From Hysterangium stoloniferum (taxonomy: Eukaryota; Basidiomycota; Agaricomycetes; Hysterangiales; Hysterangiaceae), in NCBI GenBank assembly GCA_015178975.1, contig WHVD01000034.1, positions 248,001 to 312,000 on the forward strand: a stretch of 64,000 bases of DNA, written 5' to 3'. The position numbers were made by a program, and so were the translations under genes. Under the pieces are notes generated by a model. That model ran no database searches, was not told the origin of the DNA, and saw nothing but the letters and a program-made list of their open reading frames with translations. The first letter of the stretch is position 1. The number at the start of each line of letters is the position of its first letter. Shown one piece after another: positions 1 to 64,000 of the stretch.

Positions 1-2495
1 TATTTCCTGGATTCCCCAACATCAGGACATTATGTGCCGAGTATGTGTGACTTACACGATTTTATGGCATATAAAAATCTGAAGAAAATCCAAATGGTGA
101 ATGGCACTTATATTTATGCCAGAGGTATTGCAACATTGCATTTCAAGGTTACAAAACATGGACTGGAGTTTATAGGTGAAATTCCCAACATCGAATGAAC
201 TCCAGAAGTTAAGGTGCCACTCCTTAATCCCATGCAGTTTTTCAAGGATGGATATCACATTATATTGAGCAAAACTGGTTCTACAATTGTCGATTCATCA
301 GGCCGCACACTCATTGAGGTGAATGAGAGGGGTAATGTATACCCTTTCCAGCTGGATACAATTTCCGTGTCACCACCAGTATGCAAATATACGAATTTAT
401 CAGATGATGAATTACAAAATAGGTTGGAAGATGTACCTATGATGTTTTCCGTGAGTTCATCATGTAATATTATGTGATGGCATCAGTGTTTGGGGCATTT
501 GAGTACAAATGCTACTAGAAATCTTGCGTGACATTTTGCAACTGGGATGGAAATCGAAGAAATTGAAGGTTTTGAAGCTGACTGCATTGCATGTATTGAG
601 GGTAAACAGCATAGAAACCCATTCAAAACTGGACGTACCAGAGTGACGAAGTTGGGAGAATTACTCCATATGGATCTTGCCAGACCTATGGAAACGATAA
701 GTTTTGACAAAAAGCGTTATTTCATTATTATTGTTGACAACTTCTCCCATGCTGTATGGGTTGAAACATTAGCAAGTAAGCTGGAAGTGGTGTGCAAAAT
801 AAAGGAATATATAACTCAACTGGAGACGTTTTCAATATGAAGGTCCAGGGAGTTATGACAGATAATGGAACCAAGCTAATAAATTTGGAATTTAGAAGGT
901 ATCTGTTATCAAAAGGTATAGCTTTATTTACCTGGGTGCCATATATGCCACAGCAAAATGGTGTTGCAGAAAGAGGTATACACACCATTACAGAAGGGGC
1001 AAGAACAATGTTATATGTGACAAAAATAGCGGAAGGTGCACGAAACTTACTATATGCATCAAAACTTCCCAAATTCTTGTGGTTGATCGTGGTCAAAATG
1101 ATGGCATATTTGAGGAAGCGGAGTCCATCATGTGCAAACAATGGACATACGCCTCTTGAACGAATAACTGGAGAAAAGCCAGATTTATCACATTTGTGGA
1201 TATTTGGAAGTCCAGTTAGCATGGCAGTTCCTAAGCAAAGACGTCAGAAGTGGGACTCATGTTCAAAGATGGGTTATATGGTTGGGTATGAACCGTATTC
1301 ATTGGATATTTAGTGTGGTTCCCTGGAATGAGAAGGATCAAAAAGTATGAGATGTGATATTCCATGGAGATGTGATGAATTTGCCATCACCGGTGCCTTA
1401 TGGAGATGAAGGTCAATTCAGGGATATAAATAGTGTACCTCCTATCCAACCTGGGAGTGAGCCTCAACCTAGACTCACGATCCATATCCCACCTCGTCCT
1501 CGACCTATTGAAGAAAAAGAGGAGACTATGATGAGGGAACAGTCTCAATTAGTGTCAAACATACCTGACTATCCTCGTGGAATAACAAGATCTGGTAAAG
1601 TATGAGAAGGAATTCAAAGTTCATTGTCAGTCAAAGAAAAAGAATTAGAAGATTCTAATGTACTGGTTGTTTTCTCGACTTTGGGCAATCCAACAATAGA
1701 GGAGGCATTGAATATGCCGGGAGATGAAGGATTAGCTTGGGAAGAAGCTAGACAGGCGGAGTGGAAGAATATGGGAGAACATAACGTATTTGGCACACCT
1801 GAAGAACTGTCACCAGGAACATGTGTTTTAAAAACTGGAACGGTGTGTTGTGGATCGTACAAGAATGGCAAACTAATAAAAAGGAAAGTATGAATCGTCA
1901 TAAAAGGATTTAGTCAATTCCTGGATTACATTTTAATGAAACATACACACCAGTCATGAAGTGGGAAACGTTCCAAATTTTACTGGCACTGGGAGCAATA
2001 ACAAATTCAGCTATACATCAATTCAATGTCAAATCGGCATACTTACATGGGATGATGAAAGAAAAGGTTTGGGTTCAACAACCGGAGGGGTTTGAAGAAC
2101 CTGGAAAGGAGAATTCAGCATTACCGTTATTGAAGGCTCTATATGGAACAAAACAGGGAGGCAATGAGTGGAGAAAAACACTATATGATTTTATGGTTAA
2201 AGAACTCACCTGGTTCTGTTCCGATTTTGACAGTGCTACATTCTTCAAAATATGGGATGATGGAAGCTGGGCCATAGTTGCATTTTGGGTGGATGATGCA
2301 ACTGCTGTAGGTGATGAAAAACGGCTTCTAGACCTCAAAAAGGCATTTTATGAACGATTTGGAATTTCGAGCGAAGGTGAGGCCCATTGGATATTGGGAA
2401 TGAGTATCTGTCAAGATGCTGAATTGAAATCAGCATTCATATTGCAGAAAGAGTATATCGAAAATATAGCAAAGAAGTTCAATGTACAAAATTCC
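1..2495 (+). pseudogene. Ty1/copia pol relic, 5' part (protease to reverse transcriptase)
   Basis: Several plus-strand frames together read as a copia polyprotein. A degenerate protease-like stretch is at the left edge (LDSPTS where DSGAT-type motifs are usual). The pre-integrase finger follows at about 480-610 (HQCLGH, then CIAC). The integrase core is at about 660-1000 (HMDLARPM, TDNGTK, NGVAERG, giving D, D and E). Reverse transcriptase is at about 1990-2490 (QFNVKSAYLHG, ALYGTKQ, FWVDDATAVGD). Many stops and frameshifts interrupt it, so it is dead. The element starts left of the window. The frame resumes at 3079 once the inserted solo LTR is skipped. Confidence 0.85.
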
Positions 2496-3078
2496 TGTTA
2501 AGTGCCGTGTCGGGAACTTATTCCGGAACTATCGGAAAGTCACCGGGAAGTCAGAAACTCATGGATAGGGTCAGGAGGTCGGCTTCAGCTTATGTGCTGC
2601 GCCTCTACGCAAACGCTCAATGTCCTTAATTTCGGAAGTGAACTAACGACGGAAGATATGGATATTCAGAGTTCCGAAGAGTTCTGAATATCAAGCGTAC
2701 AGAAAGACGGGAGGAGGAATAAGAAACTAAGTCGATATCAGATCTAAAGTAAAGTACAAATTTGCGGAAACTAATATAAGTCTACTCGTTATTGTACTAC
2801 AAACTGAGACCATAATAAGACGGAAACGGAAGTATTCTTAAAACGGAAATACAATAAGACATATTAGGAAGACAATATTCCGAGATGGGAATACAACAAC
2901 AAACGAGTGAATACTTGTCAATGGACAAATTACCAAATGTGGAACAAGGGAAGAATGCGGATGATACGGTAACTATGATGTTCCGTAGTCGGAGGTCAAA
3001 GTCGGAAGTCGGGGATCGGAAGTCGGGAGTGGGAGACTGGAAGTCGGATATTGAAACATCCGGGAACGGGTCGTAACA
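2496..3078. mobile_element. Solo LTR, family LTR-A (583 bp), TSD ATTCC
   Basis: It begins TGTTAAGTGCC and ends GGGTCGTAACA, and is flanked by ATTCC at 2491-2495 and 3079-3083. It interrupts copia reverse transcriptase in frame. It belongs to the same family as the LTRs of the full-length gypsy element at 11993-19434. It carries an extra run of GTCGGAAGTCGG-like units near 2995-3050 that those 544-bp LTRs lack; the copy at 50557 has the same extra units, so the two form a longer subfamily. Confidence 0.93.
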
Positions 3079-3851
3079 ATTCCAAACCAATCTGAACTCC
3101 CATATCACTTGGAATTGATTTCGCCTCTATTATTCGCCCAGATACTAAAGAAGAACAAAATGAAATTGTGGAATTGCCTTATTGCAAACTTACTGGAAGT
3201 TTGATGTTTGCAGCTACAGTATCGCATCCAGATATCATGTATTCTGTTAAAGAATTATCTCAATATTCATCAAAACCTGTGAGAATGCATTGGAACTTAG
3301 CTAAGCGTATCCTGCAATATTTATACATGACTTGCGATTTTGAGCTTCGATTGGGAGGACAAGCTCTTTGTCTGCATGGATATTCAGAAGCCGATTTCGC
3401 AGGAGATCAAGAGGATAGACATTCAACAGGAGGATATGTGATCTTTTTAGGTTCAGGAGCGGTATCTTGGTCTTCGAGGAAGCAATCAACAGTCGCCCTT
3501 TCATCCACAGAAGTGGAATATATTGCGCTTTTGGAAGCAGCTTGTGAAATTATGTGGACACGTCATTTCCTCAAAGAACTCAATATAATATATGAAGAAC
3601 CGATGGCAATTTTCGAAGACAATCAAGGTACAATCGCATTCCCTCAAAACCAATGTGCTTTGTGAAGGATGAAACATATTGAAGTAAAATATCATTTCAT
3701 TTGTCATTTGATTGAAAATGGCACTATCCAACTCATATATCGATCGACCAAACAAATGATTGCAGATATTTTAGCGAAATCTCTTTCTTCACCAATTCAT
3801 TACCATCACACAGGACATTTAGGACTTACTTCTTCAAAGCTCGAGGAGGAG
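3079..3851 (+). pseudogene. Ty1/copia pol relic, 3' part (RT end and RNase H)
   Basis: This continues the relic at 1-2495 after the solo LTR. It contains LPYCKLTGSLMFAATVSHPD (end of RT/connection) and the copia RNase H motifs YSEADFAGDQEDR, GGYVIFLGSGAVSWSS, KQSTVALSSTEVEYIAL and FEDNQGTIAF. One stop lies near 3663, after which HIEVKYHFICHLIENG and ADILAKSL complete the usual C-terminus. It is non-functional. Confidence 0.85.
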
Positions 3852-4140
3852 TATTAGGTATAATGAGTATTAAAGGAGTAAGTGCTTGTATGAAGAAGGT
3901 GAGACAGAATGTCTCGAAAGACGCAATGTATCGTATTGTTCAATCTCCTCTCAAATGTACTATTATATACACATAGTATAGCTAGTGAATCTCTCAGCGA
4001 ATGTTTAACCGCTGAGATACTTAAATGTCTTTAAAGATTGGATGGTGGATCTTCATGAAATGTTCAAAAATTAACACCCAGTGAGTTGTCTATTACCCTA
4101 TAAATTGTGTAAGTCAGGGAGTAACACCACTATATACCTA
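3852..4140 (+). repeat. Probable copia 3' LTR remnant
   Basis: A polypurine tract (CGAGGAGGAG, 3842-3851) directly follows the copia RNase H frame, as is usual before a copia 3' LTR. The next bases TATTAGGTATAATG could be a decayed TGTTAGG start. The right end is not resolved, and no second copy is present in the window to confirm it. Confidence 0.3.
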
Positions 4141-4154
4141 TACATTTGTTTACA

Positions 4155-5230
4155 GGATGTCAAGCCTGGGTTACTAACTCCAATTTCGTAGGGCTTTCCT
4201 GGCTTCAACCCTGGCCTGCTGCTACAAACTCTGTTAGCATCCTACCTCAGACTGTATCAACTGGTATGGTAAAATACAGTGAATGGTGCCCTGCAACGAT
4301 GTAACTGTAAGTTTCTCTTGCTCCCGTACAGTTATATTTCTCATCCGATCTCCAGCGGCCCCAAGTCACGGTTTGGCTGTCCATCGGCAACACCCTCTGT
4401 GTCCCGTATGGCCAGACTACACTCTGAGACTGATACAGGGTGTAGCCTGGCTACGAGTCCGACAGAAATTCTGGTAAGCTCCCATTCATGATAATCTTTT
4501 GATACTGCATTCTGACATCTTGTTTAGATGACACATGAAGTACTAACAAACAGACCTTTAAATCCAGCGACGTTCTTGAAGTTAATGAGTTGAACCAAGC
4601 CAATTTTCACCTTTCCAGACCAAAACTTTTTATTCTTCTTGTTGACTTTTCTCTCTGATTGCGTGGTTTTTTGTTCTATTTCTTTTGGTTTGGTTCCGGT
4701 TACTTGCCACTTGCTCTGCTGCCAACTTCTCTCAGACTATCAAAGCTTATCGTGCTTGAAACATAAAATGTAACGTATGTAATTTGTGAATACTTCAATA
4801 CTAAAACTTGACATGCTCTGATAAGGAGACACTTGAATAAATAGAAAATTGTGACGCATAATTGTTCGTACATAACTTAAGTGTCAAGTACTCACACACG
4901 CCTGGACAATTCCTAACATTTTGGTCATCAGAGCCCCTTCAAGCCTTTTTTCTCACTCAAATTCACATATTTAATCGTTCTGATGTCTACAACATAGTGA
5001 TTGTCGACATACAAGGAGCGCTGTGGCACCTCAATGGCACTGGTTTCTTAACATTAAAAAGTTCATTCTCACATACTGCTGTTTACAATACATTTAGTTT
5101 CCAACTTGCAGCGATATTAGGCCAGAAGGTTGCCAGCAACAATGTCCAAGTAATGGGTTGTCTCCCCCACTGGGGTGTATGGCTTGAATTGCTGAATTGA
5201 ACCCACTTGCACTTCAGACTATTTAAAAGA
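4155..5230 (+). other. Unrecognised, possibly degenerate exons
   Basis: A stretch at about 4155-4303 reads openly after a TTGTTTACAG acceptor-like site (GCQAWVTNSNFVGLSWLQPW...). A second piece at about 4332-4477 follows another CAG and ends at GTAAGC. An open stretch at 4862-5197 (VYNIVIVDIQGALWHLNGTG) could belong to the same relic. I recognise no family. The bases between 4490 and 4860 show nothing else. It could be a dead host gene or chance. Confidence 0.15.
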
Positions 5231-5641
5231 AAATGGTTATACAGTTTCATCATGTGTTTCATTGTAATATCCATTGAGGACCAGGGTGCTAATGTTGATA
5301 TTATGTAGTTGATCAATTACGGATCATGTCTTCAACGTCCCAATGACATGGAATTTGTTTGGACCATTCCTATAATCAATCGTCGATGAAAACCCCCTAT
5401 ATGTGCATATGATGAACATACATGGTGCTATACACCATTGGATCTTTCGCCACTGGCAGCGAGTCGAAAGTTGCATTAAGCTTGTCTGGTCATGTTCCAA
5501 GCCTGTACACATACAGTTTATAACATACTATGGTTTCCGCCTCATACTCCTTGCTATCCATACTCCTTGCTCTCCACACTCCTTGCTATCAGTAGTCCCT
5601 GAATCCCCATGCCTTATCAACATATCCTGGACATCCTGTGG

Positions 5642-6035
5642 TATTAGAGTATGGTGACATACAATTAGTATCACGCCATACCTCATCTTGTGACTGCATA
5701 TTTCTTTACCAGTTCACACATGTGATTAGTTATATTTAGTTTAGTGTTCGCTTAGTTCTGTGTTGTGGACACACATTCACAGCACAGACCAGTGCACAGA
5801 CCATGTATCATAGTATATAGTTACATCCAGATGAGAGTAGAGCCTCATCTGGAAACCTAGTTATATCACTGGTTTATACCTCTACCTGCTCATCTCTTAG
5901 TGGCATTTGCTCCAAGTGTTGAGAGTCCTCACACTGTGATTCCCCAGGCTTCCTTATTTCAACATTTCTAAAGAAATATGCAGTCACAAGATGAGGTATG
6001 GCGTGATACTAATCGTATGTCACCATACTCTAATA
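5642..6035. repeat. 67-bp inverted repeat with a 260-bp spacer (fold-back)
   Basis: Arm 5642-5708 and arm 5969-6035 are reverse complements with one mismatch, starting TATTAGAGTATGG and ending CATATTTCTTTA. The spacer holds a smaller hairpin (CAGATGAG...CTCATCTG, about 5830-5853). No target duplication or coding sequence was recognised. It may be a fold-back/MITE or a local inverted duplication. Confidence 0.8.
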
Positions 6036-6239
6036 GAACCAGGTTATTTAACTCAACACAGAACAGCTCCTTGGTCCAGAAGGTCCCATTGCCTTTATTC
6101 TCTGGGAGATGCATCAACCACTGTGCAGGCTTTGGGGTATGAAGACGTGTAGTTTGGCACAGGGGGGCGGTATTAGGCAAGTAAACGAGCCATCTGGCCA
6201 TTGCCATCCCACAGGAGTGGCTGGGTTTAGCTCAAGGGA

Positions 6240-7281
6240 ACAGTGCACCATCAGGAAAGTGGAAGATCAGTAAGTATCTCATCTATATTGTCTAGAGCCA
6301 TCTAGGAGAGCTAGCTAGACTCAGCTAGACACACTACTTTCATGAGATCCCTATTTACTAGCCAGTATAAAAGCTTACTATAGATCTAGGAAGTCTAGGA
6401 AGGCTAGAGAGTCTACATAATGGTTGTAGACATTCCAAAATCCCTGATGACTGGCATGACAGTGAACCATAAAGGGACAGACTGTACCATAGACTATACA
6501 GATTAGTAGATTATTGTACTACATATCCAGAGATACAAAAAGACATAACAGGCATACAATAAGACAATAAACCAGATGTCAAACTGATTCAGAACAAGGG
6601 CAGACTAAACCAGCTGTCAAATGGGCAAAGACAGATTGGGAACAAGGGGTCCAGAATGTCTGGGTGGAGTTTGGTGGCAGTTTGTGTGATATAGAGAGTT
6701 GAGATATCTATAGGGTGGGTCCTAGGACCCAGTGGGTTTCCCAGTCCCTGACATGAATTGAATTTCTTTCAATATAGTTGAATATTAATCATAATTTATT
6801 CTACTAAACCGAATCCAGAAGCCTCATTTGATAAAGTATTACTTTGTCCTGTTGATAAAGTGAGAGGCTAATACTAGATGCAAGGGCTCACTGATGTTAA
6901 TGTTGAACAGTTACAACGATTACAAAAGATGAGATCAAGAGTATGTAGATTAATAATACAGATAATGAATGTACAATGGAGAGATTTTCTGACTGAGGTC
7001 CTTTGCTCTTCTCATTGCCTTTTTATGCCTTTCTTCAGTAAACTATGATTATACTATGACCTATGAATGAAATCATGTGATATCAAAATGAGACAAGTTG
7101 AATGTAAGTTGAATGTTCATCAAATATTTTCGAGGGTGTTGAAGATGTTGAATAGAATGTCAAGTTGGAGTTTTTGTTGAAGATGAGTTGAAGTGTTGAA
7201 GATGAGTTGAAGTGTTGAAGATGAGTTGAATGTTACCTTGAATGTTTTTGTGACAATTTTGTGACTGTGACAGCTGTGACA
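6240..7281. repeat. LTR-like relics, including the probable 3' LTR of the older gypsy element
   Basis: Bases 6500-6755 resemble LTR-A in layout (ATTGTACTACA, an AATAAGACA run, GGGAACAAGGGG, ending near CCCTGACA). A second relic ends TGTGACA at 7281 and is followed at once by TATCCTCCC. This mirrors the full-length element, where LTR-A is followed by a C-rich stretch (polypurine tract of the minus-strand element). A GTTGAAGATGAGTT repeat occurs at about 7180-7230. The left boundaries are unresolved. Confidence 0.4.
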
Positions 7282-7368
7282 GTATCCTCCCTTTGTGACT
7301 GAGCCCATGGAGCCCATGAGGTTGGAGTTTGAAAAGTTTTCATCCTTTATCTCATCATCAATCAATCA

Positions 7369-8831
7369 ATGTCTGATATTGAATTCACAGGATTTGGTTC
7401 CGAGACTGAATTTTTGGATTTTAAAAAGAATAATAATGGAGTTAATGGTGCAGGTATGTTATGACTGGAATTCCTGCTGGACTCTGGGCACTAACTTATA
7501 TGCACCCATTGTCAGTTCACTGGAATTCCCACTGGACTCCATACATCAGACTTGTCTACATTCGACTTCATTACATCCTGTATCAGTCACCAGAATACCT
7601 GCCGGACTCCATCCCTGTCTATGTCCGACCTCATCTCATGTGTCAGTCACCGGACCCCACTTGGAAACCTCATCTTCACTCTAACTGAGCCCCGTTCCTG
7701 TTTTAGTCATTGACCTGTCACGATTTGGACTCTGCTCCCGCTCCATTTCCCATTATGGTTTATGATTTGTCACGATTCAGACTCCACTCCATTCTGTCCC
7801 ATTCCTAACACCAATTTGGTGTTTACTATTCTCATTTTATGTTTGCCCAGTCAGAAAATTGGCTTAGATTCCCCCAGTAGTCTAATACATTTTCCGCTCT
7901 AAACTCCTCCATGAATTACACTGCTCTTGCTAGTCAGAGCCCATGGGCTCCGATGCATCTATCTCTCTATTTATCTCAACTCCCCAACCCTCTCGACCCA
8001 CGACCTCTGACTCCCCAGGATTCCCGTCTGCCTGTCTGAAATTGGACAACACAATCTCGCGAGGGTGCAGCCTATAAGCTGAAGCCAAGTCCTACTGGAT
8101 CTCCCGTGGGTTTCTCCAGAGACCCGCCGTGTACATACCCTAACAAGGTATGTAAGTGCTATTTTCAGGTTTTCTTGAAATTAGTATTAATTAGTGATTT
8201 TTTAGAAGAAATTCCCCAAAAACTGTTGTTAGATTGTAATGGGAGTTTGAAGCTAATTGGAAAATTTGTAAGTTTTTCATTTTGTCAAATTTTCTTTGAT
8301 ATTATAACTTGTTTTTTAGTTGCATGATGTGTTTCAATACAAATTTTTTGTGCAAGAAAATGAATGCATCATTGAATTGTGATTGTTGCAATAGGCTACA
8401 TTGAGTGTGTTATTGGACCATTAATAGGCCAGCTGGAAAACTGCACCACAGTTGGAACAAGAGTTGAAATGTGATTGAAGATTCAGATGGTGAGGTCAAA
8501 AATGGTAGTTCTGAAATTTGGAAACTCAGTCAAAGGAAGAATGCTTGTTGAAATGTCACTTCGAGAATGTCAGCTTTCTCGAGAAGATCGATCCAGTCTA
8601 GAAGGTTGGGAACAGTTCATCAAATGGTCAAAAATGGGTGAAATGTGTGAAGAAATGTTGAAAATGGAGAAGATGATCAAGGATTTGATTGGTGAGGTGA
8701 AATCATTCAGAGATGATTTTTTTGTTTTGTCAAAGAAATTAGTTAAAATTGGGGAGTTTAGTGAGGGAACTGATATAAATGTTAATAGTGGGAGATTTAG
8801 AGGAAAATGGTTTAAAAGATGGTGGAATTGA
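7369..8831 (+). pseudogene. Relic of the opposite-strand Zn2Cys6-like accessory gene of the older gypsy element
   Basis: It lies on the strand opposite the gypsy integrase/chromodomain relic (8990-11215) and in the same relative place as the intact gene at 12721-13854. It starts with a short open piece (MSDIEFTGFGSETEF, 7369-7452), which is cut by a solo LTR-D at 7457-8145. A well-formed 51-nt intron (GTAAGT...TTTTTTAG) follows near 8267-8321. The cysteine cluster is degenerate but has the same spacing: Cys codons at 8378, 8387, 8408 and 8442, then Val and a TGA where the last two would be, with one 1-nt shift. A helical C-terminal part (about 8480-8830, LIGEVKSFRDD) aligns loosely with the intact protein. 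Confidence 0.7.
7457..8145. mobile_element. Solo LTR, family LTR-D (689 bp), TSD AGGTA
   Basis: It begins TGTTATGACTGG and ends TACCCTAACA, with AGGTA at 7452-7456 and 8146-8150. It interrupts the accessory-gene relic. It contains the cross-family module (reverse complement of GGCTTCAGCTTATAGGCTGC) near 8066-8090. Confidence 0.92.
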
Positions 8832-8989
8832 GAGAAGAGGGGATTGAAGACATGTAGATATTTGAAAATTTGATTTTAATTGTTTTTTAATTGTTTTTTT
8901 TTTTTGCAATTTGAAGTTGTTTTTCAATAAGTCAAATAAATGTTGAAAATAGTGTTGAAATTTTCTTGAATTAAAAATTTTAATGTTGT

Positions 8990-11215
8990 GGAAGATTTGG
9001 ATATTTTTGATGAAATTCTAGGATAAGGTTGAAAGCATGTTCAAGATCTTGAGATCCTAACCAAGAAGTTTCTTCATTTGTCCCTTCATATCCTAACCAA
9101 GCAACTAAATATCGGAATGAGTCCTTGTATCTTTTGTTGAATTTTGAATCCAAAATTTCTTGAATTTCATATTTGGGTTCCTCTTCAACATCAATTGGTG
9201 GGGGAGGTGGTTGTTTTCAATTTGGGAAAGTATTGGGATAAAATGGTTCTAACATAGAGACATGAAATATGGGGTGAATTCCTTTGAGATGATTGGGGAG
9301 TTTTAATGTATACAAATGAGATCTGGGTTGAGTGATGATTTTGAAAGGACCTAATAATTGTTCTGATAGTTTTTTTGAGGGTCGAGTTGTTCAAATAAAG
9401 TTGGACCATATGAAAACTTGAGAATGAATTGGAAAAGTGATTGCTTCTTTTTGATGTATGTATGTATGTCAGCATATTTTTGATAATGTAATTGAGCTTT
9501 CTGGATATTTGATTTGAGATGTTTATAAAGCTTCAAGATCTGCCATATAATCATGAGTGAGAGTGGAAGCTAGATCTTTTTCAGAGTAAATTTCTAACAA
9601 TGGATGATAACATTTATTAGCAAAAAATGGCATTTCACCAGTTGTTTTGGAAGGTGCATTGTTATAAGTGAATTTGGCTAGAGGAAGTAATTCTGCCCAA
9701 TTGTCTTGTTGATAATTGCAATATATTTGTAAATATTGTTTGAGGACTGTTAAGAACTGAAAACTGACTAATGTCAGTAGGCCGATGGGGACCGATCAGA
9801 AGGACTTGGCTTCAAGTTATATGCTGCACTCTCACAAGTAACCGTCAGGTGTCCTTAAATTTTGGATGGGCAAAGACTAGTCCTAATGAGTACCTCATGG
9901 TGAGTTACTGATTGGGACCAAAGGATAAGTTGAGTGTCGGGCCAAGGGGGTTGGGGACCAAGAGTGGGCAAGTGCATGCAAAGGCAGAGAGTGGGATACT
10001 TAGAGTAAGACTTCTAGAGATGTATGTGGGTGTTCTGAGTCGACGTTCTGATTGCCTAGTAACTACAGCTACAGCGGGTTCATATACAAGTTATCGGCAT
10101 CTAGAAAATACTAACTAAGGAAGGAGCAGAAACATTATTTGACAAATAAACCTGACTAGGAACAGGAAGGTTACAATAAGTTCGGAGGCCGTAATTAACT
10201 GAGAGCAGGATTACAAGAAAAGGAAATAGTCTGAGGGTTACAAGTATATGTAGGCATATGAAACATAGAGTAGAACGGATCATCATAATAAAAAGGGACA
10301 TATCAGAGTATAACCAGATAGTATGAGTATATTTTGATGGGGGCATAAACAGGGTTTGATTACTGTGAAAGCATACGTCAGCATCGGGTGACCGATGGTT
10401 TCTGATGTGATGACTTGATTGATAACTTGAAACATCGATAGGTGGAAATAACCTCGGGGACCATCGGGTTGTGACACAGTTGTAACAGTTTGATTGACTT
10501 GTTCAGTTTGTCAATCACCTTCAGGATGATATCCTGAAGTGAAATGTCATTTCATGTTGAGGGCTGTTCCGAGAGATCAAAAGAAATGTGATACAAATTC
10601 GGATCCTCAATTGGAGGTTACATGACTTGGAACTCCATGTTTTGAAAAGACATGTAATATGAAAGGTTGAGTGAGTTCGGGAGTATTGATCATAGTATAA
10701 GTTGGAATGAATATTGCTTGTTTTGATAGTTGGTCAACAATTATGAGTATTGAGTTGTAACCACTAGAGGTCAGTAATTGTTTGATAAAATCCATTGAGA
10801 TCAAATGCCATGGTCAAAGAGGGATTGGAAGTTGCTTAAGTAATTCAATGGGTTGATGTTGTGGAGTTTTTGATTTTGTACATGTCACACATAATCAAAT
10901 AATATCTTGTTGAAGTTGTGGCCAAAAGAAATCTCAATATATTGTTTGATACATTTTCATTTGTCCAAAATGACCAGCAGTAATATGATTGTGTCTTGAT
11001 TGAAGAATTCAGAGTTGAATATTTTGATAATCAGGAACATAATCTGTTTTGAAAACATAAAAAGTCTTGTTCATTTCATTGCCAATCTTCTTTGACATTG
11101 TTGGAAGTCTGTCAAATTTTGTCAAGAGTGAATTGATCTTCTTTTTGAGCATTCAATATATATTTTAATAGTTGATCAGTGTCCATAACGAAAGTAGCTT
11201 TTCTTGCTATTGAAA
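8990..11215 (-). pseudogene. Older Ty3/gypsy relic: integrase and chromodomain
   Basis: Minus-strand translation is homologous to the full-length element. The chromodomain region is at about 8990-9210, the post-integrase linker at 9240-9650, the integrase at 9660-9747 and 10488-10900 (MISMDFIKQLLTSSGYNSIL, KHGVPSHVTS), and the HHCC finger region and RNase H-IN linker at 10880-11215. LTR-C (9748-10487) splits the integrase. The sequence is AT-rich and CpG-poor with many stops. The upstream RT/gag part is not adjacent; a similar relic carrying gag-RT lies at 32.2-36.6 kb in plus orientation. Confidence 0.8.
9748..10487. mobile_element. LTR-C copy 1 (about 740 bp)
   Basis: It begins TGTTAAGAACTG and ends CAGTTGTAACA. 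It is inserted in the integrase relic, which resumes on its right (compare TTTGTCAATCACC at 10507 with the equivalent bases at about 14745). No matching 5-bp duplication is visible (AGGAC left, GTTTG right). Related copies occur at 34832-36137 and, inverted and truncated, at about 19600-20253. Confidence 0.8.
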
Positions 11216-11362
11216 GATAATATGTTGCACAAAGGGAAGGATTGATTAGACTGCACCCTTGTACACTCATTTGGGTGTCCATATTTTGAGCTGACAGAAT
11301 GCATACAGGAAGGTGTAGTTTCTGGAGTTCCCGTGGGAGTTCTGGAAATCAAGCATGCAGAC
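11216..11362. other. Short flank, LTR-like fragment
   Basis: This is a CTGCACCCTTGTACACTCATTTGG stretch related to the region at about 40670-40700, probably the end of another decayed LTR. There is no coding signal. Confidence 0.25.
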
Positions 11363-11992
11363 TGTGAAGAGTCGATAGATTCTGACCGCTCGATATATGA
11401 GGAATAGTGTTTATTCAACTACTATTAATAAGTATTGACCGTTCGGTACAATACTGTAGGGTACTAGACTGACAGTACTAGTAGAGAAGCATGCTACACG
11501 TCACTAGAGCAACTGTGCAGTTGCTTGTGACAGTTGAATAAGAGAATAATAGAGTTGACCGTTGCAGTACAACTCACAGCAAGAGGTAAGAAAGGTAATC
11601 AGCGAAAGATAGAGTATCTGGAATAGAATGAGAGAAGTGCGAGTCAACCAGTGTCGACGAGTGCAAAGACTTGGATGAGGGACTTGACCTTTACGGTTTG
11701 AGTCCAGAGCTTATTAGTAGGTTAGAAAATACTACCCTTGTAGGTAGATGAGACGTTACTCTTGACACCTCTCGCTATTCAACTTCTGGGTCATTACGAG
11801 GTGGTGTCTGTTGGGTAAAGAAAGGTTTTCTGTTTTGGCACTGAGAATGCCCATAGATATACACAAAGCTTTGAACTAAGAAATAATGGTATGCTCGAAA
11901 AATATAAAGAATTAAAGAAAAGAAATAAAAGCAGATAATAAGGTACTATAATATGTCTAGTATCAACAGTCAAATCATGATATATGCATACC
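11363..11992. mobile_element. LTR-B, left LTR of element B, interrupted by the gypsy insertion
   Basis: It starts TGTGAAGAGTCG at 11363. Its last bases lie beyond the nested gypsy element at 19440-19446 (CTTCACA after the duplicated ATACC), giving a 637-bp LTR with TGTGAAG...CTTCACA ends. A second copy starts at 30471 in the same orientation and a reversed fragment is at 40931-41488. Right of 19446 lies GTGCCCCCCAG, the complement of a G-rich polypurine tract, so this is the 3' LTR of a minus-strand element. Confidence 0.82.
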
Positions 11993-12536
11993 TGTTAAGT
12001 GCCGTGTCGGGAACTTATTCCGGAACTATCGGAAAGTCACCGGGAAGTTGGGAACTATCGGATAGGGTCAGGACGTCGGCTTCAGCTTATGTGCTGCACC
12101 TCTATGCAAACTCTCAAAGTCCTTAATTTCAGAAATGAGACTTACGATGGAAGATATGGATATTCAGAGTTCCAAAGAGTTCTGAATATCGAGCGTACAG
12201 AAAGATGGAAGAAGGAATAAGAAACTAAGTCGATATCAGATCTAAGGTAAAGTACAAATTCGTGGAAACTAATATAAGTCTTCTCGTTATTGTACTACAA
12301 ACTAAGACCATAATAAGATGGAAACGGAAATAATCTTAAAACGGAAATACAATAAGACATATCAGGAAGACAATATTCTGAAACGGGAATATAACAAACA
12401 AACGAGTGAATACTTGTCAACAGACAAATTACCAAATGCGGAACAAGGGAAGAATGTGGAAGATACAGTAACTATGATGTTCTGTAGTTGGAGATCAGAA
12501 GTCGGATATTGAAACATCCGGGAACGGGTCGTAACA
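11993..12536 (-). repeat. 3' LTR of the full-length gypsy element (LTR-A)
   Basis: It is 544 bp with TGTTA/TAACA ends. It contains the module GGCTTCAGCTTATGTGCTGC at about 12078. The two LTRs differ mostly by C/T and G/A changes, for example CCGTGTCGG here against CCATGTTGG in the 5' LTR. Confidence 0.95.
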
Positions 12537-12547
12537 GTACCCCCCTG
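12537..12547 (-). promoter_or_regulatory. Polypurine tract next to the 3' LTR
   Basis: The plus strand reads GTACCCCCCTG, so the element strand is a G-run directly before the 3' LTR, the usual primer for plus-strand DNA synthesis in LTR elements. Confidence 0.75.
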
Positions 12548-12664
12548 TTAGGCCGAAATCCCATAGAGGCGATTAGGTACTGAGTGATTGAAGCGACGGC
12601 TGATTATTATGTGTCGTGAAATTTATGCAATTCTGGAGGTGAGAGTTTCGGCTGATGTTCTGAG

Positions 12665-12672
12665 TATAAAAA
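12665..12672 (+). promoter_or_regulatory. TATA-like box of the opposite-strand accessory gene
   Basis: TATAAAAA lies 49 bp before the ATG at 12721, within the 184-bp gap between the LTR and the accessory gene. It suggests the gene has its own promoter rather than using the LTR; this is inferred from sequence only. Confidence 0.5.
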
Positions 12673-12720
12673 CCTCCAAATATTCAAATTAACATTTTTG
12701 TTTCTTTATCCACAACTTGT

Positions 12721-13854
12721 ATGTCAATTCGTCGGCCTCTATTCATCACTACCCCAGAAGATTCAGATACCGAAATTGCTGTGCTTCAAAAAATGTCGAA
12801 GGTCGCAGAACTTCAACAAAAACGACAAAGAATGGAGGAGTTGAAGCGACGACAGGAGGAGGAGGAAAAGGCATTGATGAAGGAGTTGAAAGAGGCAGAA
12901 GAGGCAGAAAAACGGGAATTGGAGCGAGTGAAGGCGAAAAAAGACGCATGGATCCAGAAAATGGTGGAGGCTCAGAAAAAGAAGGAAGAGGCGGAAAAAT
13001 TACAGCGGGAGTCAGAGGCGGCGAAGAAACGTGAGGAGATAAGGGAAGGAAAGGTAAGTGCCGTCCATAGATTCCATGGTTTCAACCGATAACCATCGGG
13101 TACAGCGAAAAGCCATGGAGGTGGAGGTAGAGGGAGAAGCTGGACCTTCGAGTCCTAAAGTAAGTGCATCTACAAAAGGCCAATATTTGATTAACTTCCA
13201 GAACAGAAGCCAAAAGTCAAGGCTCCGGAACAGATGGAAGTGGTCCATGAAAATCCGTGTTATCGATGTTCCATATGGACTATGATGTGTTGGAAACAGA
13301 AGGTAAAATGGGGTGGAACTTGCTATCCCTGCGCGGTTCTTAAACTTCCGTGCACTCTCACCTCGAAACGGGTTCCAAAAGGTGAGAAGGCTCAGAAAAC
13401 TAATGATGCGGAAAGTTCGGGAGCAGCCAAAGCTGTGGAAACTGAGGTGCCAAAAACGGATAGTATGGGCATGGAGCTCCTCAAGGACACCGTTGATGTG
13501 TTACTTTTAATTGGGACAGAAGTCATGAAAATGCGGGATACACTAGATTGCCATAATGAAATCCAGGAAAAAGGTTTCCGTTTGTTGATCCAAAACTTCC
13601 AGAGGCAAAACAAATTCCTGGAGAAGGTAATGGTTAGCATCGGTGTGATCACAGTTTCTGAGAGATTTTCCAATAAGGCACGGGAACAGCCTAATGATCC
13701 ATTGGTGGAATGTGTCGAGAAAAGGTGGGAGTCAGGAAATGGGCCGGAAAGTGAAGATGAAGAAGTACAGGATATGGTGGAAAGTGCGGAGATTGCAGAT
13801 GATATGGGAGGAGAAATGGAAGGAGGATTCAGAGTGTCAGAGACTTTAAAATAG
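12721..13854 (+). CDS. Opposite-strand accessory protein of the gypsy element: coiled coil plus Zn2Cys6-like cluster
   Basis: Three exons (12721-13053, 13106-13159, 13207-13854) join in frame with no stop into 344 residues. Introns are 52 and 47 nt with GTAAGT donors and CAG acceptors. Exon 1 (residues 1-111) is a highly charged Lys/Glu coiled coil. Exon 3 carries six cysteines at 13258-13353 spaced C-x2-C-x6-C-x10-C-x2-C-x6-C, which fits the fungal Zn2Cys6 (Gal4-type) cluster. The basic residues usual between the second and third Cys are missing (SIWTMM), so DNA binding is doubtful. A helical stretch and an acidic C-terminus follow. It runs towards gag-pol and ends 93 bp from the chromodomain stop. 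I know no named family for it. A zinc-binding or regulatory role is inference; the preserved frame beside dead gag-pol suggests recent function. Confidence 0.8.
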
Positions 13855-13947
13855 ATGCAAATAAATTTGACTTGTATGATGTCAAAACGAGTGTGATATT
13901 GGAAGTAACGGAGGTGTCAGAAACTGAACAGAAAGAAAACAGAAGGG

Positions 13948-16900
13948 TCAGAGGGATGATAAAGGTCCGGGTTTGCTTGGATAAGCTGTGTGGAAATCAG
14001 TAACAATTTCCATAGCGTGTCCAAGTTCCGTGGCCAATATCCATGAAGTTTCCTCGTCGGTACCTTCATAACCTGCCCATTTGACTAAATAGAGCAATTT
14101 ACAAGTACGTTGGCAATTGTCGATTTTAGAATCCAAAATTTTGGAAACTTCAAATTCGGGTTCTCCGTCAATGATGACTGGAGGGGACGGAGGTTGAATA
14201 CGTTCCAGGATTTTGTTAGGAACACAGGGTTCTAACATGGAAATGTGGAAAACAGGATGAACTGCTCACATACTATTGGGAAGTCAGAGAGTCCATGAGA
14301 GTGAACCAGCTTGTGCTATAATTTCAAAAGGGCCTAAGAATTTCTCAGCGAGTTTTTTAGAAGGTCGGGTAGTACAGAAGAATTGAGCTTTTACAAAAAC
14401 CTGATCACCAATTTTAAAATTAGGAGGTGGGATCCTGTTTTTGTCCGTGGAACGTTGATAATATTCCTGTGCAGAAGAAATAGCTTTCCGAAGTTCTTGA
14501 TGTAATTCATCAAGGTCGGTAATAAATTCTTGAGCTCGGACAGAAGCCAAATCTTGTTCGGAATGTACAGTAAGATTCAGATTATAGCCTTTGTTGGTGA
14601 AAAAGGGAGATATACTGGTAGTTGCATTCGGAGAGTTATTGTAGGCGAATTCCGCGATTGGAAGAAGGGATTTCCAGTTGTCCTGTTGATAATTGCAATA
14701 GATGCGGAGATATTGTTCCAATGTTTGGTTTACATGTTCCATTTGTCCATCACCTTCTGGGTGATAACCTGAGGTGAAGTGTAGTTTCATGTCGAGGGCT
14801 TTCCCGAGGGCCTGGAAGAAATGGGAGATGAACTTGGAGCCTCGATCGGAAGTTACATGAGACGGAAATCCATGTTTGGAAAATACGTGAATAATGAAAA
14901 GTTCCGCTAATTGTAAGGACGTGATTGTATCATGAGTGGGTATGAAAATGCCTTGTTTTGAGAATCGATCCACAACAACTAGAATGGATGTAAAGCCTTC
15001 GGAAGTCGGGAGTTGTTCAATAAAATCCATGGAAATTGAGTTCCAAGGTTTTTCTGGTATCGGGAGTTGCTTGAGAAGGCCGTACGGCTTATGTCTCTGG
15101 GTCTTGGAGCGTAAGCAGGTGGTGCATGACTTACAGAACTGGGTTACGAAATCTCGGAGGTTGTCCAAGTGTATTCTCTACGGGTTAAACCAAGAGTATT
15201 GTTAATGCTGTAATATCTAGAGATCGGATGATCGTGTTTATACTGAAGTATGTGGAGTCGGAGATTGTTGGAATCTGGAATGTAGATACGTCCATCGAGA
15301 CGGATAAAACCTTGAGAGTCTTGTGACCATTGGGGTTGGTCGGGATTATCGGGAACTTCTAAGTGTGGCTTGAGAACCGGATCGCAAGTGAGTGCAGAAA
15401 GGATATCTTGATGTAATTGCTCAATGTCCATAATCATGACGCTACGCATAATTGGATAGTAGAGGGAAGTTGCTCGAATAGATGCGGAAAGTTGTTGTGT
15501 TGTAAAAACCGGTTTCAAGTTATGCAGATTAACAATGGCATAATTACTTTCCCCCTCTTTAGGATAGACATCCCATCGTCGAGTCATGGCATCTGGTTTT
15601 CCACCAAGACGTCCAGGTCGAAAACGGATAATCATGTTGAAAGCAGAAAGGAATTCGGACCAGCGGGCTTGCCAGTGGGTTAAAGGTTTAGTGGTAGAAA
15701 AATATTCAAGATTTTTGTGATCGGTAACAATGTCAACGGGAGTTGTAGAACCTTCGAGATAATGGCACCAATGTTTGAAAGCTTCGAAAATTGCCAAAAG
15801 TTCCTTATCATGAACATCGTAGTTGAGTTCGGACACTTTCAGTGTCCGAGAAAGAAATGCGACCGGATGAATTTCAATGTCAGAATCTTGAATGGAAATA
15901 ATCGCGGCAATTGCATAATCGGAAGCATCAGTTTCCACAATAATCGGAACATCAGGTTTCCAATGGGAAAGAATTGGGGCAGAAGTGAAAGCATTTTTTA
16001 AAGTATGGAAGGTGGAGTGGCATTTGTCATCAAAGACCCATGGTTGAGTTTTACGGGTAAGATGAGTGAGTGGTACTGTAATGTCCGAGTAGTTCCGAAT
16101 AAAATGATGGTAAAAGTTGGCAAAACCTAAAAATGACTGAATGTCCTTGACTTTCCGTGGTTCAGGCCAGTCGCGGACAACTTGAACCTTGGTTTCATCC
16201 ATATGGAGACCATCAGGTCCGATAATGAAACCTAAGTATTCAATAGAATCCATGTCAAAGTAGCATTTTTTACCATTGGTGAAAAGACCGTTTTTACAGA
16301 GTCTTCGGAAAACTTCACAGACCTGTTCATTGTGAAGAGCGGGATCCTCGGAAAATACCAAAATGTCATCCAAATAGACTATAACACATACGTCAAGCAT
16401 GTCAGAAAATATATCATTAACAAAACATTGAAAAGCGGAAGGGGCGTTGGTAACGCCGAACGGCATAACCAACCATTCAAAGGATCCATAGCGAGTCCGA
16501 AAAGCAGTTTTCCATTCATCACCCTTGGCAATTCAGACCAAATGATAGGCGTGTTTGAGGTCTATTTTGGTGTAGATCCGAGGTTTCCGTGGGGCGTCGA
16601 GTAAATTGGTAACGAGTGGAAGTGGATACCTATCTTTCCGTGTGATGGAATTTAATCCTCTGAAATTGACACAGAGTCGAAGGGAGCCATCCTTTTTTCT
16701 GATGAAAAGGATGGGTGCTCCATACAGAGACTTTGAGGGACGGATAAAACCTATTGACAGATGTTCATCCAGGAACTCCCGAATAGACAAAAGTTCCGAT
16801 TGGGATAATGGGTAAATAGGTCCTAATGGAGGGTTTGAACTGAGCTCAATATCAATTTTTAAGTCGTAGGGCCTATGTGGTGCAAGCTGGTCAGCTTTTT

Positions 16901-17630
16901 GCTTACTGAAAATGTCCGCGAAATCATGGTATTTTTCGGGAACTCCTTCCAGGTCGGCTTTTAGCTCAGATAATTCTGGAGTTGCAAAATCCAGATGCTT
17001 CATCAACTTTTAAGCTGATCGAAAAACACTGTGAGCCATCCAGTTTACTTGCCCTAACAAATGCCAAAGCCTTGATGAGAGAGATTTTTGGAGGCACGGA
17101 GGTTTCAGTAGAAGCCAGAGATGCCGCTGATGCCAAAAAGGCATTGGCCGGAAGAGACGCTGCAGGAGGAACCAAAGTGTCGGGAATTCGGAAATTAATA
17201 CTGCCCAATACCCAGTCAATCAACTTATATCGGGTGAGCCAGTTGTATCCAAGAACTACCGAACAGCTAAAGTCCAACTGTGTTACAAAAAAGGTAGCCG
17301 TCTGGGATGTTCCACAAGGGAACCAGATAGACATGTCGCAGGCTTGGGTAATTGCCGTATTGCTAGTGCCGTCAAACAAACGCAAGGAAATTGCAGGAAC
17401 AGAATGGAGTTTCAGATTATGTTTCATGGCAAAGGTGGTATCTACAAAACAGTGTGTGGAGCCGGAATCTATCAGAGCTCAGAATACTAAATTTCCAAGA
17501 AAGTCAGAAACAAGTTTTACAAATAATGAATCGGGATTAGAGAGAGCGGACACATTGAGACGGATAACCTCAGAAACACGGAGAGAGTCAACGCAACCCT
17601 CTGTCCATGCAGATTCCGGAGGGTTGCTTA
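13948..17630 (-). pseudogene. gypsy pol: protease, RT, RNase H, integrase, chromodomain (broken)
   Basis: Protease has DSGST at about 17462 and LGYNWL near 17240. RT has KDGSLRLCVNFRGLNS, VMPFGVTNAPSAFQ and YLDD (16365-16376). RNase H has ETDASDYAI and DHKNLEYF. Integrase has CKSCTTC, SMDFIEQ, SDRGSKF and EHVNQTLE. The chromodomain is at about 14190-14000 (LLYLVKWAGYEGTDEETSW). It is interrupted by TGA codons at 17479, 16533, 14284 and 14266 (minus strand) where homologous frames suggest Arg, and by frameshifts near 17008 and 15160. All catalytic residues I can see remain, so decay is recent. Confidence 0.92.
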
Positions 17631-18856
17631 CTCTTTTTTCGACTCCATGGCGGGTTTTTCCTTGGATGTTGTAGTCATAGTGGAAGTTGCCGCACGGGCC
17701 TTGGAAGAGTTAGATTTAATGGTACAGTCAGAAACATTGTGTCCGCCTTTCCCGCAGAAAGGGCAGAGGTCATTGTCCATACGTCGTTGTTTCTCCTTCG
17801 GGGTGAGTTTTCTGTCGGTACCCAACAAATGGGAAATGTCGGGTTTGTCAGAAGTTGACTGTTTTTTCTTGTTGGATTTCTTGTCTTTCTTCCGGTCGGA
17901 GTTTGATTTGCCAGCAGTAGTGCCAGAGCTGCCGGTGTTATTGCCTGAGTTGTTGCCAGAAGACTTGCTAGTCGACGCCTTGTTATTCTGAGAACGTTCT
18001 GTCAGGTTCTCTTGAGAGATCTCAGCTTTTCGTTCCCAATAATGGGCATTGGATGTTTGAGCTTTAATCTGCATGAGTTGGAGAGTTTTCGGCTTTCCAT
18101 CTTTGCAGATCTCGTCTTTAAGGTGTGATGGAAGTCCCATATAGAAATGGTGTCTGAGGGTGGAATCGTCCCATCCACATTGTGTGGCGAGGGTATTGAA
18201 CTTGAGGAGATAATCAGAAACTCGTTGATTGTCTTTCATCTTGAGAGTCATTAATTCATTTTCCGCTTCGCCGGATTGATCGTAAGGTCCAAAATTAGTT
18301 TCCAGTTCTTCCACAAAAGTGTCCCAGTCATCGAGCCATACGGGTATCTCGTCGGATATTTCAGATAGTCTGGGTTCGAACCAATCTTGAGCGGTATCCT
18401 TGAGATAAGAGAGTGCAAATTGACTTTTCGACTGTTGGATTTAAATGCAGTGGGTCGATCACGGAAACTGAAACAGCATTGGAGAAAGAAATTCTTCAAT
18501 TTTTTCAGATCCTTGCTGGTAAATCATTCCAGTTCTTTGACTCTGGTGCGGGATGATTCTTTACTATCCTCAGCAGATTTCAAGTAGTCAGCAAATTTCA
18601 CAATGGAGTTGATAAACAACATTTCAGTCAGTTCATCAGAAGATTTCTTTTTCGATGTCTCCGGCTGATCTTCTGCTTCGTTGTCGGAAGTGTGGGGAAA
18701 ATTGGGGTCCTTCGTTACCTCAGTAATCTCCTCGGTAACTTCTTCGACTGAAGCTGATGTTGTCGGCTGAATTGGGGTTTCGGATTGAGTGGTGTAAAGT
18801 TGCAACAGGGATTGAAGTTGGGATGGTCCTTCGGCAGCTTTGCATTTGGGAGCCAT
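17628..18856 (-). pseudogene. gypsy gag with CCHC zinc knuckle (broken)
   Basis: It starts MAPKCKAAEGPSQLQ at 18856, 35 bp inside the 5' LTR. The capsid-like region is at about 18500-18060 (WGWDDSTLRHHFYMGLP-type). A Ser/Asn-rich linker is followed by the zinc knuckle CPFCGKGGHNVSDC (about 17723-17766). A TGA at 18524 and a one-base shift near 18436 break it. Gag ends with TAA at 17628 just after a run of six A; the pol frame continues in -1 relative to gag. Confidence 0.9.
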
Positions 18857-18890
18857 GATGAGCGAGTCGCAGAGTTGAGATCTGATATAC

Positions 18891-19434
18891 TGTTAAGTGC
18901 CATGTTGGGAACTTATTCCGGAACTATTGGAAAGTCACCGGGAAGTCAGAAACTATCGGATAGGGTCAGGATGTTGGCTTCAGCTTATGTGCTGCACCTC
19001 TATGCAAACACTCAAAGTCCTTAATTTCAGAAATGAGACTTACGATGGAAGATATGGATATTCAGAGTTCCAAAGAGTTCCGAATATCGAGTGTACAGAA
19101 AGACGGAAAAAGGAATAAGAAATTAAGTCGATATCAGATCTAAGGTAAAGTACAAATTTGCGGAAACTAATATAAGTCTTCTCGTTATTGTACTACAAAC
19201 TAAGACCATAATAAGATGGAAACGGAGATAATCTTAAAACAGAAATACAATAAGACATATCAGGGAGACAATATTCCGAAATGGGAATATAACAAACAAA
19301 CGAGTGAATACTTGTCAACGGACAAATTACCAAATGCGGAACAAGGGAAGAATGCGGAAGATACGGTAACTATGATGTTCCGTAGTTGGAGATCGGAAGT
19401 CGGATATTGAAACATCTGGGAACGGGTCATAACA
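18891..19434 (-). repeat. 5' LTR of the full-length gypsy element (LTR-A)
   Basis: It is 544 bp, the same length as the 3' LTR, and ends next to ATACC (19435-19439). No primer-binding site complementary to a tRNA was recognised in the bases that follow on the element strand. Confidence 0.95.
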
Positions 19435-19599
19435 ATACCCTTCACAGTGCCCCCCAGTTCGAAGGGATGTGCTATACAAGGTGCCAAAGAGCATTTGGGA
19501 CGCCACCCCAAGCTTCCTGTGAGGATCCCCCAAGATCCAAAATGATGTTCTCCCACCATTCCCTTTTCACTCTGAAGGATTTGGCTATTCTCACCTGAG

Positions 19600-20253
19600 C
19601 CAAACCATCAGCATCCCGATGCTGACATATGCTTTTGTGGTGATCAAACTCCGTTTATGCCCATGTCAAAATATACTCGAACAATCTGGTTAAACTTTGA
19701 TATGTCCCTTTTATTATGATGATCCGCTCTATCCTATGTTTCACATATGTCTATATATATTTGTAACCCTCGAACTATTTCCTTTTACCATAATTCCGCT
19801 CTCGGTTATCATCGGCCTCCAAACTAATCATAAACTTCCCATTCCTAGTCAAGCTTATTGTTAATACTGTTTTCCACCCTTCTCCTAGTTAGTATTCTCT
19901 AGACACCTGATACTGTATATGAACCCGCTGTAGTTGTAGTTACTAGGCAATCAGAATATTGACTCAGAACACCCTCTTATGTCTATAGTAATCTCATACT
20001 AAGAATTCCACTATCTGCCTTCACATGTGCTCGCCCCCATTCGGTCCCCGACCCCTTGGCCTGACACTCAACTTATCTCTCGATTCCAATCAGTAGTTCA
20101 CTGAGAGGTATTCATTGAGACTAGTCTTCACCCACCCGAAATTTAAGGACACCTGACAGATAACTGTGAGGGCGCAGCACATAAGCTGAAGCCAAGTCCT
20201 TCCGATCGGTCCCTGTTGGCCAACTGACTTTAGTCAGTTTCCAGTTCTTAACA
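19600..20253. repeat. LTR-C copy 3, inverted and truncated
   Basis: The reverse complement of LTR-C ends CCAGTTCTTAACA at 20253. Homology starts near CCGATGCTGACATATGC (about 19614) and the rest of its 3' end is missing. The stretch at 19458-19600 before it shows nothing recognisable. Confidence 0.7.
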
Positions 20254-20485
20254 GTGAGTAGAGGAGCGTTAGGAAGGGGAGATGGGGATACAGGTAGCGG
20301 AGCAGGAACATGTGGCTGCATAGTGATCTCTGGGGGAGGTGTCAGGCGAGAGCCTCAAGCAAATCTATGAGGCCAGTGATAGAGAAAACACTTGCAGAGT
20401 CTGGGGGCAAACTGTGTGGTTCCACTATGATGTGGAAGAACATAGAGAGTTTAACTTCCTGAGCTGCTCGCACAAAGTTCTCCCC

Positions 20486-20869
20486 CTACACAGGATCCTT
20501 GAATGAGAGATAGAAGTCCTCCATGATCTCGGACGATGGAGCAAGACCGCGACAACCCCTGAGGCTCCCTTGAAGGAGCAGTTGCTGGAGTACTGACACC
20601 AGTTGCAAGAGCACCCTTCCAACAGGAAACTGTTCGGAAGGGTAATTGATAGCTACTGACAGCCAGAAAGTGGTGCAGATAGGCTCGGTTGGGGGAATCG
20701 AGTTGTCAAGGATGGGAGTAGGGGATCGTTCTGGGAGAGGGGTGGTAGCCTTCTGTACCTCCCTTGCCCCTTTGCTCATTGGGGGAACGATGACGTCCGA
20801 TGTAAGAGAATCCAAATTGACGTCCATTTGCTCCTGTGGAAGGTCATGGATAGGACTACCTAGGGACAT
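20486..20869 (-). other. Open frame after the protease of element B, unrecognised
   Basis: A 127-residue minus-strand open stretch, rich in Pro and Ser at its start (MSLGSPIHDLPQEQ) with a hydrophobic Leu-rich middle. It may continue the element B polyprotein or be a relic. The frames at 21325-21543 (acidic run DEDEDEDR) and the tandem repeat between them are on the same strand. Confidence 0.25.
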
Positions 20870-20970
20870 GCAATAGGAATATGGAGAGTTAGGAGGGATA
20901 GCTGGTGATGGCGGAGTTGGGGTGGGTACCAGTATAGCCTTGGGGGAAGGGGGTAAATGAGGTGCTAGGA

Positions 20971-21210
20971 TTGGGGCGGAGGGAGAGTGTGCTGGGCGGA
21001 GGGAGAGTGTGCTGGGCGGAGGGAGAGTGTGCTGGGCGGAGGGAGAGTGTGCTGGGCGGAGGGAGAGTGTGCTGGGCAGAGGGAGAGTGTGCTGGGCGGA
21101 GGGAGAGTGTGCTGGGCAGAGGGAGAGTGTGCTGGGCGGAGGGAGAGTGTGCTGGGTGGAGGGAGAGTGTGCTGTGTGGAGGGAGAGTGTGCTGGGCGGA
21201 GGATGGGAGG
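20971..21210. repeat. 20-bp minisatellite, about 11.5 units
   Basis: The unit GCTGGGCGGAGGGAGAGTGT is repeated with few changes (CAGA, TGGA and TGTGG variants). The unit is not a multiple of three, yet all frames on both strands are open, so overlapping ORFs here are by-products of the repeat. On the minus strand it would encode a Pro/Ser/Leu-rich 20-residue repeat. Confidence 0.95.
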
Positions 21211-22069
21211 GGGCCTCAAGGTTGGTAGAGGGCAGGAGACTGGAGTTGGGGAATGTTCACGTTCCTGTGCCGGTTGACTGGGGTGATGGCCCCTCCACAC
21301 TTTAGATGAAGGTTTCCACGTCTGTCACTGATTGGGGTCGCTGGTCACAAAGTGAACTTTCGAGGGGAGAAGGAACCCTTCATGACAATCCTCTCTCAGA
21401 TATTGAACGCTATACACATCATTCCTATCCTCATCCTCGTCCTCATCCTTGTCCGAGGAAAAATCGATTGATCCCCTACGATATCCCTTTTCTTGTTGGG
21501 GCAGTGCTTGACCGTCCCCTTGAGTAAGGGTTATCCATTGCAACTTAATATGCCGGAGAAATTCCCACTCATAGAAGATGGTGCCCTCCTTTTCCTTCCA
21601 CTTTCGATAAGGTGTGTAATCTTGGTCACACTTGCTGCCATTAAACCCCTCTCCTCAGGTGACCTGGGCTTGTGAGCCCAATGAGCGGGGTCATGGATTA
21701 TCCCAATTGTCTCCCCTCGTCAGATAATCTTAGGGGTTAACAACAGGTTGGCCAAGGGTACTGCCGTACTATTCCTTGAAATTGCCATGGTCAGGGTGGC
21801 TAATATGGAACCATCCTCATTTTGCAATACAATTCCTTTGACAATCCACTCCTCACCCTTAGGTCTCTGACAAAAACAGGCACTAGTCTGGCTGACTCTG
21901 GGTCAATGGTGCAGTCTTCCAAGGCTCGCGTGACTCTTTCAGTCTGCACGCCTTTATCAGGAAGAGAGGTGAGCTCGGGTTACTCCTTCTGATACTTCCC
22001 GAAAGGGGCCTTGACGGTGAAGGTCAAAGGTTGGGGTTCCTTAGAAGAGCTGGCTGTAATAAAACCCTG

Positions 22070-22354
22070 TCATCCAGGGGGAATAAGCCTAGATCCCAAC
22101 AGCTGATCTCTTAGGGTACCAATTTTGTAGTTGATGTGGAAATCCTCTCCTAAAAGAATTGGCACTGTCATTCCTCTCACGACATAAGCTTCCACGTCCT
22201 CCAGGTAAATAGGAATATTAACATATCCAATAACCTTGGCATTACCCGTGAGCTGGATTAGATGTAGCTTGAGTCCCTGTTTCAACTTGTACTGGCCCTG
22301 TAGCCCCTTATAAAATTCCTCCGATATGAGAGAAAGATCCACTCCAGTGTCCAT
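22070..22354 (-). pseudogene. Element B aspartic protease domain
   Basis: It begins DTGVDLSLISEEF at 22351, matching the retroviral-type protease motif D-T/S-G. It continues with VPILLGEDFH, the usual second motif (hydrophobic-hydrophobic-G). The start is inside a longer, interrupted frame. It should process gag, but the polyprotein downstream is not recognisable. Confidence 0.65.
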
Positions 22355-22488
22355 TCTGACCTTAACACATTCGGGTGAATCAGGAGTTCCTACATGACCA
22401 ATAACATGGAGCCAGCAATTCCTATGCTAGAGTAACCACTGGGAGGGTCCCGTTTTCGATAAAGGATCATAGTATCCTCCTTCATCAG

Positions 22489-24141
22489 TCAACTGGGACA
22501 GGGGTACTGGATTCTAGGTCTTCTACCTTCCTTCCATAGGGACAGGCTTATGTTCCTGCACTCACTTCGACAAGGAATGTGTTTTGAGGAGGAACCTGAT
22601 ACTGGATCACTGTTGCTGTCCTCCGAATCTGAGTCATTGTATGGTAGTAAGTCGGGGGGGTTTCCAGGACCAAATGGAAATGTGTCAACATCAGCTCCGG
22701 GTGAGCAGGGCGGATCCACATTGATTGGTTCATGATGATCCTGGGTCTGACCATGGTTCTCGGTCAGGTCTTCAAGGTCCTGCTGGTGTGCACTCAACCA
22801 ATCCCCCTTTTCAAAGAAATCAGTGGTGAGTATGGATACATATGCCTCTGATGAGGGAACCTCATCAGACATTCTATCTCTCTCCCTTATTATATCATCT
22901 CCGACCTGGGGTGTGTAAATGGGAACAACAGTTAATTCGTCATCAGAACTATTTACTTGTCCTTGTATAGATAGTCCATGAACCACTTCATACAATCTCT
23001 GTTCCTCAGTCTCCCCCAACGAATCCTATGCAGAGCATTTGTTGACAGAAATATAGTGAGACATCTTGCCTGCATGAGGACAATCTATCTTAAAATGCTC
23101 TGGGCTCCCACATATCCAGCATTCCTTAGAAGGCTTGACTAAACTTTTCTTATCACTTTTTTCAAAAAACAGCCTTCCATGACATTTTCCCTGCATCGGG
23201 TTGACAGAGTCTGTGCCAGCCCTTCTCATAGAACTTCTCTCCCTAGTCTCACCGATGAGAATGTGGTTGGCTGAGGGGTGCCCGTCCGTGGCTCTGAAGT
23301 CCAAATCTTCACCTTCCGATAGCATGACCCGTGGTTTCTGAAATCGATAATGTTCCCGATGTGTTTGGACCCAAGTGTTAATCAAAGCCTCTTGTAAATT
23401 GTTAGCATAGGTCTGCAGGCTCATTATGTCATCAATGGGTTGTCCTTGTAAGAGGTAAAGCCATTCTGTGGGCAATGTCAGGATAAGTCTGCGCATTTCA
23501 TCCATTCGATCTTGATGGAAACCATACAGGAAACGATAAAGTTTAATCCTCCATTGAATATAGTGAACAGGAGTCTCACGATTGTGGCTGACTTGTCGAA
23601 ATTTCATGGCTTCCCATTCCAAGGCTAAGGATTCATGCCAACAAGTTCCAAGCAATCCCTCCACGATGCCCCAAAGGAACGACCCGTGAGATCGACTGAA
23701 TTCAGTATGATGCTCATGGTCCAGGGTGCTCCACCAGACCTTAGCATTGCCAGTGAGTTATCTTGGCAGAGCGACTCCTAACGATGCACTCATGGTGTCT
23801 GATACTTCCAAGAGACTCATGATGTCCATGATGTAGTCCAAAGCCTTTGACTGAGTTCCATCATATTCGGGAAGGTCAGACCATTTTATCTTGATGTTGT
23901 TGGTGTTAAGAGCAATCTTCTTATCCTTAGGTAAGTCATCTATAAGCACACTGGGTCGAGGCTGCGTCGGAGTATGAAAGGGAATGTTAGGTACTCCGCC
24001 GTGGCACCCCCCACATCCTGAATTCCCTCCACTGCCTGAATCATTTGAGCTCCCAGATGAATCGCTAGGGGGTCCTCCTGCTGGCAAGAAAGGATTCGAA
24101 GTGATTGGAAAAGAATGGTGGGGACCGTCTGGGTTCAGCAA
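22489..24141 (-). pseudogene. Element B gag (capsid and zinc knuckle)
   Basis: A Gly/Ser-rich start (24141) leads to LPEYDGTQSKALDYIMDIMSL, a typical gypsy gag capsid entry. It resumes at 23664-23026 with WEAMKFRQVSHNRETPVHYIQW and a CCHC knuckle CWICGSPEHFKIDC. An acidic open stretch (23019-22489) follows. Breaks occur near 23758-23664 and 23026. It is a gag-type protein that would package the element RNA. Confidence 0.7.
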
Positions 24142-24219
24142 TCCTTGACCAGCAACTGGGCCAGCTATACCCTCAGTGAATGCGGTCGAGAAAGACGGTC
24201 AACCCTTGTTGGCGACCAA

Positions 24220-24828
24220 TCAGTTTTTGACAGTGGGTACTTCATCGCAGAGGTTGGGGCTGTTTAAGACTCCTTCAAATGTGACACGAGAATGTTGGTC
24301 TACCTGAAGAGGTGCAGGACTGGGTTCCATCACCATTTGTCTCTCGATCTCGGACGTGTTCAGAAATTGATGTGGCTGAGGCTGATGGAAAGGAGCACAG
24401 ACCTCAATCCTCTTTTCCTGTAGTCGGTCAATCACCTGTGTCCTCATATCCAATGGGAAATCCTCCAATATCACGGAATGGTTGAGAGAACATAGGAAAT
24501 GAGTATCAGGAGACCCATTTAGGTTGTGAATGAACAAATTAGTCATGGAGAGAGGTGAATCGGGGACCTGAATCGAGTCATTTTAGGGGAGGAGTACCTC
24601 TAAAACCATCTTATCGAGTCTTCTTTGGTTTCGCTTCAACTGACCCCTTAAGGTGAAGTATGCAAATGATAGATTCGGCGTGACTCCATTGAGAGACTCC
24701 TCCAACATATGGGTGTACATGTACTGGTAGTCAACTTTAGGCACAACATGATCTCTGCCAAGCAGGACATGCAGGATTTGCAACACATCATCATGTGTAT
24801 GAAGTGCCTCACACGGGAGGCATCCCAA
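24220..24828 (-). pseudogene. Element B gag upstream region, unrecognised
   Basis: Two minus-strand open pieces (24828-24583 and 24546-24220) precede the gag capsid frame. The first has HTHDDVLQILHVLLGRDHVV and the second is Pro/His rich (PFHQPQPHQF). They read like the amino-terminal part of a retroelement protein. AT-rich sequence with no signal covers 24870-25430. Confidence 0.35.
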
Positions 24829-25429
24829 GATTTTTGGAGTTGGAAAACCTTCAGAAAATCTTGTTATTTGGCCAAATTTTCTAAGTGTTTTGTGAATCGA
24901 AAAACTCTTTGAAAATTCTGAGTTTTAGTAGGTTTTTCTGAGGCCAAAAATTGGATCTGAAAATTCTAAAAATTTGCATCAGGAAATTATGAGGAAATAT
25001 TGTTGGAAATAGCCTATTCTTTATGGATTCTCTGAATAAGAAAACATTTAGAAAACCCTGTATTTTGTTAGGATTTTTCCACCTAACAAAATCCTATGAA
25101 AACTGTAATAATGTGCCTAGAGAAATCAATTGAAAACCACATATTTCTACTTAATTTTGCCCCTGAGGGAATTTAGTGAAAACTATGGTTTTCTGCCTGA
25201 AAAAATCTTGAGCCAAGACAAAGTTTTTTTAATATTTTGTCAAGGGGAAAACCATGATGAAATTTACAATTTAATTATACATAAAATCATTGAATAATTA
25301 TATATTTCAACAAAATTTTCCTTGGTCACAAACACTATGGAAATTCAAAAAATCTGTTTGTGAAATCATGAAGAAATTGATGATTTTCCATGAGTTTCTT
25401 AGAGGTTTTTCAAGGTGAGAAACCCTGAA

Positions 25430-25960
25430 CCGATGTTTTGCAATTCAGCACGATTTGCAAATATTCGAAAGGATACAGTGCGATACAGTGCAATTCGCAA
25501 ATATTTGAAAAGATACAGTGTGATTCATTACAATTGGCAAGTGTTCGGGAATATTCAATGCGATTTGCAAGTTTTCAGGAGGCTAGAGTGCGACTCTTTT
25601 GGACTTTTTGCGATTCTTTTGGACTTTTTGTGACTCTTATAGACTCGTGACAACTGTTATAGACTCTTTGCAACTGTTATAGACTCTTTGCAACTGTTAT
25701 AGACTCTTTGCAACTGTTATAGACTCTTTGCAACTGTTATAGACTCTTTGTGACTCATGTAGACTCTTTGCGACTTTTTATGACTCGTTTAGATTCTTCA
25801 CAACTCTTTTAGACTTTTTGCGACTTTTTTAGACTCTTTGCGACTTACTCTTTGTGACTCTTTGAAAAGTTGCAAAGTCGCACAAAGTCACAAAGTGTCG
25901 CACAAAGTCGCAAAGTATCGCAAAAAGTTGTGTTACAAAAAGTCGCAAAAGTAGCACAGT
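25430..25960. repeat. Minisatellite array left of the CpG-rich cassette, switching strand
   Basis: Units of the type AGACTCTTTGCAACTGTTAT (20 bp, about five perfect copies at 25650-25745, others diverged) run to about 25863. Reverse-complement units (AAGTTGCAAAGTCGCACAAAG) follow to about 25945. A longer leader (GATACAGTGCGA...) at 25470-25590 recurs at about 27030-27085. Confidence 0.85.
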
Positions 25961-26006
25961 GTCTTCACACAATAATAATCTATGTAAAAAGCCTCCAAAA
26001 TTTCTA

Positions 26007-26702
26007 TTATCCTCTTTTCTCTATGACCACAAACAATGATACACTATACACACAGCGGACGGCGGGTCCATTCAGCGCGGGCACGGCATCGGCGTAGTGG
26101 CTGCTGCTGGAGTAGTAGGCCGTGGCGAGCCCGTAGGGGAGGCGGTAGGGTGCGCCGTCGACGGGGGAGACGCTGCTGTACTCATCGGCGGGGAAGTCGT
26201 GCGGTGAGATGGAGGTGTCATAGGGTGAGGCATCGGTGCGGCGCTTCTTGCAGCTGTTGTTGGGGCGGGGGCGGTAGATGCGGTAGTGCTCTGCGTGAGG
26301 TTTCCGGTGGGCGGGTGGGATATGTGGGATAACAATGGGGGGGCGGACTACCAGGTTGGGTTTGAGCGCGCCAAGGGAGAGAGGGCGGGGGACCTGCGGC
26401 TGGGGGCTGGAGAAAGCGAGTGTCACGGTCACCGTTGTGGACGACAGGCGACATAAACTCCCCCCGCGGAGGCTGAGGATTCTCCCCCACACGCTCCGCG
26501 ACTCTGACTCGGATGCCGACTTTGACAACGATTCATTAACGGGCAAGGACAAGGACAAGTTGTCCCCGGCGGAACCAGAACCCACGCTCGCCTCGCCTCT
26601 CGCTGCACGGTATGATTTCCACGCTAGCTTGAAGGGAAAGACAACATGGACACCTTTGAGCCCAAGTTCGGGACCAGCCACTGCACCCGCCCCCGTGCCC
26701 AA
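26007..26702 (-). other. CpG-rich cassette with a 231-residue open frame, unrecognised
   Basis: A GC- and CpG-rich island of about 700 bp is enclosed by minisatellites. The minus strand is open throughout: Ser/Arg-rich start, a basic CKKRR stretch, and a Tyr/Ser/Pro-rich C-terminus (YDTSISPHDFPADEYSS). That part looks protein-like, but the plus strand is also open at 26335-26763 (acidic, DSDSDADFDNDS). The coding strand is therefore unsure and the real gene could be a fragment. High CpG content sets it apart from all neighbours. Confidence 0.35.
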
Positions 26703-27440
26703 AAAGTCGCAAAGAGTCTACATGAGTCACAAAGAGTCTATAACAGTTGCAAAGAGTCTATAACAGTTGCAACGAGTCTATAAGAGTCGCAAAAAGTCCA
26801 AAAGAGTCGCAAAAAGTCCAAAAGAGTTGCAAACAGTCTATCAGAGTTGCAAACAGTCACAAACAATCACAAAGAGTCTAGAATAGTTGCAAAAAGTCTA
26901 GAATAGTTGCAAAAAGTCTAGAATAGTTGCAAAAAGTCTAGAATAGTTGCAAAAAGTCTAGAATAGTTGCAAAAAGTCTAGAATAGTTGCAAAAAGTCTA
27001 GAATAGTTGCAAAAAGTCTAAATCGGGAGGATTGAGTGCGATTCCCAAATATTCAAGAGGCTACAGTGGGATTCATTGCAACTCTTTTAGACTTTTTGTG
27101 ACTCTTTTAGACTTTGTGCAACTCTTTTAGACTCTTTTAGATTGTTTGTGGCTCTTTTAGACTCTTTTAGATTCTTTGTGGCTCTTTTAGACTCTTTTAG
27201 ATTCTTTGCGACTCTTTTAGACTCTTTTAGATTCTTTGCGACTCTTTGCTCTTTGCGGCTCTTTGCAACTCTTTGCGACTCTTTTAGACTCTTTGTGACT
27301 CTTTTAGATTCTTTGCAACTCTTTTAGACGCTTTGCAACTCTTTTAGATTCTTTGCACTTTTAGATGCTTTGACTCTGGTAGACTCTTTGCAACTCTTTT
27401 AGATTGTTTGCGACTCTTTTAGACTCTTTGTGACCCTTTG
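26703..27440. repeat. Minisatellite array right of the cassette, switching strand
   Basis: Units of reverse type (GAATAGTTGCAAAAAGTCTA, seven perfect 20-bp copies at 26881-27020, preceded by diverged AGAGTCTATAACAGTTGCAA units) are followed by forward-type units (GACTCTTTTAGACTCTTT) at 27080-27440. With the left array this forms a large inverted arrangement around the cassette. Nothing was recognised at 27441-27825. Confidence 0.85.
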
Positions 27441-27825
27441 CACAGTATCGCTGATCCCCCCCTCTGTAGAAATTCAAATTCGTTCTCAAAACGACTCCAA
27501 TTTATCTTACCCATGTATCATTTTTACGTCTTGCTACATTTCAAAACAGAAGACCATTATCGCCCAGTCATATTACATTGAAAAAAAGTGCTTTATTAGC
27601 AATTCACCTAATCCACCATCTCCTCTAACTCTGCGGTTGCTGGCAACTCTTTTGCGCAACCTGACAACGTGCTTCCATGGTGATAGTGTCTATTTCAAGG
27701 CCCAAATATTCGAGGCACGTGCAGAGTAGGATGGTCTGCATGCAAGTTCAATAGAAGCTTGGTGATGAAGGGGCCAAGGACCGAATGACCAAAGGTTCGC
27801 TTAGAGTGGAAGGCGAAGTGGTAGT

Positions 27826-28588
27826 TTAAGAGTGCTGTCCAGTCGTATTACAAGTACCAAGAGCAGAGGAGGGCCAAGTAACTTGAGGTCCCGAGAATGA
27901 AGTTGGTGGATACTGGAGAGTGGTTACCTGAGAGGACGTGTGCATGGAGGATGCTGAAATAGCGTGAAAGGGGGTAGTAAAATGACTCAAAGTTGGGGAA
28001 GTCTTTCGAAAAGGCACGCTCTGCCTGTATGTAGATACCACCCTGGAACTCATAGGAGGGCTTCAGAGGCCAATATCCAGAAACAGAGAAAGCAGAGAGG
28101 ACGCACCAGAGCCTGCATTGCCCGAGGGAGGCATGAAAGATAAGCCAGTTGAAGACTGGTGTGGGGGCTGGAAAGCATAAGGGGCTTGCGGGGGGGCACT
28201 TGCGAAGCTAGGGCAGCCTGTTGAGCAGATCTAGACATGTTTTGAAGGAGAGCCAATAGCTCAGAGGTCGAGATCGGTGGTGTAGCGAGAGGTTGGGTCT
28301 CATCAGCAGGAGCCACTGTGGTGACAGGGGGCAACTGAGCTTGGCCGGGGAGTGCAGCAGACATTGCTGAATGGGAATGCGAGAGGGCGAAGAAGTCCGA
28401 GAAATCGGAGTCTGCAAATGGGTCCAGTGCAACCGGGGGTGGGCTTGATAGTGGCCTGCTGCAAAGAGTGCAGGTAGCAGGGGGGATGGTGGCTTTTTGC
28501 TTGTCCCTGTTTTTGGATTGGGAAGACAGCGGTGTGGAAGGGGGCTTGGGAGTTGCCAGCTGTTTCCAGCCAAACATGCACTAAACAA
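27826..28588 (-). other. Open frames of unknown function, Ser/Pro-rich
   Basis: A minus-strand open stretch from about 28577 (MFGWKQLATPKPPSTPLSS) to 28050 includes CTLCSRPL, an acidic FADSDFSDFFAL and a Gln/Ala-rich helix. A second piece follows at 28053-27826. It starts directly downstream of the HIR1-like fragment, after a possible CTTTCAG acceptor at about 28595, so it might be a fusion or readthrough. I recognise no family. Confidence 0.25.
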
Positions 28589-28706
28589 GGCCTCTGAAAG
28601 AAAATAAGCTACTCAAAGTCTTTGAAGAATATGGAGTGGGAAATGAGTGAACAATTGCATCATGAGATAAAACCACGCGCAAGTTAATATCATTAGAGAC
28701 TTACAC

Positions 28707-28948
28707 CGGTGTTTAACACGGGGATTGAATGCAGTGACCTCAGAGGTGTTTTCATGTCCGACGAGTGATATTTGGGACGTTCAAGCCTCCACCGACACTA
28801 ACAATGTGTTGTCGTCAGGAGTTTCGTTAATGATGTCATGAGTGAAAATGAGAGCAACGTACGGATCCAAGTCCCAAATCATAACAATACCATCGTCACT
28901 GCAGCTCGCTAACCATTTTCCAGAATAAGCCCATCTAATCGTCAAACC
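28707..28948 (-). pseudogene. Fragment of a HIR1/HIRA-like WD40 histone-chaperone gene
   Basis: The minus strand reads RWAYSGKWLASCSDDGIVMI and then WDLDP, which resembles the early WD40 repeat of fungal Hir1. After a non-matching stretch it reads SLVGHENTSEVTAFNPRV, resembling a later Hir1 repeat. One TGA falls where Trp is expected. A GTGTAAGT donor-like site closes the piece. The blades that normally lie between are missing, so this is a fragment with an internal deletion. Hir1 acts in replication-independent histone deposition. The assignment rests on recognised motifs only. Confidence 0.6.
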
Positions 28949-29304
28949 TCAACCCTGCCTTACGATTATGAAGATAGTTCATATGAGCGGAGGTTGGATG
29001 GAAAAGTGCCTAACCACTTACTCGATGGTTGGATATTCTCTCCAGGTGCAAGTTGTTTCAACCCGAAGTCATGTGCTCCGGAAGTAGAGGCAAATTGTAG
29101 GTGGGGGCGAAAGTGGATGGGTCCTTGGGAAGAGTGGCAGAGGGCGATTTAGAGCGAGGAGCTCGCTTTTGGTAGGGCTTCTGAAGGGCTGGAGTGCTGT
29201 TTCGTCCAGTGCACGATTGCGATGCAAGACTGAGAAGAAGCAGCCCTAACTTTGTTTGGACTTTGCAAAATTCAATTTCTTGAACAAGGAGTGAAATTGT
29301 GGCC

Positions 29305-29439
29305 AAGAATCACAAAGAATCACAAAGAATCACAAAGAATCACAAAGAATCACAAAGAATCACAAAGAATCACAAAGAATCACAAAGAATCACAAAGAAT
29401 CACAAAGAATCACAAAGAATCACAAAGAATCACAAAGAG
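29305..29439. repeat. 10-bp tandem repeat, about 13 units
   Basis: The unit is CACAAAGAAT. It is open in all plus-strand frames, giving a decapeptide repeat of the type ITKNHKESQR, so ORFs here are not evidence of a gene. The bases at 29440-29880 hold a CpG-containing stretch with a short protein-like minus frame (about 29530-29650) that I cannot name. Confidence 0.95.
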
Positions 29440-29883
29440 CAAATTCAACGAGGCAGATCTATTGATAAAGAGACGGCATCTATGTCATTAGCATTATGAG
29501 GGCAATTTACATGAGGGAACCAAATACGGTTTTAGCCAAACTAGAGCTCATAGGGGTCAGTGATACCCGACATTATGAGTGCCTCTGCAGCACAAACTAA
29601 TGCCCACAAGAACGTGTGGTCGGTTTGAGCAATGATGTCTTTGTATCTCCGCCTCAGTCAGATACGGACATACGCTGCCGGTCTGGGCTTAATAGACTTT
29701 CCTCACATTCTCTCTCCTCTTGGTCGTTAATCTGACCCTGGGCCATGTTCAGACGGTGCGGCAGTGGGTCTCGTTGAGACCACTCGGCATTCTAAAAGAC
29801 AAGTCAGCGACGATCATACAGTCATTATCGGAAGACTCGTCGCATGCAGGTGCAGTAAGATAGCTGCAAAAAAGGTTCCCTGG

Positions 29884-30438
29884 TCACGTGAATAAATCCC
29901 GTGCCAATAAGATCGCCTGATAACGACCTAACCAGACTGCTACAGTCACCAGTAAAAGGGGGTAATCCATATTGTACTCCTCCACAAAGGGAGTAACCTG
30001 ATCCTCAGAGATTTGATCAGTGTAGTACATATCCCATTGCAAGTTGATGGGCTGAGCGTAAACCATATGACCTCCGAGGAACTGCTTAAGGATAACCTGT
30101 CTTGGGGGGAATGTGAGAATGGGCTCAGGTGCTCGACTAGGCTCAACATTGGCTCCAGGGGTGCTCAATTGCCTGGTTGATGAGCGTTCCTCAGGTGGAT
30201 CAGGGGGAATATTCATTGACGATCCAGCTGCTACTCCGGAGGGATCCTCTGGAGGAGCTGATCCTTGAAAGGTCAATGAAGACTTCCTCAAAGTGACATT
30301 ACGGGGTGGTTCTAGGTTAGCAGGTCTTTGACGAGGCATGGAACTGCTTGGAGTTGACGAAGACCTCAATGTTTGGTTTTTACCCGTAGTCATTTGCATG
30401 CTAAAGACTTGATAGTCAAATAATAAGATTTTCCTCAT
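29884..30438 (-). CDS. First open frame of element B (gag-like leader protein), 184 residues
   Basis: It starts 33 bp from the LTR-B end, as the first gene of an LTR element should. Its N-terminal half is Ser/Pro-rich and disordered (RQRPANLEPPRNVTLRKSS). The C-terminal half is folded-looking (FLGGHMVYAQPINLQWDMYY). It has no recognised domain. It may be the start of the gag that continues at 24828 before foreign sequence entered, but this continuity is not proven. Confidence 0.45.
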   Translation of the reverse strand: MRKILLFDYQVFSMQMTTGKNQTLRSSSTPSSSMPRQRPANLEPPRNVTLRKSSLTFQGSAPPEDPSGVAAGSSMNIPPDPPEERSSTRQLSTPGANVEPSRAPEPILTFPPRQVILKQFLGGHMVYAQPINLQWDMYYTDQISEDQVTPFVEEYNMDYPLLLVTVAVWLGRYQAILLARDLFT

Positions 30439-30470
30439 AGGAAAAGAACGGTCTGGCCCAGATCACCACT

Positions 30471-30576
30471 GTGAAGAGTCGATAGATTCTGACCGCTCGA
30501 TATATGAGGAATAGTGTTTATTAAATTACTATTAATAAGTATTGACCGTTCGGTACAATACTGTAGTGTACTAGAC
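30471..30576. mobile_element. LTR-B, start of the right (5') LTR of element B, truncated
   Basis: TGTGAAGAGTCGATAG to GTGTACTAGACT matches 11363-11468 closely, then breaks off into an LTR-A-related relic. It is in the same orientation as the left LTR-B, as required for a pair of LTRs. Confidence 0.8.
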
Positions 30577-31058
30577 TCATATTTCAGAGGATGGATAATT
30601 GCCAGAGAGTTTATGGATATTTGGAAGTTCCAGGAGTTCCAGATATCCAGAGTCCAGAGAGTTCCAAAGATTGAGTGTATAAAAAGACAGAAGAGATACA
30701 AACTAATTTGAGATTAAAACTAAAGAGTAAGTACATGACTATGGAAGACTATATAGATTTTCCAATAATTGTACTACAAATATGGAAGTATAATAAGAAC
30801 AGGTTAGGATGAAGATTCTGGAATGGGAATACAACAACAAGTCAGATAAATGGGGAAACAAGGATGGGGACAGATCAGGGAATAAGTACAAGGACAATAA
30901 ACAAGCAAATGAATAACTGTTAACCTGTCAGTTACCAAATATGGAACAAGGATAAGGTTCAGAAATCCAGGAACTAGAAATGTTTCATGGATGGAAGTCA
31001 GGTCAGAAAGTTACAGAAAGTTACGGAGAATTGAAGTATCCAAGAATAGGTCATAACA
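30577..31058. repeat. Diverged LTR-A relative, 5' truncated
   Basis: Order and wording follow LTR-A (AAGTTCCAGGAGTTCCAGATATCC, AATTGTACTACA, TTACCAAATATGGAACAAGG, ending AATAGGTCATAACA at 31058), but at lower identity. No left end or target duplication was found. Confidence 0.6.
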
Positions 31059-31199
31059 GAAGGTTGGGCCACAGATCCAGGTATCTAGAATAAACACCAG
31101 GAGTCCAACCAGAAGTTCAGGTTGGAAAATGACTAGGGACATGTGGAGAACTCAATTGGAAAAGGGGAGAGTCTGATAAGTTCCGAGTCATAACAGGAG

Positions 31200-31640
31200 G
31201 TGTCTAGTTGAGGGCAGAAATACCAGAACAGGATTTGGATTGAAGAATACTTGAGGGATGAAGGTCAGGTTCCAGTGGCTTCCAGATCTTCATACTGGTC
31301 CAGAAGATGGTTAGGAACTTGATATGATTTCCAGGAAATACTCCGAGGAGTCTCTGGGAATGGAACTTCACACCAAACATACACCTTTCCATCAGATCCA
31401 ATTCAGTTCATCTTAGTCTCATCTGTCTACAACACCCTTTTGAAGTCCTCCACAGTCCAGTTTTCATGGTACTGAGCAAACTCAAGTCACTTCTGATAAT
31501 GAGTCATCTTCAACATGGATACTTTCTTCTTTATTGCAGAGTAAAAACCATTGTTCTTGAGTACATTCCTGAGAGTTTGGGAAGTGACAGAGTTGGGGAT
31601 GAGAGAATTAATGAATTGGTAGCTTGAACAGCATTGTCAA
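31200..31640 (-). pseudogene. Tc1/mariner transposase relic
   Basis: The minus strand reads LEFAQYHENWTVEDFKRVL, then TDETKMN and IGSDGKVYVW, the segment around the first catalytic Asp of Tc1-type DDE transposases. Several TGA/TAG codons interrupt it. No inverted termini were located. The bases at 31640-32160 show no other recognisable gene. Confidence 0.75.
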
Positions 31641-32529
31641 GGTTTCCAGAACTAATTTAATGGACAATTGACTGTTTATTATAAGTAGTAGAAGGATGGC
31701 CAGCTGTTAACTTGTCAGCAAAAATATGACCAGACCTATAAATGATGAGCACAATACTGTCTGAGTTATATTGTTGGTTATAAACTCATAGGGGGGTCTC
31801 ATGTGTAACTATGGGATTATATACTCAGAAACAAGAGCAGTAATGAATGTGGGTCATAATGACCCTGGTCACTATATGACTCCAGCTGCTCATTTTACCC
31901 AAAAATCTAACACACCTCCTCGAGTGAAGGAGTTGTGTGGCATTTCTATCCTGCTAGAAGGCATACTCTCAGGTATTGTACTCCATATATTCATCTGTTG
32001 AGCATAATGTCCTCTACTGCCATAGAAGGAACATGTGATCTCAGACACAGGCTGTTTACCATTGCTGTGAACAACAAGCACAGTCTCTGGGTTGGGACAA
32101 ATTCCAGTGGATGGCCTTTGGCACACCTCCTCATTCATGAGATGGATGACACTCAATAATCTTCAAATGAAAACTCATCATTATGTTGTGAAGTATTTGA
32201 TACAATTTACAAGTCTCACTGCTCAAACTCAATATGATGAATTCACTTTACAATGACAATTTTACAAAGGATGTCCAAATAAAATTAAGGACAAAATAGT
32301 GAAGCATCAAGTTCAACCAGAAAGTTTACTGAATTACAAATGGCAGCCCTTCAACTCGATTCTTATTATTGGATGTGAGAAAATGAACAACAATGGGAAA
32401 CAGAATCAAGTTCAACTCTGTGTGAAGATGTGAAAGGAAACAAACAATGTCTTTGACTTATCCTTCGACATCATGAATACCTTTGACTTCAAAACTGATG
32501 ACTTCAACTTCAAGAATAATTAGGCCTTT

Positions 32530-33380
32530 TGTTATGGAGTGTGTGGAGCTTATCGGAGGGTTTCCGGGGAAACCTGTGGGAAGGCTGGTAGGACTTGGCT
32601 TCAGCTTATAGGCTGCACCCTCGCAAGATCATGTTGTCCAATTTCTGACAGGTGCATGGGAATCCCAGGGAGTCCAGGAGTGGTTGGTGGGTTGAGAGGT
32701 CAGAGGGTCAACTGCAGAAATCCCATGGAGGTCAAGTGGTGATGGGTCAGAGGTCAAGTGATAGATAGGTCAGAGCCCATGCTCCAACGAGGTATTTAGC
32801 AGTGTGTTTCAAAGAGGGATAGAGTGGAAAATGTACTGAGATTACTGGGAATCTACAGTAAGCTGATTTTCTGACTGGATTGTATGTACAACATCTGCCA
32901 GACTATATAGACTGTGGAATTTATGTCATACCAAATCCAGTGATAATGAAATCCAAACTAGTAATCATGAAAGGAGATAAGTAAACACCAAATTTGGTGT
33001 TAGGAATGGAATGGAGCAGAGTGGAGTCCAAAACATGGCAGGTCATTAGACCATAATGGGAATGGGGCAGGAGTGGAGTCCAAAACGTGACAGGTCATTT
33101 GACCATAAGGGGAATGGGGCTCAGTTAGGGAGCTGATGGGTTTTCCAAGTGGAGTCTGGTGACTGATGCATGGGACAGGGTCGGCGATAGACCAGGATGA
33201 TGTGCACAGGGTCTGGGTGGGTATTCCAGTGACTGGTACATGAGATAACAAAGGTCAGGCAAGGACAGGTCTGATATCTGGGTCCTGGTGGGTATTCTGG
33301 TAAACTGATAATTGGTGCATGTAGGGTGCAGGTGCATATAGGGTAGTGCCTGGAGTCCAGTGGGTTTTCCAGTCGTAACA
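32530..33380. mobile_element. Solo LTR, family LTR-D (851 bp), TSD CCTTT
   Basis: It begins TGTTATGGAGTG and ends CCAGTCGTAACA, with CCTTT at 32525-32529 and 33381-33385. The gag frame of the gypsy relic resumes after it. It has the shared module TTGGCTTCAGCTTATAGGCT at about 32596. Confidence 0.9.
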
Positions 33381-34831
33381 CCTTTGACTCAAGTGAAACT
33401 GTCTTTGACAATTCTAGGACCTGATGGTAGATTACTTCCTGCCAAATGGGAGAGAGAAGATTTAAAGAAGGATTATGTATATTATGTGGGGAAAAAGGCC
33501 AGTCAGTGAGAAATTGTCCAAAAAGAAAAACTCATCAAGTAGCAAAAGGAAGAATAGTTGAAGTTCAAGATTCCACAACTCAATCCAATCAGTCAAATCA
33601 AGAATCAAAGGTTCAATCAGAAAATTGAAAAGGGATACTCTTCAGATGTGTGAAGAGTATCAAAAAAAACTCCATCAGGTCAAAAAAGATTCCTGTGTAA
33701 TATTATGAGCAGTAACAATTTCTGATTCTTTAATTATTGAACTTATATTGAAGAAAATTCCGAAAATAAAAGCATTAATTGATTCAGGGTCTAGTAACAT
33801 TTTTATGGACAAAACATTTGCTCAACAAAACAATCTTTCTTTGAATCAACTAAAAAATTCATTATAGTTGAAATTAATTGATGGATCAATTCCAACATCA
33901 GGACAAATTATGTATACAACTACACTACAAGTTTATTTTCCATCTGGGCAAACTCAAGAATTACAATTCTTTTTAACCAATCTGGACTCATCTTGTCAAG
34001 TGGTATTAGGACTCAACTGGCTGAAGCAATACAATCCTGTGATTGACTGGTGATCTGGCTGTATATTGTTTGAACCTACTTCCACACCTTTGACAAATCT
34101 GAAACCAATTCAACCATCAATTGAAACATTATCAGAAGAGAAGCATGCTTTGACTTCAACAAGTCATCCATTTACTTCTGAGAAAATTTGTGAAAAATCA
34201 AAACCTGAGACTATTAATCTGAGTATAAACATAGTAAACCAGAAAACATTCTTACAAGCTGCAAAAGCAAAAGATTCACAAACTTTTATGGTTTTCATTT
34301 GTGACAAATCTTTCAAGACCTGTATTGTAAGGCCTCTGGTGCAAAAACTATAACTTTCACTTCATTTGACATACTGAATGTTCCGACTGAATATTCTGAC
34401 TTCTCAGATATCTTTGACAAAAAAGAAGCTGAAGCCTTACCTCAACATTGAAGTTGTGATCACACTATCCCATTAGAAGAAGGAACTATTCCACCTATGG
34501 GTCTGATCTATTCATTATCTGACACAGAACTACAAGTGCTATGAGAATATCTTCAAGAAAATTTATCAAAGAAGTTTATTTGATCATCATAATCTCCCAC
34601 GGGTGCACTGATTTTATTCATCAAGAAAAAAGACAGAAGTTTAGGACTTTGCATCGACTATTGAGGACTTAAATAAATTACTTGAAAAAATTGATATCCA
34701 CCTCCTTTAATTCCTGATCTTTTGGATCAACTTCAAACAGTGAAATATTTTATGAAAATCAATCTTTGAGGCACCTATAATCTAGTTAGGATTGCCCCAG
34801 GTGATGAATGGAAAATAGCTTTTCAGACTTG

Positions 34832-36137
34832 TGTTAAGAACAGAAAACTGACTGATGTTAGTAGGCTGATGAGGACCGATCAGAAGGACTTGGCTTCAGC
34901 TTATGTGCTGTGCCCTTGCAAGTTACCATCGGGTGTCCTTCAATTTCAGGCAGGCAAAGACTAGTCCTATTGAATTCCTCACGGTGAGTTACCAATCAGA
35001 AACTGAAGGATAAGTTGTGTGTCGGGCTGAGGGGTCAGAGACTGAAGGTGGGTGAGTGCATGCAGAGGTGGGGAGTGCTTAGAGTGCGACTTATGAGAGA
35101 TGTATGTGGGTGTTTTGAGTTGATATTCTGATTGCCTAGTAACTACATTACAGTGGGTCTATATATGAATTATTGGTGTCTAGAAATACTAACTTGTTAA
35201 GTGCCGTGTCGGGAACTTATTCGGGAACTATCAGAAAGTCACCGGGAAGTCGGGAACTATCAGATAGGGTCAGGACGTCAACTTCAGCTTATGTGCTGCA
35301 CCTCTACGCAAACGCTCAAAGTCCTTAATTTCAGAAATGAGACTTACGATGGAAGATATGGATATTCAGAGTTCCGAAGAGTTCTGAATATTGAGCATAC
35401 AGAAAGACGGGAGAAGGAATAAGAAACTAAGTCGATATCAGATCTAAGGTAAAGTACAAGTTCGCAGAAACTAATATAAGTCTTCTTGTTATTGTACTAC
35501 AAACTAAGACCATAATAAGATGGAAATGGAAATAATCTTAAAATGGAAATACAATGAGACATATCAGGGAGACAATATTCTGAAATGGGAATATAATAAA
35601 CAAATGAGTGCATACTTGTCAACGGACAAATTACCAAATGCGGAACAAGAGAAGAAGGCGGAAGATACGGTAACTATGATGTTCTGTAGTCGGAGATCAG
35701 AAGTCGGATATTGAAACATCCGGGAACGGGTGCCCCGGTCGTAACATAACTAAGGGAAGAGTGGAAAATACTATTGACAGATAAGCTTGACTAGGAACTG
35801 GAAGGTTACAATAAGTTTGGAGGCTGTAAATTAACCGAGAGTGGATTTATGAGAAAAGGAAATAGTCCAAGGGTTACAGGTATATATGGCATAGGTGAAA
35901 CATAGAGTAGAGTGGATCAACATAAGTAAAAAGAGATGTATCAACACATAATCAGATAGTACAAGTATAACTTGACACTGGTGTAAACAGGGTTTGATTG
36001 CTGTGAAGGTATATGTCAGTGTTGGGCAACCAATGGTTTCCAAATACGATGACTTGATCAATAACTAGAAATGTCAGTCAATGGTAATATCCTTGGGGAC
36101 CATTGGGTTGTGACATGGTTGCAACACAGTTGTAACA
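34832..36137. mobile_element. LTR-C copy 2, carrying a nested LTR-A
   Basis: TGTTAAGAACAG to CAGTTGTAACA is interrupted by the LTR-A at 35195-35746. It splits the RT frame between Gln-Thr (left) and Gln-Tyr-Gly (right). The left flank ACTTG and right flank ACTCA share only three bases, so the target duplication is uncertain. Confidence 0.82.
35195..35746. mobile_element. Solo LTR, family LTR-A (552 bp), TSD TAACT
   Basis: It is flanked by TAACT at 35190-35194 and 35747-35751, and nested in LTR-C. It has an 8-bp insertion (GCCCCGGT) just before its 3' end relative to the other copies. Confidence 0.93.
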
Positions 36138-36594
36138 ACTCAATATGGATCTTTTGAATACTTGGTTATGCCTTTTGGACTATGCAATGCTCCAGCAACC
36201 TTCCAACAATTAATGAATGAAATATTTGCAGATTTACTTGACATTTGGGTAATTATCTACAGTATCTCAATGACATATTATTTTCTGACACTCTTGAATA
36301 ACATTTATGACATGTTCAAGAAGTTCATTGACAGCTTCAACAAAATTGATTATTTGCAAAACATGAAAAATGTGAATTTCATAAAACTAGTGTTGGATAT
36401 GTTATTTCTCCTCAAGGTGTATATATGGATCAAGAAAAAATCAAAGTCATTCAAGATTGGCCCAAACCACAAAAGGTTTGCAACATTGAATCATTTTTAG
36501 GATTTGTGAATTTCTATTGAAGATTTATTCCAAGTTACTCTGAAATCATTTTACCATTGACTTGACTTACTCAAAAAAAGGTTCAATGACATTT

Positions 36595-37249
36595 TGTCAG
36601 GAACTGGAAAACCCACTGGCCTCTGGGCTCCTGGACCCCATCCTACATGCTCCCGACCCTCTATATTGTATAGTTACAACTGGAGTTCCCACCAGAGCCC
36701 ACACATCAACTTGTTTATGCCTGACTCTCTGTATGCACCCCACCTGTCTGCCCCCAACTAGATACCTTCTGTTATGACCCAGAATCCATCAGACTCTGCC
36801 CATTCACAGTTGACATCTCTACATGTTCTTGGTCATCTCCCGAACTGGACTCTGACCAGACTCCCGGGACCTGCATGTCATCCTATATGCACCAGTTGTC
36901 AGACTCCACTGGACTTGCACCTCAACCTGTCTATATCCGACACTGTGTCATATACACCAGTCCTTGGACTCTGCCGGACCCGGACATCAACCTGCTTATA
37001 CCCAACACTCTGTATCTCACCAACCAGTCACCAGACTCTGACCAGACTCCCAGAACCTTTCTAACAGAGCATAGAACCCTGATCCCGTTATGGTCAAATG
37101 GTCTGTCATGTGTCTCATGTGCCAGTCATCAGACTCCACTGGACTCCGAACTCCACCCTGTATACACCCGACACTCTGTATCTCACGGACCAGTCACCGG
37201 ACCCTGACTGGACTCCCTGGAACCCCTCTAACAGAGCCCCATTCCCATT
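36595..37249. repeat. LTR-D-like elements, broken on the right
   Basis: Two diverged LTR-D-type segments, the first starting TGTCAGGAACTGG at 36595 and the second TGTTATGACCC at 36770. The second stops at CCCATTATG near 37249, where the intact family continues GTTTATGATTTG. The next base belongs to the hAT half, so this is a rearrangement junction. Confidence 0.6.
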
Positions 37250-38140
37250 ATGCAGTATAAAGCTTGTTATATCGAGATGTATGGAAATGCAACCAATTTA
37301 ACTCAGACATCTGGTTATACTGGCACCTCACAAAAGCTTCATAAGCTCTTGAGAGTTCTATCTGATGATGAGGATGAGATGGGTGTGGATGCTGGGGTGG
37401 GTTTACTGATGGAACCATGGCTGGAGGATTTCCATGGCTATCTGAATTCACCAGATCAGCTCAGAAAGTTGACAATTGTTCAGTGGTGGGGGGGTAAGGA
37501 ATTTTTTAACTTCTTGTTCTAAAAGCAATCTGTTGACTACTTTGATGTTAGATCAATTCTGAGTGGTACCCTGTCTGGGCTTCACTATCAAGAGACTTCC
37601 TTGCTATCATGGCTACATCAGTGTCAAGTGAACGTGCCTTCTCAGCTGCAGGAATCACAATCAGTAAACAGCATAATAGGCTTGGAGGAGATGTTGTCGA
37701 GGCACTCCAATTTCTGAAGTGCTTGTATTGATGTGATCTCCTCTTTTGTGAAGCAAATGACCCTTCAATTGTATCTGAGACTCAGTTGGACAGAAAAATG
37801 GCATTGGAGGGTTCAAATGAGACTGAGGAGGGCTGGGATCATCTGGTAGAGGATGTCGATGCAGGGATTGAAGGTGCTGTTCTCTACATGGAAGGTAATG
37901 ATGATGATGATGATGTTGTTATTACTGACATCAACTAAAGTACATATATGTATCTGTATATATATTGCAATAAGCCGTGACATTGTTATTACTGACATCA
38001 ACTAGAGTATCTGCACATATATACATGTTGCAATAAGCCCCAGCCCAAGCTGAGCCCAAGCCCTCCTCTATGGCCTGGCCTGAGAATATGCCAGGCCTGA
38101 GCACCTGGCTTTCAGGCCAAGCTGGGCCGGCACATCACTA
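37250..38140 (+). pseudogene. hAT transposase, C-terminal half with dimerisation domain, inverted
   Basis: The exon YIEMYGNATNL...SDDEDEMG...PWLEDFHGYLNSP...VQWWG is followed by an intron (about 37494-37552). Then comes the hAT C-terminal domain YPVWASLSRDFLAIMATSVS, SERAFSAAGITIS and RLGGDVVEALQFLKC. An extra G in a seven-G run breaks the splice frame, and a TGA interrupts late. The terminal inverted repeat GGGCCGGCACATCACTA is at 38124-38140. It belongs with the half at 41489-44804 (see findings). Confidence 0.85.
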
Positions 38141-38706
38141 TTCGTAATCCTTTACTAATGCGATGATCTATTACTATTACGACTGCGCTTGGACTTATTC
38201 CAAGTCCGACTTCCGACTTCAAGTTCAACAATCTCAACACTCCCCCTCAAGCGCAGTCATCCTAAACTCAATCCTTCATGTAATATTTGAAGACTTGGCC
38301 CAGGTAACACCTTGGTAAAAATATCTGCAATGTTCTCAGAGGTAGGGCAGTACTGGAGTTGAAACATGTTATCCTTCACAAGGTCACAGATAAAGTGATA
38401 TCTGAGGTCGATATACTTGGTGTGTGTGTGAAACTTGTTATTTGATGCTAATGCAATGACTCCTTGGTTATTGCAGTAAACTGGTATAGGTTCCTCCACT
38501 GACTTGTACAACTTGCTGAGTAGAGTCTTGATATATAGGATTTCACATGCCACTGAGGTGAGTGCTATATACTCCACTTCAGTTGATGATAATGTAATCA
38601 AGGATTGTTTTCTAGAACTCCATGCAACTGACATCCCATGCAACTTGATCACATCCTGACATTGAGTGTCTGTGGGGTTCCACCTCAAACCAGTAATTTG
38701 AGTCAT
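38141..38706 (-). pseudogene. Ty1/copia RNase H end with polypurine tract and start of its 3' LTR
   Basis: Minus-strand RNase H has SVAWSSRKQSLITLSSTEVE, NNQGVIALA, KYIDLRYHFICDLV and NIADIFTKVLPG. After the stop come the polypurine tract (complement of CTCCCCCTCAA, about 38240-38250) and an LTR beginning TGTTGAG at 38239, reading leftwards. The LTR is cut at 38141 by the hAT element; its continuation is at 44813 onwards. Confidence 0.85.
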
Positions 38707-38713
38707 CCTGATA

Positions 38714-39464
38714 ATGGCAGTGCATCAAAACTGGGAAATACATCAGGTGGATATTGAAAGTGTATACCTGAATGCCAAGCTCAGGGATGAAATATATATG
38801 AGGGCACCAGCTGGATATCTCCAGCCAGGAGAAGAACGGAAGGTATTGAAACTGCTATGCAGTTTATATGGACTAAAACAAGCTGGTTTTGAATGGTCAG
38901 AAGAACTGGAAGCTTTCTTTTTAGATGCAGAGTATACCCACTCACAGGTTGACAAAGCCATTTACTTCAAGCATGAAAATGAAAGAGCACACAGTTATGA
39001 CCAAATCTGCCAATAATATGGGAATAACATCAAACAACTTTGAATATATTCACAAATTCAAGGATCACCTCAAGGAACACTTTGAAATAACTGATTTGGG
39101 TGAACTTACCTGGTTATTGGGACTCAAGGTTGAAAGGAACAGAGAAGAATGAACCATAACATTGTCTCAGGAGGCATATATCAACACAATTGTTGCACAA
39201 TTTCATCTTGAAGAAGCAAAAACAGTACAGACACCAATGGAAACTAGTATATGTAAGCCTGAAGGAGGATCAAACAGCAAGCACTCAATTCAAAGATGTA
39301 CCATATCAGAGAGCAGTTGGATCACTAATGTATGCTGCAACCAGTACCCAACCCAATATTGCCTTTGCTGTGACAGTACTTTCACAGGTCATGCAAGAAT
39401 GAACACAAATGCATTGGGAAGCTGAAAACAAGTTGTATGCTACTTGAAAGGGATAAAGAATCTA
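38714..39464 (+). pseudogene. Ty1/copia reverse transcriptase fragment
   Basis: Plus-strand pieces: IHQVDIESVYLNAKLRDEIY, LLCSLYGLKQAGFEW, FEITDLGELTWLLGLKVE, and AVGSLMYAATSTQPNIAFAV. It is head to head with the copia RNase H fragment on the other strand, so the two parts have been inverted relative to each other or come from different copies. It stops at a TA where a Tc1 element begins. Confidence 0.85.
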
Positions 39465-40502
39465 CAGTGGTGCAAAAAATTGTTCCAATGTTTTGTTGTT
39501 TTGGAAAGATTGATTCACAATACAAATGCCAGAGATCAGACAATTCTCAAAGAATTACCCAATATAGTATAGCATCTTATGTAATTTGAATCCAAATTGG
39601 TGGAATAATAAATGAAACAAACTAATCACTCATTGGAACAATTTTTTGACCCTCTATTATTTTGACAGAAAAGTTACTATTTCAGTAAAAATATAAGTCT
39701 AAACCACTTGTAAGAATAATAAACATGTCATGTGACTTTGTTTACATCTGTTTGAGCATGTTGACAGTTGGTTCAACCACTCCTTAGCCTTTCCTACCAC
39801 CATAAAAGCTACCTTGTTGCAGGTGATTCTTGAGGTATTCTCAAAGGTGTTCATTGGGATTTAGATCAGAGGACTAGGCAGGCCAGAATAGTACTTGAAC
39901 ATCATTGTCTTCAAACCACTGTTTTGTTGGAAACCACTAAGCCAAACGTTGGCTTAGTGGTTTCCAACATAAAGTAAACTCCGATACTCCGAAGACCCCA
40001 CAAGGTCGTGAGTTCAATCCCCGCCCATACCAATAGTTTCAAGCCCAAAAATAAGTGGCAAAAATAACTTATAAGTGGCATTAAGAGGGATAAAAATTAC
40101 TTAATATATATGTTGGCCCACACAATGTTGGCTACCGGCCTTAAACAAGTCATAGGGGAGTTACTACTGACCTTCGGGTCGGAGTTTACTTTATGTTGGA
40201 AACCACTAAGCCAACGTTGGCTTAGTGGTTTCCAACATGTTTGGCCTTTCTAGATGTATGTTTTGGATTATTGTCCTGTTGAAAGTAATGTTTGCCCCCC
40301 TCCATTTCTAGCACTCCAAAGCTTTCTAGCACTCCATCCTCCAAAATCTCCACATACTGACCAGCATCCATTGTTCCCTGAACCTCCACAAACCTTCCCA
40401 CACCATTCCATCCCGTAGAGCCCCATACCATGAGATTATTTCCTCCATACTTGACAGTTGTTGTTGTTCAGTTAGATATTGGTTCCCCCCATTCTTTCCA
40501 AA
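39465..40502 (-). mobile_element. Tc1/mariner element relic, inserted at TA in copia
   Basis: It starts after TA at 39463-39464 with CAGTGGTGCAAAAAATTG. The transposase on the minus strand has MVWGSTGWNGVGRFVEVQGT, YFQQDNNPKHTSRKAK (40235-40431), then, beyond a nested repeat element, WFEDNDVQVLFWPA and DLNPNEHL (about 39840-39920). The order matches the C-terminal half of Tc1 DDE transposases. The other end is lost at an LTR (40503). Confidence 0.8.
39925..40237. mobile_element. 313-bp fold-back element with tRNA-like A and B boxes, TSD TGTTT
   Basis: It is flanked by TGTTT at 39920-39924 and 40238-40242 and splits the Tc1 transposase frame cleanly. The terminal inverted repeats are about 60 bp (TGTTGGAAACCACTAAGCC inward to ACTCCGA). 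Each repeat is itself a near-perfect 44-bp palindrome. Inside the left repeat TGGCTTAGTGG matches a tRNA A box, and AGGTCGTGAGTTCAATCC (about 40000-40017) resembles a tRNA T arm/B box. It has no coding capacity. Confidence 0.8.
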
Positions 40503-40930
40503 TGTTAAGTTCTGGATCTTGGAGCAGATTTTCTGGGGATATTCCAGACACTTCCTGGAAATATGTCCACAGAGTTTTGGAGAATTAGTCTGGGAGTTTC
40601 CAGGGATTAGTCTGGGAGTATCAGAATATTGCCAGAGTACAGATGGACTTGGCTTCAGCTTATGTGCTGTGCCCTCATGTACTCACTTGGATGTCGTCTA
40701 ATGACCTGTCATGTTTCAGACCCTGCTCTCATTCCGTTCCATCCCTAATACCTAGTTTGGTATTTACTTGTTTCATTTTATTTTTAATAGTTCTGCCCCT
40801 CATTAATGCCAGATTTGGTACTATTACATTTCACAGTCTATATAAGTCTCCTATATTCATGTACTTAGAATCCAGTTTGAATCTCGAACAAGTTACACCC
40901 CTGATCCAGTCTCTCCTCCTCTCATCTGTC
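40503..40930. repeat. LTR fragment related to LTR-C/LTR-D
   Basis: It begins TGTTAAGTTCTGG and contains ACTTGGCTTCAGCTTATGTG at about 40647, then the LTR-D-like CCTAATACCTAGTTTGGTAT. The right end is at or near the LTR-B fragment. Confidence 0.5.
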
Positions 40931-41488
40931 TGTGTGAAGGGTATGCATATATCATGATTGGACTGTTGAATACTAGACATATTATAGTACCTTATTATCT
41001 GCTTTTATTTCCTTTCTTTAATTCTTTATATTTTTCGAGCATACCATTATTTCTTAGTTCAAAGCTTTGTGTATATCTATGGGCACTCTCGGCGCCAAAA
41101 CAGCAGACCTTTCTTTACCCAACAGACACCACCTCGTAACGACCCAGAAGTCGAATAGTGAGAGGCATCAAGGGTAATGTCTCACCTACCTACAAGGGTA
41201 GTATTTTCTAACCTACTAATAAGCTCTGGACTCGAACTGTAAAGGTCGAGTCCCTCATCCACATCTTTGCACTCGTTGACACTGTGGTCGACTCGCGCTT
41301 CTCTCATTCTATTCCAGATACTCTATCTTTTGCTGATTACCTTTCTTATTGCTGGGAGTTGTACTGCAACGGTCAACTCTATTATTCTCTTATTCAACTG
41401 TCACGAGCAACCACACAGTTGCTCTAGTGACGTGTAGCGTGCTTCTCTACTAGTATTGTCAGTCTAGTACACTACAGTATTGTCGAAA
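40931..41488. repeat. LTR-B fragment, reversed
   Basis: The reverse complement matches the LTR-B at 11460-11992 over its whole length, including the GTATGCATA...CTTCACA end (at about 40934-40950 here). It lacks the first about 90 bp. It stops at the junction with the hAT half. Confidence 0.85.
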
Positions 41489-44400
41489 GATAAAGTGAAG
41501 AAATATTTTATGAACCATTATAATTAAATGAGAGATGGTCTGGCCAAACTTACGAGTGTCTGTGCTTGCTGTAATGCTTTATTTAATAAGTCAATATCCC
41601 AGTGCTTAAGAATGTGCTTTTCTTTTTTTGATGGATCAAGCACTAACATTAATAGAGTCATTTCATTCATTGAGATAGCCATTGAGATGAACTTACACAT
41701 TGCAAATGTATAAGCATCAGATTCAGCAGTACGGTGGTAGTATTCGTTAATATTTTTGGTCCCTGCATTCAGAGCATCTTTGAACTTGAAATACTTGGGT
41801 GTTCAATTCTAACAAACCATGCCCAATGAAGGGCTTTGAGGGCAGGAGTAACAAGGTGATGTGATGGGCCTTCATCTGATGAGAATGCTTGTTGTGCATT
41901 ATCAGGATGCTGTAAAGTAAATTAGGTTCCATCTGCCACATGAAATAACCACTGCTCACTGCAAGGAGGTCCAAGAAAGACTCAACTCTTGTCCATTCCT
42001 CCTCTGACAACTGAAGGTCATTGAGTTTCTGTTGCTTGGTGCAGTCTATTTCTGCTGAGACCAGTGACATGATGAACTGGTCAATGATCTGAAGAATCAC
42101 ACCAGTTGAAGTCATAAAAAATCTGAGATGATATAACACTACCTTCTTCAGAGAGGTAGCATGTTCAAGCATTACATAGGACCACCGAACTGGCATGTCC
42201 AGCAGAAGTTGTTTTGTGTACTTGAGGCCAGATTCAGTTTGAAGGTCAAGGAAGACCTGCTTGCGTCTACTAGATGAGCACTCCTTTAATTGCTGTTTAG
42301 CAACAACTCAGACATAAAGGAGTAGTTAAAGACTATACCTTCACTGCAATAGAGCAGACCAATCCCACTTCGTGGCATTCAACTCCATGATCAACAATGA
42401 GGTTATCATCAGGCTTTGCAGGGTTGTAGTGTTTGGATTTTGTATAGGCTGTGATTAAAGCTTGTGTTGTGAGGTTAACAATTGTGCAATGCAACTAGTA
42501 AATGTCTGGTTGGTAGTGCTGGTTCACAATAATGAGTAGATGACCTACCGGATATGCCAGTTCTTATGATCATAAGGCTTCCCAGTCGCCTCCTTGATCA
42601 GTTTTGAAAAGCGAGCCATCATTGTGTCATTATTTGTGGCATTGTCTCAGGTCATCCATCCAATCTGCATAAATTAATATATATTGTTCCCAAAAGGTTA
42701 AAAATTTATTAACCACTTTACCTTATTTGCAATGCCTAGGCATGCAACAATTTTATAAAGAGCCATACCCAGCTGACTTCCATTGTGTGCACTGTTCATA
42801 CGAACAAACCCAAATAGTACTGTTCACTTAATCCACTGATTGGCTACTGTTTCATCAATCCAAGAACCAGCAACAGCAAAATAACTGTCAGTATTGCCCG
42901 CTTGCCATGCATCGCAGGACAAACTGATCAGCCCTTTAACATGCTGACTCTAGTGCACTTTATATAAAATCTGTAAACTCCATATACAAGATACATACAT
43001 TCAGGTGGTTGTGAAGCTCGCTCAGTTGAGCCTTGAACATATTGACAATTTCCTGTCATGTTTGCTTATGATTGGGAATCTTGACACCATCCTTTGCACA
43101 GGCAGCAATGTTCATCATGTTCTGGAATGCAGGGTGTTCAAGGGCCTGAATTGGCTACACAGGTTTTGAGTAAGAATTACTGAAATGAGAACCAACTAAA
43201 CATACCTGGTCAGTTGAGACCAACCATTCGATCATAGCTTTGCAAAAAACAGGATCAGTATAAGGGACAATGCATTCTTTGATGGGTTGTTGTTGTAAAT
43301 AGGAGTCAACTGAGCTTCAGCCCCAGCTTTGGCTTCAGCATTGCAACATTTCATATCTCCTGGCAGCATTGACACGAATCCATTCATTGCTGCCCATGAA
43401 AGATATTCAACCTAAAAATATTTGTTAGTACATCAGTAATGAAAAGTGAACTACAAGTGAACATATGTAGTACCTTATGGTTTGCCTCAATGTGGCATCG
43501 GCATATTGTTGCTTTGGCTACAATCACCACATCTTTTCTTTGTTGTTTCCTAACATAAGATAAGGGAAAGAATAAATAACTAAAATAGATTCAGCTTATG
43601 AGCATTTACAGCACTTGCGAACTATTTTCCCACTTACTTGCTTGAAAGGTGTGGAGAAAAAACATTCCAAATCCCGAGTGTGTAGTTCCTGTGAGACACG
43701 ACTGGAGGGTCTGAGGATCAATGGGCTGGATCTCAACATCGTCATCACCACCTTAAACTTGGCAAGTGAGCTCAGACTGCCGGGTGGAAGATAGTTTGCT
43801 AGCAGTTGTAGAATGCACTGTAGAAGAAGTTACATATTAAATAATAGCATAAAAAAGACTGGGAAGACATTGATGATCTCACATACCTGCATGATCATCT
43901 CCCTCTGTGCCCCAATTTCTCACCTGAATATCATCATCATCTTCTATCACCTCAACAGAAGCACTTCGTCGAATACCTATTCAGCAATGAGCTCAAGATC
44001 TAGATATCAGTGAGGTATGTACAATGTACGCTTTGGGTCACCAGACTCTATACTATTGATGGATGCCTGAGCTGATGAGTGCTTTGATCCAGTTGGAGTA
44101 GGGTCTGGCAGTGACTGAGGGGATGATGCAGTGGATACAGGAGTGGGCCCACTCGCAGATTTCTCCCATTGCTTCTTGGCAACCTCCTCCTCTTGTTGTC
44201 TGGCAAGGGCAAAGGCATTGCGATGAGAAGTGACTTGTTTCTCACCACCATCATTCAATGGATCAATAACACGTGCAGATGGAACAGCTTTGTGCCTAGG
44301 TCGAGCATTACCACTGCTTGTCATCATAGCTGGAAAGAACTCCATATGAGAAGGAAGGTTTGCGAGTTTGAAAACCTAACCCAAAACAAGAGATATGGCT

Positions 44401-44804
44401 TCGTCTAGTGTTGAATACTCGTGTACCTATACCAAGCAATATAGCTAACAAACAAATAAGCATGTGTAAATCAATGAGAAAAAGGGACATCTGGACACTT
44501 ACCTCAGTCTAGTGTAGAAACAAGAGTGTCGTGTAGTTGGTATATTTAAGTATTAGAGGATATGAAGCACAGGAGAAACGGATCAAAGTATCGATGATGT
44601 CTGCCATTGATCGGATCAAAGCATGGACGGTGTTCACACATGTGACGGTGGCAAAGCCGTCCCAAAGCCGTCCCAAAGCCGTGGCTTGAGCCTGGGGCTC
44701 AGGCTTTGCCGGAACACAAGCTGGGCTTTCAGCCCTCACTGAGCCGTCTAGTGGGCCCGGCTTTGACGGCTTGGGGGCTTCGGACCGGGCCTGGCACATC
44801 ACTA
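41489..44804 (-). pseudogene. hAT transposase, N-terminal and central exons
   Basis: Minus-strand exons are separated by introns: N-terminal region 44345-44007 (RPRHKAVPSARVIDPLNDGG), KNWHIR and MARFSKLIKEATGKPYD (about 42548-42620), GSQLGMALYKIVACLGIANK (about 42722-42780), then MPVRWSYVMLEHATSLKK...LQLSEEEWTRVESFLDLL (42196-41850) and LVLDPSKKEKHILKHWDIDL (about 41560-41640), ending at a GTAAGT. The order fits hAT DDE transposases up to the insertion domain. Its end TIR GGGCCTGGCACATCACTA is at 44787-44804. The C-terminal exons are at 37250-38140, inverted. Confidence 0.82.
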
Positions 44805-45230
44805 ATTACGAATACATATGGATCCGGCAATGTACCATTACCGGTACATAGTATATAGGACAGAAGTCAACGGATGAACATAATAGTCGAAGAAACTGAG
44901 ACTGATTATCTTTCTAAGTTCCCGCTCGCCTCAATAAAATTACTATAGTGGCCCCAATCAATTTGTCACATATTTCTTCAGTTTCATCCTCGAGAGCGGG
45001 GGTCGCCAAAGAAGCCACGGGTAGAAGCACCAGCTGCGGTTTCAAAAAAGGCTTAAAGGATTTTCGGCACAGTGGATGCCAAATGTATCTTGAGATATTG
45101 GAGGCACTTTAAGCATCTCGCTAGTATCAAAAATCTCAATAAAAATTGGTCACAGCATCTTGATAGGCTGAACTTTTACTATTTGTAATGAACTAAAAGG
45201 ATGATCTAAGATGTGAGTGACGGCGTAAGT
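44805..45230. repeat. hAT target duplication and rest of the copia LTR
   Basis: ATTACGAA (44805-44812) repeats the bases next to the other hAT end (38141-38148, reverse complement). The following TACATATGG...CTCAATAAAATTACTAT plausibly continues the copia LTR interrupted at 38141. No gene is seen to about 45500 apart from short open frames. Confidence 0.6.
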
Positions 45231-45529
45231 TTGCGGTTAACGTGGTGGGTACCATAATTACAAGCAACCGGTAAATCAAACATCAGAATTGTTTGGCATA
45301 CAAATTGTTCGTACAATAGGACATATGAAGTTTCTTCGGATTTGTACAGGAGACAACAGTCGAGGAGTATCAGAGAGCATAGGCAGCAATCAGCAATCAC
45401 ATATTTGGGTAGTTGCCCGTTAACAGTACATTTGAGGAGAAGCGATGACTTATTCCTGACGATGATATTGATTCCTATTCCCATATTTAGGCAATTTCAT
45501 ATTCATCAGATAAATATCTTACTCGTATC

Positions 45530-47955
45530 CTGGGTAACGAAGTCCTTTATATGACCCAGGTGCACTAGAAGGAGAAATGATAAATTCAAAAATTAACAGA
45601 ATATTTATTACGCACCTGCCACTCTGTTCATCATTACTGTTGCGGCTTACCTCTTCTTGGTAATGAGGGTGGTTTCCCTGACCCTGAGAAAATTGATGCA
45701 ACTGGGAGGACCACCTTATCCCTCGTCAGTTGCCAAATTACCACAATAAATTGTTAGGCAGGTAGATACCTCGAAGAAGATGACCTGTTGTTGGTGCTTT
45801 CACTAACAGACTCAATGCTCAGCTGACCAACTATGGAATTATGGCAGACATACCTGATTCCCAGAGAAACAGAATGTGAAGCCGTAGTACTTCATGAATG
45901 AAGACATCCAGATTATTTTTTCCAAATCTGTTGACGTATTAACTTACCTAGAATTGCGCGGGACCAGGTTGGTCCCCGAGGACTCCGGGTGGTAAGCGTG
46001 ACTAGATCACATTAGGAGTTGTTTAAAAGGAAGTAGATCGACTTTAAATACCTTCGATGTTCCCTGTTATCCTCTTCCTGCATTGACAACCTTCGTAGCA
46101 TGGCTCAGTATTTTACGTGGTTGAAAAATTAATTAATTAAAAAGGGGGGAAGACTTACTGAGACATTGATGGATAAATTTGAGGTTTCCATTGTCTATGG
46201 GAACTTGAAGAGGGAGTATTATTATGACCTTGATGTCCGATTGTGGAAGAGGAATGTCCACTAGTTCGACTATCTGAGCGGGACCCCCTAACGAACTCTC
46301 TCAGTTGGAATAAAACACCAATAATAATATGGGGAACATATGCCGTCCTCCAAATGTACCAGAGCTGTAGCGGTGGGAGGATTCGGGAAGGTTAGCATTG
46401 CCCGTGCTACTGTTTGTTGTTAGAGATCTGTTAGATTCACCACTGTGACGATTTAATGCAGAATGCTCAACCAAACCAGGATTGTGTGTGGAAGAGGAAT
46501 GTACACTAGTTCGACTATCTGAACGGGAGCCCCTACGAACATTGTTAATGGTATAAAACACGCATAATAATATGGGAAACATACTGTAGTCCAAACGTAC
46601 CCGTGCTATAGCGGTGTGAAGGCTCCGGAAGATCAGTATTGCCCCTGCTATTGGTTGATCTGTATGACTCACTACTGTGATGATCGAATACAGTATTAGC
46701 GTTGTTGAAACCAGGATTGCGCGGTCGGGAAGGAGAAAGTCCAGGCTGTGGATACTGGCGGGCGGCATACAATGGGGGAGGGGCGGAGCTACGCTGGGAC
46801 TGAGGTTGAGGTTGAGGATGAGGTTGAGGATGGGGCTGGGGCTGGGGCTGGGGCTGAGACTGGGTTTGTGGAACCGGTCGAGTACCTCCATAACTTCTGT
46901 AGCGCCAATATGTCAGGATAGAAGTGTGACATTTTCTGTTCTTCAACGAACTGGCTAATATAGGAACTTTGGTAGCTGCCTCTCCCAGGTTGCACAAAAT
47001 TCATTGAGGGAATTTCAGCAGACGTGCTATTGCTATTGCAGGGATAATGTGTTGCAGGGATAGTGTGCAGTAATTATTTAGATTACACGGATAACGGTTA
47101 TATAAAGGAACTAGGGCTTACATCGTGGACCTTGTATCAGTCTTTGCGTGGCCAACCGTCTCACGACCCGACGACACATGAGACTCTCCCCTCGCACCCG
47201 CACCTATTATATATTAAAGATCAGAATAAGCTAGGAAATAAGCATAAAAATCCCTCGTACTGGGCATTACAGTAGACATGTTGTATACTGGTGTCTTGCC
47301 GATTCGTCACTGATTAAGGGGAGGATAGATATACTCATCACAAACCCGAATAATTTTTTTCCCTATTACTCTCCTGATGCTGCATATCCTCTTTGTCACA
47401 CAATTTCAGCAGAAGATACTGAACCTTACATTACTGGTTGAGGGATTTCCTTGTTTGGGGTGGTTCGTATTATATTTATTGGATTTGATCTACCAGTCAG
47501 ATAAAATAACATAAATCATTGGAGTTTACTTCTGTGCGATAAAATCATGGAACACTCACCAGTATTTCCTCTGGCGCATTATGTATTTCTTTCACTAGGG
47601 ACTCCATTGCCGCAATCCCCGGGTCTCCACCAAGACAGGGAGCACAATCTGCTATACCAGAAATTATACGCTTGAATGAGCCAGAATGATCCCTGATAAA
47701 ATCTGCCACAATCCTTTTGACCATTCACGCAAGAAGGTTATCGACCGTCATGGTCCAGTTTACAAGCATCATCAGACATACCGGTTGATATATTGTACAT
47801 GGCTAGAAATTATGACCGGGGGAAATCCCAGCTCGGGAGCCCCTGAAATATAAACGATGTCTGCGAAGCTCTGTTAGAGCATCTTGCACCTCCTGAGGCG
47901 CGGCAGAAGGGATGTTGATCTGAGCTGTGGGGGGATATTGATGAGCGTTACTCAT
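45530..47955 (-). CDS. Multi-exon low-complexity protein, partner of kinase gene 1 (exons partly resolved)
   Basis: The start is MSNAHQYPPTAQINIPSAAP at 47955. A conserved-looking exon lies at about 47750-47560 (MVKRIVADFIRDHSGSFKRI...CAPCLGGDPGIAAMES) with a GTGAGT donor. Next come a short exon (LLLKLCDKEDMQHQ), then a Pro/Gln-rich exon (about 46900-46601, PQPQPQPHPQ). Two repeated Ser-rich exons begin SRSDSRTS (46533-46360 and from about 46288) with matching GTACRTTTGG donors. The last exons have HQFSQGQGNHPHYQEE and YKGLRYPGYE. One TGA at 47725 precedes MVKRI and may be a lesion or an intron error. Function unknown. It is divergent from the kinase gene 593 bp away. Confidence 0.5.
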
Positions 47956-48548
47956 CGTGAGAGGTTGTTGAAATAGGCTCTCGCGCACCAAGCCTACGTC
48001 AAGCTTAGATGACCATATCTTGAGATAAGTCAATGTCAAAGCTTAAATGGCCACACCAAACCACATCGTACCATAAAACAAATAAAAGATCGTTCCACTA
48101 GAACGTCAGGTGAAATCATATTTAGATACCATAATCACAGTCCTATACCTCAGTCGAATCACCTCCTCGTGTCGACTGAGGTACGTCCCTACTCTTACAT
48201 CTTCAGTTTTCCGTTAGCTTACTAAAATGTATCGCAGTCTATTTGTTACAGGTAACCAATATAGTCGAATCACCTCCTCGTGTCGACTGAGTCTATTTGT
48301 TACAGAGGTAGGTTGTGTTTACAACATGGATACTAAGCCTTTTTAAATGTTTCCCAGTGCCACTCAGCCTCATGTTCAACCGTATTGACTATCCAAAGGA
48401 TATCGGATAATCCTGTAAGAATCCGTTACTATGACCGGTACCACGGCGATCCCCGTAGATAGAGTGTGGCTGAGCCAAGCCTGTGGAACCGAACGTAAGT
48501 AGCACTCAAAACGTTGCTTCCTCGTGACGCTGCTATCTAAAAAAGCTC
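47956..48548. promoter_or_regulatory. Shared divergent promoter region with a direct repeat
   Basis: This is the intergenic region between the two divergent genes. AGTCGAATCACCTCCTCGTG followed by TCGACTGAG occurs at about 48151 and 48264, and GTCTATTTGTTACAG at about 48237 and 48290. Each long copy includes the inverted pair AGTCGA/TCGACT. It could be a regulatory repeat or a local duplication. Confidence 0.4.
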
Positions 48549-49798
48549 ATGGAGCATCCTACTGTGTTGTACAAGCACGAATACGTATGGAGACGTTATC
48601 AACCATTCCTACAATTCAGAGGCTATATGCTTCGCCCTAGATACCACCCCAACTGGGTTGCATCGTGGACATACAATGGTAAAGAGTCTGGGAAATGCGA
48701 AGATTCTCTGTTTAATCCAGTGCGTAAATGTGATGTGTAATCTTATTATGCGCTCGGTTACTGATATAAATACAGTTTTATGACTTAATTGATGCTAGAC
48801 GAATATCGGACGACACTATGGTGTTCCTCAAAATGGTGGAGACCGAGAAGGAAGAACTACCAATTGCAATGCATCTATCATCAGAAATCCTACGTTCTGA
48901 TGCGAGAAACCGCACAGTTCCAATATTGGATGTAATTCCATTACCTGACAGTGACGATCGCGCCTTTCTTGTCATGCCATTTCTCAGGAAGTTCGATCGA
49001 CCGGATTTTCAATTTAGGATTGAGTGTATAGAGGCTATTCGTCAGATGATTATGGTAATTCGTCTGATTCTAATCCTAATAGTTATCTAACTTACTTAGG
49101 GGTTGGAATTTATGCACGAACAGCGCGTAGCCCATAGGTAATGACATCATGCAGCCTTGAATTTTTGGTGCTTATAATTTTCTGCAGAGATGCATGCCGA
49201 TTTAACTTCATGATGCAAGCAAATAAAATAATCCCAAAAGGATTTCATCCTATAATGTATAATTCACATAATGGGGTGGATCTGTTCGCTCCATTTCACT
49301 GCCATACTCGGATGGCCGTCGCTCCTGTGGATTATTATTGGATAGATTTTGACCTTTCCTCTCGGTTTTCAAGTCTCGACATCGATAACTTAGTTACGGG
49401 CATAGTTGGTCAAGACCGAACTGTCCCGGAGCTTTCCTTGACGGTCCCTTATGATCCTTTCAAGGTCGATATATACCAAGTTGGAGGTTTAATTAAATAT
49501 TTAATCGAGGTAACTTGGTCTATCACTATATTCTCTCAAGTGAATCTCAATGTTCCATTATCGCTAGCGATATTATGACTTAGACTTTCTTAAACCCTTG
49601 GCCTTGGCCATGATGCAGAATAACCCAATACAGAGGCCTAACGCCTCTGAGGCACTAGATCAGTTTGAGGGCCAAGTGTCAACGTTGAGTCACAATGATC
49701 TAAAGAGGAGAGTTATTACATCCAGAACCTCTCGTCCTCCAATTTCTACCCGGGTGTGGCGTACACTCCGAGAGCACCTGCCATTTATTGGGTCTTAG
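48549..49798 (+). CDS. Kinase-like protein (Agaricomycete-type family), copy 1, DFG changed to DFD
   Basis: Exons 48549-48734, 48776-49054, 49100-49137, 49188-49509 and 49568-49798 join in frame into 351 residues. The N-terminal part has FLQFRGYMLRPRYHPNW. A beta-3-like Lys (MVFLKMVE) is followed by DVIPLP and FLVMPFL. The catalytic loop HRDACRFN spans the 49137/49188 splice. The DFG position reads IDFDLSSRF. Then VPELSLTVPYDPFKVDIYQV and a C-terminal QRPNASEALDQFE. Compared with copy 2 it lacks about 15 residues before the Lys. The family is common in Agaricomycetes; substrates are unknown. DFD suggests weak or no kinase activity. Confidence 0.75.
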
Positions 49799-50195
49799 GA
49801 TATAACATGCGATAGCATGGCGCGTTTTATATTCAGAGTGGCTTCCCCCTGACGGCGCGAATCTGTTCACGCATGTCCATGTGGCTAAGAATCACTCTAT
49901 TTACTTCTTTGAATGATCTAGATACCTCATAGATCCCGATGTGATTCAGTTCCGGTATTACACCATTAATAGCATCTGTATCCTAATACCTTCTTCATCT
50001 ATTTTTGCCGACCCCCCGATTGAACCTATAGCTGTGTAGCCGCAAGTCGGCGGTCGGGCTGCGCCACTCATCCTGGATTCTGTATGAGTTGTATTACCGT
50101 TTAGACTTTCTTCAACATTAAGCCCCTATCCCAAGACCCGACGGTTCCGACGCAATAGATTGTCTTGAGGGTCACATGCGTGCGGAAGTTGAGTC
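49799..50195. other. Intergenic, CpG-containing, no feature seen
   Basis: Downstream of kinase copy 1 up to the inversion junction. No open frame of note and no repeat recognised. Confidence 0.5.
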
Positions 50196-51591
50196 ACATG
50201 GCGGGTCTCTGGAGAAACCCATGGAATATCCAGTAGGACTTGGCTTCAGCTTATAGGCTGTGCCCTCACTAGATCGTGTTGTCCAATTTCAGACAGGCAG
50301 ACAGGAATCCCGGGGAGTCCGGGCGGGGGTCGTGGGTCAAGGGGTCATAGGTTGGAGGTCATGGGTCGTGAGTCGAGATAGGTAAGAGAGATAGATGCAT
50401 CGGAGCACGTGGGCTCTGACTAGTGTGAGTGGTGTAATTCAAGTAGGAGTTTAGAGCGGAAAATGTATTAGATTACTGGGGGGAATCTAAGCCGATTTTC
50501 TGATTGGATTGTATGTACAACATCTGCCAGTTTAAATAGACCGTGGAGTGAATGTCTGTTAAGTGCCATGTCGGGAACTTATTCTAGAACTATCAGGAAG
50601 TCACCGGGAAGTCGGGAACTACTAGATAGGGTCAGGACGTCGGCTTCAGCTTATGTGCTGCGCCTCTACGCAAACGCTCAATGTCCTTAATTTCGGAGGT
50701 GAGACTTATGATGGGAGTTACAGATATTCAGAGTTCTGAAGAGTTCCGAATATCGAGCGTACAGAAAGACGGGAGAAGGAATAAGAAACTAAGTCGATAT
50801 CAGATCTAAGGTAAAGTACAAATTCGCGGAAACTAATATAAGTCTGCTCGTTATTGTACTACAAACTAAGACCATAATAAGACGGAAACGGAAGTGTTCT
50901 TAAAATGGAAATACAATAAGACATATTAGGAAGGCAATATTCCGTAACAGGAATATAACAAACAAACGAGTGAATACTTGTCAACGGACAAATTACCAAA
51001 TGCGGAACAAGGGAAGAATGCGGATGATACGGTAACTATGATGTTCCGTAGTCGGAGGTCAAAAGTCGGAAGTCGGGGATCGGAAGTCGGGAGTGGGAGA
51101 CCGGAAGTCGGATATTGAAACATCCGGGAACGGGTCGTAACAATGTCATACCAAATCCAGTAATGATGAAACGAAACGAGCAAAACATAAAACAGGAATA
51201 GTAAACACTAAATGTGGTGTTAGGAATGGGACAGAATGGAGCAGAGTCTGAATAGTGACAAATCATAAACTATAATGGGAAACGGAGTGGGAGCGGAGTC
51301 CGAATCATGACAGGTCATTTGACTAAAATGGGAACGGGGCTCTGTTAGAGGGATGATGGGTTTTCTGAGCAGGGTCTGGTGACTGACGCGTGGGACAAGG
51401 TCGGACATAGACAGGGACGAAGTCCAGTGGGTTTTCCGGTGACTGAAACACAATGTAACAAAGTCGAATGTAGACAAGTCTGATGTACGGAGTCCAGTGG
51501 GAATTCTGGTAAACTGATAATGGGTGTGTATAGGGTGCAGGTGTGTATATAAGTTAGTGCCCGGAGTCGAGTGGGATTTCTGGTCATAACA
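50196..51591. mobile_element. LTR-D lacking its first about 16 bp, with nested LTR-A; right TSD TCTTG
   Basis: Homology to LTR-D starts at about ACATGGCGGGTCTCTGG and ends GGTCATAACA at 51591, followed by TCTTG (51592-51596). The missing start of the LTR, with the other TCTTG, lies at 62533-62553 on the other strand. LTR-A is inserted at 50557-51142. Confidence 0.88.
50557..51142. mobile_element. Solo LTR, family LTR-A (586 bp), TSD ATGTC
   Basis: It is flanked by ATGTC at 50552-50556 and 51143-51147. It shares with the copy at 2496 the expanded GTCGGAAGTCGG units near its 3' end. Confidence 0.94.
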
Positions 51592-53606
51592 TCTTGCAAC
51601 AGAGCAGATGAGTGGGAAAAAAAAGGATAAATTTTGGATCACATTGGGACTGGGCTGTAATGCAGATGGTAGCGAGAAACTGCCAATTCTCTTTATTGGA
51701 AAGTACAAGAATCCCCGCTGCTTCAAGGGAAAATCCCCACAAGATCGTGGCCTTTATTATTGCAACAACAAGAAGGCTTGGATGACAAGAGAAATATTCG
51801 AGGAGTATGATTAATTATGTCAAATCCAATGAACAGGTATACTTAATGTATCTTTACAGGTGGATTAAATTGCTTGATATGGACATGCATCATCAGAACA
51901 GGCATATTTGCCTGCTCCTGGACAATTTTTTGGGACATCATATCAACTACATGCCTCAAAACATCAATCTTGAATACTTTGAGCCCAACCTCACCTCACA
52001 TATCCAACCAGATGATGCAGGCATCATTCGTACCATGAAGGCACTCTACTGGAAAGCTTTCTGTCTCCGGGCAATCAAACTTGATGAAGTAGGAGCAAGG
52101 GAGATCTACAAAATTGATTTACTCGAGGCTATGATGTTGGTAATGGAGGCATGGAATGACGTGAAGGCGACAACAATTGTTAACTGCTGGAATTTCACAA
52201 AAATCCAGCCTGAAAGCAAAATCAACACTCATAGTCACATTCACAATATCACAACAACCTCTCATCTTTCACCAATGATGGACATGAAGGCCTGGATGGT
52301 GGTGCATGCATTTGCAACATCCAATGAGATCTCACTGCCAGACACTGAACATCAACTTTGTGGTGTTCTCAAAAATCATTACATCACAGCTGACTGGGAT
52401 CCTGTGCTAAAAGTTGTTATGGATGCAGAAAATGACATTCCAAAGGCTTTGGAAGGACTCAATGTATTCACCCTCAAGATTTTCAGCTGTGATCTCACTC
52501 AATTTATCTTCTCCAAGTTGTCCACCATTCCAGGTCAAGCAGCCATCACAACCACTACTCCTGTACAACTCTCTGATGCTGAATGAGACCTTTCAGCAAC
52601 TGTTGACAACCTCAAGGAATGCAAACAAATCATTGGGACACCACTCACACTGGACAAAATGCTGAATCCAGTTGAAGAAATGGAAGTGGGACATTTGGTT
52701 TACAGGTTTGAAGGTGGTGATGAGGCCATTGTTTCACAGGTTAACTACAAGGAGGGTGTCAGATGTGGGGAGGTTGTGGAGATTGAATCAGATGAAGACT
52801 CAGAGGTCATGGGCGGCCATTCACAGCCAGAGATGAGCCTGGGGGATCATTCAGTTGTGTGAAAGGATGGAGAGGGTTTGCATCACTCATGGTACACCAA
52901 ACACTGCAGTTGACCTCTCTTGACGTTTGCGGCAGTTTAGAATTGAGATGAAGAAGATAGAGGGCGCCAGTTTGAAGCAAGCAACCTTGGACAGGTGGTT
53001 TGGCAGCGGCAAGACAGGTTGTGACTAATCACAGTCACATAGTCATTTAATGTCACACTTGGGTGCAAGTGCATATTCCTAATAGTGCATCATAGAAGTA
53101 GCTGTACTGACATCATTGTTGGAAAGCATCATGGACAACAGTGTCTATTCTTAGAATGACAAAGGGGTGGTCTCCGGAACTTGTATTAAAAATAGTATGA
53201 GTTGACTCTATTGCAATACACAATATACAAGGGTTTAATAAGCTTGTAATAAAAGTATTTGTTTCTCAATATCTTGTGTCAGTTAGTGTAGCACCTCCTG
53301 ACAATATAGGTTGGATGCTCTGGGAGGTGTATAGTGGTTCTGACACATATTAACCTCCAAAAGCATGGTCCACAATTAGCATCTTCATATGAAAAGTTGC
53401 AATAATTGGTGGACTCCCCCTATAAAAAGGTGTGTTTCATCATCAAATTTAACAACTTGTGGACACACGGGGATGTAGGGCCGTGTCACCTTGTATAAAT
53501 ACTAAGAGTGGGTTACTATGTTACTTAGTCTGTTATACTTATCCATGACTCCCTAATAATATGGGTCTTGAATTCTAACAGTCATGCATTGTGAGAACAT
53601 CTACTG
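51592..53606 (+). pseudogene. pogo-type transposase, C-terminal half (DDE domain) and element end
   Basis: The frame starts in mid-protein (QMSGKKKDKFWITLGLGCNA), then LPILFIGKYKNPR. An intron (GTATGA...TTACAG, about 51805-51860) leads to ICLLLDNFLGHH (second catalytic Asp) and IQPDDAGIIRTMK (third). The tail carries LKQATLDRWF, a PCNA-interacting-type motif, near 53000. A TGA lies near 52918. The terminal inverted repeat is at 53581-53606, followed by TA. The N-terminal half is at 62554-63544 on the other strand. Confidence 0.85.
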
Positions 53607-53608
53607 TA

Positions 53609-54521
53609 TATTGTAACTATTTTTGGTTGACGACCGTATACATTTGAAGTAGTAACGGAGTTGAAAAGTTGGTTCCTCGGACGGTTCCGACTCTTTGTCA
53701 GGAACCTTCCCGCATCGAGATCTAGTACCCGCAAACTGAAGGTTTTCGGCTAATGGCAGGACAAAAACTACAATTGTGCACAACGAGACTACACCGGATT
53801 CAGATGATCTTTGTTTTTGGACAGGACCTGTTCCTAAACTGGCCACGGAGCAATTCTGGAACCGATGGGCTAGGCACGATGGCCACCCGCCACATTACTG
53901 TCTATGAATTCTTAGATATTCAAACTTATATCGTCAAAATCTGTGAATTTGTTCGGTACCATACCCAAACCGAGCCGCCTTCGGTTTGTCATTTTGAGGT
54001 CATGGTACTCGTTGTAAACGCAGAAGGACTGAACCTACACACCTTATACAATTCAACTACGTAGAGTGACTCTCGACAGCCGAGCCCTAATCATCATAAT
54101 CCCCTCACTATTACAAATTCCAGAAGTCCGATCGACGGATGAAATCACATGTATCCCTGCATTATGCAACAGGGATGGTTCCTTTCACACGAATCATTGA
54201 AGGTTTGCTAAGGCGTACAAGTAGTCCCATTGGCGCCTGCGCTGTCCGGAAGCGTGAGTACAGCTGAAATTTACTACCAAGTATTAGGGAATTCAGTATA
54301 ACCTCCATACAATCAAGGTCAGAAGCAAGATTTGTTCAATTATCAGAGACCTTGAACAAACCGTATTTGTCATGAACTCAATTAAGTTTATTCAAATAAG
54401 CTTGAGAAGTCAAAACTATAGTCCACAACAAGAGTCTAACCCATAGGGCGATTATTTAGGGTACCAGTCAGACCAAAAAAACCATATAATAAAACAGTGA
54501 TTCTTGGCACTAAGAATAGGA
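53609..54521. other. Unnamed sequence, one arm of a diverged inverted duplication
   Basis: Read on the minus strand, this region matches 61690-61887 on the plus strand (for example ACTAGATCTCGATGCGGGA and CAAAATAGTTA). It holds short protein-like frames (minus GTRSRCGKVPDKESEPSEEP, about 53730-53660) but no recognised gene. Confidence 0.5.
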
Positions 54522-55983
54522 CTATGCCACTGAAGTCTTTTCGTGGTTTTGCCCCTGTATAAAGTAGCAAATATTAGATACATTATACAATTGAAGCGTG
54601 CAGGGACAAACCAAAATGGTAGATATGCGATTCTCGATAGCCTGCAGTATGCTACCGCGATATGAACGCGTGAGCAAATACACGCGGCCTTTAAGCTTAC
54701 GTTTGCTCATCTTCAACACAATATTTTCGAACTGAAACAGAGAAGCGGAAGCATCTGGACGCAATGCAGGATCCTTTTGCATCATCGCCATCGCCAGGGG
54801 ACGGAATACATTGAGACCATAATATATCTGAAGATAATCAGTATAGAGTTGGAGAAGTAACGAGACTCCGTCTCACTTCAACCAACTTCATTATCACACC
54901 GCCAACCTGATAAATGTCGATTGGAAATGGATCGTACGGCACGGTGTTGGAAAGCTCCGGGACAAAGTAATTTTGACCAGCTGTCCCAACTACAAGCCGG
55001 CGGCCTTCAAAGCTTGAGAAGCGCGAAGAAAGTCCAAAATCAATAAAGTAATATTGAATTGGTGCCACTGAGATCCGAGTCTTATAGGTAAATTCTGCGT
55101 AACGATCGCCATTGTGGCTAAGTGTATCAACATGATGGAATCCTCGAGGAATAAGGTTTGTAGCGTCCATCATGATGTTGAACCAGCATGCATCCCTGTG
55201 AATGTCGGATTATCAGAGTATGCGGACAGCCTGGATGACATATTATACCTATGCGCCACATTGTTTTCGTGCATAAACTCTAGACCCTGGAGAACATTGA
55301 ATTAAATTGGGCATAAACATGCCATCAAGGCTTCTTACTTGAAGTAGTTGCCTTATGAGCTCAATACATTCAATCCGATACCGGAAAGAGGGGTGAAAGA
55401 AGTCCCTCAAGAAAGGCATCACCAAAATAGCGAGCCCGTCAGTATCTGGGAGGGGTATGACATCTATAATCGGTACAGCCGAGTTCCTCGGATCGTCTGG
55501 TAGATCTCCGGAAGACAGGAAACGAGCAATTGGTATCTCTTCTGTATCAGTTGGGACCAATTTGAGAGTGACTTTCAAATTGTCAACAATTCTGACAGCA
55601 TCCAATATATTCCATCTCTGAAGTGTGTCACATGGCGGTCTTACAAAGACTAAAGATGGACGTACGCGGTTTCTCAAGCTATCCTCTGCCAGCAATGGGT
55701 CCGTACCGTTAGCCAACCACGATGGTATCCAGGTGGGCGAATACCTTGGGCGCAACAAATATCCGCGTTGTTGTAAAAATAGTTGATGATCCCGCCAAAA
55801 CATCTCTCCAGAACTCAAACCGAACGGATCGCCTGCCATTGGGAGAGAGAATGTCCTTCGGCGCTCGATGTGGCGGGGAAATTGTGTTCTGACCGAGTGT
55901 TCGGCACACTGCGTCCGGCAAAGTTTGGAAGTTGCCTTTAGGAGCATCCATATAAAATTTATCATGATCGATTTGGCTGTCAA
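54522..55983 (-). CDS. Kinase-like protein, copy 2, with intact HRD and DFG
   Basis: Minus-strand exons: start to 55339, 55286-55249, 55195-54877, 54827 down to about 54610, and possibly a last short exon ending at 54522; the last intron (GTTTGT...ATACAG) is also open, so either form is possible. It has FLQQRGYLLRPRYSP, LKLVPTDTEEIPIARFL, DVIPLPDTDG, HRDACWFN, YYFIDFGLSSRF, VPELSNTVPYDPFPIDIYQV and ALRPDASASLFQFE. Exon 2 is 38 nt as in copy 1, showing common origin. The start is unsure: Met at 55983 or 55839, and the neighbouring frame (from 55951) is also protein-like, so an early frameshift is possible. It is divergent from 56095. Confidence 0.72.
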
Positions 55984-56094
55984 ATTTTATTAGTTGCATT
56001 TAAAATTTGCCACCCTGAGATGCTGCACGTGCGCTCGTCAACTCTTATAAGGGCCTTTGGTTTTCTCTTGTCGTGCAACATCCCTCCGATTACA

Positions 56095-57133
56095 ATGGCG
56101 CCAAAAAAACTCACCACTACTCTCACCAAGAAGAAATCTGCACAAGAGGCTCTTTCAAGGCTGCAAGCGACAACGGAAGAGGCCGTCCAAGCTGCTGCCG
56201 CGCAAGGGCGACCAACTGGGGAATATGTAATGGAAGCCACCAACGTTCTTGCGCGGTAGGTCACTTGTGTATATAACATGTCCTATAGCTGCTTAGTGCA
56301 AAATTTAGTCAAAGAAAAGAATTTTCAGCTGCGGAAGCAGATTTCCAGAAAAGCAATAACCCTTTAAAGAGGATTACACACAAGACAAGCAAGCTTTTTG
56401 ACAAAATAGTAGATGTTTCGGAGCATGAATCAGGCAGGGTGATGGTACTGTTTTTTTGTTTTTTTTTTGGACTATTGGTTCACATTCCTAATTACATATA
56501 GACGCTTTCTCAAGAAGATATGACTAAATGCGAGTGCAGTGTTAGAAAGCATGTTATTAAAGTGGTGTCTAATCAGAAAGATACACTACAGGGAAAGAGT
56601 ATCCACAGGTATATTTAATCAGCTTATCTAAACGAGACCTTCTCACTTGCAATTTTGAATATTACAGGACAGGAAGGCAGAAAGTAATCAAAGACATGAC
56701 CTCTTTGTTTGTCCGGCTAATTAGACTGGTATATATTCAGCAGAGGCCGAGGTGCGTGACGTCCCACAGGATGATTTTGTTGAATACAGCATTATTGACG
56801 TACCTCGATAATATAGAGTCCCAAAATGGACGAATTTGACAGACGCAAGTAGAGTCTCAATCATATTTTCAATTTGATCTAACATTTTCCATTTGTTTTA
56901 CTTCAGGCGCCGAGGTACGGTAGCAATCAATGATAAAATGGAATATGAGTATTTATTCGATATTCATAGGAGAAAAAGAAGCGGGAGGAGAAACAGCGGC
57001 AAGGTTGGTTTAGCATGATTTTCTGACATAATGAGTTTATGCTAAATCCTTGGACACAGCGAAGGTTAGGCTGAGTTTAAGATACCATTAAGTCCACTAT
57101 CAAGTAACCTTGTCTCAGATAGAAGAGATAGAG

Positions 57134-57172
<39 letters not shown>

Positions 57173-59691
57173 GGTAAGCCACTGTTTTTGATCGATCCAG
57201 CGCTCCTCGAATAATTGATTATTCAGCCACCAAACGGGATAGTTCAAACCTTCCGGTATGTTGAGAGCACAAGATGATTATTACTGGAAGCTGATTTGTA
57301 TTACTAGGGGACTAGCAAGGTACTTGGCGAATTGATGTGTCTTCATTTATATTTTCGCAAATACTGACCCCTTGGGTATAGCGTATACTACACTTTAATA
57401 CGGTAGACCGGATCAATGCGATGGATATTGAACGGGAGCGGCTTCTTGCTTTGCCTCCCCCGCCGCCACGGCACGCCACAATGGCCCCTATGAAGGGTGA
57501 CACTGAGACTGTCCCTTCGGAGGACTATATCAATAGGTGGAGCATTGATTATCCTTCCGAGGAAAGCGTTGGTCATGGGAGTATGCATTCAATGGTGTCG
57601 AACGCCTCCAGCCGGACCGCAGGCAGTGGAGTCTCCAAATTGTCCCACCATGACGCCGGATCGATACTACGGTATGTGGAATAATATTCATAGGCCAAAT
57701 TATGCCAGTGACGATAGTTACGCAGCGGGCGCGAATGTCCTTTTGCACCTCAACCCCCGAGCACCATACATGCCCCTATATCTCCAAGGTACCCATCCAA
57801 TCATATAACACGTAGAGGGTACTAATGGAAATTAATTTATCAGTCAGAACCCATCTAATCAATTCGAAGAACCAATGCCAATTTTTCCTCCACCAAGAAG
57901 CAGCAGGTAATATACTTGCACATCTTGCAGACAATTATCTATTGACCACTCTACACTTCTCTTCGCACAGCCTCCGAGACCCCTACTGGGAGCAGCCTGT
58001 GGTTAGAGCTGCTCAATATCAGAGGTATTTATATCTAATGTGGAGAATGTCCACGGAGATAACTGATATACGAACAGCTCTCAAGGTGACTCGAGTGTCA
58101 CGCGAAACACCACGTATTTAAATATTTGATTGGGCCTTGATTGGCACGCTGATTAAATTATTATACGTTTAGTTACAGTGATGCGTCTTCGAACATAGCA
58201 ACGGCAACGGCGCTGTCTCCTCCCCCACGACGCCGCCATGGGTGCGCTTGTCATTTATCCAATCACACCCAAAACTAAATATTTTTAACCAGGCCGAACC
58301 CTCGTACTACAACAACAAACGCTACGTATATATTCATTTAACGCCGAGGACATGATGGTACACTGATATGTTTATACGAATGTCAGCTCCAGCAGTGCAT
58401 TTGCGTATGCTGCACAGCAGACGCCTCCTGCGCCTCCAGTTCCCCCGAAGCCTAGGTACTTTTGAACATTTTCCTATTATATACAGCTAAGACCATCGAA
58501 ACAGATATCAGGGCCAAGAAATGATAGCAACTTCCGGTCCATCCAGTTCCGCCAGTGATGCTTCCCATTATCCTGCCTTGTTTGCTCATCACAGTAGTGG
58601 CGGATCTCAAACTATGAGCACTGGTCCTGCCAGCTCAAGCGGTCTCTACTCTCCTAGTAGTGGAGGCCCACCTTTCTCTCAGCCTTCCTGGTATCTTTAA
58701 TCGCTTTCATTATGGTGCACTGACATATTTACATCCATGCCAGGTCCAGCAGTGCGTCTGCGTACGCTGCACACCATCCGCCGCCTGCGCCTCCAGTTCC
58801 CCCGAAGCCTAGGTACTTTTGAACATTTTCCTGTTATATACAGCTAAGACTATCTAAACAGATATCAGGGCCAAGCAATGATAGCAACTTCTGGTCAATC
58901 CAGTTCCGCCAGTGATGCTTACCATCACCCTACCTTGCCTGCTCATAACAGTAGTGGCACATATCACAGTATAACCACTGGTCCTGCCAGCTCAAGCGGT
59001 CTCTACTATTCTAGTAGTGGAGCCCCACCGTTCACTCAGCCTGCCTGGTATTTTTAATCGCTTCCATTATGGTGCACTGACAACTTTACATCCATGTCAG
59101 GTCCAGCAGTGCGTCTGCGTACGCTGCACACCAACCGCCGCCTGCGCCTCCAGTTCCCCCGAAGCCTAGGTACTTTTGAACATTTTCCTATTATATACAG
59201 CTAAGACTATCTCAACAGATATCATGGCCAAGCAACGATAGCAACTTCCGCTCAATCCAGTTCGGCCAGCGATGCCTACCGTCACCCTATTTTGTCTGCT
59301 CATAGCAGTAGTATTGTGTCTCAAAGTATGAGCACTGGCCCCGCCAGTTCAAGTGGTCTTTACTCTTCTAGTAGTGGAGCCGCACCATTCGCTCAGCCGC
59401 CCTGGTATTTTAATCGTTTCTTTTTTCTTCATTGATGTATGTGCGACTAAACATCGGCTAGGGTTACCTCTCCCCAAGGTAATCCCACACGGGGAAATTC
59501 ATCTGCTCAATCGAGCCAATCATTTAGCCAGCAGCATAAGTATGTGTTTCTTGCGATCTACCATAATATTTAATGTAATTCATTAAATATACAGATATAA
59601 GCCTCAGAGTCTGCCCCCTAACTCTCACCCTGAGACTGAGGAAGAGCGGAAAAGGCGGAAAAGGCGGGAACAAACAAACCCTACCAATTAA
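56095..59691 (+). CDS. Multi-exon low-complexity protein, partner of kinase copy 2 (exons mostly resolved)
   Basis: It starts MAPKKLTTTLTKKKSAQEA at 56095. Exons 56095-56255, 56309-56444, 56502-56608 and from 56668 splice in frame (SRLQATTEEAVQAAAA, HKTSKLFDKIVDVSEH, KCECSVRKHVIKVV, GRQKVIKDMTSLFVRLIRL). The join around 56730-56930 is unresolved. A charged coil (EEIEEKEKEKERERE, about 57119-57174) and short Pro/Ser-rich exons (57421-58200) follow. Then come three copies of a 357-bp two-exon module, and a tail with basic RKRRKRR ending in TAA at 59691. No known domain. The basic tail may be a nuclear signal. The PPVPPKPR repeats look like SH3 ligands; a scaffold role is inference. Confidence 0.6.
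58387..59414 (+). repeat. Three tandem 357-bp exon-intron-exon-intron modules
   Basis: Modules start at 58387, 58744 and 59101. Each has a short exon ending PPAPPVPPKP, a 48-50 nt intron (GTACTTTTG...ACAG), a longer exon (YQGQAMIATS...GLYYSSSGAPPF...QPAW) and a second intron (GTATxTTTAATCG...CAG). Splice sites and phases are kept in all three, so each module adds one in-frame unit. Confidence 0.9.
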
Positions 59692-60109
59692 CCGGGAAGG
59701 CCGAGGGCCAAAATATAAGTTTATATCGTGGACAGCTTCACCCCCCCCCCCCTTTTTTTTTCTTTTTCTCTTGCTCGAACACCGAACAATCTGCACACTT
59801 ATGGAAAGCTTTCTGTAGTCGGTAGTTTTTCGAGTGATGTTTTCCTCTCAATCCCTGGCTCTCTTGATAAATTGTATCTTTTTCAAACGTATTACTTGAT
59901 GTATGCACCGATTTTCTACCAAATATTCTATTCTTCATCATAAATTGTGATTTATGTGAAGTCAATGTGTAATCAGTTCAATCTTTTTTTTTGGTGGAGT
60001 GTTTGGGGCAGCCATGCCACTCGCCCCACCCCCGCTAGTTATTCAACTGGCTCATGCCAGGTAGGATACATATAAGTTCATGCATCATACCACTGATTAA
60101 AACATCAAG
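59692..60109. other. Intergenic with homopolymer run
   Basis: A C-run followed by a T-run lies at about 59740-59762. Apart from AT-rich sequence and a possible short LTR-like bit nothing is seen. The homopolymer may carry sequencing errors. Confidence 0.5.
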
Positions 60110-60515
60110 AAAGACATTATACACATTATTGTAAGATTTGGGTGAGCGAAATACGTCGAGACACAGTGGACACGAGTAAAACAATTGTATTACGAAGCAA
60201 CTATACAGTAGTTACTTATCTGTTTACAAAATTTATTAACAAGAGAATGGCATATTATTAGTTAAATATATCAAATATCAACACACTCCCTTAATCAAAG
60301 CTTTTGAAAAAGAGTCCCTAAATGTGAATCACCGTAGCTTTACACACACCCATTGCACATTCCGCAGTATTGCTAACTTCGACATCATCACCACAATTGG
60401 CAATGTCGGTATGGGTGGAATTCTTAGGGCTCAGGAAGTTGACTTGGTAATGACCATGTCCCCCACAGTTAAAACACAAAACATTTGGTTGTTGTTTAGT
60501 TGTATGGCCACACAT
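60110..60515 (-). pseudogene. Copia gag zinc-knuckle fragment joined to a 3' LTR
   Basis: The minus strand reads CFNCGGHGHYQVNF (zinc knuckle, last Cys lost). It is followed within about 40 bp by a short polypurine tract (complement of ACTCCCTTAATC) and an LTR starting TGTTGATATTTGATATA at about 60284 and running to about 60110. Pol is absent, so this is an internally deleted copia copy. Confidence 0.65.
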
Positions 60516-60609
60516 AGTGGAAAATGCCTGAGTGTTGTAGTCTTTGCTGGGAATAGATTAAATGTGAGGGTCTAACTGACAAGATTCTTCATTGAGTAAA
60601 TGACTGACT

Positions 60610-60900
60610 ATGGTATTCCGTCCCTTAGTGATGGCGATGATGCAAAAGGCTCCTGCATTGCGTCCAGCTGCTTCCACGTCTCCTTCAGTTTGAAAATATC
60701 GTGTCGAAGATGAGCAAACGTAAGCTCAACGGCCGCGTGTATTCGCTCAAACGTTCATTTCGAGGTAATGTACTGCAGGCTATCGAGGACCGCATATCAA
60801 CCATATTGGTTAGTCCTTGCACGTTCAATTGTATTATGTATCTAATATTTAGTGCTTTATAAAGGGACAAAACTGCGAAAAGACTTCAATGGCATAGTCC
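60610..60900 (+). pseudogene. Kinase-like protein, copy 3, C-terminal fragment
   Basis: MVFRPLVMAMMQKAPALRP matches the last exon of kinase copy 2, then a frameshift near 60685, then KMSKRKLNGRVYSLKRSFRG. The 3' sequence also matches copy 2 (GGACAAAACTGCGAAAAGAC). The N-terminal part is replaced by the copia fragment. It is inverted relative to copy 2. Confidence 0.8.
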
Positions 60901-62532
60901 TATTCCTGGCACCAAGAATCAATTGTTTATTAGGATAGTTTTAGTCTGACTACTACCTACGTGTTGACACTTGTGGTGGACTATATTTTTGATTTCTCAA
61001 GCCTATTTGAATAACATGATCGAAGTTCCATGATGAATACCTCCTATTCAAAGTATCCGATAATTGATCAAGTCTTGTTTCAGGATCAAGATCTTTATCA
61101 ACCCTCGATCGCCAAGGATATTCTTCACAGATTTACCTTCTGGGACATCAATGATAGATAAAACGAACTATGGCTGGTGAATTGCGTGAGAGTTGTACCA
61201 CAGACCTACCATCATTGGTAGAAATGTAGAAACATCGGGCCACGGGATCTTATAATGTGTCACTCTGGCATCTATTAATTCCGACTCAAGAGAGATGGCG
61301 TTGATCTCTCGAAATCGATCTGCATCAGCTGTCCCAATTCTCTGGCTCGGAGTTTTTTTTTTGAAGCCGTGCATCGGGCGTTTCTGCCTTCTTCGACTAA
61401 GTCGTAAGTGACTGAAGGTAGTCGTGAGAATGAACTTATGCCACCCCATTACTGAAGTCGTGGCTTTGCGCTTCTTCCCAACAGATCTGAAGATCCTGGA
61501 GTGTCTACACACTGAATATTGCATTGGGCAGGCTGCAGGAAAGTGATTTTTGACCCAATATGTACTAAATCCAGTATCTCCCTCGGCTTTGCAAGAATGA
61601 TAATGCGCGTGTCCTACAGAAGTTCAGGTCCCAATTTCGACAGTGTGGACTTTACCACAAGTGTGACCATCTGCTATAAAGGATGAACCTTTCAAAATAC
61701 AAATACTAGATCTCGATGCGGGAGGGCTCTGACAAGGAGCCGGAACCGCCCGAGAGACTCACATGTTTCTAACTGCGTTTCCACCTCAAAATTTCTATAG
61801 TAGGAGGAGCTGATCAACCAAGGATTCGACTTTTCCATAACGAAACTCACGTGTCACCAGGCTGTATTCGATCCCAAAATAGTTATTATATGGAAATTGG
61901 GTGCCTGAGATTTGAATTTACTTGCAACCGATACTGCGCCATGCATAGCCTCGGTCATCGAGTTCGAATTCCCGGTGTTATCAGGCGCCAGCTCATCTCG
62001 TCGCTTAAACGCCACCTGGATCATAGACTTTATAGTGTATGACTGGCCATTAACCTAATCGATGAACTCTCTTGGTTTTTTCGGGAATTCTTTGACATAA
62101 GTTATGTGAAATATTGTAATTAGACACCACTGCTGTAATTACCAGCGTTGGATGTGGTCCTTGCCACGTGCTTACAGGTGACAACTTGAATGGGACGATG
62201 GCAAGGGTGAAGATATCTGATACCCTGTAGTTCGGTTACTGTTAGAAGATGAATTTGACACCGGAAGGTTTTTCTTATTATTTTCATAATATGCTAATGC
62301 AGTACAAAGAACTTTCTTTGATTGCGGAACACGGCCAAGAACGACCGTTTCAGGAAAGCCTGCAAGATTGACTTAACAGCATAATTACCATCTATGTAAC
62401 AGCAGCCCATCCAACCCCTATCCATAGATCGCTACGAGATCTGAAGTGTCAAGTAAATAATAAGTGTTTCTGGATTGTAAGTGACACCAGAGTGAGAACA
62501 TCTATAATCAAGAACTCTGCTTTCTATAGGCT
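60901..62532 (+). repeat. Second arm of the inverted duplication (pre-insertion copy of the pogo site)
   Basis: 61690-61887 matches the reverse complement of 53609-53790, and 61888-62350 matches 63547-64000. The segment thus holds both flanks of the pogo insertion joined without pogo (AAAATAGTTATTATATGGA at about 61871-61889). It still has many CpGs. A minus frame at 62350-62170 (VPQSKKVLCTALAYYENNKK) is protein-like but unnamed, and another is at 61524-61168. Confidence 0.65.
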
Positions 62533-62553
62533 TGTACATACCCTAACACAAGA
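62533..62553. mobile_element. First 16 bp of the split LTR-D plus its left target duplication
   Basis: TGTACATACCCTAACA (62533-62548) is the reverse complement of an LTR-D start, as at 8130-8145. CAAGA (62549-62553) is the complement of TCTTG. The rest of the LTR is at 50196-51591. Confidence 0.85.
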
Positions 62554-63544
62554 CCACGGTCAGGTGGTGCACTACAAATGAAAATTAGACGACTGCTGCC
62601 CATGAAATGCATTGACTTACAAAGCAAACAGACTTGTTTCATCAAAATTGAAGCAATCCCTTGAAGAGTACTTAGCCAAGACACCCCTGAGGCAGACTCT
62701 CTCAGCTTCCACAGCAGCCAAATCAACAGATCCAGCCTCGCCATATCTATGATACTCCTTGATACCATAGGCCTTCTTAAATTTTGGAATCCAGCCATCA
62801 CCCTTCAACTGCTCTTCCTCGGGGACACCAAAGTCATTCTCGAACTTTGCTCGCTTGGCTATAAGCATAGGGCCATTAACTGTCTCTCGCTTCTCCTCTA
62901 TATGCTTGACCCATAGGAACAGGGGACGCTCCACATCTGGTCGTGTGACAATGCACTGCCGCTTCATTGATAATGCATTTGGATACTCGTGAATGCGAGC
63001 CTCAGGATTCTGCCTATCCCGAAGTTTGCGGGAAAGTGTTGACTGATCAAACATAAGGGCGCCCTCAGGGCAAGTCTTGAAATGCTGGATGACAGCATCT
63101 TGTGAAATGCCTGGGTGGGCATCAATATATGCAAAGACTGACATCCAGTCATGCAAGGTAAGGTTTCTGTGCCTTTGTGATGAAGCAGTTTGGGTGGAGC
63201 TCTTGGGAGAATTCTTGTTTATGACTTGATGGGCTTTACGAGGCTTATAGGGAGGATGCTCAGTGTGGGGCTTCCGTTTAAGCTGTGAGACATCTTGTAT
63301 GACAGGCATGGGTACAGAACTTGGCACTAGGGAAAGATTCTCAGAAGCACTGTTGCTTAGATAATGTGACCCAAATATGGAAATGCCTAATCTGACAATG
63401 CATAATTGTACACAAATTTAGATGCATTATGTGATATGCAAACCCCAGTACTAAGTCACTACTAACCAATGTGCTTTCAGATGAAATCTGATGCAACATT
63501 AGAATCATGCATGGTGAGGTCATGCATTGTGAGAACATCTATTG
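62554..63544 (-). pseudogene. pogo-type transposase, N-terminal half (HTH/CENP-B domain) and element end
   Basis: It starts at 63327. It has a basic leader, an HTH psq-like part (LTLHDWMSVFAYIDAHPGIS...FDQSTLSRKLRDR) and a CENP-B-type DNA-binding part (VERPLFLWVKHIEEKRETVN, GDGWIPKFKKAYGIKEYHRY). The first catalytic Asp is in FNFDETSLF. A GTAAGT intron follows (about 62619-62570), then APPDRGL up to the LTR-D insertion. The terminal inverted repeat is at 63519-63544, then TA. It joins in frame to 51597 once the LTR-D is skipped. Confidence 0.85.
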
Positions 63545-63546
63545 TA

Positions 63547-64000
63547 GAAATTGGGTGCCTGAGATTTGAATTTACTTGTAACCAAACTGTCATTGAATCC
63601 AAATTCCCGGTATTATCAAGCACCATCTCATCTCATTAACGCCACCTATGTATATCATAGACTTCATAATGTATGGCCAGCCATCAACTTAATCAATGAC
63701 GCTCTCTTGCTTTTTTCGGAACAGTCTTTTGACCTAAGTCATGTAACATATTGTAATCAGACACTAATATAATTGCCAACATTAAATCGTGGTCCTTGCC
63801 ACAGGTGACAACTTGAATATGACCATAGCAAGTGTGAAGATGCTTGATACCTTGTATTTTGTTAATTGTTAGAAGATATGTTTAACACCGGAACGTGTTA
63901 ATTATTACATTTCTCTTGAACTGCCAATGTAGTACAAAGAACTTTTCTTGATCACAGAACATGGCCAAGGGCGTCCGCTTCAAGAAAGGGGTGTTAAGAG
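63547..64000 (+). repeat. Diverged copy of 61888-62350, CpG-poor
   Basis: Both begin AAATTGGGTGCCTGAGATTTG and run in parallel to the window edge with about one change in five bases, many being CG to TG/CA in this copy. It is the right flank of the pogo insertion. Confidence 0.8.

What the first reader, a model, noticed from the sequence alone, without database searches (positions are those of the whole stretch)
12721..13854. Intact, spliced Zn2Cys6-like gene on the opposite strand of a Ty3/gypsy element
A 344-residue gene with two ordinary fungal introns and a TATA-like box lies between the chromodomain and the 3' LTR, transcribed against gag-pol. It combines a long charged coiled coil with C-x2-C-x6-C-x10-C-x2-C-x6-C. 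The frame is open although gag-pol carries five stops and several frameshifts. Because it has introns and faces the wrong way, it cannot be expressed from the genomic RNA as a normal retroelement protein; it needs its own antisense transcript. Opposite-strand ORFs are known in some plant gypsy elements; I know of no named fungal family with this make-up. Possible roles: regulator of element transcription, self-silencing by antisense RNA, or a targeting partner.
Basis: partly seen in the sequence, partly recalled or inferred. Interest (0 to 1): 0.87.

Follow-up and report, generated by a model that had tools for sequence, protein, structure and literature searches.

The report
Spliced antisense gene in fungal retrotransposon
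A repeated, virus-like mobile element in this (probably fungal) genome carries an extra gene that reads backwards, has two introns, and has been kept by natural selection about as strongly as the element's own enzymes, so it very likely makes a protein the element needs.

Summary
The 344-codon gene at 12721-13854 lies antisense between the chromodomain and the 3' LTR of a 7,442-bp Ty3/gypsy element (11993-19434, TSD ATACC). It is a family-wide gene, not a chance frame. Of 150 chromodomain matches scored in the same genome, 126 have it beside them, all 126 convergent. Between 20 copies dN/dS is 0.21, like RT-RNaseH (0.22); four of five off-frames give 1.04-1.32. Splice sites are kept while intron interiors drift; retaining an intron breaks the frame in 61 and 62 of 63 copies. 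TATAAA sits 55-57 nt before the ATG in 51 of 58 copies. Six motif cysteines are kept in 62-63 of 63 copies; two other cysteines vary. Antisense extra genes are known in plants and in fungal Boty (brtn), so the kind is known; conserved introns plus a zinc-cluster-like coiled-coil protein make it a new variant. Pfam's Zn_clus cutoff is not met. Best reading: a self-encoded nuclear regulator of the element. Expression, zinc binding and regulation are inferred, not shown.

The parts
11993..12536 (-). 3' LTR, 544 bp, TG...CA; 94.9% identical to the 5' LTR
11988..11992 (.). target-site duplication ATACC (3' LTR side)
   Evidence: read from edges printed
19435..19439 (.). target-site duplication ATACC (5' LTR side)
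   Evidence: read from edges printed
18891..19434 (-). 5' LTR
12322..12390 (-). three ATTYCCGTTT motifs in the LTR (12381-12390, 12339-12348, 12322-12331), upstream of a TATA in element orientation; candidate regulator sites (suggestive only)
12665..12672 (+). TATA box of the antisense gene, 56 nt before the ATG; within 1 nt of the same place in 51 of 58 copies
12721..13053 (+). exon 1: ATG and long charged coiled-coil-like region (by eye)
13054..13105 (+). intron 1, 52 nt, GTAAGT...CAG, phase 0
13106..13159 (+). exon 2, 54 nt
13160..13206 (+). intron 2, 47 nt, GTAAGT...CAG, phase 0
13207..13854 (+). exon 3: six-cysteine cluster, long helix, acidic tail, stop
13258..13353 (+). C-x2-C-x6-C-x10-C-x2-C-x6-C, residues 147-178
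13462..13686 (+). predicted 75-residue helix (exon-3 residues 86-160), the most confident part of both models
13948..14238 (-). chromodomain end of pol (PF00385)
14284..15168 (-). integrase (PF00665) and SH3-like part (PF24626)
15144..16472 (-). RT C-terminal part and RNase H
16533..17006 (-). N-terminal RT fragment (PF00078, below the Pfam cutoff)

Best explanation
An accessory gene that belongs to the retrotransposon itself. It is transcribed from its own TATA promoter between the polypurine tract and its ATG, against gag-pol, loses two small introns, and makes a protein of about 340 residues. That protein most likely acts in the nucleus as a dimeric zinc-cluster-type DNA-binding regulator of the element's own transcription or copy number. 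The introns survive retrotransposition because the genomic RNA carries them in reverse, where they cannot be spliced out. Shown here: position, presence in most copies, selection on the protein, selection on splice sites, near-constant TATA spacing, six near-invariant cysteines. Inferred: transcription, splicing, zinc binding, nuclear location, dimerisation, DNA target, regulatory role.
For: 126 of 150 scored chromodomain matches have exon 3 beside them, all 126 on the opposite strand and convergent. dN/dS is 0.214 against 0.219 (RT-RH), 0.312 (IN) and 0.293 (chromo) in the same 20 copies; exon 3 read in four of five other frames gives 1.04-1.32. The ratio falls from 0.47 in the closest pair to 0.20 in distant pairs, as for selection before and decay after insertion (49 of 61 rows). 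Site diversity at codon positions 1/2/3 is 0.100/0.108/0.219 (58 rows). Splice-site diversity 0.036-0.056 against 0.17-0.20 in intron interiors; GT or AG kept in 59-63 of 63, intron retention breaks the frame in 61 and 62 of 63. TATAAA at -55 to -57 in 51 of 58. Motif cysteines in 62-63 of 63, the other two in 13 and 51 of 63. All 16 listed elements with a gag-pol frame of 1000 aa or more have the gene: 14 with exon 3 free of stops, 2 with a damaged copy. Four such elements have LTRs 96.6-98.6% identical; complete spliced frames in 4 of the 6 fetched. A distant homologue, P0001 (41% identity over 71% of the query), keeps all six cysteines at the same spacing. The window's LTRs hold twice the CGG/CCG triplets expected (17 against 8.6, sd 2.3), the triplet that Zn2Cys6 proteins bind (recalled).
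Against: No RNA evidence was available. Pfam Zn_clus was not reached at cutoff and PDB has no match. The zinc region is low-confidence in both models. The basic residues usual after the second cysteine are few (usual pattern recalled). The CCG motifs vary between copies, mostly at CpG, and pol is also enriched (83 against 64.2, z 2.9). A YTRAY branch-site-like word near the 3' end is found in intron 2 of 63 of 63 rows but in intron 1 of only 18 of 63. Exon 1 indels are mostly not multiples of three (16 of 41 are). The whole-tree codon model gives 0.46, not 0.2. Most copies for dN/dS were found through similarity to this protein, which may lower dN; the off-frame controls and four chromodomain-found copies (ratios 0.22-0.44) argue that this is not the cause.
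Confidence: 0.5

Rival explanations
1. The protein is a partner of integrase, Gag or the preintegration complex (targeting, nuclear import or assembly) rather than a transcription regulator.
For: Selection as strong as on pol; presence, intact or damaged, in all 16 listed elements with long open gag-pol; a long helix suited to protein contacts. A role like that of retroviral accessory factors, nuclear import included, is discussed for plants in PMC7264820 (passages read).
Against: A separate promoter and antisense transcription are an odd way to make a structural partner in step with gag-pol. The chromodomain already gives a targeting module.
Confidence: 0.25
2. The antisense transcript itself, not the protein, limits the element by pairing with the genomic RNA; the reading frame is secondary.
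For: The transcript would be complementary to the 3' part of the genomic RNA. Antisense non-coding transcripts are known in other elements (reviewed in PMC7264820, passages read).
Against: Selection acts on amino acids, reading frame and cysteines; an RNA-only role predicts a ratio near 1. Splicing would remove part of the complementarity. A double role is not excluded.
Confidence: 0.08
3. The protein acts on host genes or host silencing (a suppressor of methylation or RNAi) to help the element survive.
For: Recurrent stops in copies are mainly CGA to TGA, the mark expected of CpG methylation, so the element seems to be under host silencing.
Against: Nothing in the sequence points to such a partner; no Pfam family above cutoff.
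Confidence: 0.12
4. A host gene that was recently hit by or carried along with one element, not part of the element.
For: It has introns and a promoter-like box, like a host gene.
Against: 126 places in one orientation beside the chromodomain, some of them duplicated contigs, and evolution like that of pol.
Confidence: 0.02

Closest known systems
Boty-like chromodomain gypsy elements of Botrytis/Sclerotinia with antisense gene brtn (Zhao et al. 2011)
   Same: Fungal gypsy element with gag, RT, IN and CHROMO domains (PMC4227169 passage) and an additional antisense gene between pol and 3' LTR (PMC7264820 section 5).
   Different: I saw Zhao et al. only as a citation and had no brtn sequence, so homology, introns and motifs could not be compared.
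Plant antisense aORF-3R genes: Grande gene23, RIRE2, Retand (TRP28), PvRetro13
   Same: Position, orientation, presence in most copies, conservation like other element proteins, own promoter in Grande (PMC7264820, section 5 and passages); DNA binding predicted for Retand TRP28 (PMC11963269 passages).
   Different: The word 'intron' occurs 0 times in the main text of PMC7264820 and of PMC11963269; the original papers were not seen. Other protein domains. Here two conserved introns and a six-cysteine cluster.
HTLV-1 HBZ and HTLV-2 APH-2
   Same: Works alike in plan: a spliced antisense transcript at the 3' end of a retroelement encoding a regulatory protein (PMC3185765 passages).
   Different: Starts inside the 3' LTR, bZIP or non-bZIP protein, different protein altogether; no relationship claimed.
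Fungal Zn2Cys6 transcription factors (PF00172)
   Same: Cysteine spacing C-x2-C-x6-C-x10-C-x2-C-x6-C and a following helix (family spacing recalled).
   Different: Not shown to reach the Pfam cutoff in any copy scanned; no other transcription-factor domain found by Pfam; few basic residues in the first loop.

Membership tests
Antisense additional ORF of LTR retrotransposons (aORF-3R) | Lies between pol and 3' LTR, antisense | tested here: met
Antisense additional ORF of LTR retrotransposons (aORF-3R) | Present in most copies of the family | tested here: met
   126 of 150 scored chromodomain matches; 2,197 candidates in all, the rest not scored
Antisense additional ORF of LTR retrotransposons (aORF-3R) | Conserved to a degree like other element proteins | tested here: met
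   dN/dS 0.214 against 0.219-0.312
Antisense additional ORF of LTR retrotransposons (aORF-3R) | Antisense transcription | not testable with these tools
   no RNA data; TATA and splice-site conservation only
Boty/brtn | Protein homologous to BRTN | not testable with these tools
   no brtn sequence at hand; Zhao et al. 2011 seen only as a citation
Fungal Zn2Cys6 cluster (PF00172) | Six cysteines in the family spacing, conserved | tested here: met
   family spacing recalled
Fungal Zn2Cys6 cluster (PF00172) | Score at or above the curated cutoff (21 bits) | tested here: not met
   window copy 10.8 bits against 21; listed for 1 of 27 exon-3 proteins, E 0.32, and 9 of 12 cropped ones, best E 0.06; bit scores of the others were not shown
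Fungal Zn2Cys6 cluster (PF00172) | Binuclear zinc fold | tested here: inconclusive
   low confidence in that region; PDB no match
Ty3/gypsy chromovirus | RT-RNaseH-integrase order and a chromodomain | tested here: met
Ty3/gypsy chromovirus | LTRs with 5-bp TSD | tested here: met
   exact in the window and in 3 of 4 other elements, the fourth with one mismatch (read from edges)

The most novel reading that the evidence does not exclude
The element encodes its own zinc-cluster transcription factor from an intron-bearing antisense gene; this factor binds the repeated CCG-containing sites in the U3 of its LTRs and sets the element's expression by copy number, a self-regulating circuit in a fungal retrotransposon comparable in plan to HBZ/Tax control in HTLV.
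Probability: 0.28. Interest if true: 0.82.

Novelty: new variant of a known kind. Interest (0 to 1): 0.66.

Why it matters
Why many retroelements carry antisense genes is an open question; reviewers call the function unknown and ask for spliced antisense transcripts to be looked for (PMC7264820, passages from section 5 and the conclusion). Here a large family gives what that question lacks: strong evidence of protein-level selection, conserved introns that only an antisense transcript can use, a TATA box at near-constant distance and a motif that suggests a biochemical test. It also shows how a retrotransposon can keep introns: reverse orientation protects them. Annotation pipelines may be filing copies of such genes as host zinc-cluster genes (inference).

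Tried and rejected
Chance or overlap ORF: rejected. The gene does not overlap pol, and four of five off-frames give ratios of 1.04-1.32; the one reverse frame with 0.27 probably shares wobble positions with the real frame (inference) and carries 1.66 stops per 100 codons.

Elements without the gene: six chromodomain matches with long open frames absent from the list were fetched; all six carry the gene. Two of the six, L069 (truncated) and L072 (frameshifted), are damaged. Of the 24 chromodomain matches without a listed gene only these two were looked at.

Homologues elsewhere: single-protein search, 398 candidates, none scored. Profile search: one of 6,941 candidates, P0001. Wider profile: only P0001 again, of 1,932. 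IMG/VR: one locus, L075, matching query residues 28-57 only; its ORFs look like those of a phage, and I took it as chance. Bacterial and archaeal species genomes: 94 pattern stretches, no relative. Plasmids: none. The protein database seems to hold few spliced fungal proteins (my impression), so absence says little. The genomic context of P0001 could not be fetched (metagenome scans capped at 0).

Structure: two models, only one long helix region above pLDDT 70; no fold search was run because a lone helix gives meaningless matches.

Literature: searches. The search for Zn2Cys6 with LTR retrotransposon, gypsy and antisense found 0 papers. Most subscription journals are not held, so I do not claim that this is unpublished.

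Rows dropped before counts: L011, L023 (duplicate contig of L022) and L024; these plus L014, L056, L039, L033, L034, L040, L018, L017 and L067 (12 of 61), whose 49 rows were reused; L023; L011, L023, L024 and L069. In one search, 84 of 1,176 pairs fell outside the printed dS bins.

Full report
What is there. The window lies in an unnamed 111-Mb genome (contig C268). A gypsy element on the minus strand spans 11993-19434, with 544-bp LTRs 94.9% identical and a 5-bp target duplication, ATACC, read at both edges. Pfam finds RT, RNase H, integrase, an SH3-like part and a chromodomain in pieces. Between the chromodomain ORF (13948-14238) and the 3' LTR (inner end 12536) lies a plus-strand gene, 12721-13854. 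Joining three exons through two GTAAGT...CAG introns gives 344 residues. Both introns fall between codons.

It is a family-wide gene. Exon 3 has 150 scored matches among 730 candidates in the genome, 73-100% identical, 106 of 150 free of stops. A search with the chromodomain gave 150 scored of 2,197 candidates. Crossing the lists (150 gene places plus 29 further ones), 126 of 150 chromodomain matches have the gene within 1.5 kb, and all 126 are convergent, 122 of them with gaps of 84-131 nt. Of the other 24, two were fetched and have damaged copies of the gene; the remaining 22 were not examined. Counts include some duplicated contigs, for example C148/C469 and C105/C246, so they are not all independent.

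It is under selection as a protein. In 58 rows site diversity is 0.100, 0.108 and 0.219 at codon positions 1, 2 and 3; intron interiors give 0.26 and 0.17. In 20 copies dN/dS is 0.214 for the gene against 0.219 for RT-RNaseH, 0.312 for integrase and 0.293 for the chromodomain. Exon 3 read in other frames gives 1.04-1.32, except one reverse frame at 0.27 that has 1.66 stops per 100 codons. The ratio falls with distance, from 0.47 (1 pair at dS below 0.05) to 0.20 (521 pairs at dS 0.4-0.6); by region it runs from 0.15 to 0.33, with 0.19 for the cysteine cluster. A codon model over the whole tree, where terminal decay should weigh heavily, gives 0.46. Four copies found through the chromodomain, not the gene, give 0.29-0.44 among themselves and 0.22-0.25 against the window. 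The recurrent stops are mainly CGA to TGA, which looks like CpG decay after insertion.

Splicing is under selection. In 63 rows the first intron keeps GT in 60 and AG in 59, the second GT in 63 and AG in 61; retaining intron 1 breaks the frame in 61 and intron 2 in 62. Diversity at donor and acceptor sites is 0.036-0.056 against 0.17-0.20 inside the introns. A YTRAY word near the 3' end is present in intron 2 of 63 of 63 rows but in intron 1 of only 18 of 63. Intron indels are rarely multiples of three (1 of 11 and 0 of 8), exon 3 indels mostly are (6 of 9), exon 1 indels mostly are not (16 of 41), which includes broken copies. Twelve of 67 rows have a complete spliced frame, 334-347 residues long.

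It has its own promoter-like region. TATAAA occurs 55-57 nt before the ATG in 51 of 58 rows, 49 of them at 56. The 180 nt before the ATG vary less (about 0.13) than introns or third positions. So transcription from inside the element, between the polypurine tract and the ATG, is the simplest reading; no RNA was available.

Recent elements keep it. Of the 150 chromodomain matches 16 lie in open frames of 1,000 aa or more; 14 pair with a stop-free exon 3. The other two were fetched: one copy is truncated (L069), one frameshifted (L072). Four elements of this class have LTRs 96.6-98.6% identical; the gene-found full-length copies with two LTRs measured gave 92.5-96.5%.

The protein. N-terminal charged coiled-coil-like region, a basic stretch (PKKPKVK, nuclear-signal-like by eye), six cysteines, a 75-residue helix that is the most confident part of two weak models (mean pLDDT 56.4 and 54.6), and an acidic tail. 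Motif cysteines are kept in 62-63 of 63 rows while the other two are kept in 13 and 51. Pfam Zn_clus appears only weakly: 1 of 27 exon-3 proteins, 9 of 12 cropped clusters, best E 0.06, the window copy at 10.8 bits against a cutoff of 21. No solved structure matches by sequence. So it is zinc-cluster-like, not a tested member of PF00172. One distant homologue was found, P0001, 227 aa, 41% identical over 71% of the query, with the same cysteine spacing. Its first residues end in ...FSQ just where exon 3 begins, as if it were called from inside a retained intron (inference).

How it may work. The genomic RNA carries the introns in reverse, so retrotransposition keeps them; the antisense mRNA is spliced (inferred). 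A zinc-cluster, coiled-coil protein in such a place would fit a regulator of the element. A weak clue: the window's LTRs hold 17 and 18 CGG/CCG triplets against 8.6 and 8.7 expected, and three ATTYCCGTTT motifs stand about 45-115 bp upstream of a TATA (CCGTTT expected 0.38 times). Against it, pol is enriched as well (z 2.9), and copies differ in these motifs, largely at the CpG (35 LTR rows). Rivals are a partner of integrase or Gag, or an anti-silencing protein; an RNA-only role is disfavoured.

Compared with what is known. [quoted passage not shown] Boty domains in PMC4227169, passage). Retand proteins of this sort are predicted to bind DNA (PMC11963269, passages). HTLV HBZ comes from a spliced antisense transcript (PMC3185765, passages). 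The kind is therefore known. As far as the searches named in Tried and rejected go, the two conserved introns and the six-cysteine coiled-coil protein are new, with direct evidence of selection on both. Whether brtn is homologous could not be tested.

Limits. Most copies were found through this protein. Expression and biochemistry are untested.

Noticed in passing
window 13948-15168 against 15144-16472: Synonymous divergence between the same 20 copies is 0.12-0.13 in chromodomain and integrase but 0.27-0.29 in the antisense gene and RT-RNaseH: recombinant (mosaic) elements or extra constraint on that part.
   Followed up: no
window 2494-3083: Diverged LTR-like copy related to the element's LTR (62-100% in pieces), next to a Ty1/copia-like RNase H ORF at 3168-3665 (copia call by eye).
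   Followed up: no
window 9746-10088 and 19914-20255: Inverted repeat arms of 204 and 142 nt, 81-83% complementary, about 10 kb apart on either side of the element; probably copies of a dispersed repeat.
   Followed up: no
window 20974-21202: Tandem array of 11.4 copies of a 20-bp unit, 96% matching.
   Followed up: partly
L021:9240-9799: A second, more diverged partial copy (75% DNA identity) of the antisense gene about 0.75 kb from the first, in opposite orientation.
   Followed up: no
copies of the gene, codons 35, 43, 44, 69, 112: The same CGA codons turned to TGA in 20, 13, 16, 5 and 12 of 58 rows: CpG decay hotspots, consistent with methylation of the element.
   Followed up: partly
window 12597 and 12649: Direct repeat CGGCTGAT twice before the antisense TATA, again at 18662; exact in 30 and 16 of 63 copies.
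   Followed up: partly
G000 contigs C148/C469, C105/C246, C146/C456, C317/C328: Pairs of matches with identical scores on two contigs, probably unmerged haplotypes, so copy counts are somewhat inflated.
   Followed up: no
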